DNA of 64,000 nt from Thermophilibacter immobilis. GTDB lineage: Bacteria > Actinomycetota > Coriobacteriia > Coriobacteriales > Atopobiaceae. Every line of letters starts with the position of its first letter. The first letter of the stretch is position 1. The notes beneath the pieces were generated by a model. It searched no databases. It was not told where the DNA came from and saw nothing but the letters and a program-made list of their open reading frames with translations. Location: contig NZ_CP063767.1 of assembly GCF_015277515.1 (NCBI RefSeq), positions 992,001 through 1,056,000 on the forward strand, read 5' to 3'. Position numbers and translations under genes: made by a program. Positions 1-64,000 of the stretch are shown here, one piece after another.

Positions 1-1287
1 CGCGAGCGCGGATCGGACTGCTGGTTCACCGATGACCCGGCGAGCTACCTGGGTGACGCCTGCGTCTGCCCCGCGTGCGGAGGCCACCACCTCAAGCCCA
101 ACCGCGACATCCTGGACGTCTGGTGGGACTCCGGCGTCTCGCACACGGCCGTCTGCCGGCACCGCCCCTACCTGAAGTTTCCCGCCGACATGTACCTCGA
201 GGGCTCCGACCAGCACCGCGGCTGGTTCATGAGCTCGCTCATGACCTCGGTGGGCGCCTACGGCGTGGCTCCCTACCGCTCCGTGGTTTCGCAGGGCTTC
301 ACCCTAGACGGCCAGGGCCGCAAGATGTCCAAGTCGCTCGGAAACGTCATCGACCCTAACGAGGAGTGCGCCACGCGCGGCGCCGACATCGTGCGCCTGT
401 GGGTCTCGTCGGTCGACACCTCCACCGACGTCCCCTGCGACGACGAGATCCTCGACCACGTGGGCGAGGCGTATCGTCGCTTCCGCAACACCCTGCGCTT
501 CCTGCTCGGGGAGGTCGAGGGCCGCTTCGACCCGGCCACCGACGGCGTGGCTACGAGCGAGCTGCTACCCTTCGACCGACTCGCGCTCGCACGGATGTGC
601 CAGGTCCATGACCAGGTGAGCGCGGCCTACGAGGGCTACCGCTTCAACGTGGTCTTTCGCACGCTCTACGACTACGTGATCGGAGACCTCTCCAACGGCT
701 ACCTCAACGCCACCAAGGACCGCGTCTACTGTGGCGCCGCGAACGGCTTCGAGCGCAGGAGCGCGCTCACCGTCTGGGCGCAGCTCCTCTCGATGCTCGT
801 CCACGACCTGCAGCCCATTCTCGTCTATACGACCGACGAGGTCATGAGCCACCTGCCCGCCTCGCTGCGCGACGGCCAGACCTACGCCGCCCTGCTCGAC
901 TGGTACGAGGCCCCGCTGTCCCCCGCGGACTACGAGCCCCTGCTCGCGGCCTACGAGGCCATGGTCGATGCCCGCGCCGCCTTCACCAAGTCCTACGAGG
1001 AGGCCCTTGCCAACGGTACGGTGGCCGAGAAGACCCCGCAGGCCGCGCGCGCCACGCTCGCGGCGCCGGAAGAGACCCTCGAGGTCCTGCGCGCCTCGGG
1101 CGTTGACCTGGCCGAGCCGTTCGTGTGCTCCGAGGTCGAGCTCGTGGGGGGAGCCGAGCTCTCCTGCGTCGTCGAGGCCGCCCACGGCGAGAAGTGCCCG
1201 CGCTGCTGGAACTGGCGCGAGCTGGGCGCCGACGGCCTGTGCGCGCGCTGCCACGATGCCGTGGCCGCCTGCGCGGACGGGGAGTAG
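1..1287 (+). CDS. ileS: Isoleucyl-tRNA synthetase, C-terminal part (5' end outside window)
   Basis: Class I aminoacyl-tRNA synthetase that charges tRNA-Ile in the cytoplasm. The frame is open from the first base, so the N-terminal part with the HIGH motif lies upstream. Visible are the end of the catalytic domain (WWDSGVSH, then YLEGSDQHRGWF), the KMSKSLGN loop at fragment residues 108-115, the anticodon-binding helical domain, and a C-terminal zinc-binding module with cysteines at fragment residues 399, 402, 414 and 417 (CPRCWNW...CARC). The zinc module and the DQHRGWF block are typical of bacterial IleS and exclude ValS or LeuS. lspA follows after 4 bases, the ileS-lspA-rluD order common in bacteria. 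Confidence 0.97.
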   Translation, partial: RERGSDCWFTDDPASYLGDACVCPACGGHHLKPNRDILDVWWDSGVSHTAVCRHRPYLKFPADMYLEGSDQHRGWFMSSLMTSVGAYGVAPYRSVVSQGFTLDGQGRKMSKSLGNVIDPNEECATRGADIVRLWVSSVDTSTDVPCDDEILDHVGEAYRRFRNTLRFLLGEVEGRFDPATDGVATSELLPFDRLALARMCQVHDQVSAAYEGYRFNVVFRTLYDYVIGDLSNGYLNATKDRVYCGAANGFERRSALTVWAQLLSMLVHDLQPILVYTTDEVMSHLPASLRDGQTYAALLDWYEAPLSPADYEPLLAAYEAMVDARAAFTKSYEEALANGTVAEKTPQAARATLAAPEETLEVLRASGVDLAEPFVCSEVELVGGAELSCVVEAAHGEKCPRCWNWRELGADGLCARCHDAVAACADGE

Positions 1288-1291
1288 GGCC

Positions 1292-1822
1292 TTGTCGGCG
1301 ACGAGTGGTGACCGGGCGGAGGGAGCGGGTCTCCCGCGCGGCCGGCGGCTGGCCTTGTTCTGCGGCCTCGCGGTGGCTGTGGTCGCGCTCGACCAGCTCG
1401 TGAAGGCGGCCATGCGCGCCCTGCTCGTGGTGGGGGAGCCGCGCGCGCTCGTGCCGGGTGTGCTGGACCTCTCGCTCGTCTACAACGAGGGCGCGGCCTT
1501 CTCGCTGGGCGAGGGGGCCGGCCCCCTCTTCGTGCTCGTGGCCGTGGTCATCTGCGCCTGCGGCCTGTGGCTTGCCTGGAGGCGCACGGACGCGCCGATG
1601 ACGCTCGTGGCCTCGGTCGCCTGCGTGGCGGGGGGAGGCGTGGGCAATGCGATCGACCGCGTGGTTGCCGGCCGCGTGACGGACTTCTTTGCCACCACCT
1701 TCGTGGACTTCGCCGTCTTTAACGTGGCCGACGTCTTCATCACCTGCGGCGTCGTGGCGAGCTTCGTCTTGTGGGCGCGCTGGGACAGCGCTCGCGAGCG
1801 CGCCGGGGCGGTGGGGAAATGA
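1292..1822 (+). CDS. lspA: Lipoprotein signal peptidase (signal peptidase II)
   Basis: Aspartyl membrane protease that removes signal peptides from prolipoproteins after lipidation. The 176-residue protein shows the family's conserved blocks: YNEGAAF, GNAIDRV with catalytic Asp about residue 122, and FNVADVF with catalytic Asp about residue 147. Four hydrophobic segments are visible. I chose the TTG at 1292: it is in frame, four bases past the ileS stop, preceded by GGAGTAGGG as ribosome binding site, and no ATG or GTG lies in frame before the first transmembrane segment. Likely cotranscribed with ileS. The predicted serpin lipoprotein elsewhere in this window would be a substrate. Confidence 0.93.
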   Translation: MSATSGDRAEGAGLPRGRRLALFCGLAVAVVALDQLVKAAMRALLVVGEPRALVPGVLDLSLVYNEGAAFSLGEGAGPLFVLVAVVICACGLWLAWRRTDAPMTLVASVACVAGGGVGNAIDRVVAGRVTDFFATTFVDFAVFNVADVFITCGVVASFVLWARWDSARERAGAVGK

Positions 1823-1909
1823 GTTGCGTGCAACATTGCATAAAGTAGGCCATTTATACGGACTCACGCATACTTTGAGCGAGGTGCCGTCCTCTGGAGC
1901 TTTGGGGGT

Positions 1910-2036
1910 GGACTTGTCAGCAGATTCTTCCGGCCACGTCGAGTAGGCGGAAGAAGTCTGGCCAAAGACGCGCTGGTAGAGGAGCTGCCCGTCGGACGGC
2001 TACTCGCGTGGTCCGCGCAAATCTGTTGACAAGTCC
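1910..2036. repeat. Long inverted-repeat element A between lspA and rluD
   Basis: A 127-bp segment bounded by 17-bp arms: GGACTTGTCAGCAGATT at 1910-1926 and its reverse complement at 2020-2036, with a single difference that leaves a G-U pair if transcribed left to right. A second nested pair (CCACGTCGAGTAG near 1935-1946 with CTACTCGCGTGG at 2000-2011, one bulged base) would extend the same stem. Its arm core GGACTTGTCAGCAG is identical to that of element B at 24746. No ORF with coding character crosses it. It may be a structured RNA, a 3' UTR fold or a MITE-like repeat. The rest of the 1823-2104 gap shows nothing I can name. Confidence 0.7.
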
Positions 2037-2104
2037 CCATTCATTCAAAAAAGGGGCGTTCGGCAACGGTCAGGCCGCAGGCAAGCAGGCCGCTCGCCCG
2101 CGCG

Positions 2105-2113
2105 TGCTACGAT
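2105..2113 (+). promoter_or_regulatory. Extended -10 promoter for rluD
   Basis: TGCTACGAT matches the extended -10 pattern TGnTAnnnT found before several other genes here. No convincing -35 hexamer is present. Transcription would begin near 2120, about 55 bases before the rluD start at 2175. An ATG at 2112 overlaps this motif, one reason for preferring the downstream start codon. Confidence 0.5.
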
Positions 2114-2174
2114 GGGGCGCCGTTCGCGCGCCACGTACCTGTCATCTGCCGTCCCTCGAGAGGAGCCGCGTCCC

Positions 2175-3242
2175 ATGCCCATCCGCGTCGTCAACTTGCT
2201 CGTGGGGCCCGAGGCCGACGGGTCCCGCCTCGACGTCTTTCTGGCCGCCGGACCGGACATGCCGTCGCGCTCGGCCTGCGCCCGCCTCGTGGACGAGGGC
2301 CAGGTCACGATCAACGAGACGCTTGCCACGAGCAAGTCCGAGAAGGTCCTTCTGGGCGATAGGGTCCGCGCGGCGGTGGACGTGTTCGAGCCAGCAGGCG
2401 GGCCCCTGGCCCCCAACCCGTACATCCCCCTGGACATCCGCTTCGAGGACGGCCACCTGGTCGTCTTGTCCAAGCAGGCGGGCCTCGTCTGCCACCCGAG
2501 CCCCGGTCACGCCGACGACACGCTGGCCAACGCCCTCGTGGCGCATTGCGGCTACGATCACCTGGGGATGCTCCAGGGCGAGGAGCGCCCCGGCATCGTG
2601 CACCGCCTGGACCGCGACACCTCGGGCCTCATGGTGGCCGCCAAGGACGACCAGACCCAGAGGGCCCTGCAGGACCTCATCCGCCTGCGCGTGCTCGACC
2701 GGCGCTACGTCACCCTCGTCCACGGCTACGTGGCCCACGACGAGGGCACCATAGAGACGGGCATCGCCCGCTCCACCCGTGACCGCCTGCGCATGGCGGT
2801 CACGGACGCGCCGGGCGCCCGCGAGGCCATCACGACCTTTCGCACCCTCGAGCGCTTTGAGGCGGGGCGGCGCGACGAGGGCTACAGCCTGCTCGAGTGC
2901 CACCTCTACACGGGCCGCACGCACCAGATCCGCGTGCACATGCGCCACATCGGCCACGCGGTCGTGGGCGACGCCCTCTACGGCCACGGCGACGAGCGGG
3001 CCAACCATGGCCTGGCCCGCCAGTTCCTCCACTCCTGGCACATACGCTTTGACCATCCGGTGACGGGGGAGACCATCGAGCGCGCCGACCACCTGCCCGA
3101 AGACCTTCTCGCTATACTGGGGTCACTGAAAGGAACCTCCATGGGTCGCACGGAGGCGGGGGAGCTCGTCTGCCCGCAGCTCGCGCGGCGCCAAGGAGCA
3201 GACGCTTGCGAGGGATGCCCAGGTCATGATGGAGTTCAATAG
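2175..3242 (+). CDS. rluD: 23S rRNA pseudouridine synthase, RluD family, with Cys-rich C-terminal tail
   Basis: Converts specific uridines of 23S rRNA to pseudouridine. The 355-residue protein has an N-terminal S4 RNA-binding domain (SRLDVFLAAG, about residues 16-75) and a catalytic domain with HRLDRDTSG, whose Asp at about residue 146 is the nucleophile, followed by the family block TGRTHQIRVHM. ATG 2175 is preferred over ATG 2112 because AGGAG lies nine bases upstream. The family normally ends near residue 315; here about 40 more residues follow, with cysteines at about 333, 345 and 348 and a His at 351. This tail overlaps the next gene by 17 bases and has its own in-frame ATG (3141) behind AAAGGA, so a separate 33-residue product is possible. 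Confidence 0.93.
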   Translation: MPIRVVNLLVGPEADGSRLDVFLAAGPDMPSRSACARLVDEGQVTINETLATSKSEKVLLGDRVRAAVDVFEPAGGPLAPNPYIPLDIRFEDGHLVVLSKQAGLVCHPSPGHADDTLANALVAHCGYDHLGMLQGEERPGIVHRLDRDTSGLMVAAKDDQTQRALQDLIRLRVLDRRYVTLVHGYVAHDEGTIETGIARSTRDRLRMAVTDAPGAREAITTFRTLERFEAGRRDEGYSLLECHLYTGRTHQIRVHMRHIGHAVVGDALYGHGDERANHGLARQFLHSWHIRFDHPVTGETIERADHLPEDLLAILGSLKGTSMGRTEAGELVCPQLARRQGADACEGCPGHDGVQ

Positions 3243-4527
3243 GTTCGGGCTCACGCCGATCGTTATCTTCAACGTGATCATCTGGCTGTTCTTCACGCTC
3301 GCCTACTTCTATCAGGCGGTCTACATCATCCGCGTGCTCCTGCGCGGCACGGTGAAGCTCCCCTCGACCAAGAGGCAGCATCGCTACGCCTTCTTCATCG
3401 CCGCCCACAACGAGGAGCTCGTCATTGGCAACCTCGTGCGCTCGATCCTGTCGCAGGACTACCCGCGCGAGCTCATGGACGTCTTCGTGGTCTGCGACGC
3501 CTGCACCGACGACACGCACGATCGCGCCGAGGAGGCCGGCGCGATCGTCTGGGACCGCAACGACCTGGCGCGCAAGGGCAAGAGCTGGGCCATGGACTAC
3601 GGCTTCAACCGCATCCTGGACGAGTACGGCGACCGCTACGAGGCCTTCATCGTCATGGACGCCGACAACCTCGTCTCGCCGGACTACCTCTCGATCATGA
3701 ACCAGGCCTTCGACGCGGGCTACCTCGTCTGCACGAGCTACCGCAACTCCAAGAACTTCGACTCCAGCTGGATTAGCTCGGCCTACGCGCTGTGGTTCAT
3801 GCGCGAGGCGAAGTTCCTCAACAACGCGCGCATGATGGTGGGTACGAGCTGCGCGATCTCGGGGTCCGGCTGGATGGTGTCCGAGCGCATCGTGCGCGGC
3901 ATGCACGGCTGGGACTTCCACACCCTGACCGAGGACATCCAGTTCTCGTCGTTCTGCTGCGCCAACAACATCCAGGTCGGCTACGCCCCGGCTGAGTTCT
4001 TTGACGAGCAGCCCGTCACCTTGAAGGCGTCCTGGATTCAGCGCATGCGCTGGACCAAGGGCTTCTACCAGGTGTTCTTCTCGTACGGTCGCGACTTGGT
4101 CAAGGGGGTCGGCAAGGGGAGATTCGCCTCGTACGACATGCTCATGACCATAGCCCCGGGCATGATCTTGACCCTGCTGTCGTTCTTCGTGAACGCCACC
4201 TACCTCGGCGTGGGGTCGCTCTCGCACGGGTTCATCGCCACGCAGGGCGAGCTGGCCATGTGCCTGGGATCGCTCGTCATGACCTTCGCCTCCATGTACG
4301 TGGTCTTCTTCGTGCTGGCCGTCATCACGACCGTCTCCGAGCGCAAGCACATCCACGCCCAGAAGCACTGGCGCATCGTGACCAACCTCTTCACGTTCCC
4401 GCTCTTCATGATGACCTACGTTCCCATCACGGTCGTCGCCCTTTTCAAGAAGGTCGAGTGGGTCCCCACCAAGCACGACATCGCCGTCAACGTGGACGAC
4501 GTCATGGCCGGCGGCGCCCAGGGCTAG
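3226..4527 (+). CDS. Family 2 membrane glycosyltransferase
   Basis: Processive-type GT-A glycosyltransferase probably adding sugars to a cell-surface polysaccharide or glycolipid. The 433-residue protein starts with a transmembrane segment (about 10-35), then a GT2 domain with FFIAAHNEE, the metal/UDP-binding DAD at residues 145-147, the general-base block LTED at about 234-237, and QRMRW at 272-276, the Q/RxxRW signature of processive synthases such as cellulose and poly-GlcNAc synthases. Three more hydrophobic segments follow (about 305-325, 345-375, 385-405). ATG 3226 overlaps the rluD tail and has GAGGGA upstream. The sugar donor and product cannot be told from sequence. No polymer-secretion partner gene is adjacent. 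Confidence 0.85.
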   Translation: MMEFNRFGLTPIVIFNVIIWLFFTLAYFYQAVYIIRVLLRGTVKLPSTKRQHRYAFFIAAHNEELVIGNLVRSILSQDYPRELMDVFVVCDACTDDTHDRAEEAGAIVWDRNDLARKGKSWAMDYGFNRILDEYGDRYEAFIVMDADNLVSPDYLSIMNQAFDAGYLVCTSYRNSKNFDSSWISSAYALWFMREAKFLNNARMMVGTSCAISGSGWMVSERIVRGMHGWDFHTLTEDIQFSSFCCANNIQVGYAPAEFFDEQPVTLKASWIQRMRWTKGFYQVFFSYGRDLVKGVGKGRFASYDMLMTIAPGMILTLLSFFVNATYLGVGSLSHGFIATQGELAMCLGSLVMTFASMYVVFFVLAVITTVSERKHIHAQKHWRIVTNLFTFPLFMMTYVPITVVALFKKVEWVPTKHDIAVNVDDVMAGGAQG

Positions 4528-4572
4528 TCGGCGTGACCGTTCCGCGGCATCTTCTCGGCTTCTCCGCGCGGA

Positions 4573-4581
4573 TGCTACAAT
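4573..4581 (+). promoter_or_regulatory. Extended -10 promoter for guaB
   Basis: TGCTACAAT, an extended -10 close to consensus (TACAAT with TG one base upstream). The -35 region is poor. Transcription would start near 4588, giving a leader of about 50 bases before the guaB ATG at 4639. Confidence 0.6.
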
Positions 4582-4638
4582 GGCTTTCAACCAAGTCCAG
4601 TTGAAGAGCCTCAGGCAGGCGGAAGGAGCCACACGCGT

Positions 4639-6162
4639 ATGGCAACGTTCTTCGAGGAGGAGTCCCACACCTTTTCTGAGTACCTACTCGTTCCCGGATA
4701 TTCCTCGGCGGACAACGTTGCCGCCAACGTGTCGCTGAAGACGCCGCTCGTGCGCTTTGCACGTGGCGAGGAGCCTCAGATCACCCTCAACGTCCCCATG
4801 GTCTCGGCCATCATGCAGTCGGTCTCCGGACCCAAGCTCGCCGTAGCCCTGGCCCAGCAGGGCGGCCTCTCATTCATCTACGGCTCGCAGAGCATTGCCG
4901 ACGAGGCGGCCATGGTCCGCGAGGTCAAGAGCTACAAGGCCGGCTTCGTGGTCTCCGACTCCACGCTCACCCCCGAGATGACCCTCGACGACGTCGTGGA
5001 GCTGCTCGGCCGCACGGGCCACTCCACGATGCCCGTCACCGAGGACGGGACCCCCCACGGCAGGCTCTGCGGCATCGTGACCTCACGTGACTACCGGCTC
5101 TCCCGCGATCCCCGCGACCGCAGGGTCCGCGAGTTCATGACGCCCTTCGACAAGCTCGTCGTGGCCGATGACGCGACCTCGCTCAAGGCCGCCAACGACC
5201 TCATCTGGGACAAGAAGCTCAACGCCCTGCCCATCGTCGGCGCTGGCCGACGCCTCGTCGCGCTCGTCTTCCGCAAGGACTACGACTCACACAAGTCCCA
5301 GCCCAACGAGCTTCTCGACCAGCACAAGCGCTACCTCGTGGGCGCGGGCATCAACACCCGCGACTACGCCGAGCGCGTCTCCGCGCTCGTGGAAGCCGGT
5401 GCGGACGTGCTCTGCATCGACTCGTCCGAGGGCTACTCCGAGTGGCAGAGGCGCACCCTCGCCTGGGTCCGCGCGCGCTACGGGACCTCCATGCGCGTGG
5501 GGGCCGGCAACGTGGTCGACGCAGAGGGCTTCCGCTTCCTGGCCGACAGCGGAGCCGACTTCGTGAAGGTGGGCATCGGGGGCGGCTCGATCTGCATCAC
5601 CCGCGAGCAGAAGGGCATCGGCCGCGGCCAGGCCTCCGCGCTCATAGACGTCTGCCGCGCGCGCGACGAATACTTCGACGAGACCGGCACCTACGTGCCC
5701 GTCTGCTCAGACGGGGGCATCGTCTACGACTATCACATGACGCTCGCCCTGGCCATGGGGGCCGACTTCATGATGCTCGGGCGCTACTTCGCGCGCTTCG
5801 ACGAGAGCCCCACCAACCGCGTGAGCGTCAACGGCCAGTACATGAAGGAGTACTGGGGCGAGGGCTCCGCGCGCGCCCGCAACTGGCAGCGCTACGACCT
5901 GGGCGGCGACAAGAAGTCCCTCTCCTTCGTGGAGGGCGTCGACTCCTACGTGCCCTACGCCGGCCCCCTCAAGGAGGGTGTCGAGGGGTCTCTGCTCAAG
6001 GTCAAGTCCACGATGTGCAACTGCGGTGCGCTTGACCTGCCCGAGCTGCGCGAGAAGGCCAAGATCACGCTTGTCTCGTCCACCTCGCTCGTGGAGGGCG
6101 GCGCCCACGACGTCGTGCTCAAGGACGCCAACCAGCAGGTGAGCATCAATTTCCGCTCGTAG
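4639..6162 (+). CDS. guaB: Inosine-5'-monophosphate dehydrogenase
   Basis: Oxidises IMP to XMP with NAD+, the committed step of GMP synthesis. The 507-residue protein is a TIM barrel interrupted by a CBS-domain pair (about residues 110-230, with blocks [11 protein letters not shown] and LNALPIVG). The catalytic loop reads [10 protein letters not shown] with Cys at about residue 319, and the IMP phosphate site includes SDGGI. The loop differs from the usual GPGSICTTR, and the strand before it reads [10 protein letters not shown], a version seen in a divergent IMPDH branch; the CBS pair and length exclude GMP reductase. It is a single-gene unit with its own extended -10 promoter and a terminator directly after it. 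Confidence 0.92.
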
Positions 6163-6183
6163 CGGCGGTTCTCTGGGAGACTC

Positions 6184-6218
6184 GGGGCCTGCGGCGTCTG
6201 CCGTGGGCCCCTCTTCTT
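6184..6218 (+). terminator. Rho-independent terminator after guaB
   Basis: GGGGCC at 6184-6189 pairs with GGCCCC at 6206-6211, with an inner CGG/CCG pair, followed by TCTTCTTGT. It sits 22 bases past the guaB stop. Confidence 0.7.
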
Positions 6219-6451
6219 GTCGCGTCCACTTCGGCGTGCGGCCCGGATCCGCCGTGACGGCGTTTGCGGCCGCAAAAGCCGAGGCAACGCCTTCTCAAGT
6301 GAAAGGCCGGGTATCGTCGCAGGTAGACGTGTCGAGTGTTTTGTCAGCCGAGGAGTCTTGACCCGTGCGGCCGCACAGAGGCGGGCGGCCACCCGGGCGG
6401 CTCCCATGCGGCTCGCCGGTGCGCCCTGTCGGTGCCGCCCCAACCCAGACC
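6219..6451. other. Intergenic stretch without a recognisable gene
   Basis: About 230 bases between the guaB terminator and the leuS promoter. I looked for a T-box leader, which might be expected before leuS, and saw no specifier stem, T-box bulge sequence or leucine codon cluster. Short ORFs here lack ribosome binding sites. I see nothing functional in it. Confidence 0.5.
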
Positions 6452-6460
6452 TGCTAGAAT
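6452..6460 (+). promoter_or_regulatory. Extended -10 promoter for leuS
   Basis: TGCTAGAAT, an extended -10 of the type repeated through this window, with no clear -35. It lies 41 bases before the leuS ATG at 6502, and an AAGGAGAAGG ribosome binding site falls in between. Confidence 0.6.
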
Positions 6461-6501
6461 GACGTGCCAGACGACGGGAAGCACAAGGAGAAGGGTCGCG
6501 C

Positions 6502-9057
6502 ATGTCCGAGAGGTGCGATAAGAGCTTCGAGATACCGGCCTACGACGCCGAGGCCATCGAGACCAAGTGGCAGGCGACGTGGGAGGCCGAGGACCTCTAC
6601 AAGACCGAGGAGGACCCCGCCAAGCCCAAGAAGTACATCCTCGAGATGTTCCCGTACCCCTCGGGCGACCTGCACATGGGCCACGCGCGCAACTACACCA
6701 TCGGCGACGCCATGGCCCGCCAGGCCCGCATGCGCGGCTTCGACGTCCTGCACCCCATGGGCTTCGACGCCTTCGGCCTGCCGGCCGAGAACGCCGCCAT
6801 CAAGCACCACACCCAGGCGAGCGTCTGGACGCACCAGAACATCGACCAGGCCGTCAGGACCATGCGCCGCATGGGCTTCTCGTACGACTACGACCGCATG
6901 TTCAACACCTGCGACCCCGAGTACTACAAGTGGGGCCAGTGGATCTTTCTCAAGATGTGGGAGAAGGGCCTCGTCTACCGCGACACCTCGCCCGTGAACT
7001 GGTGCCCCACCTGCCAGACGGTGCTCGCCAACGAGCAGGTCACCGACGGCGTCTGCTGGCGCTGCGGCTCGGTGCCCGAGAAGCGCGAGCTGTCGCAGTG
7101 GTACTTCAGGATCACCGACTACTCCCAGGAGCTTCTGGACGACCTCGATAGGCTCGACGGCTGGCCCGAGCGCGTGAAGGCGATGCAGGCCAACTGGATC
7201 GGCCGCTCCGAGGGCGCCGAGATAGACTTCGCCCTGGCCGACCCGGACGGCCGCACGCCCACGGACCGCACGATCAGCGTCTTCACCACGCGCCCGGACA
7301 CGCTGTTCGGCGTCTCGTTCTTCCTCCTGCCCCCCGAGAGCCCCCTGGCCGCAGAGCTCGTGGCAGGCACGGCGTACGAGCCGGCCTTCGCGGAGCTCAA
7401 GGCGGCCGCCGAGAAGGTGTCGTCCGTCGACCGCCAGGGCTCCGAGCGCGAGAAGCACGGCGTCTTCACGGGCCGCTACGTGTTGAACCCGGTCAACGGC
7501 CGGCCGGCCCCCATCTGGGTCGCCGACTACGTGCTCATGGACTACGGCACGGGCGCCGTCATGGGCGTGCCCTGCGGTGACCAGCGCGACTTCGACTTCG
7601 CCCGGAAGTACGACCTCGAGATCGCCCCGATCATCTGCGCGCCCGACGACCCCCTCTACGACGAGCTCAAGGACGAGCGCGAGCTTCGGGTGAGGTCGGT
7701 CGACTGGGACCGCGCGATGGCCGCCGAGGGCTACCTCGTGCAGTCCGGGCCGTTCACGGGCATGAGGGGCGGCAAGCACTCCGAGGCGGTCGACAAGATC
7801 ATCGACTTTCTCGCCGAGCGCGGCCTCGGCCGCAAGACGGTGCAGTTCCGCCTGCGCGACTGGCTCATCAGCCGCCAGCGCTACTGGGGAAACCCCATCC
7901 CCATGATCCACTGCGACTGCTGCGGTGACGTGCCCGTGCCCTACGAGGACCTGCCCGTCACGCTGCCCGACGACCTCGACCTGGGGGCCGGCGAGACGCT
8001 CGCAGAGTACGCCCCGTTCTACGAGACCACCTGCCCCCGGTGCGGCCGACCCGCCCGTCGCATCACGGACACCATGGACACGTTCACCTGCTCGAGCTGG
8101 TACTACCTGCGCTACTGCGACCCGCACAACGACGAGATGCCGTTCTCCAAGGAGGCGGTCGACCGCTGGATGCCCGCTGACAACTACATCGGCGGCATCG
8201 AGCACGCGATCCTGCACCTGCTCTACTCGCGCTTCTTCACCAAGGTCCTGCGCGACCTGGGGCTCATCGACGCCGACGAGCCGTTCACCAACCTCCTGTG
8301 CCAGGGCATGGTGAAGGACGAGCGCGGGGAGACCATGTCCAAGTCCAAGGGCAACGTCGTGCCGCCCTCGAGCGTCATCGACCCCTACGGCGCGGACACC
8401 ATGCGCCTGGCCATCCTGTTCATCGCCCCCCCCGAGAAGGACTTCAACTGGGACGAGGAGGTCGTCGCCGGCGCAAACCGCTTCATCAAGCGCGCCTGGC
8501 GCGTGGTCTGGCAACTCGCCCAGGCGGGCGGGGAGAGCCCCGTGGACGTCGCGTCGCTCGACGCACGCTCGAAGGCGCTCTGGCGCAGCTTGAACGCGCT
8601 GGGCGTCAAGTGCACGAGCGACTTCGACCGCGGCCAGTTCAACACCGCCATCTCGGCGGTCATGGAGATCACGAACGCCGCGAGCAAGTACGTGAGCGAG
8701 CCGGGGGAGCGCGACGCCGCGCTGTGCCGCCGCGTCGCCGGCGCGATCGTGCGCACGCTCGCGCCGATCTGCCCGCACTGGGCCGAGGAGCTCTGGCACG
8801 AGGCTCTCGGGCAGCAGGGCTCGGTCTATGACGCCGCGTGGCCGGAGTTCGACGCCAACGCCGCCCGCGCCGACGAGGTGCAGATCGCGGTCCAGATCAA
8901 GGGCAAGGTGCGCGCGCACGTGACGGTGCCTGCAGACGCCCCCGACGACGACGTCGCTGGCCTGGCGCAGGAGGCCGTGGCCGCCCAGCTCGCGGGCAAG
9001 ACCGTCAAGAAGGTCATCGTGATCAAGGGCCGCCTCGTCAACATCGTGGCGGTGTAG
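6502..9057 (+). CDS. leuS: Leucyl-tRNA synthetase
   Basis: Class I synthetase that charges tRNA-Leu. The 851-residue protein carries the HIGH-type motif HMGHARNYTIGD near residue 55, a zinc-finger insertion (CPTC...CWRC), the editing CP1 domain with DYGTGAVMGVP, a second Cys cluster (CDCCGD...CPRC), the KMSKS motif MSKSKGN at about 612, the anticodon-binding domain, and a C-terminal tail of the type that grips the tRNA elbow. The catalytic block SSWYYLRY is specific to LeuS. Start ATG 6502 has AAGGAGAAGG upstream. Length is close to the usual 800-870. Single-gene unit. Confidence 0.97.
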   Translation: MSERCDKSFEIPAYDAEAIETKWQATWEAEDLYKTEEDPAKPKKYILEMFPYPSGDLHMGHARNYTIGDAMARQARMRGFDVLHPMGFDAFGLPAENAAIKHHTQASVWTHQNIDQAVRTMRRMGFSYDYDRMFNTCDPEYYKWGQWIFLKMWEKGLVYRDTSPVNWCPTCQTVLANEQVTDGVCWRCGSVPEKRELSQWYFRITDYSQELLDDLDRLDGWPERVKAMQANWIGRSEGAEIDFALADPDGRTPTDRTISVFTTRPDTLFGVSFFLLPPESPLAAELVAGTAYEPAFAELKAAAEKVSSVDRQGSEREKHGVFTGRYVLNPVNGRPAPIWVADYVLMDYGTGAVMGVPCGDQRDFDFARKYDLEIAPIICAPDDPLYDELKDERELRVRSVDWDRAMAAEGYLVQSGPFTGMRGGKHSEAVDKIIDFLAERGLGRKTVQFRLRDWLISRQRYWGNPIPMIHCDCCGDVPVPYEDLPVTLPDDLDLGAGETLAEYAPFYETTCPRCGRPARRITDTMDTFTCSSWYYLRYCDPHNDEMPFSKEAVDRWMPADNYIGGIEHAILHLLYSRFFTKVLRDLGLIDADEPFTNLLCQGMVKDERGETMSKSKGNVVPPSSVIDPYGADTMRLAILFIAPPEKDFNWDEEVVAGANRFIKRAWRVVWQLAQAGGESPVDVASLDARSKALWRSLNALGVKCTSDFDRGQFNTAISAVMEITNAASKYVSEPGERDAALCRRVAGAIVRTLAPICPHWAEELWHEALGQQGSVYDAAWPEFDANAARADEVQIAVQIKGKVRAHVTVPADAPDDDVAGLAQEAVAAQLAGKTVKKVIVIKGRLVNIVAV

Positions 9058-9095
9058 GCGCGGCCGCGCCCTAGTGGCCGTCCCACCCGGGCAGC

Positions 9096-9188
9096 TTGCG
9101 ACCGATTCGGCGGAAGTGAGCGCTCGGCGCACCTAAATCTCGGGAAGTGAGCGTCTCGGCACGCTCACTTCCGCCGAATCAGTCGCAA
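9096..9188. repeat. Long inverted-repeat element C after leuS
   Basis: Two 27-bp arms at 9096-9122 and 9162-9188 are reverse complements with one difference. The shared arm core is GATTCGGCGGAAGTGAGCG. The loop of 39 bases holds a further partial copy of the arm (GGAAGTGAGCG near 9143). The single mismatch becomes a G-U pair if the element is transcribed from the minus strand. It begins 38 bases past the leuS stop. It has no T tract, so it is not a simple terminator. The rest of the 9058-9343 gap has no gene I can support. Confidence 0.7.
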
Positions 9189-9343
9189 CGCAGCCGCACA
9201 GCGCACGAGCGACGCAGCGCCCCGCGCGCCTCTCGGAGCGCCTGGGGACTGCTCTGCGCCATAGACCTAATTCTTAAAGTTCCTGACACCGGCTTCGTTA
9301 CCATGGCAACCATCAAACTTGCAGTGGGACAAGGGGTGCCGCC

Positions 9344-10072
9344 ATGGTCGATCAGAGGTTCAGCTCGCCCGGGCCCGCGGACTTCGAGCGCCTTCTTGCG
9401 GACACAGGGCTATCGGAGCGCGAGGCCCAGGCGCTGCTCTCCGTCGTCTTGTCCCAGACGGCCGCCGAGGCAGCCGGGGCACTGGGGGTGAGCGCCTCCA
9501 CCATGGGCAGCTATCGGCAGCGCGGCTATGCCAAGCTGGGCGTCTCCACCCGCGCCGAGTTCATGAGGCTCCCTGAGGCTGAGACATGGGCGTCGACCCT
9601 CGCGGCATTCGACGTGCCGGCCAAGAAGCCCGTCGTTCCCGTTGAGTCCAATCCTGCGTCACCGCAATGCAGGCCTCCCATGAGCTTTCCGTGTCTGTTC
9701 GTTGCCTGTCTGCTCTGCAGCACGCTTGTCATCTTTACGGGAATCGTGGCAAAGATTCTGCTGCCACGACATGATGCGTATTCCGTGCAGCCCCATGGAG
9801 CGATTGCATCCGAGTACGGTGACGTGCCCAACGTCGTGGGCATGCGCGCCGACAGCGCTGCCTCAGCGTTGGCGAGCGCTGGCTTCTGTCCCGAGTTCGA
9901 GCCGCGCGCGGGCGATGCTGCGTCGGGGACCATCCTCGAGGTTGGTCCGGTGGGGGACCTGAGCGACCTCGCAGGTGGCATCCCCTCGATCTCATGGGGG
10001 GATGGCTGCACCGCCGGCTACAACGAGCGCGGCGGCTGGGATGCCTATGTGGAGCTCGTCGTTTTCGTGTAA
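9344..10072 (+). CDS. LuxR-type HTH / transmembrane / PASTA-like protein
   Basis: Candidate membrane-bound transcription regulator. The 242-residue protein begins with a LuxR/GerE helix-turn-helix at about residues 22-75 (LSEREAQALL, then ALGVSASTMGSYRQ and KLGVSTR). A proline-rich linker (91-112) leads to one hydrophobic segment at about 115-140, then an extracytoplasmic part that opens with VPNVVGM and continues SAASALASAGF, the pattern of a PASTA domain (160 onward). The end is divergent from PASTA and holds a second Cys (222) that could bond to Cys182. There is no signal peptide and no kinase or penicillin-binding domain. Start ATG 9344 has AAGGGG upstream. It stands alone between an inverted-repeat element and the rimP promoter. 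Target genes and ligand are unknown. Confidence 0.75.
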   Translation: MVDQRFSSPGPADFERLLADTGLSEREAQALLSVVLSQTAAEAAGALGVSASTMGSYRQRGYAKLGVSTRAEFMRLPEAETWASTLAAFDVPAKKPVVPVESNPASPQCRPPMSFPCLFVACLLCSTLVIFTGIVAKILLPRHDAYSVQPHGAIASEYGDVPNVVGMRADSAASALASAGFCPEFEPRAGDAASGTILEVGPVGDLSDLAGGIPSISWGDGCTAGYNERGGWDAYVELVVFV

Positions 10073-10202
10073 AACCGCTTATGATTGGTCATGCCCGCCG
10101 ACCTGTGACAACGTGCGGCAATTCAGATTTGCTACAGACACACCGGTGCTGATTTCATAGCGTGAGTCCAGAGCACGTCGGTTTCCGAGGATAGGAGGAG
10201 CG

Positions 10203-10238
10203 ATGAACGTGGAAGTGCGCCGGATGCTGAGAAAGTAA
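10203..10238 (+). CDS. Possible 11-residue leader peptide
   Basis: ATG at 10203 sits behind AGGAGGAGCG, one of the best ribosome binding sites in the window, and opens an 11-codon frame (MNVEVRRMLRK) ending in TAA. A seven-base-pair hairpin follows at once (10248-10277). Peptide plus hairpin resembles an attenuation or decayed-gene remnant, but the rimP promoter lies downstream at 10325, so it would not control rimP by simple attenuation. Coding status is uncertain. Confidence 0.3.
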   Translation: MNVEVRRMLRK

Positions 10239-10247
10239 TAGGTGACA

Positions 10248-10277
10248 GCGGAGGGCTGACGTTCCTGTCGCCTCCGC
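10248..10277 (+). terminator. Hairpin, possible terminator upstream of the rimP promoter
   Basis: GCGGAGG at 10248-10254 pairs with CCTCCGC at 10271-10277. No T tract follows, so rho-independent function is doubtful. It separates the LuxR-PASTA gene and the short ORF from the rimP operon. Confidence 0.3.
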
Positions 10278-10324
10278 ATGTGTGGGTCTCGTGGAGACGC
10301 CGCGCGCCTCACGGGCGGAGGTCG

Positions 10325-10353
10325 TTGACGCGAGCTGCGCAAACACGTATAGT
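10325..10353 (+). promoter_or_regulatory. Strong housekeeping promoter of the rimP-nusA-infB operon
   Basis: TTGACG (10325-10330), a 17-base spacer and TATAGT (10348-10353): the best -35/-10 pair in the window. Transcription would start near 10360, 80 bases before rimP, and probably reads through to dnaG because all genes up to dnaG are closely spaced or overlapping. Confidence 0.85.
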
Positions 10354-10439
10354 GAGCAGGCATTCGAAGCTGCAATCGTAGGAAGTGGGGTGGAGTTTCT
10401 CGCCCCGCTTCCTTTCTGTATGAAGCGGAAAGGGGAGAC

Positions 10440-10937
10440 ATGCCCAAGGAAGGTGCCGAGAAGGCCATCCTCGAGGCGCTCGGGGCTCGCGCCGCCGAGC
10501 ACGGCGTCGACGTCGTGGACGTCGAGGTCGTCGGCGCGAGCAAGGCTCCGTGCGTGCGCGTGCGCATCGACCACGCCGATGAGGACGCGCCCACGATCTC
10601 GCTCGACGAGGTCGCGGCCCAGAGCACGTGGATCTCGGAGGCCCTCGACGAGCTCGACCCCATCGCCGGGCCCTTCACGCTCGAGGTCTCCTCGCCGGGG
10701 CTCGCCCGCCCGCTCTCGCGCCCCCGCGACTTCGCGCGCTTCGCAGGGCAGAGCGTCTCCCTCACCACCACGGCCGTCGAGGGGCGCCGCCGCTACACGG
10801 GCGCCCTTCTGGGCATCGAGGGGACCACGGTGAGCCTCGACTGCGAGGGCGAGCAGGTCGCCCTTGACCTAGATGACATAAAGAAGTGCACCATAAAGCC
10901 CGACTTCTCAGCCTTGGGCGCAACGCAGAGCAAGTAA
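10440..10937 (+). CDS. rimP: Ribosome maturation factor RimP
   Basis: Needed for maturation of the 30S subunit. The 165-residue protein has the alpha/beta N-terminal domain with VDVEVVG and VRVRIDH, the linker block LEVSSPGLARPL that marks the family, and a C-terminal Sm-like barrel ending in DIKKCTIKP. ATG 10440 follows AAGGGGAGAC. It heads the operon rimP-nusA-infB-rbfA, an order conserved in most bacteria. Confidence 0.95.
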   Translation: MPKEGAEKAILEALGARAAEHGVDVVDVEVVGASKAPCVRVRIDHADEDAPTISLDEVAAQSTWISEALDELDPIAGPFTLEVSSPGLARPLSRPRDFARFAGQSVSLTTTAVEGRRRYTGALLGIEGTTVSLDCEGEQVALDLDDIKKCTIKPDFSALGATQSK

Positions 10938-10958
10938 GTAAGCAAGGAAGGATTTTCT

Positions 10959-12203
10959 ATGGCCTCAGAGATGATGGAAGCCCTCGAGCTCCTCTGCCAG
11001 GAGAAGCATATCGACCAGCTCTATCTGCTTGACCGCCTCGAGCAGTCGCTGGCCAAGAGCTACGCGGACGTGCTCCACCTGCCGTTCGGCGCGCGCGTCA
11101 CGATCGACCGCGCCACCGGCAAGGTCTACGTCTACGAGCTCGTCCCCAAGGGCGAGCCCGACCCCGAGACCGACGAGTACGTCGAGTTCGACGAGGTCGA
11201 CGTGACCCCGCCCGGCACGAGCCGCATCGCCGCGCAGCACGCCAAGTCCGAGATCAAGGCGATCGTGCGCAACGCCGCGCGCGTCCAGATCTACGAGGAG
11301 TTCTCGCAGCGCGTCGGCGACATCATCACCGGGACCGTCCTGCAGTCCACGCCCGACTTCACGATCGTCAAGATCCGCGAGGGCGTCGAGGCGGAGCTGC
11401 CCCACTTCGACCAGCGCCGCTACTCCGACGAGCGCAACGAGCGGCCCGCGGGCGAGCGCTACATGCACAACCAGCGCCTCAAGGCGATCATCATCGAGGT
11501 GCGCGACCCCAACTCCACGCAGCCCGTGGTGCGCGGCGAGCGCCAGCGCCCGCCCATCGTGGTCTCGCGCACCCACCCGGATCTCCTGCGCCGCCTGTTC
11601 GAGCTCGAGGTCCCCGAGGTCTACGACGGCATCGTCGAGGTCCGCTCCATCGCGCGCGAGCCGGGCATCCGCTCCAAGGTCGCCGTGTCCTCCAACGACG
11701 ATCGCCTCGACCCCGTGGGCGCCTGCGTGGGCCCCAAGGGCAGCCGCGTGCGCACCGTCGTCTCCGAGCTGCGCGGCGAGCGCGTCGACGTGGTCGCCTG
11801 GAGCGACGACCCCGCCCGGTGCGTGGCCTCGGCGCTCTCCCCGGCGCGCGTCTCTCGCGTGATCATCGACGACGAGAACGGCTACGCGACGGTCATTGTC
11901 CCCGACGACCAGCTCTCTCTGGCCATCGGCAAGGAGGGGCAGAACGCCCGCCTCGCCGCCCGCCTGACGGGGCTGCACATCGACATCAAGAACGAGTCGC
12001 TCGCCGCCGGGATCCTGCGCGATCTGCCGCATGCCACGGACGGCGGCGCAGGTCTCGACGAGGGGGGCTCCCATCGCTGCGAGTACGTGGGCCCCAACGG
12101 CATCCAGTGCCGCAACATGGCGCGGCCCGGCTCGCGCTTCTGCGGCGTCCACGAGCGGCTGGCGGCGGCCGAGGTCTCGTCCGACCCCGACTCGCTCATC
12201 TAG
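10959..12203 (+). CDS. nusA: Transcription termination/antitermination factor NusA with zinc-finger-like tail
   Basis: RNA polymerase-binding factor that controls pausing, termination and antitermination. The 414-residue protein has the N-terminal polymerase-binding domain, an S1 domain (about 130-200, [10 protein letters not shown]), and two KH domains (GPKGSRVR and [14 protein letters not shown]). After KH2, where actinobacterial NusA usually ends, come about 50 residues with C374, C384, C395 and H398 in the spacing C-x9-C-x10-C-x2-H, which looks like a small zinc-binding module. The ylxR gene often found between nusA and infB is absent. Start ATG 10959 follows AAGGAAGG. Confidence 0.95.
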
Positions 12204-12266
12204 GCTCCTCGCTTCGCTGAATCAGTTCCGCGGGCCTCGCGCCCGCACGTTCGGAAGGTAGGCCAC

Positions 12267-14918
12267 ATGGCAAAGACGCGCGTACACGACCTCGCAAAGG
12301 AATACGGTATGTCAAGCAAGGAGATGCTCGGGCACCTCCTGGACATGAAGATCCCGGCCAAGTCGGCGTCCTCGACGCTCGAGGACGCCTACGTCTCCAT
12401 CGTTCGCAAGCAGCTCGAACCCATCCTCGAGGCCCGTGCCGCCCAGATCGAGGCCCAGAAGAAGGCCGCCGAGGAGGCCAAGGCCGCCGAGGAGGCCAAG
12501 GCCGCCAAGAAGGCGGAGGCCGAGCGCATCGCCGCCGAGGAGCGCCGCGAGCGCGAGCGCGCCGAGGAGGAGCGCCGCCGCGCCGCCGCCGAGAAGGAGC
12601 GCGAGCGCGTCGAGGCCGAGCGGGCCGCCGCCGAGAAGAAGGCCGCCGAGGAGGCCGAGAAGAACCGCGTGCACGACACCGCGCCCAAGTCCATTCCCTC
12701 CTTCACGTCCCTGCTCGACCAGATCGCGCAGCAGGAGGTGGTCCTCAAGCAGCAGTCCGAGGAGGCCGCGCAGAAGAAGGCCGCGGGGCAGGGTCGCTCC
12801 CGTCGCGCGGAGTCCGGACGCGGCTCGCGACACGCCGCCCCCGCACAGGGTGCGGCGCAGCCGGCGGCTCCCGGCGCGACGCCGTCAACGGACGAGGCCT
12901 CGAACGGACACAAGCACAGCAAGAAGGGACGGCGCGGCGAGGGGGCCGGCGAGGACCGCTACAGCCGCATGGCCCGCGAGGCCGAGGCCTACAGTCACAC
13001 CCACCCGCACAGCCACGTCGTCGAGGAGGCGCGCGTGGCCGTCGAGGAGGCGTCGCGCGAGTCCTCAGGCCGCCGCAAGAGGCGCAAGGAGCGTCGCCAG
13101 CAGCAGGCCGAGGAGGCCGCCAAGGAGCAGCGCATCGAGGAGGCCCTGGCCAACGACCAGGACATCTCTCAGCTCGACACCGTGAAGGTCCCCCAGGGCG
13201 CGACGGTCTCCGAGCTCGCCGAGCTTCTCGGCGCCCCCGCCAACGACATCATCAAGCGCCTCTTTTTGCTGGGCACCCCGCTCACCCTCACCGAGTCCAT
13301 GTCCGACGAGCTCATCGAGCTCGTGGCCGACGACCTCGGCCGCGACGTCAACGTTATGAGCAAGGAAGAGGAGAACTCCTTTACGTTCTACGACGACCCG
13401 GCCGACCTCGTGCCGCGCGCCCCGGTGGTCACGGTCATGGGTCACGTCGACCACGGCAAGACGTCCCTGCTTGACGCGATCCGCCACACCGGCGTCGCCG
13501 AGGGCGAGGCCGGCGGTATCACGCAGGCCATCGGCGCCTCTCAGGTCAGCGTCAAGGGACGCCGCATCACCTTCATCGATACCCCGGGCCACGAGACCTT
13601 CACGGCCATGCGCGCCCGCGGCGCCAAGGTGACCGACATCGTCATCTTGATCGTGGCCGCCGACGACGGCGTCATGCCGCAGACCGTCGAGTCCATCAAC
13701 CACGCCAAGGCCGCCGGCGTGCCCATCATCGTGGCCGTCAACAAGATCGACAAGCCCGGCGCCAACCCCGACAAGGTCCGCCAGGAGCTCACCGAGTACG
13801 GCGTCGTCCCCGAGGAGTGGGGCGGGCAGAACATGTTCGCCAACATCTCGGCCAAGAAGAAGATCGGCATAGACGACCTGCTCGAGACCGTCCTGCTCCA
13901 GGCCGACGTCCTCGAGCTCAAGGCCAACCCCAACACCTTCGCCTCAGGCAACGTCCTGGAGGCCCGCCTCGACCGCGGCCGCGGCTCGGTTGCCACGATG
14001 CTCGTGACCCGCGGCACCCTGCACGTCGGTGACGCCGTCGTGGCCGGGCAGGCCTACGGGCACGTGCGCGCCATGCTCGACCCCAAGGGCAACTCCGTCA
14101 CGCAGGCGGGCCCCTCCGATGCCGTCGAGATCCTGGGCCTGTCCAGCGTTCCCATGGCCGGCGACGAGTTCCGCGTCTTCCAGGACGACCGTGACGCCCG
14201 CGACCTCGCCGACCAGCGCGCCCTCAAGGCCCGCATCGAGGAGCAGAACCGCGTCAAGCACGTCACGCTCGAGAACCTCTTCGACACCATGGCCGACGCG
14301 GAGGTCAAGGAGCTCAACCTCATCATCAAGGCCGACGTCCAGGGCTCGATCGAGGCGCTCCAGGACTCGCTTGACAAGATGGACCAGTCTGAGGTCCGCA
14401 TCAACACGATCCACTCCGCCGTCGGCGCCATCACCGAGACCGACGTCACGCTCGCGGACGCCTCAAACGCCATCATCATCGGCTTCGGTGTGCGCCCGGA
14501 GGCCAAGGCCCGCGCCGCGGCCGAGCGCGACGGCGTCGAGATTCGCAGCTACAGCGTCATCTACAAGGCCATCGAGGACATCGACGCGGCTCGCATCGGC
14601 ATGCTCAAGCCCACCGAGGTCGAGGTCCAGACCGGCGTCGCCGAGGTTCGCGACACCTTCAAGGTGCCCAAGGTGGGCATCGCGGCCGGCTGCATGGTGT
14701 CGGAGGGCGAGCTCTCCCGCGACGACTCCGTGCGTCTCGTGCGCGACGGCATCGTGGTCTACGAGGGCAGGATCGCCTCGCTCAGGCGCTTCAAGGATGA
14801 CGTCAAGAGCGTCAAGGCCGGCTTCGAGTGCGGTATCGGCCTCGAAAACTTCCAGGACGTGAAGCCAGGCGACCAGATCGAGGGCTATCGCATCGAGCGG
14901 GTCGCCCGTACGGAGTAG
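12267..14918 (+). CDS. infB: Translation initiation factor IF-2
   Basis: GTPase that places initiator fMet-tRNA on the ribosome. The 883-residue protein begins with the IF2N domain (MAKTRVHDLAKEYGM), continues with a long charged Ala/Glu/Lys/Arg coiled-coil-like stretch (about 55-135) and a low-complexity linker, then a second IF2N-type domain, the G domain with GHVDHGKTSLLD, DTPGHE and NKID, and beta-barrel domains II-IV. ATG 12267 follows GGAAGGTAGGCC. There is no clear internal start for a shorter IF2 isoform. Confidence 0.97.
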   Translation: MAKTRVHDLAKEYGMSSKEMLGHLLDMKIPAKSASSTLEDAYVSIVRKQLEPILEARAAQIEAQKKAAEEAKAAEEAKAAKKAEAERIAAEERRERERAEEERRRAAAEKERERVEAERAAAEKKAAEEAEKNRVHDTAPKSIPSFTSLLDQIAQQEVVLKQQSEEAAQKKAAGQGRSRRAESGRGSRHAAPAQGAAQPAAPGATPSTDEASNGHKHSKKGRRGEGAGEDRYSRMAREAEAYSHTHPHSHVVEEARVAVEEASRESSGRRKRRKERRQQQAEEAAKEQRIEEALANDQDISQLDTVKVPQGATVSELAELLGAPANDIIKRLFLLGTPLTLTESMSDELIELVADDLGRDVNVMSKEEENSFTFYDDPADLVPRAPVVTVMGHVDHGKTSLLDAIRHTGVAEGEAGGITQAIGASQVSVKGRRITFIDTPGHETFTAMRARGAKVTDIVILIVAADDGVMPQTVESINHAKAAGVPIIVAVNKIDKPGANPDKVRQELTEYGVVPEEWGGQNMFANISAKKKIGIDDLLETVLLQADVLELKANPNTFASGNVLEARLDRGRGSVATMLVTRGTLHVGDAVVAGQAYGHVRAMLDPKGNSVTQAGPSDAVEILGLSSVPMAGDEFRVFQDDRDARDLADQRALKARIEEQNRVKHVTLENLFDTMADAEVKELNLIIKADVQGSIEALQDSLDKMDQSEVRINTIHSAVGAITETDVTLADASNAIIIGFGVRPEAKARAAAERDGVEIRSYSVIYKAIEDIDAARIGMLKPTEVEVQTGVAEVRDTFKVPKVGIAAGCMVSEGELSRDDSVRLVRDGIVVYEGRIASLRRFKDDVKSVKAGFECGIGLENFQDVKPGDQIEGYRIERVARTE

Positions 14919-14924
14919 GCGGAC

Positions 14925-15347
14925 ATGAAGCAGAATCAGTACTCACGCAGGGTAAACGAGCTGGCCCGCGAGAAGCTCGCCAGCATCCTGCTGCTCGAGA
15001 TATCCGATCCCGATCTCGCGCTCGTGACCCTCACGGGCGTGGAGGTCTCGGTTGACAAGTCCCTCCTGCGCGCCTTCGTGAGCTGCGACGCCGCGCGCTA
15101 CGACGAGGTCACGGCCGCGCTGGCGCGCGCCAGGGGGCGCATACGCGCACTTCTGGGCCGCTCGCTGGGATGGCGCGTGACGCCCGAGCTGGACTTTCGC
15201 ATCGACACGACGACCGACGAGGCCGAGCGCATCACGCGTGCGCTCGAGGACGTCCCGCCGACCATCGGCGTCGAGAAGGACGAGGAGGGCTACCCGGTGG
15301 GCGACGCCACGACCGGGGACGCCCCCACGACGGACGACGGGGAGTAG
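14925..15347 (+). CDS. rbfA: Ribosome-binding factor A
   Basis: Cold-shock-related factor that binds the 30S subunit during late 16S rRNA processing. The 140-residue protein shows the KH-fold blocks RVNELAREKLASILLLEISDP and LLGRSLGWRVTPELDFRID. An acidic tail of about 35 residues follows the core. It starts six bases after the infB stop and keeps the infB-rbfA-nrnA order common to Gram-positive bacteria. Confidence 0.93.
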   Translation: MKQNQYSRRVNELAREKLASILLLEISDPDLALVTLTGVEVSVDKSLLRAFVSCDAARYDEVTAALARARGRIRALLGRSLGWRVTPELDFRIDTTTDEAERITRALEDVPPTIGVEKDEEGYPVGDATTGDAPTTDDGE

Positions 15348-15356
15348 GGGAAGAGC

Positions 15357-16370
15357 GTGCTCAGGGCAATCAAGGGTCAGCCGGGGCGCTTCGACGCCAT
15401 CACGCGTCTCATCGAGGGCGCGCGGACGATCGCCATCTGCGCGCACACCTCGCCGGACGGCGACGCCCTCGGCTCGGGCCTCGCCCTGGCCGAGCTGATC
15501 GAGCGCAGGTGGCCCGAGAAGCGGGTGGACGGCCTGCTCGCCGACGCGGACGAGGTGCCGCGCACCTATCGCTTCTTGCCGGGCGTGGGGCGCCTCGTGC
15601 GCGCCCGCGACTACGAGCCGGATCCCGACCTGTTCGTCTGCGTTGACCTCTCCCAGCCGGCGCGCCTCGCCGACGCTCGCGCGGTCCTCGAGCGCTCGGC
15701 CCGCGTGGCCGTGATCGACCACCATCCCTCGTCCGAGCCCTTCTGGGACGCCGGGGTCGTGCGCACCGACGCGGCCGCGGCCGGCGTGATCGTGACCGAG
15801 TACGCCGAGCACCTGGGAGGCCCCCTCACCCCCACGATGGCGCAGAACCTCCTGTGCGCCCTTGTCACGGACACGGGACGCTTCCAGTATCAGAACGCCA
15901 ACGGGGAGGCCTTCGAGGTCGCGAGCGCGCTCGTGGACGCGGGCGCGTCCCCCTCGGAGGTGGCGCTCAACGTGTACCAGAGCGACCGCCTCTCCTACCT
16001 GCACCTCTCGGCGACCGTCATGGGCCGCATCACCACCTTCGCGCACGGCAGGATCGCCTATAGCTACGCCACGGCTGCCGACCTCAAGGCCACGGGCGTC
16101 CCGGTGGCCGAGTGCGACGGCCTCGTGGACCTCGTGCGCTGCGTGGAGGGCTCCGAGGTGGCGCTCTTCCTCAAGGAGGTGCCCGGGGGCCAGGTTCGCG
16201 GCAACCTCAGGGCCAAGACCGACCGCGACGTCTCGGCCGTCGCGCGCGAGATGGGCGGCGGGGGCCACCGGGCCGCCGCGGGCTTCACCCTGGAGGGCGA
16301 CGTGGACCAGGCGCTCTCGGCGGTCCTGCCCAAGATCCGCGCCCTCTTCGACGACGAGGAGAGGTCTTGA
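15357..16370 (+). CDS. nrnA: DHH/DHHA1 phosphoesterase (NrnA-type oligoribonuclease / pAp phosphatase)
   Basis: Degrades very short RNAs and pAp, and in some relatives cyclic dinucleotide breakdown products. The 337-residue protein has the DHH motifs AHTSPDGDALGSGLAL, VCVDLSQ and VIDHHPS, then LVTDTGRFQY, and a C-terminal DHHA1 domain with the glycine block GGGGHRAAAGF. Start GTG 15357 follows GGGGAAGAGC. Its last bases overlap the TTG start of truB::ribF (TTGA). Whether the main substrate is nanoRNA, pAp or c-di-AMP products cannot be told here. Confidence 0.9.
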   Translation: MLRAIKGQPGRFDAITRLIEGARTIAICAHTSPDGDALGSGLALAELIERRWPEKRVDGLLADADEVPRTYRFLPGVGRLVRARDYEPDPDLFVCVDLSQPARLADARAVLERSARVAVIDHHPSSEPFWDAGVVRTDAAAAGVIVTEYAEHLGGPLTPTMAQNLLCALVTDTGRFQYQNANGEAFEVASALVDAGASPSEVALNVYQSDRLSYLHLSATVMGRITTFAHGRIAYSYATAADLKATGVPVAECDGLVDLVRCVEGSEVALFLKEVPGGQVRGNLRAKTDRDVSAVAREMGGGGHRAAAGFTLEGDVDQALSAVLPKIRALFDDEERS

Positions 16371-18448
16371 GCCGTGGCCCGAGCGCGCTCTCGGCGCTCA
16401 TAGCGGTCGACAAGCCGGTGGGCATGACGAGCTTCGACGTGGTTGCGCGCGTGCGCCGGGCCGTGGGCGAGCGGCGCGTGGGCCACGCGGGCACGCTCGA
16501 CCCGGCGGCCACGGGCGTGCTTGTGGTGGGCATCGGCCAGGCCACGCGACTGCTGGGCCAGCTCACGCTCGAGCGCAAGGGCTATCGCGCGAGGATCGAC
16601 CTGGGATCCGAGACCACGACCGACGATGCTGAGGGGGAGGCTACGGCAACGGCGGAGGTCCCCGAGCGCCTGCTCGACTCCGAGCTCGCCGCGCGGGCCG
16701 TCCGCTCCCTGGAAAAGACGCGCACTCAGGTGCCGCCTGACTACTCAGCCATCTCGGTGGGCGGCCGGCGTGCCTATGCGCTCGCCCGCGCGGGGGAGCG
16801 CCCCGCGCTCGCCCCGCGCCCCGCTCGCGTCTTTCGCGCCGCGCTCGTGGAGGTCCTGCCCGACGAGCGCGCCTGGGTCGTCGACCTCGACGTGTCCAAG
16901 GGGACCTACGTGCGCAGCATCGCGCGCGACCTCGGGCGCGAACTCGGCTGCTACGCGCACGTGGGGGCGCTCGAGCGGACCTTCGCGGGCCCGGTGGGCC
17001 TTTCCGATTGCGTGAGCCTCGGCGAGCTCGTCAGCGGCGGCGTTGGCCTCGTTCGTACGCGCTGCCTCGACCCGGCGCGCGTCCTCGGCCTCGCGCGGCG
17101 TCCGCTCGTCGCGAACGAGCTCGCCGCCGTCTCCAGCGGCCGGCCCATCGCCTGCGGCGTCGCGGCCGACGAGCACGGGGCGCACGAGCCCGCGCCCTCC
17201 GAGCGCGTCTGCCTGGTCTGGGACGGGGGGCTCGTCGGCATCTGGGCGCGCCGGGGGTCTCATCTCGTATGCGAGGCCAACTTTCCCCAGGCCATAGAGG
17301 GGGTGCGTCCGGACCTCTCCCAGGTGGGCCCCGTCTTTGCGCTGGGCCCGCATGCCGAGCGCCAGCTCGTGCGGGAGTCGATCCTGTGGCACGCTGGGTC
17401 GCAGGAACGGACGCATCCGTTCTCCCTGCTCGACGGCTCCGCGACCGGACGTCTGAGCTTTTGGGGCGCCGAGCCGCCCGCCACGCGCGCCAGCGGTGAG
17501 GGCCAGTCCGACGAGCAGCCCTTTGTGTGCGTCCTGGGGGCCTTCGACGGCCTGCATCGGGGACACAGGACCCTCATCGCCCGTGCGCGAGAGGAGGCCC
17601 GGCGGCGCTCCGCACGCCTTGCCGTCGTGACCTTCTCGCCCGACCCGGCCAGCGTGCTCGAGGGCCCCTGGGCCCCCCGCAACCTGCTTGGGACGTCCGA
17701 TCGCGCCCGCGCGCTCATGGCGTGCGGCATCGACCTGCTCGTGACGGTCGACTTCACCGGCGAGCTCGCCGCGCTCACGTACGAGCGCTTCGTCCGTGAC
17801 GTGCTCGGTGGGCTCATGAGCGTCTCCGCCCTCGTCGTGGGCTCGAACTTCCGGCTGGGCGCGGGCGGCGCCGGGACGGTCGACGCCCTGGCCGAGCTCG
17901 GCCGCGCGCATGGGTTCGACGTCATCGGCATGGACTTGGTGGATGTGGGCGGTACGCCCATCTCGGCCTCACGCATCCGCGCTCTCGTGGAGGCGGGGGC
18001 CGTCGAGGACGCCGCCGACCTCCTCGGCCGCTGCCACTTCGTGTGGGGACAGGTCGAGCATGGGCGCGGGGAGGGCACGGGGCTGGGCTTTCCCACGGCC
18101 AACGTGCGCGTCGACCGGAGCGTCTGCCTGCCCGCCGAGGGGGTGTACGCCGGATTCGTGGTCAGGGGGGCCGGTGCGCTCACGGCCTGGCCCGCCGCCA
18201 TCAACGTGGGCGTGCCGCGCACCTTCGCGCCGGGCGCCGAGGGCCAGGCATTTCTCGAGGCCACGCTCCTGGGATTCTCGGGGGACCTCTACGGGCAGTA
18301 CGTCTACGTGGTCTTTGTTCGCTGGCTGCGCGGGCCCGAGCGCTTCTCGTCGGTCGACGAGCTCACGCGCACGGTCCTCGCCAACGTGGACTGGGTGCGC
18401 CGCAGCCTGGGGGAGAGCGGCGTGGAGCTTGCGGGGGTGAGCGCGTGA
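16367..18448 (+). CDS. truB-ribF: Fused tRNA pseudouridine-55 synthase (TruB) and bifunctional riboflavin kinase/FAD synthetase (RibF)
   Basis: One uninterrupted 693-residue frame joins two enzymes usually encoded by neighbouring genes. Residues 1 to about 330 are TruB: VDKPVGMTSF, then GHAGTLDPAATGVL with the catalytic Asp, KGTYVRSIARDLG, and a PUA-like end. A linker of about 55 residues leads to RibF from about 385: FDGLHRGH of the FMN adenylyltransferase domain, VVGSNFRLGAGGAG, ISASRIR, and the riboflavin kinase block GLGFPTAN. TruB modifies U55 of tRNA; RibF makes FMN and FAD. Start TTG 16367 overlaps the nrnA stop and has GAGGAGAGG upstream. There is no stop codon and no frameshift-like run between the halves. 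Confidence 0.9.
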   Translation: MSRGPSALSALIAVDKPVGMTSFDVVARVRRAVGERRVGHAGTLDPAATGVLVVGIGQATRLLGQLTLERKGYRARIDLGSETTTDDAEGEATATAEVPERLLDSELAARAVRSLEKTRTQVPPDYSAISVGGRRAYALARAGERPALAPRPARVFRAALVEVLPDERAWVVDLDVSKGTYVRSIARDLGRELGCYAHVGALERTFAGPVGLSDCVSLGELVSGGVGLVRTRCLDPARVLGLARRPLVANELAAVSSGRPIACGVAADEHGAHEPAPSERVCLVWDGGLVGIWARRGSHLVCEANFPQAIEGVRPDLSQVGPVFALGPHAERQLVRESILWHAGSQERTHPFSLLDGSATGRLSFWGAEPPATRASGEGQSDEQPFVCVLGAFDGLHRGHRTLIARAREEARRRSARLAVVTFSPDPASVLEGPWAPRNLLGTSDRARALMACGIDLLVTVDFTGELAALTYERFVRDVLGGLMSVSALVVGSNFRLGAGGAGTVDALAELGRAHGFDVIGMDLVDVGGTPISASRIRALVEAGAVEDAADLLGRCHFVWGQVEHGRGEGTGLGFPTANVRVDRSVCLPAEGVYAGFVVRGAGALTAWPAAINVGVPRTFAPGAEGQAFLEATLLGFSGDLYGQYVYVVFVRWLRGPERFSSVDELTRTVLANVDWVRRSLGESGVELAGVSA

Positions 18449-20394
18449 TCAGCGACGAGGACAAGGAGAAGGTCCGGCAGGCCACCGACTTCGTGCGGCT
18501 CGTGGCCGAGACCGTAGAGCTTCGGCAGCGCGGCCAGGAGTTCTGGGGCTGCTGCCCCTTCCACGGCGAGAAGAGCCCCTCGTTCAAGGTCAATCCAGCC
18601 ACGGGCCTGTGGCACTGCTTTGGCTGCGGCGACGGGGGAGACGTCTTCTCCTACGTGCAGCGCCGCGAGGGCCTCGAGTTCCCCGACGCGATTCGCTACC
18701 TGGCCGACCGCGCGGGCATCGAGCTGACCGAGGAGCGGGGGGGCGCCCGCGGGCCCAAGAAGACCCGCCTCATGGAGGCCCTCGGGGAGGCCGAGAGCTA
18801 CTACCACACGATGCTCATGCGCGGGCGCGGCGGCGGCCCGGACGCCGCTCGGCGCTACCTCGCCGGGCGCGGATTTGGCGCGGGCGTCTGCCGCCGCTGG
18901 GCGCTCGGCTTCGCGCCGGGGCACGGCTCGCTCGTGGCCCATCTGCGCGGCAGGGGCTTCTCGGCGTCCGAGCTCGTGAGCGCCGACGTGGCCATGGAGC
19001 GTCAGGGGCGGCTGTCCGACCGCTTCTTCGACCGTGTGATGTTTCCCATCCACGACGAGCTGGGGCGCACGATCGCCTTTGGCGGGCGGGTGCTCGAGAG
19101 GCGCGACAACGTGGCCAAGTACGTCAACACGCGCGACACGCCCGCCTTCAACAAGGGCAAGCACCTCTTCGCCTACGACCGCGCCAAGGAGACGATGGCC
19201 GCCACCGGCGTCGCCATCGTCTGCGAGGGCTACACGGACGTCATCGCGATGCACGAGGCCGGCTTCACCAACGCCGTGGCCGCCCTGGGCACCGCCTTCA
19301 GGCTCGACCACGTCCGCCTCATGGAGCGCCAGCGGGTGAGCAAGATCATCTGCCTGTTCGACGGCGACGCCGCGGGCCAGCGAGCCGCCGAGCGCGCGGT
19401 GCGCTACCTCGACAAGACCTCGGCGGCCCTCCTGTGCGTGATCCTGCCCGACGGCCAGGACCCGATGGAGTTCCTCTCCGCCCACGGCGCCGAGGCGCTG
19501 CGCCCCATCCTTGCGTCCGCCCGCTCGCTCATGGACTTCGTCTTCGAGAAGCGCCTCGCCGCGCACGACCTGTCCTCGCCTGGGCGGCGCGTGCGCGCGC
19601 TCGAGGACATGGCGTCTCTGCTCGCGCCCCTCAAGCACTCCGTCCTGCTCGACGACTACGCGACCCGGCTGGCCGACACCCTGGGCATGGACGTCGACCA
19701 GACCAAGCGCGCCATCCGGGAGGCGCCCGTCGCAGAGCTTGAGGAGGAGCGGCCCCGCAGCGGCTCGCGCCAGGCTCTGGCCCCTGCGCGCGCGCGGGTC
19801 CCGTCGACGCCCGCGCCGCCGGACGAGGGGACGGCCGCGCCCGACGACTACGTCTTGGCCGACGCCTACGAGGACGCCGCGCCCCACGCCGCCGCGCCAG
19901 CCCCAAGGGGGGAGCCGCTCGCGGCGCTCTCGTCCGACGAGCGCATGCAGGTCGCCTCGGAGCGCGAGCTCCTCTGCGCCCTGGCGCAGCGGCCGGACGC
20001 TATGCGCCCCTACGAGGAGCGCATAGCCTCCCTCTCGTGGGCCGACGAGCGCCACGAGGCGATGGCCTGGGCGATCCTCTCGACGCCTGCGGGCACGAGC
20101 CCGTCGGCGGCGGTGGACGCTGCGCAGGCCGTGGTCGACGATGCGCCCCGCATCCTGTCGGGTGGGCGCGTCATGAGCGCCGAGGAGCTCAGCGACACCG
20201 AGAAGCTCGACCTCATCGTCGACACGGTCGAGCTCTTCTCGTGCCGTCGGCGCGTGCGCCAGATACGCGCACGCCTGCGCGGGGAGCCCGACGCGGCCGG
20301 CGACGAGTCGCAGCGCCTCTTCCAGGAGGCGACGAGGCTCCAGAGAAGGGTTAACGAGCTGGTGAGAAAGCTTTCCTCGGTTTCTGCCGAGTAG
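18445..20394 (+). CDS. dnaG: DNA primase
   Basis: Makes RNA primers at the replication fork. The 649-residue protein has an N-terminal zinc ribbon (CCPFHGEKSPSF...CFGCGDGGDVF), a catalytic TOPRIM domain with VCEGYTDVIAMHEAGF and LFDGDAAGQRAA, and a C-terminal DnaB-binding region preceded by a Pro/Ala-rich linker (about 440-490). GTG 18445 overlaps the ribF stop (GTGA), implying translational coupling. dnaG followed by sigA is the classic macromolecular synthesis arrangement, although rpsU is not present here. Confidence 0.96.
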   Translation: MISDEDKEKVRQATDFVRLVAETVELRQRGQEFWGCCPFHGEKSPSFKVNPATGLWHCFGCGDGGDVFSYVQRREGLEFPDAIRYLADRAGIELTEERGGARGPKKTRLMEALGEAESYYHTMLMRGRGGGPDAARRYLAGRGFGAGVCRRWALGFAPGHGSLVAHLRGRGFSASELVSADVAMERQGRLSDRFFDRVMFPIHDELGRTIAFGGRVLERRDNVAKYVNTRDTPAFNKGKHLFAYDRAKETMAATGVAIVCEGYTDVIAMHEAGFTNAVAALGTAFRLDHVRLMERQRVSKIICLFDGDAAGQRAAERAVRYLDKTSAALLCVILPDGQDPMEFLSAHGAEALRPILASARSLMDFVFEKRLAAHDLSSPGRRVRALEDMASLLAPLKHSVLLDDYATRLADTLGMDVDQTKRAIREAPVAELEEERPRSGSRQALAPARARVPSTPAPPDEGTAAPDDYVLADAYEDAAPHAAAPAPRGEPLAALSSDERMQVASERELLCALAQRPDAMRPYEERIASLSWADERHEAMAWAILSTPAGTSPSAAVDAAQAVVDDAPRILSGGRVMSAEELSDTEKLDLIVDTVELFSCRRRVRQIRARLRGEPDAAGDESQRLFQEATRLQRRVNELVRKLSSVSAE

Positions 20395-20408
20395 TTTGTG
20401 GGTATAGT
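20381..20408 (+). promoter_or_regulatory. Probable promoter of sigA
   Basis: TATAGT at 20403-20408 with a weak -35 TTTCTG at 20381-20386 (16-base spacer). It overlaps the last bases of dnaG and would give a leader of about 25 bases before the GTG start at 20440, allowing sigA expression separate from dnaG. Confidence 0.55.
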
Positions 20409-20439
20409 CTCGAGCACTAATGCGTCGAAGGGGAGATAC

Positions 20440-21810
20440 GTGGCAGGTAAGAAGACCAATGAGGACATCAAGCTTTCCGACGAGCTCAACAAGGTCGTCA
20501 AGGACCTCGTGGGCAGCGCCAAGAAGAGCGCGGCCCTCACCGAGGATGACATACAGGTCGCCCTGCGCGACATAGACGTCGACGATGACGAGCTCTCCGA
20601 CCTCTACGATGCGCTGCGCGCCAAGGGCGTCGAGGTCACGGGCACCGGCGAGACCCCCTCGGCGGACCCCGCGCTCGCTGGCGATGCGACTGAGGAGGAC
20701 TTCGACGAGGATGACGACGACGAGGAGGAGTCCTCCCGCGACGCGTCCCCCGACGACGATGAGGGCGAGTCCGAGAGCGCCAACGAGGCCAAGGCCGTCA
20801 AGGAGGCCCTGCGCGCCGTCCCCAAGGCCAAGGCGACCAAGCCCAGGCGCTCCTCGCGCGCCCGTGCCCGGCGCCAGGACACCTCGACCGTCATGCTCAC
20901 GGGCGACCCGGTGCGGATGTACCTCAAGGAGATCGGCAAGGTCGACCTGCTCACGGCCTCCGAGGAGGTCCACCTTGCCATGAAGATCGAGGCGGGCTGC
21001 GACGCCACGGGCAAGCTCGAGGCCGCCGAGGCCGAGCTCACCCGCGCCGAGCAGCGGCGCCTCATGCGCATCGAGCAGGTGGGCCTGGATGCCAAGCAGC
21101 AGCTCATCAGCGCCAACCTGCGCCTGGTGGTCTCCATCGCCAAGCGCTACGTGGGACGCGGCATGCTCTTCCTCGACCTCATCCAGGAGGGCAACCTCGG
21201 CCTCATCCGCGCCGTCGAGAAGTTCGACTATACCAAGGGCTTCAAGTTCTCCACCTATGCCACCTGGTGGATCCGCCAGGCCATCACCCGCGCGATTGCC
21301 GACCAGGCGCGCACCATCCGCATTCCGGTGCACATGGTCGAGACCATCAACAAGCTCATCCGCGTGCAGCGCCAGCTCCTGCAGGACCTTGGGCGCGACC
21401 CCACCCCCGAGGAGATCGGCGACGAGATGGGCATGTCGCCCGATCGCGTGCGCGAGATCCAGAAGATCAGCCAGGAGCCGGTCTCCCTCGAGACGCCCAT
21501 AGGCGAGGAGGAGGACTCCCAGCTCGGGGACTTCATCGAGGACTCCAGCGCCGTGGCACCGCCCGAGGCGGCCTCCGACTCGATGCTGCGCGAGCAGCTC
21601 GACCAGGTCCTCGACGGCCTGGCGGACCGCGAGCGCAAGGTCATCAAGTTCCGTTTCGGCCTGGAGGACGGCCACCCGCGCACCCTCGAGGAGGTCGGGC
21701 GCGAGTTCGGCGTGACTCGCGAGCGCATCCGCCAGATCGAGAGCAAGACCCTGGCCAAGCTCCGTCATCCCAGCCGCAGCGGACGTCTGAAAGACTACAT
21801 GGAGGAGTGA
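20440..21810 (+). CDS. sigA: Primary RNA polymerase sigma factor (sigma-70 group 1)
   Basis: Directs RNA polymerase to housekeeping promoters. The 456-residue protein has an acidic region 1.1 and linker rich in Asp/Glu, region 1.2 ([10 protein letters not shown]), region 2 with the -10-melting block [13 protein letters not shown], region 3, and region 4.2 with the -35-binding helix [16 protein letters not shown]. Start GTG 20440 follows AAGGGGAGATAC; the frame is open upstream to 20398 but that part lacks a ribosome binding site. Region 2.4/3.0, which reads extended -10 DNA, is intact, consistent with the TGCTAnnnT promoters in this window. Confidence 0.97.
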
Positions 21811-21848
21811 TCCTCGCGTCGAGGCGTCAACTGGAAGGCTAGGACTTC

Positions 21849-22709
21849 ATGAACGATCAGCGCATTGCCGTGCTCACGGACACGGGAACCGATGTCCCGG
21901 CTTCCTTCGCGGCCGCCCATGACGTCCGCGAGGTTTCCTTGCTGGTGAGCTATGCGGAAAAGACGTATCGCTCGGGCGTCGACATCACCACGGACGACGT
22001 CGTCGATCGCATGCCGGGCGAGGTTCCCACGACGAGCCTCCCCAGCCCCGACGACGTCCGTGCCGCGCTCGGGCGAGCCCGCACCGACGGCTACGAGCGC
22101 GGCGTGTTCGTGACCACGGCGAGCGGCCTCTCCTCGACGTGCTCGGTGGTCGAGCTCGTCGCGCGTCAGAGCGACGATTTTCCCACCTTGGTGGTGGACA
22201 GCAGGTCGGTCGGCATCGGGGCCGGCTTCGTGGTCATGGAGGCCGTTCGCCTCGTCGAGGGTGGCGTCGCGTTCGACGAGCTGCAGGGCCGTCTTGAAGT
22301 CCTCAGCTCCGAGACGCGCATCTTCTTTGCGATGAAGGACCTCGCATACACCCGTCGCGGCGGGCGCATCAACGAGGCCACCTATCGCCTGGGCACCGTT
22401 CTCAACATCAAGCCCATCCTTTCCTGCGACGAGCAGGGGCGCGTGATCGTCCTCAAGAAGGCACGCGGCTGGGAGAGAGCCCTAGCGAGCGAGCTGGAGC
22501 TCGCGCGGGAACGAGCAAAGAAGTTCGGGAGCGTGGTCTGCTCGGTGTGCTGCACCAAGACAGAGGACCGAACCGCGGAGCTCATGGCCCGCCTGCGCTC
22601 GTGCGTCTCGAATCTCTCCGACGTCTTTCCGAGCGCGCTCTCCCCGGACCTCGTCGTGCACACCGGCCCCGCCCTCGTAGGCATCGCAGTGCGGCCGGAG
22701 ACGCTCTAG
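21849..22709 (+). CDS. DegV family fatty-acid-binding protein
   Basis: DegV proteins bind fatty acids and, in Firmicutes, act as FakB subunits handing host fatty acids to the FakA kinase. The 286-residue protein opens with AVLTDTGTDVPASF, has TTSLPSPDDV with the Ser/Thr ligand loop, TASGLSSTCSV, and RRGGRINEATYRLG, all typical of the family. ATG 21849 lies 38 bases after sigA with GGCTAGGAC upstream. FakA is not in the window. The fatty acid specificity is unknown. Confidence 0.88.
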   Translation: MNDQRIAVLTDTGTDVPASFAAAHDVREVSLLVSYAEKTYRSGVDITTDDVVDRMPGEVPTTSLPSPDDVRAALGRARTDGYERGVFVTTASGLSSTCSVVELVARQSDDFPTLVVDSRSVGIGAGFVVMEAVRLVEGGVAFDELQGRLEVLSSETRIFFAMKDLAYTRRGGRINEATYRLGTVLNIKPILSCDEQGRVIVLKKARGWERALASELELARERAKKFGSVVCSVCCTKTEDRTAELMARLRSCVSNLSDVFPSALSPDLVVHTGPALVGIAVRPETL

Positions 22710-22786
22710 GACGTTCAGGCGGGCCCGTCGGCAAGATCAGGTGCTGGCCTAGGGTCTCGTCCTTCTCGCCAGGGCAGGATTCGCAT

Positions 22787-22815
22787 AAAAAAACCAGCGA
22801 AAGAAATCGCTGGTT
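22787..22815 (-). terminator. Rho-independent terminator of tRNA-Asn
   Basis: On the minus strand ACCAGCGA and its complement (22793-22800 and 22808-22815) form an eight-base-pair stem followed by seven T residues (A run at 22787-22793 on the plus strand). It lies about 15 bases past the tRNA 3' end. Confidence 0.85.
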
Positions 22816-22830
22816 CGTATGAATTCTAAA

Positions 22831-22905
22831 TGGCTCCCCGGGCAGGATTCGAACCTGCGACACGCTGATTAACAGTCAGCTGCGCTACCACTGCGCCACC
22901 GGGGA
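22831..22905 (-). tRNA. tRNA-Asn (anticodon GTT)
   Basis: The reverse complement folds into a cloverleaf: acceptor TCCCCGG with CCGGGGA, a D arm with AGTGGTA, anticodon stem GCTGA/TCAGC around the loop CTGTTAA (anticodon GTT), T arm GCAGG-TTCGAAT-CCTGC, discriminator G and an encoded CCA end. The length is 75 bases including CCA. Promoter and terminator flank it, so it is an independent unit. Confidence 0.95.
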
Positions 22906-22931
22906 ATGAAGACGCTTCCACGCAAGGAATC

Positions 22932-22959
22932 AGTATACCGATGCGCGAGATTGGCGCAA
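22932..22959 (-). promoter_or_regulatory. Promoter of tRNA-Asn
   Basis: Read on the minus strand: TTGCGC (complement of 22954-22959), 16-base spacer and TATACT (complement of 22932-22937). It lies about 27 bases before the mature tRNA 5' end. Confidence 0.65.
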
Positions 22960-23037
22960 GGGGCAATTTCCGATTTCTTCGCGGCACCCGCGTGGACGAG
23001 CCCCCGCTCTGCCGTTTTCATGACCCGCCATGCGCTG

Positions 23038-23046
23038 TGCTAGGAT
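23038..23046 (+). promoter_or_regulatory. Extended -10 promoter for the polysaccharide ABC exporter
   Basis: TGCTAGGAT, an extended -10 without a clear -35. Transcription would start near 23053 and reach the exporter start at 23101. Confidence 0.5.
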
Positions 23047-23100
23047 TTGCAGGTCACGTTGCATCACCCAAAGCACCGCTCGGCCCGACCGGGAGGAATC

Positions 23101-23928
23101 TTGAGCCAAGACATCACCGTCACGGACGGCCCCGCGCACGTCTCGAGGAGAAACGACAAGGACCGCTTCATCCTCGAGCAGCTCGTGACCAAGGACTTCA
23201 AGCTGCGGTACCGCCGCTCGGTTCTGGGGGTGGTCTGGAGCGTCTTGAACCCCCTGCTGATGATGATCATCATGAGCTTCGTGTTCAGCTACTTCCTCAA
23301 GGGCTCCTCGGTCGCCAACTATCCGCTCTACCTCATCGTGGGCAACGTCACCTTCAGCCTCATGAACGAGTCCACGAGCGCAGGTCTGCGCTCCATCATC
23401 GACGCCGCGCCGCTGCTCAAGAAGGTCAAGGTGGACCGCTGGGTCTTCCCGGTCCAGAAGGTCCTCTCCGCCGCGGTCAACTTCGCCTTCTCGCTCATCG
23501 CGGTCGTGATCGTGATGCTCTTCTATCGGATTGCGCCCACCTGGCACCTCGTCTGGATGATTCCGGCCCTTCTGCTGCTCATGGTCTTCTGCATGGGCGT
23601 GAGCATGCTCATCGGCGCCCTCGCGGTCTTCTTCCGCGACATGATCCACCTGTGGAGCGTCCTGCTCACGGCCTGGACCTACCTCACTCCCATCTTCTGG
23701 GACCTCTCCCTGCTGACGAACAGCCCCGACGTACCGTGGCTCGTCCTCGCGGTGGTCAAGGCGAACCCCATGTACAACTACCTCGACATGATGCGCTGCG
23801 CCATCGTCTACCAGGCAAGCCCGGGCGCCATCGTGATCGTTCTGGCCGTCGCCTGGGCGCTCGTCGCCCTTCTTGCGGGCGTCCTGGTCTTTCGCAAGGT
23901 CGAGCACAAGTTCATCCTCTACATCTAG
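23101..23928 (+). CDS. Polysaccharide/teichoic acid ABC exporter, permease subunit (TagG/Wzm type)
   Basis: Membrane subunit that moves lipid-linked glycans to the outer face. The 275-residue protein has an amphipathic cytoplasmic N terminus (KDFKLRYRRSVLGVVWSVLNP, the ABC2 entry block) and six hydrophobic segments, including one with NEST and one with FFRDMIHLW, a hallmark of TagG/RfbA permeases. I chose TTG 23101 because GGGAGGAATC directly precedes it; a TTG at 23047 lacks a ribosome binding site and overlaps the promoter. The ATPase gene follows after 21 bases. The glycan exported is unknown. Confidence 0.88.
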   Translation: MSQDITVTDGPAHVSRRNDKDRFILEQLVTKDFKLRYRRSVLGVVWSVLNPLLMMIIMSFVFSYFLKGSSVANYPLYLIVGNVTFSLMNESTSAGLRSIIDAAPLLKKVKVDRWVFPVQKVLSAAVNFAFSLIAVVIVMLFYRIAPTWHLVWMIPALLLLMVFCMGVSMLIGALAVFFRDMIHLWSVLLTAWTYLTPIFWDLSLLTNSPDVPWLVLAVVKANPMYNYLDMMRCAIVYQASPGAIVIVLAVAWALVALLAGVLVFRKVEHKFILYI

Positions 23929-23949
23929 CATCCAAGGAGTTATCCGCGC

Positions 23950-24702
23950 ATGGCTGAAACCTCCCCCGAGTACGCGATCGAGGTCAACGACGTCTCGATG
24001 ATCTTCAACATCGCGAGTGAGCAGCTCAACAACCTCAAGGAGTACTTTATCAAGCTCATGAGGCACGAGCTGTTCTTCAAGGAGTTCAGGGCCCTCGACC
24101 ACGTGGACTTCAAGGTGAGCCCCGGCGAGGTCGTGGGGCTCGTGGGCACCAACGGCTCTGGCAAGTCCACGATGCTCAAGTGCATTGCCGGTGTGCTCGA
24201 GCCCTCCGAGGGCTCCGTCAGGGTGCGGGGCTCCATCGCCCCCCTCATCGAGCTCGGGGCGGGCTTCGACGTCGACCTCACAGCCCTCGAGAACATCTAC
24301 CTTAACGGAGCCCTCCTGGGCTACTCCAAGGGGTTCATCGACGCCCATCTCCAGGACATCATCGACTTCGCCGAGCTCCAGGACTTCATGGACATGCCGC
24401 TCAAGAACTACTCGTCGGGCATGGTCGCGCGCATCGCGTTCTCCATCGCCACGGTCACGGAGCCCGACGTCCTCATCGTCGACGAGACCCTCTCGGTGGG
24501 TGACGTCTTCTTCCAGGAGAAGTGCGAGCGCCGCATCCGCGAGTTCATCGAGTCCGGCAAGGTCACGGTCCTGTTCGTCTCCCACTCGCTCGAGCAGGTC
24601 GAGCGCATCTGCCAGCGCGCCATCTGGATCGAGAAGGGCGTCCAGCGCATGGACGGCCCGGTCGTCGAGGTGTGCCAGGCCTATCGGGCGCAGTTCGGCT
24701 AG
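23950..24702 (+). CDS. Polysaccharide/teichoic acid ABC exporter, ATPase subunit (TagH/Wzt type)
   Basis: Energises the neighbouring permease. The 250-residue protein has Walker A GTNGSGKST, the signature region NYSSGMVARIAFSIAT, Walker B DVLIVDETLSVGD, and the H-loop VSHS. The N-terminal SEQLNNLKEYF and GSIAPLIELGAGFDVDLTALENI blocks are typical of Wzt/TagH. It ends near residue 250 without the C-terminal carbohydrate-binding domain of long Wzt proteins, so it resembles the short type that needs no O-antigen cap. Two-gene operon. Confidence 0.9.
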   Translation: MAETSPEYAIEVNDVSMIFNIASEQLNNLKEYFIKLMRHELFFKEFRALDHVDFKVSPGEVVGLVGTNGSGKSTMLKCIAGVLEPSEGSVRVRGSIAPLIELGAGFDVDLTALENIYLNGALLGYSKGFIDAHLQDIIDFAELQDFMDMPLKNYSSGMVARIAFSIATVTEPDVLIVDETLSVGDVFFQEKCERRIREFIESGKVTVLFVSHSLEQVERICQRAIWIEKGVQRMDGPVVEVCQAYRAQFG

Positions 24703-24745
24703 GGGCGCGTCGGGACACCATGAAAAAGCTCGAAAATAGGCTCAG

Positions 24746-24876
24746 GGGGACTTGTCAGCAGTTTTTTCGCGACCTGTTGAGTATTGGTCGGGGTGAGCCC
24801 AGGAAAGCAGCAGGTCAGAGGGTTGGCCATTTTCTCTCTACTTGGGGTGAGCTCAAAAAACTGCTGGCAAGTCCCC
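24746..24876. repeat. Long inverted-repeat element B between the ABC exporter and pyrR
   Basis: Twenty-two-base arms at 24746-24767 and 24855-24876 pair along their full length with one U-G wobble when read left to right; the arm core is GGGGACTTGTCAGCAG followed by a T run. The core matches element A. Inside, GACCTG near 24771 can pair with CAGGTC near 24811. A 60-codon ATG frame (24720-24902) crosses it, but half that frame is the arms themselves, so I do not call it a gene. The right arm is followed by TTTG. Confidence 0.75.
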
Positions 24877-24967
24877 TTTGGGCCTTCGCCGGGCACCGTT
24901 GAGCCATCAGAAGATGCCCAACGCGCATCCAAACTCGTGAGGACGCCGCAAAAGGGACAATTGGCCC

Positions 24968-24996
24968 TTGTGGACAGGGAAACTTTGGCGTAGAGT
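24968..24996 (+). promoter_or_regulatory. Promoter of the pyr operon
   Basis: TTGTGG (24968-24973), 17-base spacer and TAGAGT (24991-24996). Transcription would begin near 25003, leaving a leader of about 120 bases before pyrR that contains a terminator-like hairpin. Confidence 0.6.
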
Positions 24997-25055
24997 GCTC
25001 TGGAACCTTTAAGTCGGTACGAGATACCCTCAAGGTCAGTCCTCGGACGCTTCAT

Positions 25056-25105
25056 ATGCCTTTCTCGGGTGCCTCGTGCCGCGCAAGTGGTAGGGCATCT
25101 TTTTT
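25056..25105 (+). terminator. Attenuator-like terminator in the pyr leader
   Basis: ATGCCTT at 25056-25062 pairs with AGGGCAT at 25092-25098 (one G-U), followed at once by six T residues at 25100-25105. Because it lies between the promoter and the pyrR start, it would stop transcription before the operon unless opened. In PyrR-controlled operons, PyrR with UMP favours such a terminator. I could not find a sequence matching the Bacillus PyrR-binding loop. Confidence 0.55.
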
Positions 25106-25121
25106 GTAGGAAGGGAGTCCC

Positions 25122-25694
25122 ATGGAACAGGCCACGCTTAAGGCCCAGATCATGGACGAGCAGGCTATGCGCCGCGCGCTCACCCGCATCGCCCACGAGA
25201 TCATCGAGAGAAACGAGGGGGCCGACCATTTAGCGCTCGTGGGCGTCGTGCGCCGCGGAGCTGTCATCGCGCCCCTGCTCGCAGACGAGATCGTCAAGAT
25301 CGAGGGGGTCCGCCCGACCGTGGGCACCCTCGACGTGAGCTTCTATCGCGACGACGTCACGCGCGCCATCCAGCCGGTCATGTTCAGGACCGACATCCCG
25401 TTTGCCGTTGACGGGGCGGACATCATCCTCGTGGACGACGTGCTCTACACCGGCCGCACAATCCGCGCCGCGCTTGACGCCCTCATCGACCTCGGGCGCC
25501 CCAAGACCGTCCAGCTCGCGGTCATGATTGACCGCGGCCACCGCGAGCTCCCCATCAGGGCGGACTACGTGGGCAAGAACGTGCCCTCCTCCCACGAGGA
25601 GGACGTGCGCCTGTGCGTGAGCCCCTTCGACGACAAGACCTCGGTCGAGATCTGGACCAAGCCGACCGAGCAGCACGAGGGAGGTGCCCGCTAG
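25122..25694 (+). CDS. pyrR: Bifunctional PyrR: pyr operon attenuation regulator / uracil phosphoribosyltransferase
   Basis: RNA-binding regulator of pyrimidine genes that retains uracil phosphoribosyltransferase activity. The 190-residue protein shows VGVVRRGAVIAPLLAD, the PRPP-binding loop ILVDDVLYTGRTIRAALD and VMIDRGHRELPIRADYVGKN, all diagnostic of PyrR. ATG 25122 follows AGGAAGGGAG. It is the first gene of pyrR-B-C-K-D-F and pyrB starts on the next base after its stop, so they are one transcript. Autoregulation through the leader hairpin at 25056-25105 is likely. Confidence 0.95.
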   Translation: MEQATLKAQIMDEQAMRRALTRIAHEIIERNEGADHLALVGVVRRGAVIAPLLADEIVKIEGVRPTVGTLDVSFYRDDVTRAIQPVMFRTDIPFAVDGADIILVDDVLYTGRTIRAALDALIDLGRPKTVQLAVMIDRGHRELPIRADYVGKNVPSSHEEDVRLCVSPFDDKTSVEIWTKPTEQHEGGAR

Positions 25695-26630
25695 ATGCTA
25701 TCCGTCAAGCACCTGATCGACACGACGAGCCTCACCGCCGACGACATCACGCAGATCCTCGACACGGCGCGCTCGTTCTCCGAGGTCAACAAGCGCGCCA
25801 TCAAGAAGGTCCCGGCCCTGCGCGGCCGCACGATCGTGAACCTCTTCCTCGAGCCGTCGACGCGCACCAAGAGCTCTTTCGAGCTCGCCGAGAAGCGCCT
25901 GTCGGCCGACAGCCTCTCCATGGGAGGGGCCACGTCCTCGGTCGTCAAGGGAGAGAGCCTGGCCGACACCATCGAGACGATCGACGCCATGAGCGTCGAC
26001 ATGTTCATCTGCCGCGCGAAGCTCGCCGGCACCCCGCACAAGATCTGCGAGCACACCGACGCCGTGGTCATCAATGCCGGCGACGGCAAGCACCAGCACC
26101 CCACGCAGGCGCTGCTCGACCTCTACACGATCCGCGAGAACTTCGGCCACCTAGACGGCCTCAAGGTGGCCCTCGTCGGCGATCTCTCGCACAGCCGCGT
26201 GTGCGGCTCGCTCGTGCCCGCGCTCAAGACGATGGGCGCCGAGGTGACGCTCGTGGGCCCGCCGACCTTCCAGATCGCCGACCCCGACTACTTCGGCGTG
26301 CCCCAGACCTCCGACCTGGACTCCGTGATCGCGGACATGGACGTGGTCTACATGCTGCGCGTGCAGCTCGAGCGCATGGAGGGCGCCGCGATCCCGTCCC
26401 GGCGCGAGTACAACCGCCTGTGGGGCCTCGACATGAGCCGCGTCGACCGGATGCGCCCCGAGGCCATTATCTGCCACCCAGGCCCCATGAACCGAGGCAT
26501 GGAAATCAACGCCGACGTGGCCGACTGCGCCCGCTCGAGGATCCTCGCCCAGGTGAACGCTGGAGTCCTCGTGCGCATGGCCGCAATGTACCTGCTTCTG
26601 GGAGGAGAGAACAATGGCGTTTCTGCTTAG
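25695..26630 (+). CDS. pyrB: Aspartate carbamoyltransferase catalytic subunit
   Basis: Condenses carbamoyl phosphate with aspartate, the first committed step of UMP synthesis. The 311-residue protein has the carbamoyl phosphate site EPSTRTKSSFELAEKRL, the loop KGESLADT, KHQHPTQALLDL (written in the protein as KHQHPTQALLDLYT), and HPGPMNRG. No pyrI regulatory subunit is present, as usual for this class. Carbamoyl phosphate synthase genes are not in the window. It overlaps pyrC by 17 bases. Confidence 0.96.
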   Translation: MLSVKHLIDTTSLTADDITQILDTARSFSEVNKRAIKKVPALRGRTIVNLFLEPSTRTKSSFELAEKRLSADSLSMGGATSSVVKGESLADTIETIDAMSVDMFICRAKLAGTPHKICEHTDAVVINAGDGKHQHPTQALLDLYTIRENFGHLDGLKVALVGDLSHSRVCGSLVPALKTMGAEVTLVGPPTFQIADPDYFGVPQTSDLDSVIADMDVVYMLRVQLERMEGAAIPSRREYNRLWGLDMSRVDRMRPEAIICHPGPMNRGMEINADVADCARSRILAQVNAGVLVRMAAMYLLLGGENNGVSA

Positions 26631-27918
26631 GGGTGCCCACGTCGTCGACCCGCAGGTGGCGCTCGACTGCGTTCGCGACGTCCTTATCGACGAGGGACGA
26701 ATCCAGGCGGTGGGGGAGGACCTCGCGCGTCCCGCTGGCGCAGAGGCCATAGACGCCCGCGGCAAGTACCTCGTGCCCGGCCTCGTGGACATGCATGTGC
26801 ACTTCCGCGACCCCGGCTTCGAGTATAAGGAGACCATCGAGACGGGCAGCCGCGCGGCCACGCATGGAGGCTTCACCGACGTGGCCACGATGCCCAACAC
26901 CGACCCCGTGAGCGACACGGGCGCCGAGATTCGCTACCAGATCGACCGCGCCCATGAGGCGGGCCTGTGCCACGTGCGCCCGATCGGGGCCCTCACCCGC
27001 GCCGAGAAGGGCGAGTCACTCGCCGAGATCGGCGACATGGTCGTCGAGGGCGCGGCGGCCTTCTCCGACGACGGCCACGGCGTGCAGGGCGCCGGCATGA
27101 TGCGCACCTGCATGGAGTACGTCTCGCAGTTCGGCCGCGTCGCGATCGCCCACTGCGAGGTTGAGTCCCTCACCGCCCATGGGGTCATCAACGAGGGGCG
27201 CGCCTCGACGCGCCTGGGCATGTTCGGCTGGCCCGCCCTGGGCGAGGAGCTCGAGATCTACCGCGACATCGAGCTGTGCAAGCTCACGGGATGTCCCCTG
27301 CACATCGCGCACATCTCCACGGCCAGGGGCCTCGAGCTCGTGCGGGCCGCCAAGGCCGAGGGCCTGCCTGTGACCTGCGAGGTCTGCCCCCACCACCTGT
27401 TCCTGTGCGAGGACGACATCACGGACACCTACGACACGAACCTCAAGATGAACCCGCCCCTGCGCTCGGCGGCCGACGCGGCCGCCCTCGTCGAGGGCCT
27501 CGTGGACGGCTCCATCGACTGCCTCGTGACCGACCACGCCCCCCACGCCCCGCACGAGAAGAACTGCGAGTGGGAGATCGCCTTCTTCGGAACCATAGGG
27601 CTGGAGACGTCTCTGCCGCTCATGCTCACGAACCTCGTCGGCCCGCAGAAGATGAGCTGGTCTCGCCTCGTCGAGGCCATGGCCGTGGCACCACGCGAGA
27701 TTCTGCGCCTGGAGCCGGTGCGCCTCGAGGCGGGCTCGGCCGCCGACCTCACCCTCATCGACCCGACCGCCACGATCGAGGTCACGCCCGACTACTTCGA
27801 GAGCCGCTCCAAGAACTCGGCCTTCCTCGGATGCACCCTTACCGGCGTGGCCACTGACGTCTTCGTCAACGGGCGGCGCACCCTCACCGACGGCGTCGTC
27901 ACGTCGCAGGGGAGGTAG
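26614..27918 (+). CDS. pyrC: Dihydroorotase, class I
   Basis: Zinc amidohydrolase that cyclises carbamoyl aspartate to dihydroorotate. The 434-residue protein has the metal-binding HVHFRDPG, the KETIETGSRAA block, HIAHIS, NLKMNPPLRS and the catalytic VTDHAPH. This long form with DMHVHFRDPGFEYKET is class I. ATG 26614 follows GGGAGGAGAGAAC and lies inside the end of pyrB, so translation is probably coupled. Confidence 0.96.
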   Translation: MAFLLRGAHVVDPQVALDCVRDVLIDEGRIQAVGEDLARPAGAEAIDARGKYLVPGLVDMHVHFRDPGFEYKETIETGSRAATHGGFTDVATMPNTDPVSDTGAEIRYQIDRAHEAGLCHVRPIGALTRAEKGESLAEIGDMVVEGAAAFSDDGHGVQGAGMMRTCMEYVSQFGRVAIAHCEVESLTAHGVINEGRASTRLGMFGWPALGEELEIYRDIELCKLTGCPLHIAHISTARGLELVRAAKAEGLPVTCEVCPHHLFLCEDDITDTYDTNLKMNPPLRSAADAAALVEGLVDGSIDCLVTDHAPHAPHEKNCEWEIAFFGTIGLETSLPLMLTNLVGPQKMSWSRLVEAMAVAPREILRLEPVRLEAGSAADLTLIDPTATIEVTPDYFESRSKNSAFLGCTLTGVATDVFVNGRRTLTDGVVTSQGR

Positions 27919-27923
27919 GGCCC

Positions 27924-28715
27924 ATGCCGACCGGCCAGACGGGCCTTCACGACGTCGCGGTCGCCTCCAACGAGCGCGTCGCCGAGAAGCTCTTCAGGAT
28001 CGTCCTGTCCGCCCCCGAGCTCGCGTCCGGGCTCCGGGCCGGGCAGTTCCTCGAGGTCGCGGTCCCCGGCGACGCGAGCCAGATCCTGCGCGTGCCCCTG
28101 TCCTTCTCGCGCGCCGACGCGAAGGCGGGCTCGGTCGAGATCATCTACGCGCTCGTCGGCGACGCCACGCGGCGGCTCAGCCGCATGGTGCCCGGCGACG
28201 CCGCCACGGTCGTGGGGCCGTGCGGCAATCCCTGGCGCGTGCGTCCGGGACAGCTCCGCGCGGCGCTGGTGTCCGGGGGCGTGGGCGTCACGCCGATCGT
28301 GGCCTGCGCGGGAATGCTCGCGGACGCGGGCGTGCCCTTCGACGCCGTCGTGGGGGCGACCGACGCGAGCCGCCTGTGGGGGGCCGACGAGCTGCGCTCC
28401 CTCGGCGCGTCCGAGGTGGTCCTCACGACCGACGACGGCTCGGCCGGCCTGCGGGGGGTCACGACCGACGGGCTCCGGGCTCTTCTCGCCGGCCGCGCCT
28501 ACGACGAGGTCTACGCCTGTGGGCCCGAGCCCATGATGGCCGCCGTGGCGCGTCTCGCCCACGAGGCGCACGTGGGCTGCCAGGTCTCCATGGAGCGCAT
28601 GATGTCGTGCGGGTTCGGCGCCTGCGGGACCTGCAACGTCGCCCTCGCGTCGGGCGGCTATGCCTCCGCCTGCAAGGACGGCACCGTCTTCGACGCCGAG
28701 GAGGTGGCATGGTGA
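27924..28715 (+). CDS. pyrK: Dihydroorotate dehydrogenase B, electron transfer subunit
   Basis: Iron-sulfur flavoprotein that passes electrons from PyrD to NAD+. The 263-residue protein has an FAD-binding barrel with LRVPLSFSRA, a NAD-binding domain with VSGGVGVTPIVACAGML, and a C-terminal [2Fe-2S] site CGFGACGTCNVAL followed by a fourth Cys in SACKDG. Its stop overlaps the pyrD start. Presence of PyrK means the partner PyrD is the class 1B, NAD-dependent type. Confidence 0.94.
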   Translation: MPTGQTGLHDVAVASNERVAEKLFRIVLSAPELASGLRAGQFLEVAVPGDASQILRVPLSFSRADAKAGSVEIIYALVGDATRRLSRMVPGDAATVVGPCGNPWRVRPGQLRAALVSGGVGVTPIVACAGMLADAGVPFDAVVGATDASRLWGADELRSLGASEVVLTTDDGSAGLRGVTTDGLRALLAGRAYDEVYACGPEPMMAAVARLAHEAHVGCQVSMERMMSCGFGACGTCNVALASGGYASACKDGTVFDAEEVAW

Positions 28716-29644
28716 TGGGCGCACGAAGCGTCTCCATGGCCGTCGACCTGGGCGGCGTCAGGATGAAGAACCCCGTGTGCACGGCTTCGGGGACCTTTGG
28801 CTTCGGCTCCGCGTTCGAGGGCTTCTTCGACGTGGGGCGCCTCGGCGCGATCACGACCAAGGGGTGCTCGGCCGAGCCCTGGCAGGGAAACCCTGCCCCG
28901 CGCATGTGCGAGGTCCCCTCGGCCATGATGAACACGGTCGGCCTGGCCAACCCGGGCGTCTGCGGCGTGGTCGAGGGCCAGGGGGCCTACCTTGCGGACC
29001 TTGAGGGGCGCGGGTGCCGCGTGATCTTCCAGGTCGCGGGCCACTCGGTCGAGGAGTACGCGGCCGCCGTCGAGCTCGCCGAGGAGCACGCGCCCTGGGC
29101 GAGCGCCTTTGAGCTGAACGTCTCCTGCCCCAACCTCGCACGCGGGGGAGCGCTCGTGGGCGGCACGCCCGAGGACGCCTCCGAGGTCGTCCGCGCCGTG
29201 CGCCCGCGCACGAGCCGCCCGCTCCTCGTGAAGCTGGCCCCCGTCCGCGTGGCCGAGGTCGCGCGCGCCTGCGAGGACGCCGGGGCCGACGCCCTCAGCC
29301 TCATCAACACGATCAGCGGCATGTCCCTCGACGTCCACACGAGGAGGAGCCGCCTCTCCCGTCCTACGGGGGGCGTCTCGGGCCCGGCCATCCACGCCAT
29401 CGCGGTCCGCATGGTCTGGGAGGCCGCGCACGCCGTCTCGATTCCCGTAAACGGCATGGGCGGCGTCGCGGGCGTGGAGGACGCTGCCGAGATGATCTTG
29501 GCCGGCGCCACCGCGGTGAGCGTGGGAACCGCCAACTTCTACGACCCCACCTGCGCCTCGCGTCTCGTCGACGGCTTGGCGGCATGGGCCCTGGAGCAGG
29601 GGGTCACCACCATCAACGATCTGATTGGAGCCGCCGAATGCTGA
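28709..29644 (+). CDS. pyrD: Dihydroorotate dehydrogenase B, catalytic subunit
   Basis: FMN enzyme that oxidises dihydroorotate to orotate. The 311-residue protein has the start block MKNPVCTASGTFGFG, TTKGCS, NTVGLANPG, the catalytic Cys in NVSCPN, LINTISGMSLD and the FMN phosphate site NGMGGV. ATG 28709, GTG 28712 and ATG 28715 are all possible starts behind GAGGAGG; the exact one is undecided and alters two residues at most. It overlaps pyrK and pyrF, which supports tight coupling. Confidence 0.94.
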   Translation: MVMGARSVSMAVDLGGVRMKNPVCTASGTFGFGSAFEGFFDVGRLGAITTKGCSAEPWQGNPAPRMCEVPSAMMNTVGLANPGVCGVVEGQGAYLADLEGRGCRVIFQVAGHSVEEYAAAVELAEEHAPWASAFELNVSCPNLARGGALVGGTPEDASEVVRAVRPRTSRPLLVKLAPVRVAEVARACEDAGADALSLINTISGMSLDVHTRRSRLSRPTGGVSGPAIHAIAVRMVWEAAHAVSIPVNGMGGVAGVEDAAEMILAGATAVSVGTANFYDPTCASRLVDGLAAWALEQGVTTINDLIGAAEC

Positions 29645-30360
29645 GCTACGAGGAAGCGAGCGACAAGGTTATCGTCGCCCTTGACTGCGACCGCGCGCGG
29701 GCCCTCGAGCTCGCCGAGCTCCTGAGCGGACGGGCGCGCTGGGTCAAGGTGGGCATGACGCTGTTCTACGCCGAGGGGCCTGTCGTCGTGGATGACCTGC
29801 GTGCCCGCGGCCTGTCCGTCTTTCTGGACCTCAAGATCTACGACATCCCGTTCCAGGTGCAGGGCGCGGTCCGCGCGGCGTCGCTCACGGGCGCAGACCT
29901 CCTCTCGATTCACGGCCTGGGCGCGTCGGCCATGATCCGCGCGGCCCGCGCGGGAGCCGAGGAGGCCGCCTTTGAGCGCGACGGCGCGCGCACGAGGCTC
30001 CTGGCGATCTCGGTCCTCACGAGCATGGGCGCCCGCGCCCTCGCGGAGGTGGGCATCTTCGACCCGCTGCCCCGGGAGGTCTCCCGCCTCGCCGCCCTCT
30101 CGCACTCGGCTGGTGCCGACGGCCTCGTCTGCTCGCCGCAGGAGGCTGCCCGGATGCGCTCCCTGCTCGGCCCCGAGGCCCTCATCGTGTGCCCGGGCGT
30201 GCGCCCCGCCGGTTCGGCCTTTGCGGACCAGAGGCGCGTCGCCACGCCGTCGCAGGCGCTGGCCGCCGGGGCCTCCCAGCTGGTCGTCGGCCGTCCCATC
30301 GCGGGGGCCGCAGACCCGGCGGGGGCCTTCGACGCCATCTGCGCAGAGCTCATGGCATAG
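29638..30360 (+). CDS. pyrF: Orotidine 5'-phosphate decarboxylase
   Basis: Removes CO2 from OMP to give UMP, the last step of the pathway. The 240-residue TIM barrel has VALDCDRARALEL, the catalytic DLKIYDIP tetrad block, SIHGLG, and the phosphate-binding VGRPI near the end. ATG 29638 overlaps the pyrD stop. It is the last pyr gene here; pyrE and carAB are not in the window. Confidence 0.95.
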   Translation: MLSYEEASDKVIVALDCDRARALELAELLSGRARWVKVGMTLFYAEGPVVVDDLRARGLSVFLDLKIYDIPFQVQGAVRAASLTGADLLSIHGLGASAMIRAARAGAEEAAFERDGARTRLLAISVLTSMGARALAEVGIFDPLPREVSRLAALSHSAGADGLVCSPQEAARMRSLLGPEALIVCPGVRPAGSAFADQRRVATPSQALAAGASQLVVGRPIAGAADPAGAFDAICAELMA

Positions 30361-30564
30361 GTGGCCGACCGCCCCCCTGAGCTGCGAAAATGCGGGGCCA
30401 GGTACGTTTGTGTCCCTCCCGGCTTGTGGAGGCTTGCCTCTGACCTGCACTTTTAATGGATGAGGCTTGCAAAACCAGAGATAAATGGGCACACTAGGCA
30501 CTGCGAGTTTGCCGTCCGCCTCGGCGGGGCAGCTTATTGAGACGTTCGATGTTTGGAGGAACAT
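30361..30564. other. Intergenic region between pyrF and mihF
   Basis: About 200 bases that must end the pyr transcript and start mihF. A small CCTCC/GGAGG hairpin lies near 30414-30431 and a possible promoter TTGCAA (30467-30472) with CACACT 17 bases later precedes mihF. AAAATGC near 30389 can partly pair with GCACTTTT near 30447. None of these is strong. I see no gene. Confidence 0.35.
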
Positions 30565-30873
30565 ATGGCTCTACCCCAGCTTACTGACGAACAGCGCAAG
30601 GCCGCCCTCGAGAAGGCCGCTCAGGCCCGTCACGCGCGCGCCGAGCTTCGCGAGAAGATCAAGAGCGGCAAGGTCACCCTCGAGGGCGTCCTCGACTCCG
30701 ACGATCCCATCGCCAGCCGCATGAAGGTCTCCGCCCTCATCGAGTCCCTGCCGGGCTACGGCAAGGCCAAGGCTGCCAAGATTATGGACGAGCTGGGAAT
30801 CTCCGCCACGCGTCGCGTCAAGGGCCTCGGTGCCCGCCAGCGCGAGCAGCTCGTCGAGGCCCTCTCCAAGTAA
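30565..30873 (+). CDS. mihF: Actinobacterial integration host factor (nucleoid protein)
   Basis: DNA-bending nucleoid protein of Actinobacteria, essential in mycobacteria; unrelated to the HU/IHF fold. The 102-residue protein has a basic helical N terminus rich in Ala/Lys/Arg and the family core SLPGYGKAKAAKIMDELGI, a helix-two-turn-helix that binds DNA backbone, followed by RRVKGLGARQREQL. ATG 30565 follows GGAGGA. The stop codon touches the gmk GTG start; the mihF-gmk-rpoZ order is typical of Actinobacteria and helps place the organism. Confidence 0.93.
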   Translation: MALPQLTDEQRKAALEKAAQARHARAELREKIKSGKVTLEGVLDSDDPIASRMKVSALIESLPGYGKAKAAKIMDELGISATRRVKGLGARQREQLVEALSK

Positions 30874-31473
30874 GTGACCAGAGAAGCCCGACTCTTCGTC
30901 GTCTCGGGGCCGTCAGGCGTGGGCAAGGGAACGCTCGTGGCGCGCGTGCGCGCCCGCCTCTCATGCCTGGGCCTGACGGTTTCTGCGACCACGAGGCCCC
31001 CGCGCGTCGGAGAGATCGACGGGTCCTCGTACTACTTCATGGACGATGCCGCGTTCGAGCGGCGCGTCCAGGCGGGGGAGTTCCTGGAGTGGGCCTGGGT
31101 TCACGGGCACCGCTACGGGACCCTCAAAAGGGAGGCCGACCGCCTCATCGCCCAGGGTCGCTCCGTCATCTTGGAGATTGACGTGCAGGGTGGCCTCAGC
31201 GTGCGTCGGGCCCATCCCGACGCGGTTCTCGTCTTCATCGAGCCGCCCAGCATGGCCGAGCTCGAGCGACGCCTGCGCGGGCGCGGGACCGAGGACGAGG
31301 CGTCCGTGTCGCGCCGACTGGCCGACGCCCGCAAGGAGATGGAGCTCGCCCGCAGCTACGACGTCCGCATCGTCAACGACGACCTCGAGCGGGCGGCCAC
31401 GGAGCTGGCACATGTGATTGAAACGTACGAGACTAACGGAGGTCCCTCAAAAGATGTCTGTGATCAAGCCTGA
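30874..31473 (+). CDS. gmk: Guanylate kinase
   Basis: Phosphorylates GMP to GDP with ATP. The 199-residue protein has the P-loop SGPSGVGKGTL, the GMP-binding TTRPPRVGEIDGSSYYF, FLEWAWVHGHRYGT, and ILEIDVQGG. GTG 30874 begins immediately after the mihF stop. The last 20 bases overlap rpoZ. Cotranscribed with mihF and rpoZ. Confidence 0.95.
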   Translation: MTREARLFVVSGPSGVGKGTLVARVRARLSCLGLTVSATTRPPRVGEIDGSSYYFMDDAAFERRVQAGEFLEWAWVHGHRYGTLKREADRLIAQGRSVILEIDVQGGLSVRRAHPDAVLVFIEPPSMAELERRLRGRGTEDEASVSRRLADARKEMELARSYDVRIVNDDLERAATELAHVIETYETNGGPSKDVCDQA

Positions 31474-31738
31474 GATCGACAACCTGCTCGAGAAGACCGA
31501 GCACAACCCCTTTCTGCTCTGCTCGCTCGCATCCAAGCGCGCCTGCGACATTAACAACATGGTCCGCGGCCAGCACCTGCGCGTGACGGCCATCCAGGAC
31601 TTCGACGACATCACCACCGTCGTCTCCGGCAGGGACTCGGTGTCCGTCGCCATGCAGGAGATCGAGGACGGCACCCTGGGCTTCGTCAAGGACGACTTCG
31701 ACGAGGACATCAAGGGCGCGAACACGATCCCCCTGTAG
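31454..31738 (+). CDS. rpoZ: RNA polymerase omega subunit
   Basis: Small subunit that helps fold and assemble the beta' subunit. The 94-residue protein contains SLASKRACDINNMVRG, which corresponds to the conserved helix (ASKRARQIN type) of omega. ATG 31454 has GGAGG about 11 bases upstream and lies within the end of gmk, the standard neighbour of rpoZ. It has a longer acidic C terminus than average. Confidence 0.88.
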   Translation: MSVIKPEIDNLLEKTEHNPFLLCSLASKRACDINNMVRGQHLRVTAIQDFDDITTVVSGRDSVSVAMQEIEDGTLGFVKDDFDEDIKGANTIPL

Positions 31739-31745
31739 GAGCGCC

Positions 31746-32999
31746 ATGACGCAGAGACTCTGCCTCGTCCACTACCACGAGATCGGCCTCAAGGGCAAGA
31801 ACCGCGCAATCTTCGAGAACCAGCTCGTCAAGAACCTGCGCCGCGCCCTCAAGGCGTTTGACGTGGCCGCGATCGCCCGCATCTCGGGCTACGTGGTCGT
31901 CGAGTCGGCAGACGCGCACGCGAGCGAGGAGATGGCGGCCGCCATCCGTCGCGTCCCCGGCGTCGCGCGCGTCAGCCTGGCCTATCGTTGCGGGCTCGAC
32001 GAGGGCGACTACGTCGCCTGCGCCATCCGCGCCCTCGGAGAGTCTGGCGACTTCGCGAGCTTCAAGGTGCACGCGCGACGCTCCGCGACGACCTACGAGC
32101 GCCACAGCATAGACATGAACCGTCTCGTGGGCTCGGCTTTGTGCGAGGCCTTCCCGGACAAGAAGGTCGACGTCCACCATCCCGACGTGACCGTGGTCGT
32201 GCACGTGGTCCAAGGGTCGACCTACGTCTACGCCGCCTCCGCCCCGGGCGTGGGCGGGCTCCCCGTGGGCACGGCGGGCAAGGTCGTGCCCCTCCTATCG
32301 AGCGGCTTCGACTCTCCGGTCGCCACCTGGATGGTGGGACGGCGCGGCGCCACGTGCGTCCCCGTGCACTTCTCGGGCCGGCCCATGACGGCCGACACGA
32401 GCGAGTGGCTCTGCCAGGACATCGTGGACGCCCTCGCGCCCTCCGGCGTGGTGGGGCGGCTGTACGTGGTCCCGTTCGGCGAGCGTCAGCGCGAGATATC
32501 GCTCGCGGTTCCGCAGAGCCTGCGCATTATCATCTACCGTCGCGTCATGGTTCAGGTGGCCGAGCGCATAGCGCACCTCGAGGGCGCGAAGGCCCTCGTC
32601 ACGGGCGAGTCGCTCGGGCAGGTCGCCTCGCAGACCCTCGAGAACATCGCGGCGGTCGACGAGGCGGTGAGCATGCCGGTGCTGCGCCCGCTCATCGGGT
32701 CGGACAAGCAGGAGATCATACGTCGCGCGCAGGAGATCGGCACCTACGACATCTCGTGCCAGACCGCGCCGGACTGCTGCACCCTCTTCATGCCCCGTCG
32801 CCCCGAGACCCACGCGCGCATCGCGCATGTCCTCGAGGCGTGGGAGAGCTTCGACCACGCCGCCATGGTCGACGAGCTCGTGGAGCGAGCCGAGTGGCGC
32901 GACTTCTCGCAGTGCCCCTCCTACCGTCCCCCCCGGGCGGACGAGTACCGCGCGCGTCACGCTGAGCTCGCCGGGGCTCGCAAGGAGGGTGAGCGGTAG
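31746..32999 (+). CDS. thiI: tRNA 4-thiouridine synthase ThiI (no rhodanese domain)
   Basis: Adenylates U8 of tRNA for sulfur transfer; in some bacteria also feeds sulfur to thiamine thiazole synthesis. The 417-residue protein has an N-terminal ferredoxin-like domain, a THUMP domain (about 60-165) and a PP-loop ATPase with LLSSGFDSPVATWM and ALVTGESLGQVASQTLENI. The C-terminal rhodanese domain of the E. coli enzyme is missing, as in Gram-positives. The PP-loop reads SSGFDS rather than the usual SGGxDS. It is 7 bases after rpoZ, and a strong terminator follows. Confidence 0.92.
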   Translation: MTQRLCLVHYHEIGLKGKNRAIFENQLVKNLRRALKAFDVAAIARISGYVVVESADAHASEEMAAAIRRVPGVARVSLAYRCGLDEGDYVACAIRALGESGDFASFKVHARRSATTYERHSIDMNRLVGSALCEAFPDKKVDVHHPDVTVVVHVVQGSTYVYAASAPGVGGLPVGTAGKVVPLLSSGFDSPVATWMVGRRGATCVPVHFSGRPMTADTSEWLCQDIVDALAPSGVVGRLYVVPFGERQREISLAVPQSLRIIIYRRVMVQVAERIAHLEGAKALVTGESLGQVASQTLENIAAVDEAVSMPVLRPLIGSDKQEIIRRAQEIGTYDISCQTAPDCCTLFMPRRPETHARIAHVLEAWESFDHAAMVDELVERAEWRDFSQCPSYRPPRADEYRARHAELAGARKEGER

Positions 33000-33045
33000 C
33001 CCTTTCGCCGGCGAGCGGCATCCCCCTTGCGGATTGCGTACCTCG

Positions 33046-33080
33046 AGCGCGCCCCTCTCTAGCAGGGGCGCGCTTCTTTT
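33046..33080 (+). terminator. Strong rho-independent terminator after thiI
   Basis: AGCGCGCCCCT (33046-33056) pairs perfectly with AGGGGCGCGCT (33064-33074), followed by TCTTTTG. It closes the mihF-gmk-rpoZ-thiI unit. Confidence 0.9.
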
Positions 33081-33186
33081 GTGTCAGCCTCCCCAAAGAA
33101 TGCGGGAAGGTCCGCGGCGAGCCTGCTCACGTTGCCGGTCCACGGGCCCTCCCGGCGGCGCATGCTGGAAGCGGGAGGTGGGGCTC

Positions 33187-33852
33187 GTGGCACAGGTGCG
33201 CGCGAGAGGGGCACGGAGGCTGGCAGGACGCTATGGAATCCTGGGGCGCCCCGCCGTGGCGGTCGCGCTCGTGGCGCTGCTCGTGGTCGGCGTCGGCGCG
33301 CTCGCGTGGGTCGCAGCGGGCCAGCGCGGCCTCGTGGTGGAGCGCGTGGACGAGGTCGCGGAGGAGCCGGCGGGTGCGACCGTGGAGTCGGAGGAGCCCG
33401 CCGAGCCCGAGCCGACGCTCGTCGTGTACGTGGACGGGGCTGTGGCCGCACCGGGCGTCTACGAGCTTTCGGGCGCCCCGCGCGTGAACGACGCCCTGGT
33501 CGCGGCGGGGGGCCTCTCCGAGGGGGCCGACGTGTCCTCCCTGAACCTCGCCGCCGCGCTCCGGGACGGGGAGAAGGTCCACGTCCCCGTCGAGGGGGAG
33601 GCCGCCCCAGTGGCCGACGCGACCGGCTCCGCGGACGGCGTCGCGGAATCGGCCGTCGCCGCCCCCGTTAACCTCAACACGGCGAGCGCCGAGGAGCTCC
33701 AGGAGCTTCCAGGGGTGGGGGAGGCGACCGCGAGGGCCATCGTGGAGGACCGTGCAGCCCACGGGCCCTTCACGGCCCCCGAGGACCTCATGCGGGTCTC
33801 GGGCATCGGCGAGAAGAAGTACGCCAAGCTGGAGGGGAGGATCTGTGTCTGA
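33187..33852 (+). CDS. comEA: Competence protein ComEA, DNA-binding receptor
   Basis: Membrane-anchored protein that binds incoming double-stranded DNA during natural transformation. The 221-residue protein has one N-terminal transmembrane segment (about 20-42), a Glu/Pro-rich spacer, an SLBB domain (VYVDGAVAAPGVYEL, about 78-135), and a C-terminal helix-hairpin-helix pair (NLNTASAEELQELPGVGEATA and MRVSGIGEKKYAKLEG). GTG 33187 follows GGGAGG; the frame is open far upstream but has no other coding sign. The stop overlaps the comEC start. Confidence 0.93.
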   Translation: MAQVRARGARRLAGRYGILGRPAVAVALVALLVVGVGALAWVAAGQRGLVVERVDEVAEEPAGATVESEEPAEPEPTLVVYVDGAVAAPGVYELSGAPRVNDALVAAGGLSEGADVSSLNLAAALRDGEKVHVPVEGEAAPVADATGSADGVAESAVAAPVNLNTASAEELQELPGVGEATARAIVEDRAAHGPFTAPEDLMRVSGIGEKKYAKLEGRICV

Positions 33853-36202
33853 GGGGGCCGCGGCGCCCTCGCGCCCGGCCATCCCACCGGCCTTCTGGGC
33901 CCTCGTGGCGCTCGTTGCCTGCGAGCGGGTCGCGCTGCGTCTGGCCCCCGACCCGGTCGCGCTCGCGAGGGCGACCGGCATCATCGGCGCGCTCGTGGCC
34001 GGGGCGCTGGGCCTTCTCGCGCGCACGCCGGCGCGTGCGGTCATCCCCCTCCTCGCGGTCTTGTCCTGCGCCCTGGCGGCCGGCGCGCTCGCCTGCTCCC
34101 TCGAGCTCGCGCGTCAGGAGTCCGTCGGGCGCGCCCTCGCGTCGGGCTCCGTGTCCTCCTGGGAGCTTAGGGTCGCGGGGGACCTGTCCGAGGGGGCCTC
34201 GGGATGGCAGGGCCGCGCCGAGGTGCTCACGGACGGCCGCCGAGCGGGCTCGGTCTGGCTCAGCGCCCCCGAGGAGCTCGCCTTCGGCTCCACGATCACG
34301 TGCGTCGGGCGCTTCTCGGCGAACGGGGAGGACGCATGGGGCGTCTCCTCGCGCATGCAGGGGCTCGCGGGGAACGTGCGGGTCGTGCGCGTGCTCTCCC
34401 GCCGTCCGCGGGGAGGTCCGCTGGGGACTCTCGAGGGGCTGCGGGGCGCGGTGCTCGCGAGCTTCGACGCGCCCTCCTCGGACGCGCGGGCCCTGCTTGC
34501 GGGGAGCGTCTGCGGCTCGTCGGCAGCCCTGCGCTCGCGCGGGCTCGACGACGCCTTCGCGGCCTGCGGCGTGGCGCACCTCGTGGCGGTCTCCGGGGGC
34601 CACCTCGTGCTCGTGTGCGCGCTCGTAGGGTCGCTGCTCTCGCGCACGAGCCTCGCTCCGGGCGCCCGCGCGGGGGCGCTGCTCGTCGTCTCCGCCCTCT
34701 TCGTGGCCTTCTGCGGGGCGCCGGTCTCGGCCGTGCGCTCCTGGGCCATGTCGCTCGTGGCGTCGGCCGCCGAGCTCGTGGGCAGACGTGCCCACCCGCT
34801 CTCGTCGGCGAGTGCGGTGGGGATTGCCCTGGCGCTGGCCGAGCCGGGGGTCTCGGGCCAGCTCGGCTACCTGCTCTCCGTCACCTGCGTGTGCGGCATC
34901 TGCCTGTTCGGGGCCTATGCGCGCTTTCTCGTGCGCCTCCTCGTCGGCCGCGCGCGCCCGCCGCGTGGGATTTCGCCGCCGGCCTCGGCCGCCCTTGCGC
35001 GCGCGTCGGCCGAGGCCGTCGACGCCCTCGCCCTGACCCTCGTCTCGCAGGCCGTGACGCTTCCCCTCACCTGCGCGGTCTTCGCGCAGCTGTCGCTCGT
35101 GGCACCGCTCGCCAACGTCCTGCTCGCCCCGCTCTTCTCGGTGCTTCTGTCCCTGGGGCTCGTGGCGGCCTGCCTGGTGGGCGCTCCCCTCGCGCAGGGC
35201 GTCGCGCTCGCGTGCTGCGACGCGGTGGGCCGCGCGTTCGTGGGGCTCCTGCGGGCCCTGGCCGCGCTGCCGCTCGCCTCGGTGCCCGTGGAGGTGGAGG
35301 AGGGCCCTGCCCTGGCCCTTCTCGCCGGCGCCTCGGTGCTGCTGCTCGTCTGGTGGCCGCGGCCGTCGCGCCGCGCGCTCGTCGGCCTCACGGGCGTCGC
35401 GGTCTCCTGCGTCCTCGCCTGGTTCTTGCGCTGGAGGCTCCTCGCGCCCGCGTGCGTGCGGGTGCTCGACGTGGGGCAGGGCGACGCCATCCTCGTCACC
35501 GACGGCGCGCACGCGGCGCTCGTGGACACGGGGCCGGACGCCTCCGTGGTCGAGGCGCTGGCGCGCGCCCACGTCTACCACCTCGACGCCGTGCTGCTCA
35601 CGCACCTGCACGACGACCACGTGGGCGGCCTCGACGACCTGCTCGCCGTCGTGGGGGTCGACCGGCTCGTGGTGGCCGAGGGGGTGGGCGGCTCCACCGG
35701 CGCGTGGGACCTGCCCGTCTCGGAGGTGGGCTATGGGGACGCGCTCGCGGTCGGGGGCTTTCGCCTCAGGGTCGTCTCGCCGACGGGGCCCGTGGACGGC
35801 ACCCACAACGCGGACTCGGTCGAGCTCGCGCTCTCCTTCGACGACGGGACGCGCAGCCTGACGGCGCTGCTCAGCGGGGACGCCGAGAAGGACGAGACGG
35901 GGGCGGCCCTCGCGCGCTGCGACGTGGGTGACATCGACCTCCTCAAGGTGGGCCATCACGGCTCGGAGGTCTCCCTCACCCAGGAGCAGGCTTGCGCGCT
36001 CGACGCGGAAGTGGCGGTTGCGAGTGCGGGGGAGGGCAACTCCTACGGTCACCCCGACCCCGTCTGCGTGGAGGCACTCGAGCGGTCGGGGTCGCTCTTC
36101 CTGTGCACCAAGGATGTCGGCGACGTCTGCGTCGAGCCGGGGGCCGAGGGGCCGCGGGTGAGCTGCGAGAGGGAGGCCCCCGGGGAGGTGCTACCATGGT
36201 GA
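33845..36202 (+). CDS. comEC: Competence protein ComEC/Rec2, DNA uptake channel
   Basis: Forms the channel that takes single-stranded DNA across the membrane. The 785-residue protein has an N-terminal soluble/OB part between hydrophobic segments, a competence domain with about nine transmembrane helices (including GVAHLVAVSGGHLVLV, the family core), and a C-terminal metallo-beta-lactamase domain with VLDVGQGDAILV and the metal motif HLHDDH at residues 587-592. GTG 33845 follows GGAGGGGAGG and overlaps the comEA stop. comEA-comEC-holA is a common Gram-positive order. No comGA-type pilus genes are in the window. Confidence 0.93.
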   Translation: MSEGAAAPSRPAIPPAFWALVALVACERVALRLAPDPVALARATGIIGALVAGALGLLARTPARAVIPLLAVLSCALAAGALACSLELARQESVGRALASGSVSSWELRVAGDLSEGASGWQGRAEVLTDGRRAGSVWLSAPEELAFGSTITCVGRFSANGEDAWGVSSRMQGLAGNVRVVRVLSRRPRGGPLGTLEGLRGAVLASFDAPSSDARALLAGSVCGSSAALRSRGLDDAFAACGVAHLVAVSGGHLVLVCALVGSLLSRTSLAPGARAGALLVVSALFVAFCGAPVSAVRSWAMSLVASAAELVGRRAHPLSSASAVGIALALAEPGVSGQLGYLLSVTCVCGICLFGAYARFLVRLLVGRARPPRGISPPASAALARASAEAVDALALTLVSQAVTLPLTCAVFAQLSLVAPLANVLLAPLFSVLLSLGLVAACLVGAPLAQGVALACCDAVGRAFVGLLRALAALPLASVPVEVEEGPALALLAGASVLLLVWWPRPSRRALVGLTGVAVSCVLAWFLRWRLLAPACVRVLDVGQGDAILVTDGAHAALVDTGPDASVVEALARAHVYHLDAVLLTHLHDDHVGGLDDLLAVVGVDRLVVAEGVGGSTGAWDLPVSEVGYGDALAVGGFRLRVVSPTGPVDGTHNADSVELALSFDDGTRSLTALLSGDAEKDETGAALARCDVGDIDLLKVGHHGSEVSLTQEQACALDAEVAVASAGEGNSYGHPDPVCVEALERSGSLFLCTKDVGDVCVEPGAEGPRVSCEREAPGEVLPW
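36189..36197 (+). promoter_or_regulatory. Possible extended -10 promoter for holA
   Basis: TGCTACCAT overlaps the end of comEC. Transcription would start near 36204, directly at an ATG (36206), which would make that start leaderless; the start at 36242 has a better ribosome binding site. Confidence 0.4.
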
Positions 36203-36241
36203 TTCATGAACCGACGGCCCACGACTCGCGAGGGGGGACAG

Positions 36242-37213
36242 ATGGCACAGGGCGCGGCGCTGCTTCCGGCGTACCTGGCGGTGGGCCCCGACGAGCTCAA
36301 GCGCAGACAGGTCGCGGCCCGTCTGCGCGCCCGCGTGGACGAGGCGTTCTCCGCCTTCGACATCGAGGAACTCACGGCCTCGGCGAACCTGGACCCCGAC
36401 GCCGTGGTCTCGTCGCTCAACACGCTGCCCATGGGGGGGTCCCTGCGCGTCGTCGTCATAGAGGGCGCCGAGAGGCTTCCCAAGGCGGTCTCGGAGGCCC
36501 TCGTCGCCTATCTCGCCGACCCCAATCCCCGCTGCACCCTGGCGCTTCTCGCGACGACCCTCGCCAAGACGACCCGCCTGTACAAGGCCGTCGCCAAGAT
36601 GGGCCCCAAGGCCGTCATATCCTGCGCGGCCAAGAGGGGGCGCGACCTGCCGCCCTACGTGCAGAAGCTCGCCTGCTCCCACGGCGTCTCGATCGATGCG
36701 GACGCCGCGCGCGAGCTCGTGGCACGCGCGGGGGAGTCCACCACCATGCTCGACACCCAGATTCGCTCGCTCGCGGCGCTTCTCGGCGGCTCGGGCGCCA
36801 TCACGCGCGCCTTCGTGGAGGAGCACGTCGCCCGCGTCGCCGAGGTCAAGCCCTGGGAGTTTCTCGACAGGGTCTCGGAGCGCGACGTCGGGCACTCCCT
36901 GGCCCTCTATCACCTGCTCGACGGGTCGGCCCTGGGGCTGCTGTCGCTCGTGACCACGCGTCTCACGGAGCTCGTGTGCGCCCGCTCGCTCGCGGCGCGT
37001 GGCCAGCCCAACCTCCTGGCGGGCGAGCTCAAGAAGGCCGACTGGCAGGTCAGAAACCACGTTCGCTGGACGCGCGGGTTTTCCGACGGGGAGCTCGAGG
37101 GGCTTCTCGGCGCCTGCGCGGACGCCGAGCGGGCGCTCAAGTCAGGTGCTGACTCCAATGCCGTAATGGTCCCTCTCGTCGCGCTCATCTGCGGGGCCAC
37201 CACTGCCCAGTAG
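36242..37213 (+). CDS. holA: DNA polymerase III delta subunit
   Basis: Clamp-loader subunit that opens the beta clamp. The 323-residue protein has an N-terminal AAA+-like domain lacking a P-loop (LLPAYLAVGPDELKRRQVA at the start, then LPMGGSLRVVVIEGAERLP), a middle domain with KPWEFLDRVSERDVGHSL, and a helical collar domain. The overall pattern fits HolA and the position after comEC agrees. ATG 36242 has AGGGGGG five bases upstream; ATG 36206 would add 12 residues. Confidence 0.88.
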   Translation: MAQGAALLPAYLAVGPDELKRRQVAARLRARVDEAFSAFDIEELTASANLDPDAVVSSLNTLPMGGSLRVVVIEGAERLPKAVSEALVAYLADPNPRCTLALLATTLAKTTRLYKAVAKMGPKAVISCAAKRGRDLPPYVQKLACSHGVSIDADAARELVARAGESTTMLDTQIRSLAALLGGSGAITRAFVEEHVARVAEVKPWEFLDRVSERDVGHSLALYHLLDGSALGLLSLVTTRLTELVCARSLAARGQPNLLAGELKKADWQVRNHVRWTRGFSDGELEGLLGACADAERALKSGADSNAVMVPLVALICGATTAQ

Positions 37214-37236
37214 CCCGAGCTTAGGAATCTGACGGG

Positions 37237-37257
37237 CATGCCCTGGCAGAGGGCATG
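37237..37257. terminator. Perfect hairpin after holA
   Basis: CATGCCCT at 37237-37244 pairs with AGGGCATG at 37250-37257 over a five-base loop, 24 bases past the holA stop. No T tract follows on either strand, so function as a terminator is uncertain. Confidence 0.35.
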
Positions 37258-37318
37258 AGACTCGCGCGAGAAGGACGAGTCGCACGGAACAACAGCCTGG
37301 TCAAGGGCGTCCGCCCCG

Positions 37319-37493
37319 CTACCTGCGATCGCCCAGCTCGTCGAACCTTGCCCTGATCAGGAGCTCGACGACGGCGCGGGGAATGAGGGAGACCGCGATC
37401 TGAGCAAGAAATACGAAGCAGCCCAAGAGGTCACACCAACGTGACCACTGACGCAGCGGCGAAGATGAGGGGGACGAGAATCGACATGACCAT
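37319..37493 (-). pseudogene. Frameshifted small membrane protein gene
   Basis: On the minus strand an ATG at 37493, behind GGAAGG, starts MVMSILVPLIFAAASVVTLV and then meets TGA. Skipping one base at that TGA opens the +1 frame, which reads DLLGCFVFLAQIAVSLIPRA and continues to DELGDRR and a TAG at 37319. Joined, the two parts make a 58-residue protein with two hydrophobic segments and a basic end, a coherent small membrane protein. A one-base insertion is the simplest explanation; a programmed +1 shift at TGA-C is possible. I do not recognise the family. It lies between holA and rpsT, facing the same way as rpsT. Confidence 0.5.
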
Positions 37494-37608
37494 GGCGCCT
37501 TCCACGACTTGTCGGCACCCCCCCCTACATCATCCAGGGGCTAGACGAGGCACCTCAACGGGAAGCGGCTCTCATTGATGCAGCCATAGCACAACTCGCG
37601 CCAAAGGA

Positions 37609-37644
37609 AGCGGCGAATAACCTCGAAAGAGGTTATTCGCCGCT
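37609..37644 (-). terminator. Terminator of rpsT
   Basis: A perfect 16-base-pair hairpin (arm core GCGGCGAATAACCTC) with a GAAA-type loop, 38 bases beyond the rpsT stop. The run after it on the minus strand is TTCCTTT. The stem is long enough to act in both directions. Confidence 0.75.
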
Positions 37645-37682
37645 CATGCAAACGTCTTTGTCTCCGCTTGTGCGGCTGCCCG

Positions 37683-37946
37683 CTACTTGACGGTGTTGAC
37701 GAGCTTCTGGACGCCGCTCTTGCGCTGGGAGGCCTGGTTCTTGTGGATGATGCCCTTGGAAGCAGCCTTGTCGAGCAGGCGGCCCGCCTTGTTGGCGGCG
37801 GTCTGAGCGGCCTGGGCGTCGGAGGCCTCAACGGCGACGTGGACGGCCTTGACGGCGGTCTTGAGCTCGGATCGGACGGCCTTGTTACGCTGACGAGCCT
37901 TCTCAGCCGTGATGATGCGCTTCTTCTGAGACTTAATGTTAGCCAC
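37683..37946 (-). CDS. rpsT: 30S ribosomal protein S20
   Basis: Binds 16S rRNA early in 30S assembly. The 87-residue basic protein starts VANIKSQKKRIITAEKARQRNK and contains KGIIHKNQASQRKS, both diagnostic for S20. The GTG start at 37946 follows GAAAGGAACTGCAC on the minus strand; an upstream in-frame GTG/ATG has no ribosome binding site. It is transcribed divergently from lepA, the usual neighbour. Confidence 0.96.
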   Translation of the reverse strand: MANIKSQKKRIITAEKARQRNKAVRSELKTAVKAVHVAVEASDAQAAQTAANKAGRLLDKAASKGIIHKNQASQRKSGVQKLVNTVK

Positions 37947-38013
37947 GTGCAGTTCCTTTCGCGTCCTGGTATGTGAGGCCTCGGTGCTGAGACACGGTGA
38001 GGTCAACTTGCCG

Positions 38014-38022
38014 AGTATAGCA
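38014..38022 (-). promoter_or_regulatory. Extended -10 promoter of rpsT
   Basis: On the minus strand TGCTATACT, an extended -10 very near consensus. No clear -35. The leader would be about 60 bases, possibly used for S20 feedback on its own start (a GTG). Confidence 0.6.
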
Positions 38023-38040
38023 TGACGCTCCTGAGTTCGC

Positions 38041-38046
38041 TATCAT
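38041..38046 (+). promoter_or_regulatory. Possible -10 of lepA, placing the transcript start at the ATG
   Basis: TATCAT lies seven bases before the lepA ATG at 38054. No purine-rich ribosome binding site lies in between. If this is the -10, lepA mRNA is leaderless. The -35 region has no good match. Confidence 0.4.
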
Positions 38047-38053
38047 TCTCCCT

Positions 38054-39861
<1,808 letters not shown>

Positions 39862-39865
<4 letters not shown>

Positions 39866-40920
39866 CGGAGCCCCCGAGCACCTCAGAGCTGCTGGCCTCA
39901 CTGGGGCCCGCGGCCGACCTTTCGGCCGCGCTCGCCCCCTTCGCGGCCTGCGCGCGCGGTCTTTCGCTCGTGGAGCGCCTGGCCGCCCATCCCTTTCTCA
40001 TGGCACCCATGGCCGGCGTGAGCGACGCGGCCTATCGCCTGATGGCACGCGCGGGAGGGGCGCCCCTTGCCTACTCCGAGATGGTCTCGGTCACGGGAAT
40101 CCACTATGCGAGCGAGAAGACCTGGGAGCTCGTGGACCCCGATCCGGCCGAGCCCGACCTCGCCGTGCAGCTCTTTGGGTCCGACGTGGACCACTTCCGC
40201 GAGGCCGCGCGCGCCGCGCGCGAGCGGCTGGGGGCCCGCCTGGCCCTCGTGGACGTGAACATGGCCTGCCCCGTCCCCAAGGTGACGCGCAACGGCGCGG
40301 GCTCGGCGCTGCTCGACGACCCCGCGCGCGCGGCCGCCATCGTGGGGGCCCTCGTGGAGGAGCTCGACGTCCCGGTAACGGTGAAGATCCGCATAGGGCG
40401 CACCCCACAAAAGATCGTGGGGCCCGCGTTCGCCCGCGCGATGGAGGAGGCCGGCGCTGCGGCCGTCGCGGTGCACGGGCGCTTTGCCTCGCAGATGTAT
40501 CGCGGGTCGTCAGACGCCGGGCAGATCCGCCGCGTGGCTGAGGCCGTAGGCGTGCCGGTCATAGCCTCAGGAGACGCGCTCGACGCCCCGCGTGCGGCCG
40601 CGCTTTTGCGCGAGACGGGCGCTGCGGCCTGCTTCGTCGCGCGGGGCAGCTATGGCAACCCCTGGGTGTTCCGCGACGCTGCGGCCGCGCTCGCAGGCGA
40701 GGTCCCCGCGCCGCGCCCGGCCGCGCTGCGCCTGGCGGCCTTCCGCCTGCACGTGCGCCTGCTCGTGGCCACCGGGGCCCACATCGCCCGCGCGCGCAGC
40801 CTCGCCGGCTGGTACCTGAGGGGCGTCCCCGACGCCGCCGCCTGGCGCGAGCGCGCCATGCACTGCGTGGGCGTTGATGACTACCTTGCCCTGGCCGACG
40901 AGGTCGAGGCCACGCTGTGA
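39862..40920 (+). CDS. dusB: tRNA-dihydrouridine synthase (DusB family)
   Basis: FMN enzyme that reduces uridines in the D loop of tRNA. The 352-residue protein has [25 protein letters not shown] with the catalytic Cys, [17 protein letters not shown] and ARGSYGNPW, all DusB-type blocks. About 45 residues precede the usual start at [16 protein letters not shown] 39862 overlaps the lepA stop (GTGA). It overlaps hemW at the far end in the same manner. Confidence 0.92.
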
Positions 40921-42122
40921 GCGGCGTGGCCGCCCTCTACCTGCACCTCCCGTTCTGCCTCAGGCGCTGCGCCTACTGCGACTTTGCCTCCGAGGCCTGC
41001 GGCCATGCCAACCCCCTCATGGGCGCCTACGAGCACTCGCTGGAGCGGCTCGTGGGGCAGGCCGCAGACGTGGGGCTTCTCGGCTCCGTTGAGACCGCCT
41101 ACCTGGGGGGCGGTACGCCCACGATGCTGGGCGCGGAGGCGCTGGGGGCGCTCGTGGGGTGCGTCTGCGCGAGCGGGGACCTTGCCGAGGTCTCCTTCGA
41201 GGCCAACCCCGAGTCCCTCACCGACGAGGTGCTCGCCGCCGCGCGCGCGGCCGGGGCCACGCGGGTCTCGGTGGGCGTGCAGTCCTTCGATGACACCGAG
41301 CTCCGCGCCCTGGGGCGCGTGCATACCGCCGAGCTAGCCCGCGAGAGGGTCCGCGCCGCCGTGGACGCGGGCCTTGCGACCTCGCTCGACCTCATGTGCG
41401 GCATCCCGTACCAGACCGCGGCCAGCTGGGAGTGCTCCCTTGCGGCCGCCGTGGGGCTCGGGGTGGGGCACGTGAGCTGCTATCCCCTCATGATCGAGCC
41501 GGGCACGAGGATGGAGCGCCTCTGCGAGACGGGCGCGCTCCCGTGGCCCTCGGACGACACCGAGGCCGATGACATGGAGGCCGCCGAGCGCGTGCTTGGT
41601 GCGGCAGGCCTTCGCCGCTACGAGGTCGCGAGCTACGCCCTCCCGGGGCAGCGCTGCCGCCACAACGAGGCGTACTGGACGGGTGTCGAGTACCTGGGGC
41701 TGGGCACCGCCGCGGCGAGCATGCTTGGGCGGGCGAGCTACGAGGCCCTCCGCCGCGCATGCCCCTTCCTGCCCGCGGCCCGGCAGGGCGCGGCGCGCCT
41801 GCGCCTCACGCTGACGAGCCCCACCCGCGCGATCGCTGCGGCCGCAGGCTTCGCCGAGCTCACCTTCGACGTGGAGCAGCTGAGCGCGCGGGAGGCCGTG
41901 GCCGAGGACCTCATGCTCGGCCTGCGCATGACCTGCGGCGTGGGGCCAGACCTCCTCGGCCGTGCGCGCGAGGCCGTGGGAGCCTCTGCGCTCGACACGG
42001 CCGTCGAGGCGGCGACCGGGCGCGGCCTGGTCCGCTGGGAGGACGGTCGCCTCGCACCGACCGAGCGCGGCTGGCTCATGGGCAACGAGCTCTACGGGCT
42101 CTTCTGGGACCTCGCGTCGTAG
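40917..42122 (+). CDS. hemW: Radical SAM protein HemW (coproporphyrinogen III oxidase-like)
   Basis: Radical SAM protein proposed to be a heme chaperone; not a true HemN because it lacks that enzyme's N-terminal arm. The 401-residue protein has the [4Fe-4S] motif CLRRCAYC at residues 14-21, YLGGGTPTML, SFEANPESLT, GVQSFDD, SLDLMCGIPYQT and HNEAYWTGVEYLGLG. The position after lepA is conserved in many bacteria. GTG 40917 overlaps the dusB stop. Other heme genes are not present here, so the partner is unknown. Confidence 0.9.
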   Translation: MSGVAALYLHLPFCLRRCAYCDFASEACGHANPLMGAYEHSLERLVGQAADVGLLGSVETAYLGGGTPTMLGAEALGALVGCVCASGDLAEVSFEANPESLTDEVLAAARAAGATRVSVGVQSFDDTELRALGRVHTAELARERVRAAVDAGLATSLDLMCGIPYQTAASWECSLAAAVGLGVGHVSCYPLMIEPGTRMERLCETGALPWPSDDTEADDMEAAERVLGAAGLRRYEVASYALPGQRCRHNEAYWTGVEYLGLGTAAASMLGRASYEALRRACPFLPAARQGAARLRLTLTSPTRAIAAAAGFAELTFDVEQLSAREAVAEDLMLGLRMTCGVGPDLLGRAREAVGASALDTAVEAATGRGLVRWEDGRLAPTERGWLMGNELYGLFWDLAS

Positions 42123-42265
42123 GCGGGCTCTGGGCTCCGGCCGTCCGGTTGACCCCTCGGGGCGCGAACGGCGCCGGCATCCGCGCCGCGCGATGACGGC
42201 GCCTGTGCGGGTGGCCCCGCCTCCTACCCTAGAGGCACTCTCACCCCCCCATACAGGAGGCCGCC

Positions 42266-42700
42266 ATGCTACGAGACGCAGAGAAGACGATCGGCAACCT
42301 GATCGACAAGCAGCGCGCTGCCTTTATCAGCTCGGTGGACGAGGACGGCTTCCCCAACACCCGGGCCATGCTCCCGCCGCGCAAGCGGGTCGGGATTAAG
42401 ACCCTGTACTTCTCGACGAGCACTTCGTCTGCGAAGGTGGGGCAGTACCGAGATAGCCCCAAGACCTGCGTCTACTTCTGCGGCCGGCGCTTCTTCAGGG
42501 GCGTCATGCTGAGGGGGACCGTCGAGGTGCCGGAGGACCCCGACGCCAAGAGGATGATATGGCGGGTGGGGGACCGGCAGTACTACTCCAGGGGCGTGAC
42601 GGATCCCGACTTCTGCGTCCTCAAGTTCACCGCCACGCAGGGCGGCTACTACGCGAGCTACAAGTCCGAGAGCTTCCCGATCTCCGACCCCGCGGTCTAG
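42266..42700 (+). CDS. Pyridoxamine 5'-phosphate oxidase-fold flavin protein (general stress type)
   Basis: Split-barrel FMN/F420-binding fold. The 144-residue protein begins LRDAEKTIGNLIDKQRAAFISSVDEDGFPNTRAM, then TLYFSTSTSSAKVGQ and CVYFCGRRFFRGVMLRGTVEV, matching the small PPOX-like proteins of gut bacteria. It is a stand-alone gene with AGGAGGCCGCC before ATG 42266. True PdxH is longer and has a different C terminus, so vitamin B6 synthesis is unlikely. Substrate unknown. Confidence 0.8.
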   Translation: MLRDAEKTIGNLIDKQRAAFISSVDEDGFPNTRAMLPPRKRVGIKTLYFSTSTSSAKVGQYRDSPKTCVYFCGRRFFRGVMLRGTVEVPEDPDAKRMIWRVGDRQYYSRGVTDPDFCVLKFTATQGGYYASYKSESFPISDPAV

Positions 42701-42996
42701 CGCACCTGCGTCTGCGTTCCGGCGGGAACGTCGCCCAGGTGGCGCTTGTCCCTTCTTGCCAGCCCCATCACGAGAAGTACGAGGCCGAGCGCCATGGCAG
42801 AGAAGCTGAGCGCGGCGGAGACGGTGTCAAAGTCGGTATAGATGCCCCGAATTGTCCCGATGTGCCCCAGCTGCCAGGGCAAGAACTTGACGAGGTTTCT
42901 CAGCAGGCTCGCGCCAAAGCTCTTGTGGGCGTAGTGCAACTTGAGCTCGGCTACCCGCTTGCCCAGGCGGCCCGTGACGGCTACCTGCCCGACCAC
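42697..42996 (-). pseudogene. RDD-family membrane protein, C-terminal remnant
   Basis: The minus strand encodes about 99 residues from GTG 42996. It contains TGRLGKRVAELKLHY, FGASLLRNLVKFLPWQLGHI, a hydrophobic segment (ALGLVLLVMGL), and ARRDKRHLGDVPAGTQTQV, the middle and end of RDD domains. The first transmembrane helix with the family's conserved Arg/Asp is missing, no ribosome binding site precedes the GTG, and element D with the thi promoter lies where the N terminus should be. A truncated gene is the simplest reading. It overlaps the end of the PPOX gene by four bases, tail to tail. Confidence 0.6.
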
Positions 42997-43030
42997 GAGG
43001 ACACCACGATGAGCATCCCCGCGGTGCCGG

Positions 43031-43149
43031 GCTTCGAGTGCGCGAAAGTCCGTCCGATTCGACGAGAAGAGCGACCTTCTCGCCAGAGTTTTCCCAGTTG
43101 GCATCCTGGCATGGGACGCAGCTGTCACCGACTTTCGCGCACTCGAAGC
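43031..43149. repeat. Long inverted-repeat element D upstream of the thi operon
   Basis: Perfect 20-bp arms, GCTTCGAGTGCGCGAAAGTC at 43031-43050 and its reverse complement at 43130-43149. Inside lie CGTCC (43051) with GGGACG (43113-43118), a seven-base-pair hairpin CGAGAAG/CTTCTCG (43062-43081), and CCCA/TGGG flanking a small stem. An outer pair GGTGCCG (43023) with CGGCACC (43166) could enclose the whole. Such nesting suggests a folded RNA or a mobile fold-back element. It lies between the RDD remnant and the thi promoter. Confidence 0.7.
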
Positions 43150-43178
43150 TGAAAGCCTGGCCGTGCGGCACCCGTTAG

Positions 43179-43187
43179 TGCTAGGGT
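43179..43187 (+). promoter_or_regulatory. Extended -10 promoter of the thi operon
   Basis: TGCTAGGGT, extended -10 type, no clear -35. Transcription from about 43194 would begin just before the TPP riboswitch. Confidence 0.5.
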
Positions 43188-43210
43188 GAGCATCGCGTCG
43201 ACAACTGCAT

Positions 43211-43314
43211 AGCAGGGGAGCCAGCGAAGCGCGTGCGCGTGCAGCGGCGGCTGAGAGGGGACACGCCATGTCCCGACCCTTGAACCTGATATGGGTAATG
43301 CCAACGAAGGGAGA
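43211..43314 (+). promoter_or_regulatory. TPP riboswitch (THI box)
   Basis: The leader holds the conserved thiamine pyrophosphate aptamer: GGCTGAGAGGGG near 43249, a P3 hairpin GGGAC/GTCCC around 43257-43275, then ACCCTTGAACCTGAT (43277 on) and GGTAATGCCAACGAAGGGA near 43295-43313. P2 is extended by a GC-rich arm. The last segment AAGGGAG is at once part of the P1 side of the aptamer and the ribosome binding site of thiC, seven bases before its ATG. That suggests control of translation: with TPP bound, the site is hidden. No separate terminator is visible. Confidence 0.92.
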
Positions 43315-43318
43315 CATC

Positions 43319-44695
43319 ATGACGCAGATGGACGCTGCACGTGCGGGGACCGTCACCACCCAGATGAGGCAGGTCGCAGACGACGAGCGCGTGGAGCCTG
43401 AGCTCGTGCGCGCCGGCGTGGCGGCCGGGCGCATCGCGATCCCGGCCAACGCCCGCCACGTGGAGCTGGGCCTGCACGCGCACGGCGTGGGCGCGGGCCT
43501 GCGCACCAAGGTCAACGTGAACCTGGGGATCTCAGGAGACATCGCCAACGCGCCGCAGGAGTGGGAGAAGGTCAGCGTCGCCGAGAAGCACGGCGCCGAT
43601 GCGATCATGGACCTGTCCAACTCCGGCAAGACCCGGGCGTTTCGCCGCCAGCTCATCGAGCAGACCCCGCTCATGGTGGGCACGGTGCCCCTCTACGACG
43701 CCATCGGCTACCTGGACAAGCCGCTCGTGGAGCTCACGGGCGACGACGTCCTGCGCGTCGTTGAGGCGCACGCGGAAGACGGTGTGGACTTCATGACCAT
43801 TCACGCGGGCTTCAACCGGCGCGTGCTCGATACCTTCCTCGAGACCAAGCGCCTCGCCAACATCGTGAGCCGCGGCGGCAGCCTTATCTTTGGCCTCATG
43901 ATGACCACGGGTGCCGAGAACCCCTTCTACGAGCGCTTCGACGACCTCCTCGCGATCCTCGCCGCCCATGACGTGACCATCTCTTTGGGCGACGCCATGC
44001 GCGGCGGCTGCACCCATGATGCGACGGACGCCTCCGAGGTGGCCGAGCTCGTGGAGCTGGGCAAGCTCACGCAGCGCGCCTGGGACGCCGGCGTGCAGGT
44101 GGTCGTCGAGGGGCCAGGCCACATGGCGCTCGACGAGGTCGCGGCCAACATGAAGCTCGAGAAGCGCCTGTGCCACGACGCCCCCTTCTACGTGCTGGGG
44201 CCCCTCGTGACCGACGTCGGGGTGGGCTACGACCACATCACGGCCGCGATCGGCGGCGCCGCGGCGGCCGCTGCCGGGGCCGACTGGCTGTGCTACGTGA
44301 CGCCCGCCGAGCACCTCAAGCTCCCCGACGTGAACGACGTGCGCGAGGGCCTCATCGCCACGCGCATCGCGGCGCACGCAGGCGACATCGCCAAGGGGAT
44401 CCCCGGTGCCCGTGCCATAGACGACAAGATGAGCGACGCCCGCAGGCGCGTGAGCTGGGACGAGATGTTCGACTGCGCCCTGGACCCCGAGCGTGCCCGA
44501 GAGGTTCTGGCAACGGCTCCTCCCGAGGCGGAGGGCACCTGCACGATGTGCGGCAAGATGTGCGCCGCGCGCACGGTGAACCGCATCATGGAGGGCCTGA
44601 CGGTCGACCTGGGCCTGGACGAGGGCGCGCCGGCTGCCGCAGACGCCGCGGCCCCGACCGCCACCCAGCCCGCCGCCGCGGGCCAGGGGCGGTGA
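43319..44695 (+). CDS. thiC: Phosphomethylpyrimidine synthase
   Basis: Radical SAM enzyme that rearranges aminoimidazole ribotide to HMP phosphate, the pyrimidine of thiamine. The 458-residue protein lacks the long N-terminal domain of enteric ThiC, as in anaerobes. Visible blocks are MDLSNSGKTRAFR, TVPLYDAIGY, MTIHAGFNRR, VEGPGHMALDEV, PLVTDVGVGYDHI, and the C-terminal cluster motif CTMCGKMC (C-x2-C-x4-C). ATG 43319 is placed by the riboswitch ribosome binding site. First gene of thiC-M-E-D. Confidence 0.96.
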   Translation: MTQMDAARAGTVTTQMRQVADDERVEPELVRAGVAAGRIAIPANARHVELGLHAHGVGAGLRTKVNVNLGISGDIANAPQEWEKVSVAEKHGADAIMDLSNSGKTRAFRRQLIEQTPLMVGTVPLYDAIGYLDKPLVELTGDDVLRVVEAHAEDGVDFMTIHAGFNRRVLDTFLETKRLANIVSRGGSLIFGLMMTTGAENPFYERFDDLLAILAAHDVTISLGDAMRGGCTHDATDASEVAELVELGKLTQRAWDAGVQVVVEGPGHMALDEVAANMKLEKRLCHDAPFYVLGPLVTDVGVGYDHITAAIGGAAAAAAGADWLCYVTPAEHLKLPDVNDVREGLIATRIAAHAGDIAKGIPGARAIDDKMSDARRRVSWDEMFDCALDPERAREVLATAPPEAEGTCTMCGKMCAARTVNRIMEGLTVDLGLDEGAPAAADAAAPTATQPAAAGQGR

Positions 44696-44703
44696 GCGCG
44701 ACC

Positions 44704-45546
44704 ATGAAGAGCAGCGCCCCTTCCTTCCTGTGCACGGCCGCCGACGAGGTCAGGGCCGCAGGCCCGCTCGTCCACTGCATCACCAACTACGTGACGGTCA
44801 ACGACTGCGCCAACGCGGTTCTCGCCGTGGGCGCGAGCCCGATCATGAGCGACGAGCCCGCCGACGTGGCCGACATCACGAGCGTCTGCGGGGGCCTCGA
44901 CCTCAACATCGGGACCCTGAACGTCCGCAGCGTCGAGGGCATGCACGCGGCGGGTGCGCGCGCCGCCGAGCTGGGCCACCCGATCGTGCTCGACCCCGTG
45001 GGTGCGGGCGCCTCCGCGCTGCGCACGCGCACAGCCGTCGAGCTCCTGGGGACGCTCCCCGTGAGCGTCGTGCGGGGCAACATGAGCGAGGTGCGCGCGC
45101 TCGCCGGCGCCAGCTCCTCCACGCGCGGCGTGGACGTGGGCGCCGCCGACGCGGTGGGCGAGAAGAACCTCGACGCGAGCGTCGCCCTGGTGCGCGAGCT
45201 CGCGGCCAAGGCGGGCTGTGCCATCGCCGTGACCGGCGCGATCGACGTGGTCGCCGATGCCGAGCGGGCCTTCGTCGTCCGCAACGGCGTGGCCCTCATG
45301 GGCAAGATCACGGGTTCGGGTTGCATGCTCTCGGCCACGACGGTCGCCTACGCCGTGGCCCACGTCGACCCGCTTGAGGCGGCGGTCGCCGCCGTGGCCT
45401 CCATGGGGCTGGCCGGCCAGGTCGCGGCCGGGCGCATGGGGCCCTCCGACGGCAACGGGAGCTTTCGCACCTACCTGCTCGACGCCCTCTACAATCAGAC
45501 CGGCGCGGAGCTGGCCGCGGGTGCCCTCGTCGAGGAGGTCCTCTAG
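44704..45546 (+). CDS. thiM: Hydroxyethylthiazole kinase
   Basis: Salvages thiazole by phosphorylation, supplying the second half of thiamine without thiG. The 280-residue protein has HCITNYVTVNDCANA, MSDEPADVADI, LDPVGAGAS and GSGCMLSATTVAYA, all typical of ThiM. ATG 44704 follows GGTGAG; a GTG at 44692 that overlaps the thiC stop is an alternative. Coupling to thiC is likely. Confidence 0.94.
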   Translation: MKSSAPSFLCTAADEVRAAGPLVHCITNYVTVNDCANAVLAVGASPIMSDEPADVADITSVCGGLDLNIGTLNVRSVEGMHAAGARAAELGHPIVLDPVGAGASALRTRTAVELLGTLPVSVVRGNMSEVRALAGASSSTRGVDVGAADAVGEKNLDASVALVRELAAKAGCAIAVTGAIDVVADAERAFVVRNGVALMGKITGSGCMLSATTVAYAVAHVDPLEAAVAAVASMGLAGQVAAGRMGPSDGNGSFRTYLLDALYNQTGAELAAGALVEEVL

Positions 45547-45547
45547 C

Positions 45548-46243
45548 ATGGCCGCTGCAGAGCTCGCGGTCGCAGGCCCGCAGGACCGCGGTCGCTGGAG
45601 CGCCGAGGACATCCGCCGCGCGCTGCTGCTCTATGCCGTGACGGACCGCTCCTGGCTGGCCGGCCGCACGCTCGCCAGCTGCGTACGCGCGGCACTCGCG
45701 GGAGGCGCCACCTTCGTGCAGCTGCGCGAGAAGCGCGCTGCCCCCGCCGATGCCCTCGCCCTTGCCCGCGAGCTGGCGGGCGTCTGCCGCGCCGCGGGCG
45801 TCCCCTTCGTGGTCGACGACGACATGGAGCTCGCCCGCGAGGCGGGTGCCGACGGTGTCCACGTGGGCCAGGGTGACACGTCCTGCGCCGAGGCTAGGCG
45901 CGCCCTGGGGCCAAACGCCATCGTGGGGGTCTCGGCCCAGACGGTGGACCAGGCCCTGGCCGCCGAGCGTGACGGTGCCGACTACCTGGGCGTGGGCGCG
46001 CTGCACCCCACCGCCACCAAGCCCGACGCTGCAGACGTCGCGACCGAGGGGCTCCGTCGCATCTGCGCGGCCGTCTCCATACCGGTCGTGGGCATTGGCG
46101 GCATCGACGCGCGCAGCGCCACCGGGCTCGCGGGCACCGGCGTGTGCGGCGCCGCGGTGGTGAGCGCCTTGTTTGCCGCCTCCAATGTCGAGGTGGCGGC
46201 GCGCGACCTGCGCGTCGTGCTCGCCCGGGCGGTGGGGGCATGA
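45548..46243 (+). CDS. thiE: Thiamine-phosphate synthase
   Basis: Joins HMP-PP and thiazole phosphate to make thiamine phosphate. The 231-residue TIM barrel shows LLYAVTDRSW, FVQLREKRA, FVVDDDMELAREAGADGVHVGQGD, VGVSAQT, YLGVGALHPTATK and VVGIGGI. ATG 45548 is one base after the thiM stop. Its own stop overlaps the thiD start (ATGA). Confidence 0.95.
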   Translation: MAAAELAVAGPQDRGRWSAEDIRRALLLYAVTDRSWLAGRTLASCVRAALAGGATFVQLREKRAAPADALALARELAGVCRAAGVPFVVDDDMELAREAGADGVHVGQGDTSCAEARRALGPNAIVGVSAQTVDQALAAERDGADYLGVGALHPTATKPDAADVATEGLRRICAAVSIPVVGIGGIDARSATGLAGTGVCGAAVVSALFAASNVEVAARDLRVVLARAVGA

Positions 46244-47136
46244 GCGCCGGGCAGGACGCGGGCCCGTCTGCCGGGCAGGCCGGGCACGTCTCTGTGCACG
46301 CGTCCCTCTCGCTGCCGGCCGTCCTGTCCGTGGCCGGGTCGGACTGCTCGGGGGGCGCGGGCGTCCAGGCCGACCTCAAGACCATCGGCGCCTGGGGCCT
46401 CTACGGTATGTGCGCGCTTACGGCCCTCACGGCGCAGAACACCTGCGGCGTGGCGGGGGTGGCGGCCGTTGCCCCGGAGTTCGTCGAGGCCCAGATAGAC
46501 GCCGTCTTCGATGACATACCCCCGGCGGCCGTGAAGGTGGGGATGGTGGGGGAGGCCGCCGCCTGCTCCGCCGTGGCCCGCGCGCTGGCCCGGCGCGGCG
46601 CGGCCAACGTCGTGGTCGACCCCGTGATGGTGGCCACGAGCGGCTCTGCGCTCGAGGACTCGGCCGCCGTGCGCGCCCTCGTCGAGGAGCTCCTCCCCCT
46701 GGCGGACGTGGTGACCCCCAACCTCGCCGAGGCGCAGGCCTTAAGCGGGGTCTCCATCCAGGACGCCGCCGACCGCCGCGCCGCCTGCGAGCGCGCGGCC
46801 GAGAGGATCGCCTCCCTCACGCCCGGCGCCGTCCTCGTGAAGGGCGGCCATGCCACCGGCGACGCGAGCGACCTTCTGCGTCTGGCCGACGGCACCCGGG
46901 TGTGGATTGAGGGCGCGCGCGTGGACAACCCCAACGCCCACGGCACGGGCTGCACGCTCTCCTCGGCCATCGCCTGCGGCCTGGCGCGTGGGGCGGGCGC
47001 CGAGGACGCGGTGCGCGCGGCCAAGGCCTATGTCACGGGCGCCCTCGCGGCAGGGCTCGACCTGGGGCGCGGCTCAGGGCCCCTCGACCACTTCTGGAAG
47101 GTGCGGCAGGAGGGCTCCTTCTCGGCCTTTGTGTAA
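46240..47136 (+). CDS. thiD: Hydroxymethylpyrimidine/phosphomethylpyrimidine kinase
   Basis: Makes HMP-PP from HMP in two phosphorylations. The 298-residue ribokinase-fold protein has SVAGSDCSGGAGVQADLKT, ALTAQNTCGV, VKVGMVG, VDPVMVATSG, TPNLAEAQAL, VLVKGGHATG, and NAHGTGCTLSSAIA with the catalytic region. About 25 residues of low-complexity sequence precede the usual start. Last gene of the thi operon. With ThiM and ThiE this set needs thiazole from outside or from genes elsewhere. Confidence 0.94.
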   Translation: MSAGQDAGPSAGQAGHVSVHASLSLPAVLSVAGSDCSGGAGVQADLKTIGAWGLYGMCALTALTAQNTCGVAGVAAVAPEFVEAQIDAVFDDIPPAAVKVGMVGEAAACSAVARALARRGAANVVVDPVMVATSGSALEDSAAVRALVEELLPLADVVTPNLAEAQALSGVSIQDAADRRAACERAAERIASLTPGAVLVKGGHATGDASDLLRLADGTRVWIEGARVDNPNAHGTGCTLSSAIACGLARGAGAEDAVRAAKAYVTGALAAGLDLGRGSGPLDHFWKVRQEGSFSAFV

Positions 47137-47243
47137 GGGTTTTGCTCGCCAGCCACGCCCGCAGCGTCGTCGCTTGAAACTGCGGCGGCGTTGCGGCATG
47201 CTCTGAAGGCTTGTAGCAAAAGACGTATCGAGTGGAGGGTGCC

Positions 47244-47717
47244 ATGCCGGGCAAGCGCACCGAGGTCATAAGCTGGGACGAGTTCTTCATGAAGGCCGCC
47301 ATCGCGGCGAGTCAGCGCAGCAAGGATCCCAAGACGCAGGTCGGGGCCTGCATCGCCGACACCAACCAGCGCATCCTGTCGGTGGGCTACAACGGCACGC
47401 CCCGCGGCCTCGACGACGACGAGTTCCCCTGGGGCACCACCGACGACCCCCTGCACGACAAGCACAACTACGTGATCCACGCCGAGGCCAACGCGATCCT
47501 CAACTACCGCGGCTCTCTCAAGGACATGGCGCACGCCACGGTCTACGTCACCCTCTTCCCCTGCCACGAGTGCGCCAAGACCCTCGTGCAGGCGGGCATC
47601 GGCGAGGTCGTCTACCTCGACGACAAGTATGACGGCACGCTGGACAATCGCATCGCCAAGAACATCCTCACGCGCTGCAAGGTGAGCTACCGGCAGGTGG
47701 AGCTGTCCGAGGGCTAG
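47244..47717 (+). CDS. Deoxycytidylate deaminase (dCMP deaminase, ComEB type)
   Basis: Zinc enzyme that converts dCMP to dUMP for dTTP synthesis. The 157-residue protein has SWDEFFMKAAIAASQRS, VGYNGTPRG, the zinc site HAEANAIL and PCHECAKTLVQAGI. ATG 47244 has GGAGGG upstream; GTG 47232 is an alternative. TTGAAA (47174) with CATGCT 17 bases later may be its promoter. In Bacillus the homologue is comEB, but here it is not beside comEA-comEC. Confidence 0.9.
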   Translation: MPGKRTEVISWDEFFMKAAIAASQRSKDPKTQVGACIADTNQRILSVGYNGTPRGLDDDEFPWGTTDDPLHDKHNYVIHAEANAILNYRGSLKDMAHATVYVTLFPCHECAKTLVQAGIGEVVYLDDKYDGTLDNRIAKNILTRCKVSYRQVELSEG

Positions 47718-47762
47718 GGCCCGCCCCGTCGCGTGTGCCTTTTCGCAAGGCCGCGACCAGCG

Positions 47763-47790
47763 TTTGAGAGGGCGCCGCTCGGGATATACT
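47763..47790 (+). promoter_or_regulatory. Promoter of the dnaJ pair
   Basis: TATACT at 47785-47790 with TTTGAG at 47763-47768 (16-base spacer). Transcription would start near 47797, and GGGAG precedes the first dnaJ start at 47830. No CIRCE or HAIR heat-shock operator was seen. Confidence 0.5.
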
Positions 47791-47829
47791 TGTGGAGTCT
47801 GTGCCGACCAACAACGGGAGACCCACCCC

Positions 47830-48933
47830 ATGGCATCCATGAACGACAAGGACTACTACGCGCTTCTCGGCGTGGAGAAGGACGCCTCGCAGGACCAGAT
47901 CCGCAAGGCGTTCCAGACCAGGGCGAGAAAGCTCCACCCGGACGTGAACAAGGAGCCCGACGCCGAGGAGCGCTTCAAGGAGGTCTCCGAGGCCTACGCG
48001 GTCCTCTCCGACCCCGACAAGCGCAAGCGCTACGACGCGATGCGCTCCGGCTCGCCCTTCGGCGGCTACGGAGCCCCCACGAGCCCGCAGGGCTACGGAT
48101 CGGACCCGTTCGGCGGGGCCAGCCCGTTCGGGTGGGGGCCGTTCGGCGGGGGCTTCGGCGGGGCCGCCTCGAGGCGCCGCTCACGCTCGTACAACCCCCG
48201 CGCGGGCACCGACGTGGCCTACGAGCTCACGGTCGACGCCGCCGCAGCGGCCAAGGGCGTCCGGCGCGGCGTCACCTACCAGCGCTACGGCACCTGCGAG
48301 GTCTGCCATGGCTCCGGCTCGGTCGAGGCGGAGCACTCGGAGACCTGTCCCACCTGCGGCGGCTCCGGGCGCATAACCGTCGACACGGGCCTGTTCGGCG
48401 TCATGGCCATGACCTGCCCCGAGTGCGAGGGCACCGGTCGCGTCGTGGCCGACCCGTGCCGCGCCTGCGGCGGCTCCGGGCGCACCCTCACGGCGAGCGA
48501 GGTCGTGGTCGACGTGCCCGCGGGCTCGCACGACGGCGACGAGGTCCGCGTCGCCGGCATGGGCAACGCGGGCACCAACGGCTCGTCGGCCGGCGACTTC
48601 GTCTGCCGCGTCTGCGTGCCCGAGGAGCGCCTGGAGCGCACCCAGGCCAGCGGCTTCAACCTCATCGGCTTCGCCGTGCCCTTCGCCGTGCTCGGCCTTC
48701 TCACCTCGACCCTGTCCTCCATGACCTTCATCGTGGGCGTGCCGCTCGTGGTCGGCCTGTACCTCGCGCTGCGCGGCGGCATACGCCACCAGGGGCGCTG
48801 GTGGAGAAACGCCGGCATCGCGGTGCTCAACGGCGCCTCCAACGGCCTCGCGCTGGCCGTGTTCCTGGTGCTCATGCTCTCGTGCACCTCGGGCCTCGGC
48901 CGCGGGGGCTATGGGGGCTACGGCCTCTACTAG
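47830..48933 (+). CDS. DnaJ-like protein with transmembrane C terminus
   Basis: The 367-residue protein starts with a J domain (about 7-70, HPD at 36-38) that would stimulate a DnaK ATPase. A Gly/Phe-rich linker (72-112) is followed by the DnaJ zinc domain with four CxxCxGxG-type repeats (CEVCHGSG, CPTCGGSG, CPECEGTG, CRACGGSG; 156-216) and part of the first substrate-binding domain (to about 268). Where the second substrate domain and dimerisation helix should be, there are three hydrophobic segments (about 276-293, 297-315, 328-350) and a Gly/Tyr-rich end. This would anchor a J protein at the membrane. A canonical dnaJ follows. Start ATG 47830 with GGGAG upstream. Confidence 0.85.
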   Translation: MASMNDKDYYALLGVEKDASQDQIRKAFQTRARKLHPDVNKEPDAEERFKEVSEAYAVLSDPDKRKRYDAMRSGSPFGGYGAPTSPQGYGSDPFGGASPFGWGPFGGGFGGAASRRRSRSYNPRAGTDVAYELTVDAAAAAKGVRRGVTYQRYGTCEVCHGSGSVEAEHSETCPTCGGSGRITVDTGLFGVMAMTCPECEGTGRVVADPCRACGGSGRTLTASEVVVDVPAGSHDGDEVRVAGMGNAGTNGSSAGDFVCRVCVPEERLERTQASGFNLIGFAVPFAVLGLLTSTLSSMTFIVGVPLVVGLYLALRGGIRHQGRWWRNAGIAVLNGASNGLALAVFLVLMLSCTSGLGRGGYGGYGLY

Positions 48934-49005
48934 GGGAGGACCGGGGGCCGCACGCCTGCGCGGGGTCCCGCAGTGAAACGATCAGATCGATTCGGGAGTG
49001 GGAAC

Positions 49006-50235
49006 GTGGAACCAAAGAATGACTACTACGAGGTGCTCGGGGTCTCTCGCGACGCCGACGCCAAGACGATCAAGCGCGCGTTTCTGAAGAAGGCCCGCAA
49101 GCTGCACCCGGACGTCTCCGACGCCCCCGACGCCGAGGAGCGCTTCAAGGAGGTCAACGAGGCGTACTCCGTGCTCTCCGACGATCAGAAGCGCTCCAAT
49201 TACGACCGCTACGGCGACCCAAACGGGCCCGCTGGCTTCGGGTCGGACTACGTGGACGTCTCTGACATCTTCGGGGGAGGCGGCTTCGGCTTCGGGGACA
49301 TCTTCGACTCCTTCTTCGGCGGCGGCTCCGCCGGCAAGGGTGCCTCCGCCCGCACCCGCGGGCGCGACATGGGGATTCGTCTCACGATTACCCTCGAGGA
49401 GGCCGCGGCGGGCTGTCACAAGACCGTTGCCTACGAGCGGCTCGCCCCCTGCGAGGACTGCGGCGGCACGGGCGCGGCCGAGGGCGGGCGGGCGCGCACC
49501 TGCGAGCGCTGCCACGGCACGGGTCGCGTCGTGGAGGCCCAAAGGACGATCTTCGGCCAGATGCAGACGCAGGTGAGCTGCCCGGTCTGCCACGGCCAGG
49601 GGCAGGTCATCGACCGCCCCTGCGAGACCTGCGACGGCCAGGGCCGCGCCCCCTCGCGCGAGAAGGTCGAGGTCCAGGTCCCCGCGGGCGTCCACTCCGG
49701 GCAGTCCCTCACGGTGGAGGGCAAGGGCGAGGCCGGCGTGCGCGCGGACGCGAGCGGCGACCTCGTCGTGAGCGTCGAGGTCGCGGACAACGAGCGCTTC
49801 GAGCGCCGCGGCGATGACCTCTACTGCACCGTCGGGGTCGACTCCCTGCAGGCCGTCGTCGGCACGACGGTCACGATCGACGGCATCATGGAGGGCGAGC
49901 GCGCCACCGTCGAGGTGCCGGCGGGCTGCCAGTTCGGCCAGCAGGTCGTGGTGGAGCGCCGGGGCATGCCGCGCATGGGCATGATCGCCCGCGGTAACCT
50001 GGTCGCGGTCGTCCAGGTCCAGACCCCGCGCGACCTGACCAAGAAGCAGCTGCTCGACGTCGCGGCGCTCGTGGCCGACCGCGCCCTCGACGCGCATGGC
50101 CCCGCCGCGGACGCGTCCGCGGCCGAGGCCAAGGGCGAGTCGGCCGCCGCCGACGCCGCTGCGGAGCACTTTGCCAAGGAGCGCTGGCGCGCGCCCAAGA
50201 ACCCCTTCAAGGGCGCCGGCAAGGCCGCCCGGTGA
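49006..50235 (+). CDS. dnaJ: Chaperone protein DnaJ
   Basis: Hsp40 that delivers unfolded proteins to DnaK. The 409-residue protein has the J domain ([17 protein letters not shown]), a Gly/Phe region, the zinc domain with [24 protein letters not shown] and CETCDGQG, both substrate-binding domains ([23 protein letters not shown]), and an Ala-rich extension of about 45 residues at the C terminus. GTG 49006 follows GGGAGTGGGAAC; the frame is open to GTG 48973. It follows the membrane DnaJ by 72 bases. In many Gram-positives rsmE and mtaB come next; here only a decayed mtaB does. Confidence 0.94.
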
Positions 50236-50605
50236 GTCCGTCCGCCGAGCCCCCGGCGCGGCCCTCGTCAACCTCGGGTGTCGGGTCAACCGCGTCGGGC
50301 TCGACCTCATGGCCCAGGAGCTCGAGCGCGCGGGCGTGCGCCTCGTGGCCGCGGTCGCGGCCGCCGTCGTGATCGTGAACACCTGCGCCGTCACCGGTGA
50401 GGCCGAGGCCACGGCGCGCGAGACCCTGCCCGACGTCGTCCTGGGCACCAACCTCATCGTGGGCTTTCCCGGCGAGACGGACGAAGAGTTCGAGCGCTCG
50501 CGCGCCTTCTGCGCCGAACGCGCGCGGCGGGCCCACGCCCTTGCCCGCGAGCTTCGCCTCATCGAGGCGCGCCCGGACGTCACCCCCGTGGACGTCCCGA
50601 GGTGA
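50232..50605 (+). pseudogene. mtaB: Remnant of mtaB (tRNA t6A37 methylthiotransferase)
   Basis: The frame ending at 50605 reads ALVNLGCRVNR and NTCAVTGEAEATARE, the N-terminal methylthiotransferase domain, then jumps directly to TLPDVVLGTNLIVGFPGETDEEFE, which belongs near the end of the radical SAM domain. The CxxxCxxC cluster motif between them is missing, as are the TRAM domain and most of the C terminus. The natural start (GTG 50232, overlapping the dnaJ stop) is in a different frame from ALVNLGC, so a frameshift adds to two in-frame deletions. The product cannot be active. mtaB next to dnaJ, phoH and ybeY is a common Gram-positive order. Confidence 0.85.
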
Positions 50606-50671
50606 AACGAGCCGCGTTTGCGGCTATCATCACAGGGAGCGGAACGGTTCGCGCGTCGCCACAGGAGGAGC

Positions 50672-51659
<988 letters not shown>

Positions 51660-51667
<8 letters not shown>

Positions 51668-52169
51668 CGAGTACGACCTCTCCTGTGACGAGGGCGTCGA
51701 GTCCCCGCTCGCCGACGACCAGATCTGCTCCCTGTGCGATCTCGTGCTCGCCGAGGAGGGCGTGCGGCGCCCCTGCATGGTCTCGATCTCGCTCGTGGGC
51801 GAGGAGCGCATCCGGGAGCTCAACGCCTCCTGGCGCGGCTGCGACCGCGCGACCGACGTGATCTCGCTCGAGTGCGAGCGGCCGGACGATCCCGCGCTCG
51901 CCCCCGACGAGCCCTGCGAGCTGGGTGACGTCGTGCTCGCACCGGCCTACATCGCGCGTCAGGCGGCCCTCTTCGGGACCACACCCGCCGACGAGCTCCG
52001 CCTGCTGCTCGTGCACGGCCTTCTGCACCTGCTCGGCTACGACCACCTCGACGAGGACAGCGCCGAGGCGATGGAGGTCCGCGAGGAGGCCCTTCTCGCC
52101 AAGGCGGGCACGGACAAGGCGATCGGCCGCGTCGTGCTCACGCGCCACCGGGAGGGGATCGACGAGTGA
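51660..52169 (+). CDS. ybeY: Endoribonuclease YbeY (16S rRNA maturation factor)
   Basis: Zinc-dependent RNase active in 16S rRNA 3'-end maturation and ribosome quality control. The 169-residue protein carries the metal site HGLLHLLGYDH (H-x3-H-x5-H) and the block TDVISLE. GTG 51660 follows AAGGGGGGTGCGC; GTG 51654 is an alternative. Its stop overlaps the start of the kinase gene that follows. phoH-ybeY-dgkA-era-recO is a conserved order. Confidence 0.93.
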
Positions 52170-52540
52170 TTCCCGGATCCAACAGGGACCATCCCGACTT
52201 CAGGCGGAGCTTCCTGTTCGCCCTGCAGGGCCTGCGCACGGCCGTGTCCACCGAGCGCAACATCAAGGTCATGCTCGCCGTGGGCACCTGCGCGGTGGTG
52301 GCCGGGCTCGTGCTTCGGATAGACCTTCTGAGCTGGGCCGTCATACTGCTGTGCTGCGGGACGGTCATCTCGGCCGAGCTCCTCAACACGGCGATCGAGA
52401 CGGTGGTCGACCTCGTGTCGCCCGAGTTCCACCCGCTCGCCGGCCGGGCCAAGGACATCGCCGCCGCCGCGGTCTGGGTGCTCTGCCTCGTCGTCGGCGT
52501 CGTCGGCCTCGCCGTCTTCGCCCACGCCATCGTCGCCTAG
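52166..52540 (+). CDS. dgkA: Diacylglycerol kinase / undecaprenol kinase family membrane protein
   Basis: Small integral membrane kinase; in Gram-positives the homologue phosphorylates undecaprenol to the lipid carrier of wall synthesis. The 124-residue protein has an amphipathic N terminus (FRRSFLFALQGLRTAVSTERN), three hydrophobic segments, and the active-site block ISAELLNTAIETVVDL. GTG 52166 overlaps the ybeY stop. Undecaprenol is the more likely substrate by analogy. Confidence 0.9.
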   Translation: MIPGSNRDHPDFRRSFLFALQGLRTAVSTERNIKVMLAVGTCAVVAGLVLRIDLLSWAVILLCCGTVISAELLNTAIETVVDLVSPEFHPLAGRAKDIAAAAVWVLCLVVGVVGLAVFAHAIVA

Positions 52541-52591
52541 GAAGTCCGCTCGAGAAGAGAAGAACGGGGCCCGGCCCCGGGAGGGTCTTGC

Positions 52592-53503
52592 ATGAACGAG
52601 AAGAACGTCGTGTTCGCGAGCGGGTTCGTGGCCCTGGTGGGCCGTCCCAACGCCGGCAAGTCCACGCTGCTCAACGCCTGCGTGGGCGAGAAGCTCGCCA
52701 TCACGAGCCCCGTCGCCCAGACCACGCGCCGCCGCATGCGCGCCGTCGTGAACACCGACCACTCCCAGCTCGTGATCATCGACACGCCGGGCCTGCACAA
52801 GCCCAAGGACGCGCTCGGAAGCGAGCTCAACCGCTCCGCCCTGGGCGAGCTCGCCGGCGCCGACGTCGTGGCCCTTCTCGTGGACGCCACCAAGCCCGTG
52901 GGCACCGGCGACGCCTGGGTCGCCAGGCACGTCGCGGCCTCGTCGGCCCCCTACAAGCTCCTCGTGCTCACAAAGGCCGACGTGGCGGGCCCCGAGCAGG
53001 TGGCGGCCCAGCTCGCGGCCGTGCGGGACCTCGTCGAGCTCAATGACGAGCTCGTGGTCTCGGCGAGGGAGGGCTTCAACGTGGACGCCTTCGTCGAGCT
53101 CGTCTCGGCCCACCTGCCCGAGGGCCCCCGGTGGTTTCCCGAGGGCATGGACGTCGACGCCACGCCGGAGGACCTCGTGGCCGAGTTCGTGCGCGAGAAG
53201 CTCTTCTGCAACCTGCGCCAGGAGCTGCCGCACTCGGTCGGCGTGCTCTGCGACGGCCTGGAGTACGCCGATGACGGCCACGCCTCCATCGAGGTGACCG
53301 TCCTCGTGGAGCGCGAGGGTCAGAAGGCCATCGTCGTCGGCCACGGCGGCCAGATGATCAAGCGCGTGGGCGTCCAGGCGCGCCGTGACATCGAGCGGCT
53401 CCTGGGCTGCAAGGTCTACCTGGACCTCAAGGTGCGCGTGGCCCCGCAGTGGCGCCGAGACGAGCGCGAGATCCGCCGCCTCGGCTACTCCTCGGAGGAC
53501 TAG
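52592..53503 (+). CDS. era: GTPase Era
   Basis: Ribosome-assembly GTPase that binds the 3' end of 16S rRNA. The 303-residue protein has G1 GRPNAGKST near residue 17, TTRRRM, DTPGLHKP, and a C-terminal KH domain with GQMIKRVGVQARRDIE. The G4 motif reads TKAD rather than the usual NKxD, which may weaken guanine contact. ATG 52592 has GGGAGGG upstream. recO starts two bases after the stop. Confidence 0.95.
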   Translation: MNEKNVVFASGFVALVGRPNAGKSTLLNACVGEKLAITSPVAQTTRRRMRAVVNTDHSQLVIIDTPGLHKPKDALGSELNRSALGELAGADVVALLVDATKPVGTGDAWVARHVAASSAPYKLLVLTKADVAGPEQVAAQLAAVRDLVELNDELVVSAREGFNVDAFVELVSAHLPEGPRWFPEGMDVDATPEDLVAEFVREKLFCNLRQELPHSVGVLCDGLEYADDGHASIEVTVLVEREGQKAIVVGHGGQMIKRVGVQARRDIERLLGCKVYLDLKVRVAPQWRRDEREIRRLGYSSED

Positions 53504-53505
53504 AC

Positions 53506-54255
53506 GTGGCCGGCCGGCACACCTACCGCACGCGCGCCATCGTGCTCGGCCGCACCAAGCTCGCCGAGACGGACCTCATCTTGACTCTGCTGTGCGAGGG
53601 GGGAGCCGAGGCCCGCGCCGTCGCCAAGGGGGCCCGCAAGCCGGGCGGCCGCCTCGCCGCGCGCGTCGAGCTCTTCTGCGAGACGGACTTCCTCCTGGCG
53701 TCCGGCCGCTCGCTCGACGTGGTGGCGGAGGCGTCGCTCGTCGAGCCCCACGCAGAGCTGCGCGGCGACTACGAGCGCGTGTCCGCCGCGAGCGCTGTGG
53801 CCGAGGCGGCACGTCTCACCTGCTTCGGCGGGGCCGAGGACGGCTTTCTGTACCCCCTGTGCTCCCGCGCGCTCAAGGCCTGCGAGCAGGCGGGCGACCA
53901 GGCCCACCTCGACCTCGTCGTGTCCGCCTACGTGATGAAGGTGCTCGCGCACGGCGGCTGGCGCCCCGAGCTCGATCGGTGCTGCGCCTGCGGTGACGAG
54001 GCGACGACCTTCTTCTCGGCCGCGGCGGGCGGGGTCCTGTGCGAGAGCTGTGCGCGCGAGGTGGCCGGTGCCGAGCCGATGGGGGCCGGACAGCTCGCCT
54101 GGCTACGCGCCCTCATCGCGTGCACCTTCGACGAGCTGCTCGCCGCCGAGGTGGACCCCGAGACGGCCGTCTTCCTGCTCGGCTGCTCCCACGTCTGGGC
54201 CGCCACGCACCTTGACGCCCGCCTGCGCGCCCTCGAGTTCATGCTGAGCGCCTGA
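53506..54255 (+). CDS. recO: DNA repair protein RecO
   Basis: Loads RecA on SSB-coated single strands in the RecFOR pathway. The 249-residue protein has an N-terminal OB fold (RTRAIVLGRTKLAETDLILTL), KGARKP, a helical middle, and a zinc site with CCACGDE and CESCA. GTG 53506 follows GGAGGACTAGAC. era-recO adjacency is conserved. It converges with the MerR gene, 34 bases away. Confidence 0.92.
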   Translation: MAGRHTYRTRAIVLGRTKLAETDLILTLLCEGGAEARAVAKGARKPGGRLAARVELFCETDFLLASGRSLDVVAEASLVEPHAELRGDYERVSAASAVAEAARLTCFGGAEDGFLYPLCSRALKACEQAGDQAHLDLVVSAYVMKVLAHGGWRPELDRCCACGDEATTFFSAAAGGVLCESCAREVAGAEPMGAGQLAWLRALIACTFDELLAAEVDPETAVFLLGCSHVWAATHLDARLRALEFMLSA

Positions 54256-54289
54256 CGGCGGGCCCGCGGGTGGTGCTGCGGCCCCGCGC

Positions 54290-55057
54290 TCAGCGCGCGT
54301 GGGCGCGGATGGCGTCGCGCAGCCAGGTGGCCGCCCCGTCCGCGGCCCGGTCGTAGTAGGCGCGGAAGCGCTCGTCGGCAACGTAGGACTCGGCCAGGCC
54401 CCGGTGCGCCTCGGCGCTGCAGGAGGGCCAGGTGAAGCCGAGCCAGTCGCGGTGGAGCTCGCAGAGGCGCGCCCCGGCCTCGCCTGCGGGGTCGGCCCCG
54501 TCACGCACGGCGCATGCGAGCTCGTCGAGGATCCGCCCCTCGAGCCCACGCCACCTCCGGTAGTCCTCCTGGCCCATGTCGCGCACCCTGCCCCCGCCCT
54601 TTTCGGCGGCCTCGTCGCCGAAGCGCTCGCGCACCTCGGCCCCAAAGCGCCTCTCGTTGTCCTCCACCAGCTGGTGCTTGAGCCCCTCGAACTTCTCCTC
54701 GTCCGTCATGGGACGTCCCCCCTCCTCGTGGTCGAGCGTGCGCTCGACCGTCTCTATGAGCGCATCGAGGCGCTCCCGCTCAGCCCGCAGGCCGAGGAGG
54801 TGGGCGGAGAAGGCCGCGCGCCGCTCCTCGGGGGAGCAGGACAGAAGCGGCGCGACGTCGCGCACGGCCACCCCCAGGCTCCGCAGCAGCAAGATCTCCT
54901 GGAGCCGGTCGACCTCGGCCGGCCCATAGCGGCGGTAGGCGCTCTGCGCGTCGCGGGCGGGGGACAAAAGCCCCCTCTCCTCGTAGAAGCGCAGCGCGCG
55001 CACCGTGGTCCCGGCCAGACGCGCGAGCTCGCCTATGCGATAAGCCCCTTCTCCCAT
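54290..55057 (-). CDS. MerR-family regulator with TipAS-type antibiotic-binding domain
   Basis: One-component regulator of the TipA/SkgA class, which bends DNA at a long-spacer promoter to activate multidrug or stress genes. The 255-residue protein has a MerR winged helix (YRIGELARLAGTTVRALRFYEERGLL, about 6-75), a dimerisation coiled coil (80-115), and a C-terminal TipAS domain (about 120-255) with helical blocks ending in YDRAADGAATWLRDAI. Its own promoter has the MerR-type 19-base spacer, so it is likely autoregulated. No efflux gene is adjacent, so the regulated target is unknown. Confidence 0.9.
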   Translation of the reverse strand: MGEGAYRIGELARLAGTTVRALRFYEERGLLSPARDAQSAYRRYGPAEVDRLQEILLLRSLGVAVRDVAPLLSCSPEERRAAFSAHLLGLRAERERLDALIETVERTLDHEEGGRPMTDEEKFEGLKHQLVEDNERRFGAEVRERFGDEAAEKGGGRVRDMGQEDYRRWRGLEGRILDELACAVRDGADPAGEAGARLCELHRDWLGFTWPSCSAEAHRGLAESYVADERFRAYYDRAADGAATWLRDAIRAHAR

Positions 55058-55088
55058 GACCAGCCCTCTCCTCTCTGATGGCGAGAGG

Positions 55089-55119
55089 AGCGTAGGCCCC
55101 TCCGCTGCGTACGGGTCAA
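55089..55119 (-). promoter_or_regulatory. MerR-type promoter with 19-bp spacer and operator
   Basis: On the minus strand TTGACC (complement of 55114-55119) and TACGCT (complement of 55089-55094) are 19 bases apart, the stretched spacing that MerR regulators correct. The spacer holds an imperfect dyad CCGTACG-CAG-CGGAGGG. It drives the MerR/TipAS gene starting at 55057. Confidence 0.75.
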
Positions 55120-55142
55120 GCGCGCGGACTCATTTTTTTCGA

Positions 55143-55241
55143 GTTTGGGTTCGCCGGAGCTGAGAAATCGGTGGCACGCGGGGCGTGCACAACTTAAAGC
55201 CGAGGAAATTCTCTGGACCCGGTCACGACGTGAACCCAAAC
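55143..55241. repeat. Inverted-repeat element E
   Basis: Arms GTTTGGGTTC (55143-55152) and GAACCCAAAC (55232-55241) enclose 79 bases with an internal perfect hairpin GCACGC-GGG-GCGTGC near 55174 and a GAGAAAT/ATTCTC pairing. Same arm sequence as element F next to it. Confidence 0.65.
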
Positions 55242-55249
55242 CCAGATCG

Positions 55250-55363
55250 GGGTTTGGGTTCGAGGTGAGCAGCCTCCCCGGCTCCGTATTTTCGTTTTCG
55301 CAGGTAATCAGGGACTTCTCCCGCGTGTGCCCTGGCCAATGAGCGTCCCGCGAACCCAAACCC
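55250..55363. repeat. Inverted-repeat element F, tandem to E
   Basis: Arms GGGTTTGGGTTCG (55250-55262) and CGAACCCAAACCC (55351-55363) enclose 88 bases. E and F lie eight bases apart and share the arm core TTTGGGTTC, present four times in alternating orientation within 221 bases. The interiors differ. They lie downstream of the serpin stop and upstream of the MerR promoter. No terminator with a T tract is visible for the serpin, so F may serve that role. Confidence 0.65.
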
Positions 55364-55392
55364 GAAAAGAGGGGGGAGGGGGCCGCCGGAAC

Positions 55393-56643
55393 CTACGCCA
55401 CCGAGCGCACGATGCCGAAAAAGAGGGGCGCCGACGTCGTCAGGTCCACGATCGCGTAGGCGAACGGCCGGTCGAGCGTCACGCGCCGGGGCTCGGTGGC
55501 GTCGACCTCGGCCGAGGTCCCCACCATCTCGACGACCGTGGCGGCCCCCGCGCGGGTGCCTCGCTCGTTGACGTCGACGTGGGTCTTGTGCAGCACGCGC
55601 CCCAGGGCGAGGCCGCTGCCGTCCTTCGCGCGCGCCATAGCCGAGAAGTCCGCGCGCTCGGCGTCGAAGGCGTCCCCCATCCCCATCCCGACGAGGGGGT
55701 CGGCGAGGTCGGCCTCCCAGTCGTAGGAGAACTTGGGCAGCGAGGCCACGACCCTCGTGGCCTCGGCCGACGCGAGCCCCGCGCACCAGGCGGTGGCGTC
55801 GAGCGCGTCGAGGAGCTCCGCGGGGTCGTGCCCCTCGGCGGGGAGCAGCCCCACGAAGCCGAGCGTCCCTCCCTCGTAGGCCTTCACGAATCCCGTGGCT
55901 CCCGCGAGCTCGAGGTAGGAGCCCTCCTCCGCGCGCAGGTACGAGGCGCTCTGCGCGGAACCGTCGGCCGCGGCGAAGGTCCCGTCCTCGATCTGGTCCG
56001 TGGTGTAGGGATCGGCCCAGTTCGCGTCGAGCGCGAGCGCGTTCACCAGGTAGAGCTGGGCGTGGACGGGAATCTGGTCGAGGACGTCGGTGACCATTGC
56101 GTCGGTCTCCTCGCTCACCCAGTCGTTGATCTGCCGGACGGTGGCGTCGTCGAAGGGTGCCTGGTAGACGTCCGCGCCCAGCGTGTCGGCGTTCTTCTGC
56201 AGGAACTCCCGCTCGACCTCGTAGCCCTCGCGGACCCAGACGGAGTTGGCCAGGCGCAGCTGGTCGCCGACAGACGTGGCGAGCGCGCCCAGGCTGGCCC
56301 CAAGCGCGTCCGCCGGGCCTCCGAGCACCTCCTCCATCTGAGAGAGCGTGGTCCCGGCGGCCCCGTTGGCAGCGAGCGTGAGGGCCATCTGGGCCGAGAG
56401 GGGGGAGACGAGCAGGTTGCTCGCGCCGTCGTCGGACGCGCAGGCGAGGGCGAGGCCAAAGCCGCAGAGCGCACCGACGCTGGTCGCCACCTGCGCGGGG
56501 CCCGCGGAGTCGTCCGCGGCGCGCGTGACGCCGGCCATGAGGTCGGCCGCCTCCGTCGCGTCGTCTCGCGGCTCCTCGCAGCCCGCGGTCGCAAGCGAGG
56601 CCGTCGCGAGCGCCATCGCCGCTAGGAAGTCTCTTCTTCTCAT
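55393..56643 (-). CDS. Serpin (serine protease inhibitor), predicted Tat-exported lipoprotein
   Basis: Suicide inhibitor of serine proteases; related gut bacterial serpins block host elastases. The 416-residue protein begins [22 protein letters not shown]: a twin-arginine motif (RRRDFL), a hydrophobic stretch and a lipobox-like TAGC, suggesting export by Tat and lipid attachment at Cys22. The serpin fold follows ([47 protein letters not shown]). The hinge GTRAGAAT is of the inhibitory kind, with small residues that allow loop insertion; the reactive loop runs on to [12 protein letters not shown]. It ends RPFAYAIVD...LFFGIV. ATG 56643 has AAGGGCAGTGACC upstream. Lone gene. Confidence 0.9.
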
Positions 56644-56795
56644 GGTCACTGCCCTTCTCGTCTCGGTTTTCTCCATGGTAGGGGAGAAGGCACGGTCCCC
56701 TGGCGTAAAATTGGCGAGGAGGCATCGGAGCGCCCCCGGCTCGCGCGCCTCGTTCGAGCACGTCATGTGTGCTTTCCGCGCGCCTCTCGCCCGTG

Positions 56796-56804
56796 TGCTA
56801 CACT
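56796..56804 (+). promoter_or_regulatory. Extended -10 promoter of rpsO
   Basis: TGCTACACT, extended -10, no strong -35. It leads to an S15 leader of about 80 bases before the ATG at 56894. Confidence 0.55.
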
Positions 56805-56893
56805 TCATCGGTCAATACCCCGTACCTGGAGGCCCGCCACCACCTGACGGCCATCCCAGTTCGGGGCGAATCTCTGTGAAAGGTGGTTCTACC

Positions 56894-57172
56894 ATGGCAG
56901 TCACCAAGGAGCGCAAGGCCGAGCTCATGGCCCAGTACGGCAAGGCCGAGGGGGACTCCGGCTCGGCCGAGGTTCAGGTCGCCCTGCTCACCGAGCGCAT
57001 CAGGGGCCTCACCGAGCACATGAAGTCCCACCCCAAGGACTTCCACACCCGTCGCGGCCTCCTCATGCTGGTCGGCAAGCGTCGTCGCCTGCTCTCCTAC
57101 ATCAAGCGCAACGACATCGAGGCGTACCGCGCGCTCATCAAGAGCCTCGGCATCCGCGACAACATCCAGTAA
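56894..57172 (+). CDS. rpsO: 30S ribosomal protein S15
   Basis: Binds the central domain of 16S rRNA and begins platform assembly. The 92-residue protein has [39 protein letters not shown] and [11 protein letters not shown], diagnostic for S15. ATG 56894 follows AAAGGTGGTTCTACC. rpsO-pnp is conserved across bacteria; a terminator separates them here. Confidence 0.97.
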
Positions 57173-57185
57173 ACGGGTCATTCGG

Positions 57186-57213
57186 AGGGCGCCTGCGGGC
57201 GCCCTTCTGTTGT
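57186..57213 (+). terminator. Terminator between rpsO and pnp
   Basis: AGGGCGCC (57186-57193) pairs with GGCGCCCT (57198-57205) over loop TGCG, followed by TCTGTTGT. Further GC-rich hairpins in 57225-57290 (such as GCCTGC/GCAGGC) may form the pnp leader, where PNPase autoregulation acts in other bacteria. Confidence 0.7.
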
Positions 57214-57300
57214 GCGCCCGAGACAAGCGAGGGCGCGCCGCGGGCATCCGCCCGCAGACGGCCCGCCTGCAATGGGGCAGGCGGAGATAAGGGAAAACAA

Positions 57301-59568
<2,268 letters not shown>

Positions 59569-59594
59569 GACGCGCATCGCGCAGCGACGCTGAC

Positions 59595-59637
59595 AGGCGG
59601 GGCCGGGTTTCCTCAGGGGCCCGGCCCCGCCCTCTTT
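59595..59637 (+). terminator. Strong terminator after pnp
   Basis: GGCGGGGCCGGG (59596-59607) pairs perfectly with CCCGGCCCCGCC (59620-59631), followed by CTCTTTG. It lies 27 bases past the pnp stop. Confidence 0.85.
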
Positions 59638-59731
59638 GCGTGCGACGGGGCGAGGGAGCGTTGAGCGCGGCAGGCGGCAGGATTTCATGAGGGGGTCTCG
59701 TGGAAGGCCCCGCGCGCGGGCGCGTCTCGTC

Positions 59732-59737
59732 TACAAT
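59732..59737 (+). promoter_or_regulatory. Probable -10 of rnj
   Basis: TACAAT at 59732-59737, five of six matches to consensus, without the TG extension and without a clear -35. The leader to the start at 59848 would be about 105 bases. Confidence 0.45.
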
Positions 59738-59847
59738 AGAAAAACATGCGCTCAGGCGCTTCGTCTCGCAAGGATACGGGGGCGGGTCAGCTCCGCCTTC
59801 CGTCTTATAGCTCTGACCACACGCTCCACGAAAGGAACCATACCGCA

Positions 59848-61512
59848 ATGCCCAAGAAAGACACCGCGCTCAGGATCATCCCGCTGGGAGGCCTGGACGG
59901 CATAGGAAAGAACATGACCGCCTTCGAGTACGGAGACGACATGGTCCTCGTCGACGCCGGCCTCATGTTCCCCGACGACGACCAGCCCGGCATCGACCTC
60001 ATCCTGCCCGACTACACCTACGTCCTCGAGAACGAGGACAAGCTTCGCGGCATCATCATCACGCACGGTCACGAGGACCACATCGGCGCCCTGCCGTACC
60101 TGCTCGCCGACCTCACCCGTAAGGTCCCCATCTTCTCGAGCAAGCTCACTCTCGGCATGATCGAGGGCAAGCTCTCCGAGTTCCCGAGCGTCAAGGCGCC
60201 CAAGTACCGCGAGGTCACCGACGGCTCCACGATCACCCTCGGGGCCTTCACCATCTCCCTGTTCAGGATGACCCACTCGATCCCGGCCGCGCTCGGCGTG
60301 TTCATGTCCACGCCCGCCGGCACCGTCCTGCACACGGGCGACTTCAAGCTCGACCAGACGCCGATCGACGGGCAGCAGCCCAACTACCACGCCATCAACC
60401 AGTTCGGCGCGCAGGGGGTCGACCTCCTGCTCTCCGACTCGACCAACGCCACCAGGCCCGGCTTCACGCCGTCCGAGTCCGCCGTGGGCCCGGCCCTGCG
60501 TCACATCATCAAGAACGCGCCCGGCCGTGTCTTCGTGGCCTCCTTCTCGAGCCACATCCACCGCCTGCAGCAGATCTGCGACGCGAGCGTGGCCGTGGGC
60601 CGCAAGGTCGTCGTCACGGGCCGCTCCATGCTCACCAACACCAAGGTGGCCCGCGAGCTCGGCTACCTCAACATCGCCGACGACGACATCGTCGACGCCT
60701 ACGACATCGACCGCGTCCCCGACGAGAAGATCGTCGTCATGTGCACGGGGTCTCAGGGCGAACCCCTCTCGGCGCTCGCGCGCATGGCCAACGGCGAGCA
60801 CAAGTCCCTCTCGATCCACGAGTCCGACACCGTGATCATCTCGGCCACGCCCGTCCCGGGCAACGAGAAGAGCGTCCAGGCGATCGTGAACGCGCTCTCC
60901 AAGATCGGCTGCGACATCTACGACAAGAACCGCGCCCTGGTGCACGTCTCGGGCCACGGCTCCTCCGAGGAGCTCAAGCTCATGCTCGCCATGGCGCAGC
61001 CGCGCTACTTCATGCCGGTCCACGGCGAGGCCCAGCACCTGCGTGCCCACGCCGCCCTGGGGCGCGCGTCCGGCATCCCCGAGGACCGCATCTTCATCCT
61101 CGACAACGGCGACTCGCTCGAGATGGTCAAGCACAAGGTCCGTCGCGGCCACGCCGTGGAGTCGGGCGTCGTCTACGTGGACGGCGGCACCGTCACCGAG
61201 GCCAACCCCGTGGTCCTGCGCGACCGCGACAAGCTCGCCCAGGACGGCGTGGTCACCTGCACGGTCGTGCTCTCCAAGCGCGGCCGCTCGGCCACGGTGG
61301 AGATTGCCAGCCGCGGCGTCGCGGCCTCGACCGACGAGATGCTCGCCGCCGAGGGCCAGAGGCTCGTGCGCGCCCAGGTCGACAAGCTCGTGGGCTCCGG
61401 CGCTGCCAACGTCGACGCGCTCAGGCGCGGCGTGCGCAACTCCCTGTCCAACCAGCTCTGGAGCAAGACGCACGCCCGCCCGATGATTATCCCGGTCGTG
61501 ATGGAGGTCTAG
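59848..61512 (+). CDS. rnj: Ribonuclease J
   Basis: Metallo-beta-lactamase/beta-CASP nuclease with endo- and 5'-3' exonuclease activity. The 554-residue protein has LGGLDGIGKNMTAFEY, the zinc site THGHEDHIGALPYLL, LHTGDFKLD, the beta-CASP block LLSDSTNATRPGFTPSE, SGHGSSEELKLML and PVHGEAQHLRAHA. ATG 59848 matches the family start; its AAAGGA is 12 bases away, and upstream in-frame codons to 59746 lack any site. ftsK begins directly after the stop. Confidence 0.95.
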   Translation: MPKKDTALRIIPLGGLDGIGKNMTAFEYGDDMVLVDAGLMFPDDDQPGIDLILPDYTYVLENEDKLRGIIITHGHEDHIGALPYLLADLTRKVPIFSSKLTLGMIEGKLSEFPSVKAPKYREVTDGSTITLGAFTISLFRMTHSIPAALGVFMSTPAGTVLHTGDFKLDQTPIDGQQPNYHAINQFGAQGVDLLLSDSTNATRPGFTPSESAVGPALRHIIKNAPGRVFVASFSSHIHRLQQICDASVAVGRKVVVTGRSMLTNTKVARELGYLNIADDDIVDAYDIDRVPDEKIVVMCTGSQGEPLSALARMANGEHKSLSIHESDTVIISATPVPGNEKSVQAIVNALSKIGCDIYDKNRALVHVSGHGSSEELKLMLAMAQPRYFMPVHGEAQHLRAHAALGRASGIPEDRIFILDNGDSLEMVKHKVRRGHAVESGVVYVDGGTVTEANPVVLRDRDKLAQDGVVTCTVVLSKRGRSATVEIASRGVAASTDEMLAAEGQRLVRAQVDKLVGSGAANVDALRRGVRNSLSNQLWSKTHARPMIIPVVMEV

Positions 61513-64000
61513 ATGCCTTCCAAGCGCACCGCACAGGCAGCACAGGGGCGCGCGCGCAACAAGGCGCGCGGCGGCGGGTCCAAGGGCTCGGCCGCCGCGC
61601 GCACGCGCACGCTCACCCCGATGCAGAGCGACATCCTCGGCGTGACCCTGGCCGTCGTGGCCGTGGCCCTGCTCGTCTCGCTCGTGGCGCCCTCGTCGGC
61701 GCCCCTGACGAGCGCGGTCCACGACGCCCTTGCGCTGTCCTTCGGCGCCGCGGCCCTGCTCGTGCCCCTCGCGCTGTTCGCCTTTGCGATGACGTTCTTC
61801 CTGGGTGACGAGAAGGGCGTCTCGGGCCGCATCGCCCTGGGGCTCACCCTCATCGTCTGCGCGGTGCTCGCGCTGCTCTCCTTGAATCTCTCGGGGGCCG
61901 TGGCCTCGCCCGCACTCGTCTTCACACCCGCGGCGGCAGCCCTCGCGGGCGGCTACGTGGGCGGTGCCATCGCCTGGGCCCTGCTCGAGGCCGTGGGGCA
62001 GCTCGTGGGCAACGTGCTTCTCGTGGGCGTGATCGTGGCCGGCGTCGTGATCTGCGGCTTCTCCATCTCGGGGGCCGTGGCCTCCGCGCGCGCGCGGATC
62101 TCCCACGTAGCCTCAGCGCGCCACGAGCGTGCCGAGGAGCGCCGCTCCCAGGCCATCATCGACGCCGCGGCGGACGAGGACACGCCCCTCGCCCCCGGAC
62201 AGACCGTCGCCGCGCGCCCGCAGGGCTCCCTGTTCGACGAGGCGGGCGAGGGTGCCACGACCTTCATCGGCGACCGCAAGACGACGGTGCTCAGGCGCGG
62301 CCGCGCCAAGCTCCTGTCCCAGGACGACGCCCCCGCCGCCGACGAGGCCCCCACGACGCTGCTCGACGTGGGCGAGCCCATCGCGGACGGGGGCAAGGGC
62401 GACGCGGGCAGCCTCCCGGCGTTTCTGCGCGGGGGCGCCGCAAAGGCGGGGGGGGATGACAGCGCCCCCAAGACGCGCAAGGCCCCCAAGTCCTCCAAGG
62501 CGGCCGTCATCGAGCCGCCGCACGAGGTCTCGCGCCCCGGCGACGCCGACGAGTCCTACGAGCTGCCGCCCCTCTCGATCCTGCGCAAGAACGCGGAGTT
62601 CAAGGGCTCCTACGCCGACGACGCGGAGCTCCGCCGAACCGCGGAGAAGCTCCAGGGCACCCTCGAGGAGTTCGGGCTCACCTCCCGGGTCGAGGGCTGG
62701 ATCGCCGGCCCCTCGGTCACCACGTTCAAGATCTCGATGGGTGAGGGCGAGCGCGTGAGCAAGATCGTCAACCTCGAGGACGACATCGCCCTGTCCCTAG
62801 CCGCCAAGTCGGTTCGCATCTTTGCCCCCATCCCCGGCACCTCTCTCGTGGGCATCGAGATCCCCAACGAGAAGCCCCAGCCGGTCTTTCTCTCCGACGT
62901 GCTCCCATACGCCAAGGGAGGGCCCCTCGACTGCGCCTTCGGCCGCGACTCCGAGGGAAGGCCGATCGTCGTCGACCTCGCGGGCCTGCCGCACCTGCTC
63001 GTCGCTGGCACCACGGGCTCGGGCAAGTCGGTCCTGCTCAACGCCATCATCATGTCGATCCTCATGCGCGCCACCCCCGATCAGGTGCGCCTGATCATGG
63101 TCGACCCCAAGCGCGTCGAGTTCACGGGCTACGCGGGCCTGCCCCACCTCTACGTGCCCGTCGTCACGGAGCCCCGCCAGGCCGCGAGCGCCCTGCAGTG
63201 GGGCGTGACCGAGATGGAGCGCCGCCTTAAGGTCTTCGAGCACTACAAGGTCCGCGACATCAAGACCTACAACGGCAACGTCGACGGCGACAAGTACGTC
63301 GAGATGGAGAACCCGCCTGCGCACATGCCGTACTTCGTCATCGTGATCGACGAGCTCGCGGACCTCATGATGGTGGCCGGCAAGGACGTCGAGTCCTCGA
63401 TCGTGCGCATTGCCCAGCTGGGCCGCGCCGCCGGCATCCACCTGATCGTGGCCACCCAGCGCCCCTCGGCCGACGTGGTCACGGGCCTCATCCGCGCCAA
63501 CATCGACAACCGCGTGGCCCTCTCGGTCGACAACTCGATCAACTCTCGCATCATCCTCGACCAGAAGGGCGCCGAGCAGCTCTTGGGCAGGGGGGACATG
63601 CTCGTCAAGCTTCGCGGCAAGAAGCCCCGTCGCGCCCAGGGCTGCTGGGTCTCCGACGAGGAGATCGAGCAGACCGTCGCGTTCGTGCGCGACCAGGTCA
63701 CGGCCGACTACCACGAGGACATCCTCACCGCCGTGGTCCCCAACGCCCCCGGGGCGAGCGAGCCAGGGGCCCCCAAGGACGACGACCCACTCGTCTGGGA
63801 GGCGGCCCACATCGTCGTGGACTCCCAGCTCGGCTCCACCTCGGGGCTGCAGCGCGCGCTGTCGGTGGGCTACGCGCGGGCGGGAAGGATCATGGACATG
63901 CTCGAGGCGAAGGGCGTGGTGGGGCCCGCCAACGGCTCCAAGCCGCGTGACGTCCTCATGGACAAGGACGGCCTCGAGGACCTGAGGGTCGCCGAGGAAG
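61513..64000 (+). CDS. ftsK: DNA translocase FtsK/SpoIIIE, cut by window end
   Basis: Hexameric motor that pumps chromosome DNA through the closing septum. 829 codons are visible. A basic N terminus is followed by about four transmembrane segments (roughly 40-190), a charged linker (190-355), the alpha domain, and the motor domain with Walker A AGTTGSGKSVLLN, VDPKRVEFTGY, Walker B VIVIDELADLMM, and RIAQLGRAAGIHLIVATQRP. The last visible part (SGLQRALSVGYARAGRIMDMLE) is the winged-helix gamma domain that reads KOPS-type sites, so only a few residues are missing. ATG 61513 begins right after the rnj stop. Confidence 0.95.
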   Translation, partial: MPSKRTAQAAQGRARNKARGGGSKGSAAARTRTLTPMQSDILGVTLAVVAVALLVSLVAPSSAPLTSAVHDALALSFGAAALLVPLALFAFAMTFFLGDEKGVSGRIALGLTLIVCAVLALLSLNLSGAVASPALVFTPAAAALAGGYVGGAIAWALLEAVGQLVGNVLLVGVIVAGVVICGFSISGAVASARARISHVASARHERAEERRSQAIIDAAADEDTPLAPGQTVAARPQGSLFDEAGEGATTFIGDRKTTVLRRGRAKLLSQDDAPAADEAPTTLLDVGEPIADGGKGDAGSLPAFLRGGAAKAGGDDSAPKTRKAPKSSKAAVIEPPHEVSRPGDADESYELPPLSILRKNAEFKGSYADDAELRRTAEKLQGTLEEFGLTSRVEGWIAGPSVTTFKISMGEGERVSKIVNLEDDIALSLAAKSVRIFAPIPGTSLVGIEIPNEKPQPVFLSDVLPYAKGGPLDCAFGRDSEGRPIVVDLAGLPHLLVAGTTGSGKSVLLNAIIMSILMRATPDQVRLIMVDPKRVEFTGYAGLPHLYVPVVTEPRQAASALQWGVTEMERRLKVFEHYKVRDIKTYNGNVDGDKYVEMENPPAHMPYFVIVIDELADLMMVAGKDVESSIVRIAQLGRAAGIHLIVATQRPSADVVTGLIRANIDNRVALSVDNSINSRIILDQKGAEQLLGRGDMLVKLRGKKPRRAQGCWVSDEEIEQTVAFVRDQVTADYHEDILTAVVPNAPGASEPGAPKDDDPLVWEAAHIVVDSQLGSTSGLQRALSVGYARAGRIMDMLEAKGVVGPANGSKPRDVLMDKDGLEDLRVAEE

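Follow-up and report, generated by a model that had tools for sequence, protein, structure and literature searches.

PASTA domains have been described in kinases and penicillin-binding proteins, and the membrane-tethered regulators ToxR and CadC carry an OmpR-type winged helix-turn-helix (HTH) together with other outer domains. In the kinase PknB, the PASTA domains bind muropeptides and lipid II (PMC3145798, PMC6428115), with the ligand site assigned to the linker that connects PASTA 3 to PASTA 4 (PMC6428115), and they served largely for localisation (PMC3145798). A lone terminal PASTA was insufficient in M. tuberculosis (PMC6428115) and, as cited in the same article, sufficient in StkP. The Coriobacteriia have DadR, HcdR and CadR, membrane LuxR proteins that activate transcription, and DadR without its transmembrane (TM) part is inactive (PMC9734109; Dong et al. 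2022); 83 membrane LuxR proteins are present in E. lenta DSM 2243 (PMC9734109). PASTA is not mentioned in the text of PMC9734109, and no description of a LuxR or other HTH regulator containing PASTA was found in the literature searched, which has subscription journals mostly outside its coverage.

The window analysed here (64,000 nucleotides from the 2.16 Mb, single-contig genome of Thermophilibacter immobilis) contains a gene with this combination. Its 242-aa product (9344..10072, + strand; delimited by the ORF, Pfam and full-length homologues) joins a LuxR-type HTH through one TM helix to a PASTA domain, and is probably a membrane-tethered one-component transcription regulator with an outer PASTA sensing the state, or a fragment, of the cell envelope. 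The predicted layout resembles three groups of described proteins. With DadR, HcdR and CadR it shares the bacterial class, the fusion of a LuxR/GerE HTH with a membrane part and the one-component, kinase-free layout; with PknB, PrkC and StkP, a cytoplasmic output domain followed by one TM helix and outer PASTA; and with ToxR and CadC, an N-terminal cytoplasmic DNA-binding domain, one TM helix and an outer sensor.

Domain order and membrane topology

All features of the gene lie on the + strand, beginning with a probable ribosome-binding site (AAGGGG, 9331..9336) upstream of the ATG. The initial annotation had described a LuxR/GerE HTH at residues 22-75 and one TM helix, and both are borne out. 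The HTH (9407..9568) is delimited by alignment and by a match to GerE (PF00196) at residues 23-75 with an E-value of 2e-5 and 24.5 bits, above the Pfam cut-off of 23.5, and its residues R58, Q59, R60 and K64 are invariant in the alignment throughout the short-form family (one HTH, one TM, one PASTA). NCBIfam matches were weak throughout and fell on LuxR-type regulators, at their DNA-binding ends. Pfam matched no kinase domain in the protein, and no OmpR-type winged HTH (PF00486) at E-values up to 10; an Rfam scan across the locus and a plasmid search likewise returned no match. A variable linker with low pLDDT and the highest dN/dS (residues 76-114, 9569..9685) leads to a single strong TM helix of 21 residues (115-135, 9686..9748; mean hydropathy 2.4), which the whole-protein model places at 118-139.

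The C-terminal part (residues 153-242, 9800..10069), initially annotated as PASTA-like, has held up as such in structure comparison. The 242-aa protein matches PASTA (PF03793) at residues 161-201 with an E-value of 2.7e-4 and 21.3 bits, just below the cut-off of 23.2, and the C-terminal piece alone reaches 22.4 bits against the same cut-off, which two-HTH homologues of the sister group clear, down to 7e-23. Among nine short-form members, GerE was matched in all nine and PASTA in five, and both domains were matched in 6/6 members of alignment A1. Because the whole-protein model (six sequences) was confident in the HTH and PASTA core only, residues 146-242 were modelled alone (AlphaFold2, 16 homologues), giving a PASTA fold with a pLDDT of 76 and a pTM of 0.70. 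When this model was compared with the PDB using Foldseek, ranks 1-19 were all PASTA-containing kinases and penicillin-binding proteins, none of them significant by E-value alone (best 0.067); the PDB searched by sequence alone gave nothing significant. VIA-align aligned 56 residues of the model with a PknB PASTA at an rmsd of 1.6 Å, the top 21 rows being PASTA-containing, and the Z of 7.1 is middling and by itself weak support for the fold. Combined with a Pfam match at that position and with the homologues that pass the cut-off, it identifies the C-terminal domain, as modelled, as PASTA.

Two features set this domain apart from canonical PASTA. The first is that some 20-25 residues (about 205-230) are inserted before the last strand; this stretch is the poorly predicted part of the PASTA model and in the short forms aligns as W..G...GYN..G.W.A. 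The second is a pair of cysteines, located by alignment and position, Cys182 (9887..9889) and Cys222 (10007..10009), as the putative halves of a disulfide.

The PASTA domain was proposed to lie outside the cell, and two independent observations support this placement. In the relatives, the 20 residues preceding the helix contain 2-8 Lys/Arg and those following it 0-2, and homologues of the same PASTA set are exported behind Tat/lipobox-type signals. The window protein has 2 Lys/Arg before the helix and 2 after, charges that leave its topology unfixed, and an outer PASTA is thus predicted for it from its relatives.

Loci, relatives and selection

The regulator gene lies alone in the interval from leuS to rimP, which is one of two fixed loci of the short form in the Atopobiaceae, the other being rpsT-lepA. 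Orthologues occur after leuS (L084, L086, L088, L092) or before rimP (L083), and a paralogue occupies rpsT-lepA (L085, L087, L089, L090, L091). C-terminal frameshifts are found in the copies of L087 and L092, and in another genus a broken copy directly after leuS (L123, 3680-3943) keeps the HTH and then runs into a stop, with no PASTA. The distance from leuS to rimP could be measured in 20 congeners, where the gene is missing and the gap is 183-792 bp, compared to 1382 bp in the window; the regulator gene is therefore dispensable. In a small tree, the sequence of the 242-aa protein falls between the two clades of the short form. For informative pairs (Nei-Gojobori), dN/dS was 0-0.18 for the HTH, 0.11-0.34 for the PASTA and 0.16-0.88 for the linker plus TM, values which indicate that both end domains are under purifying selection and that the linker is freer.

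Both Cys182 and Cys222 are present in the window protein and the rpsT-lepA clade (L085, L087, L089-L091), and both are missing from the leuS clade of genera g34 and g28 (L083, L084, L086, L088); in L092 the first is absent and a frameshift lies ahead of the second. Joint presence and absence, although representing one or two evolutionary events and not many, is the expectation for a disulfide, and the initial suggestion of such a bond is probably correct.

It had been noted that the gene stands alone beside an inverted repeat, and while both the isolation and the repeat are real, the repeat is unrelated to the system. Its arms (9096-9122 and 9162-9188) are 96% complementary, and its core, GGAAGTGAGCG, is present 17 times in this genome, compared to 0 for the reversed control, and in 0-3 copies per genome in 30 congener genomes. 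The copies form degenerate clusters, mostly near 1.55-1.57 Mb (1.554-1.574 Mb; L080, L081). The element is a lineage-specific dispersed repeat and may be REP- or MITE-like. It was considered as an operator of the regulator and rejected because it is dispersed in the genome and absent from the relatives' loci, and a search upstream of the orthologues revealed no conserved operator.

Full-length short-form homologues with 43-49% identity to the 242-aa protein occur in eight further Atopobiaceae genomes, in genus g34 (G114, G116-G121) and in g28 (G087, with a frameshift near the end of its copy), so that the domain order first seen in the window recurs in other genera. Named relatives include Olsenella species, Tractidigestivibacter montrealensis and 'Jeddahella massiliensis'. 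A pattern scan of the genome contigs with alignment A3 returned ten named Atopobiaceae loci; scanning the contigs with the 242-aa protein as single query gave no match. Class- and phylum-wide profile searches, covering 396 genomes each in evenly drawn, overlapping sets, yielded no full-length match outside the Atopobiaceae, and divergent cases elsewhere are possible. Given these relatives, the fusion is, on sequence comparison, a real and conserved design in the family.

A sister group in the congeners consists of longer proteins in which a pair of GerE domains and one TM are combined with between one and three PASTA domains (three in G001, G007, G014, G021 and G029; fewer in G002 and G025). 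The same PASTA triplet is also found without an HTH, behind an N-terminal Tat/lipobox-type signal (MSTLSRRSFVGVLAAVAAACASGC...), in exported proteins at L046, L047 and L048 (dnaE-ruvCAB locus) and L094 (6088-7056). The L094 gene lies in the interval from ricT to an 850-aa gene, as do the long-form regulators of L035, L040, L041 and L043, and is on the opposite strand. Before it (about 5400-6100) is a repetitive intergenic stretch in which translated frames contain repeating GGTPAGIPRH-like units. The exported proteins may act as partners of the sensor or as decoys for it. Two further two-HTH single-TM regulators (L007 and L010, with L036 close to L010) have outer parts with no Pfam match, which suggests a common HTH-TM chassis that takes differing outer domains, PASTA being the recurrent one. 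Tandem-GerE regulators with other outer parts were observed at L007, L010, L036, L015 and L093, with a single TM or, in L015, several, and polytopic relatives with GerE-type HTHs are also present in this genus.

The whole genome has just three GerE matches, compared to the 83 membrane LuxR proteins of E. lenta DSM 2243 (PMC9734109). Besides the regulator it encodes two PASTA proteins, one a PknB-type kinase that carries four PASTA domains and the other a 559-aa protein that carries three. Since the kinase is encoded in the same genome, the regulator is an addition to it and no replacement. The 559-aa protein (L003/L082, genome 107-113 kb) is a membrane protein with no kinase and a conserved C-terminal domain, and similar proteins occur in many congeners.

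Possible signals and outputs

In the proposed mechanism, the LuxR/GerE HTH would bind DNA in the cytoplasm, as its homology to GerE suggests, one helix would cross the membrane, and the single divergent PASTA, probably held by the Cys182-Cys222 disulfide, would sense the state or a fragment of the envelope from outside. The putative ligand would most likely be peptidoglycan or lipid II, and its binding could alter dimerisation or membrane position and, through these, promoter binding by the paired HTHs, such that presumed target genes would respond with neither a kinase nor a response regulator. The reading favoured for this architecture is a putative wall sensor that would relay a peptidoglycan signal directly to DNA. 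The lone PASTA has no interdomain linker, where the ligand site of PknB was placed, and this counts against the mechanism, as do the even charges around the helix of the 242-aa protein, the negative operator search upstream of the orthologues and the absence of the gene from leuS-rimP in the 20 congeners. A more specific version is offered tentatively, as a possibility somewhat short of an even chance: muropeptide or lipid II on the PASTA would directly switch the LuxR-type DNA-binding domain, and this kinase-free peptidoglycan sensor would have diversified in the Atopobiaceae into forms that have one or two HTHs and up to three PASTA domains, and into the exported PASTA proteins. If true, this would constitute a PASTA signalling route not described in the literature searched.

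The same topology and DNA-binding output could also be combined with a PASTA that senses no peptidoglycan and acts as a wall anchor, or as a binder of another molecule such as a small metabolite or a protein partner (e.g., the exported PASTA proteins or PknB). The divergence of the outer domain, with its insertion and two cysteines, would suit such an input, and the sister HTH-HTH-TM chassis of L007 and L010, carrying outer parts with no PASTA match, points to a generic output with a changing input. Furthermore, DadR-type relatives respond to metabolites (PMC9734109), and the largely localising role of the PknB PASTA domains (PMC3145798) would be consistent with an anchor. However, PASTA recurs as the outer domain in this family, in up to three copies, and the best established role of PASTA is wall contact; a non-peptidoglycan input is accordingly judged unlikely.

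An HTH-TM-outer-domain layout is also that of RodZ, and a structural role of this kind, with the HTH as an inner-face protein-binding module, the PASTA following the wall and no DNA bound, would agree with a gene that has no dedicated neighbours to regulate. Yet the HTH of RodZ is of the XRE type, whereas GerE is matched here. The invariant basic residues in the recognition-helix region, the two tandem GerE domains of the sister group and the function of the characterised membrane LuxR proteins of this class as transcription activators (PMC9734109) further make a RodZ-like protein very improbable. Decay into a non-functional remnant of a longer HTH-HTH-TM-PASTA regulator, which would account for a protein shorter than the tandem-HTH forms and for the broken copies (a stop after the HTH in L123, C-terminal frameshifts in L087 and L092), is scarcely credible for a short form that stays full length across genera and in two loci, whose HTH and PASTA both have low dN/dS and whose ORF in the window is intact.

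Comparison with described regulators and kinases

The fusion of HTH, TM helix and PASTA is best read as a new sensor variant of the membrane-bound one-component LuxR regulators of the Coriobacteriia (DadR type). The chassis and the PASTA domain are each already known, and it is their combination that is unusual: with one helix connecting a PASTA fold to a transcription-factor domain, a signal at the cell surface could reach genes without a kinase. Should it sense wall material, the protein would connect the wall to genes by a very simple switch and could be tested as a counterpart to the PknB of that cell; HTH-TM with an exchangeable outer domain would also be a natural chassis for Coriobacteriia sensors.

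DadR-type proteins have an N-terminal sensor of 10-12 TM helices and a C-terminal HTH, whereas the 242-aa protein has an N-terminal HTH, one helix and a predicted outer PASTA. The PASTA Ser/Thr kinases combine a kinase output with three to four PASTA domains, in contrast to the predicted DNA-binding output and one divergent PASTA of the 242-aa protein. Compared to ToxR and CadC, the protein has GerE and PASTA in place of the winged HTH and their outer domains.
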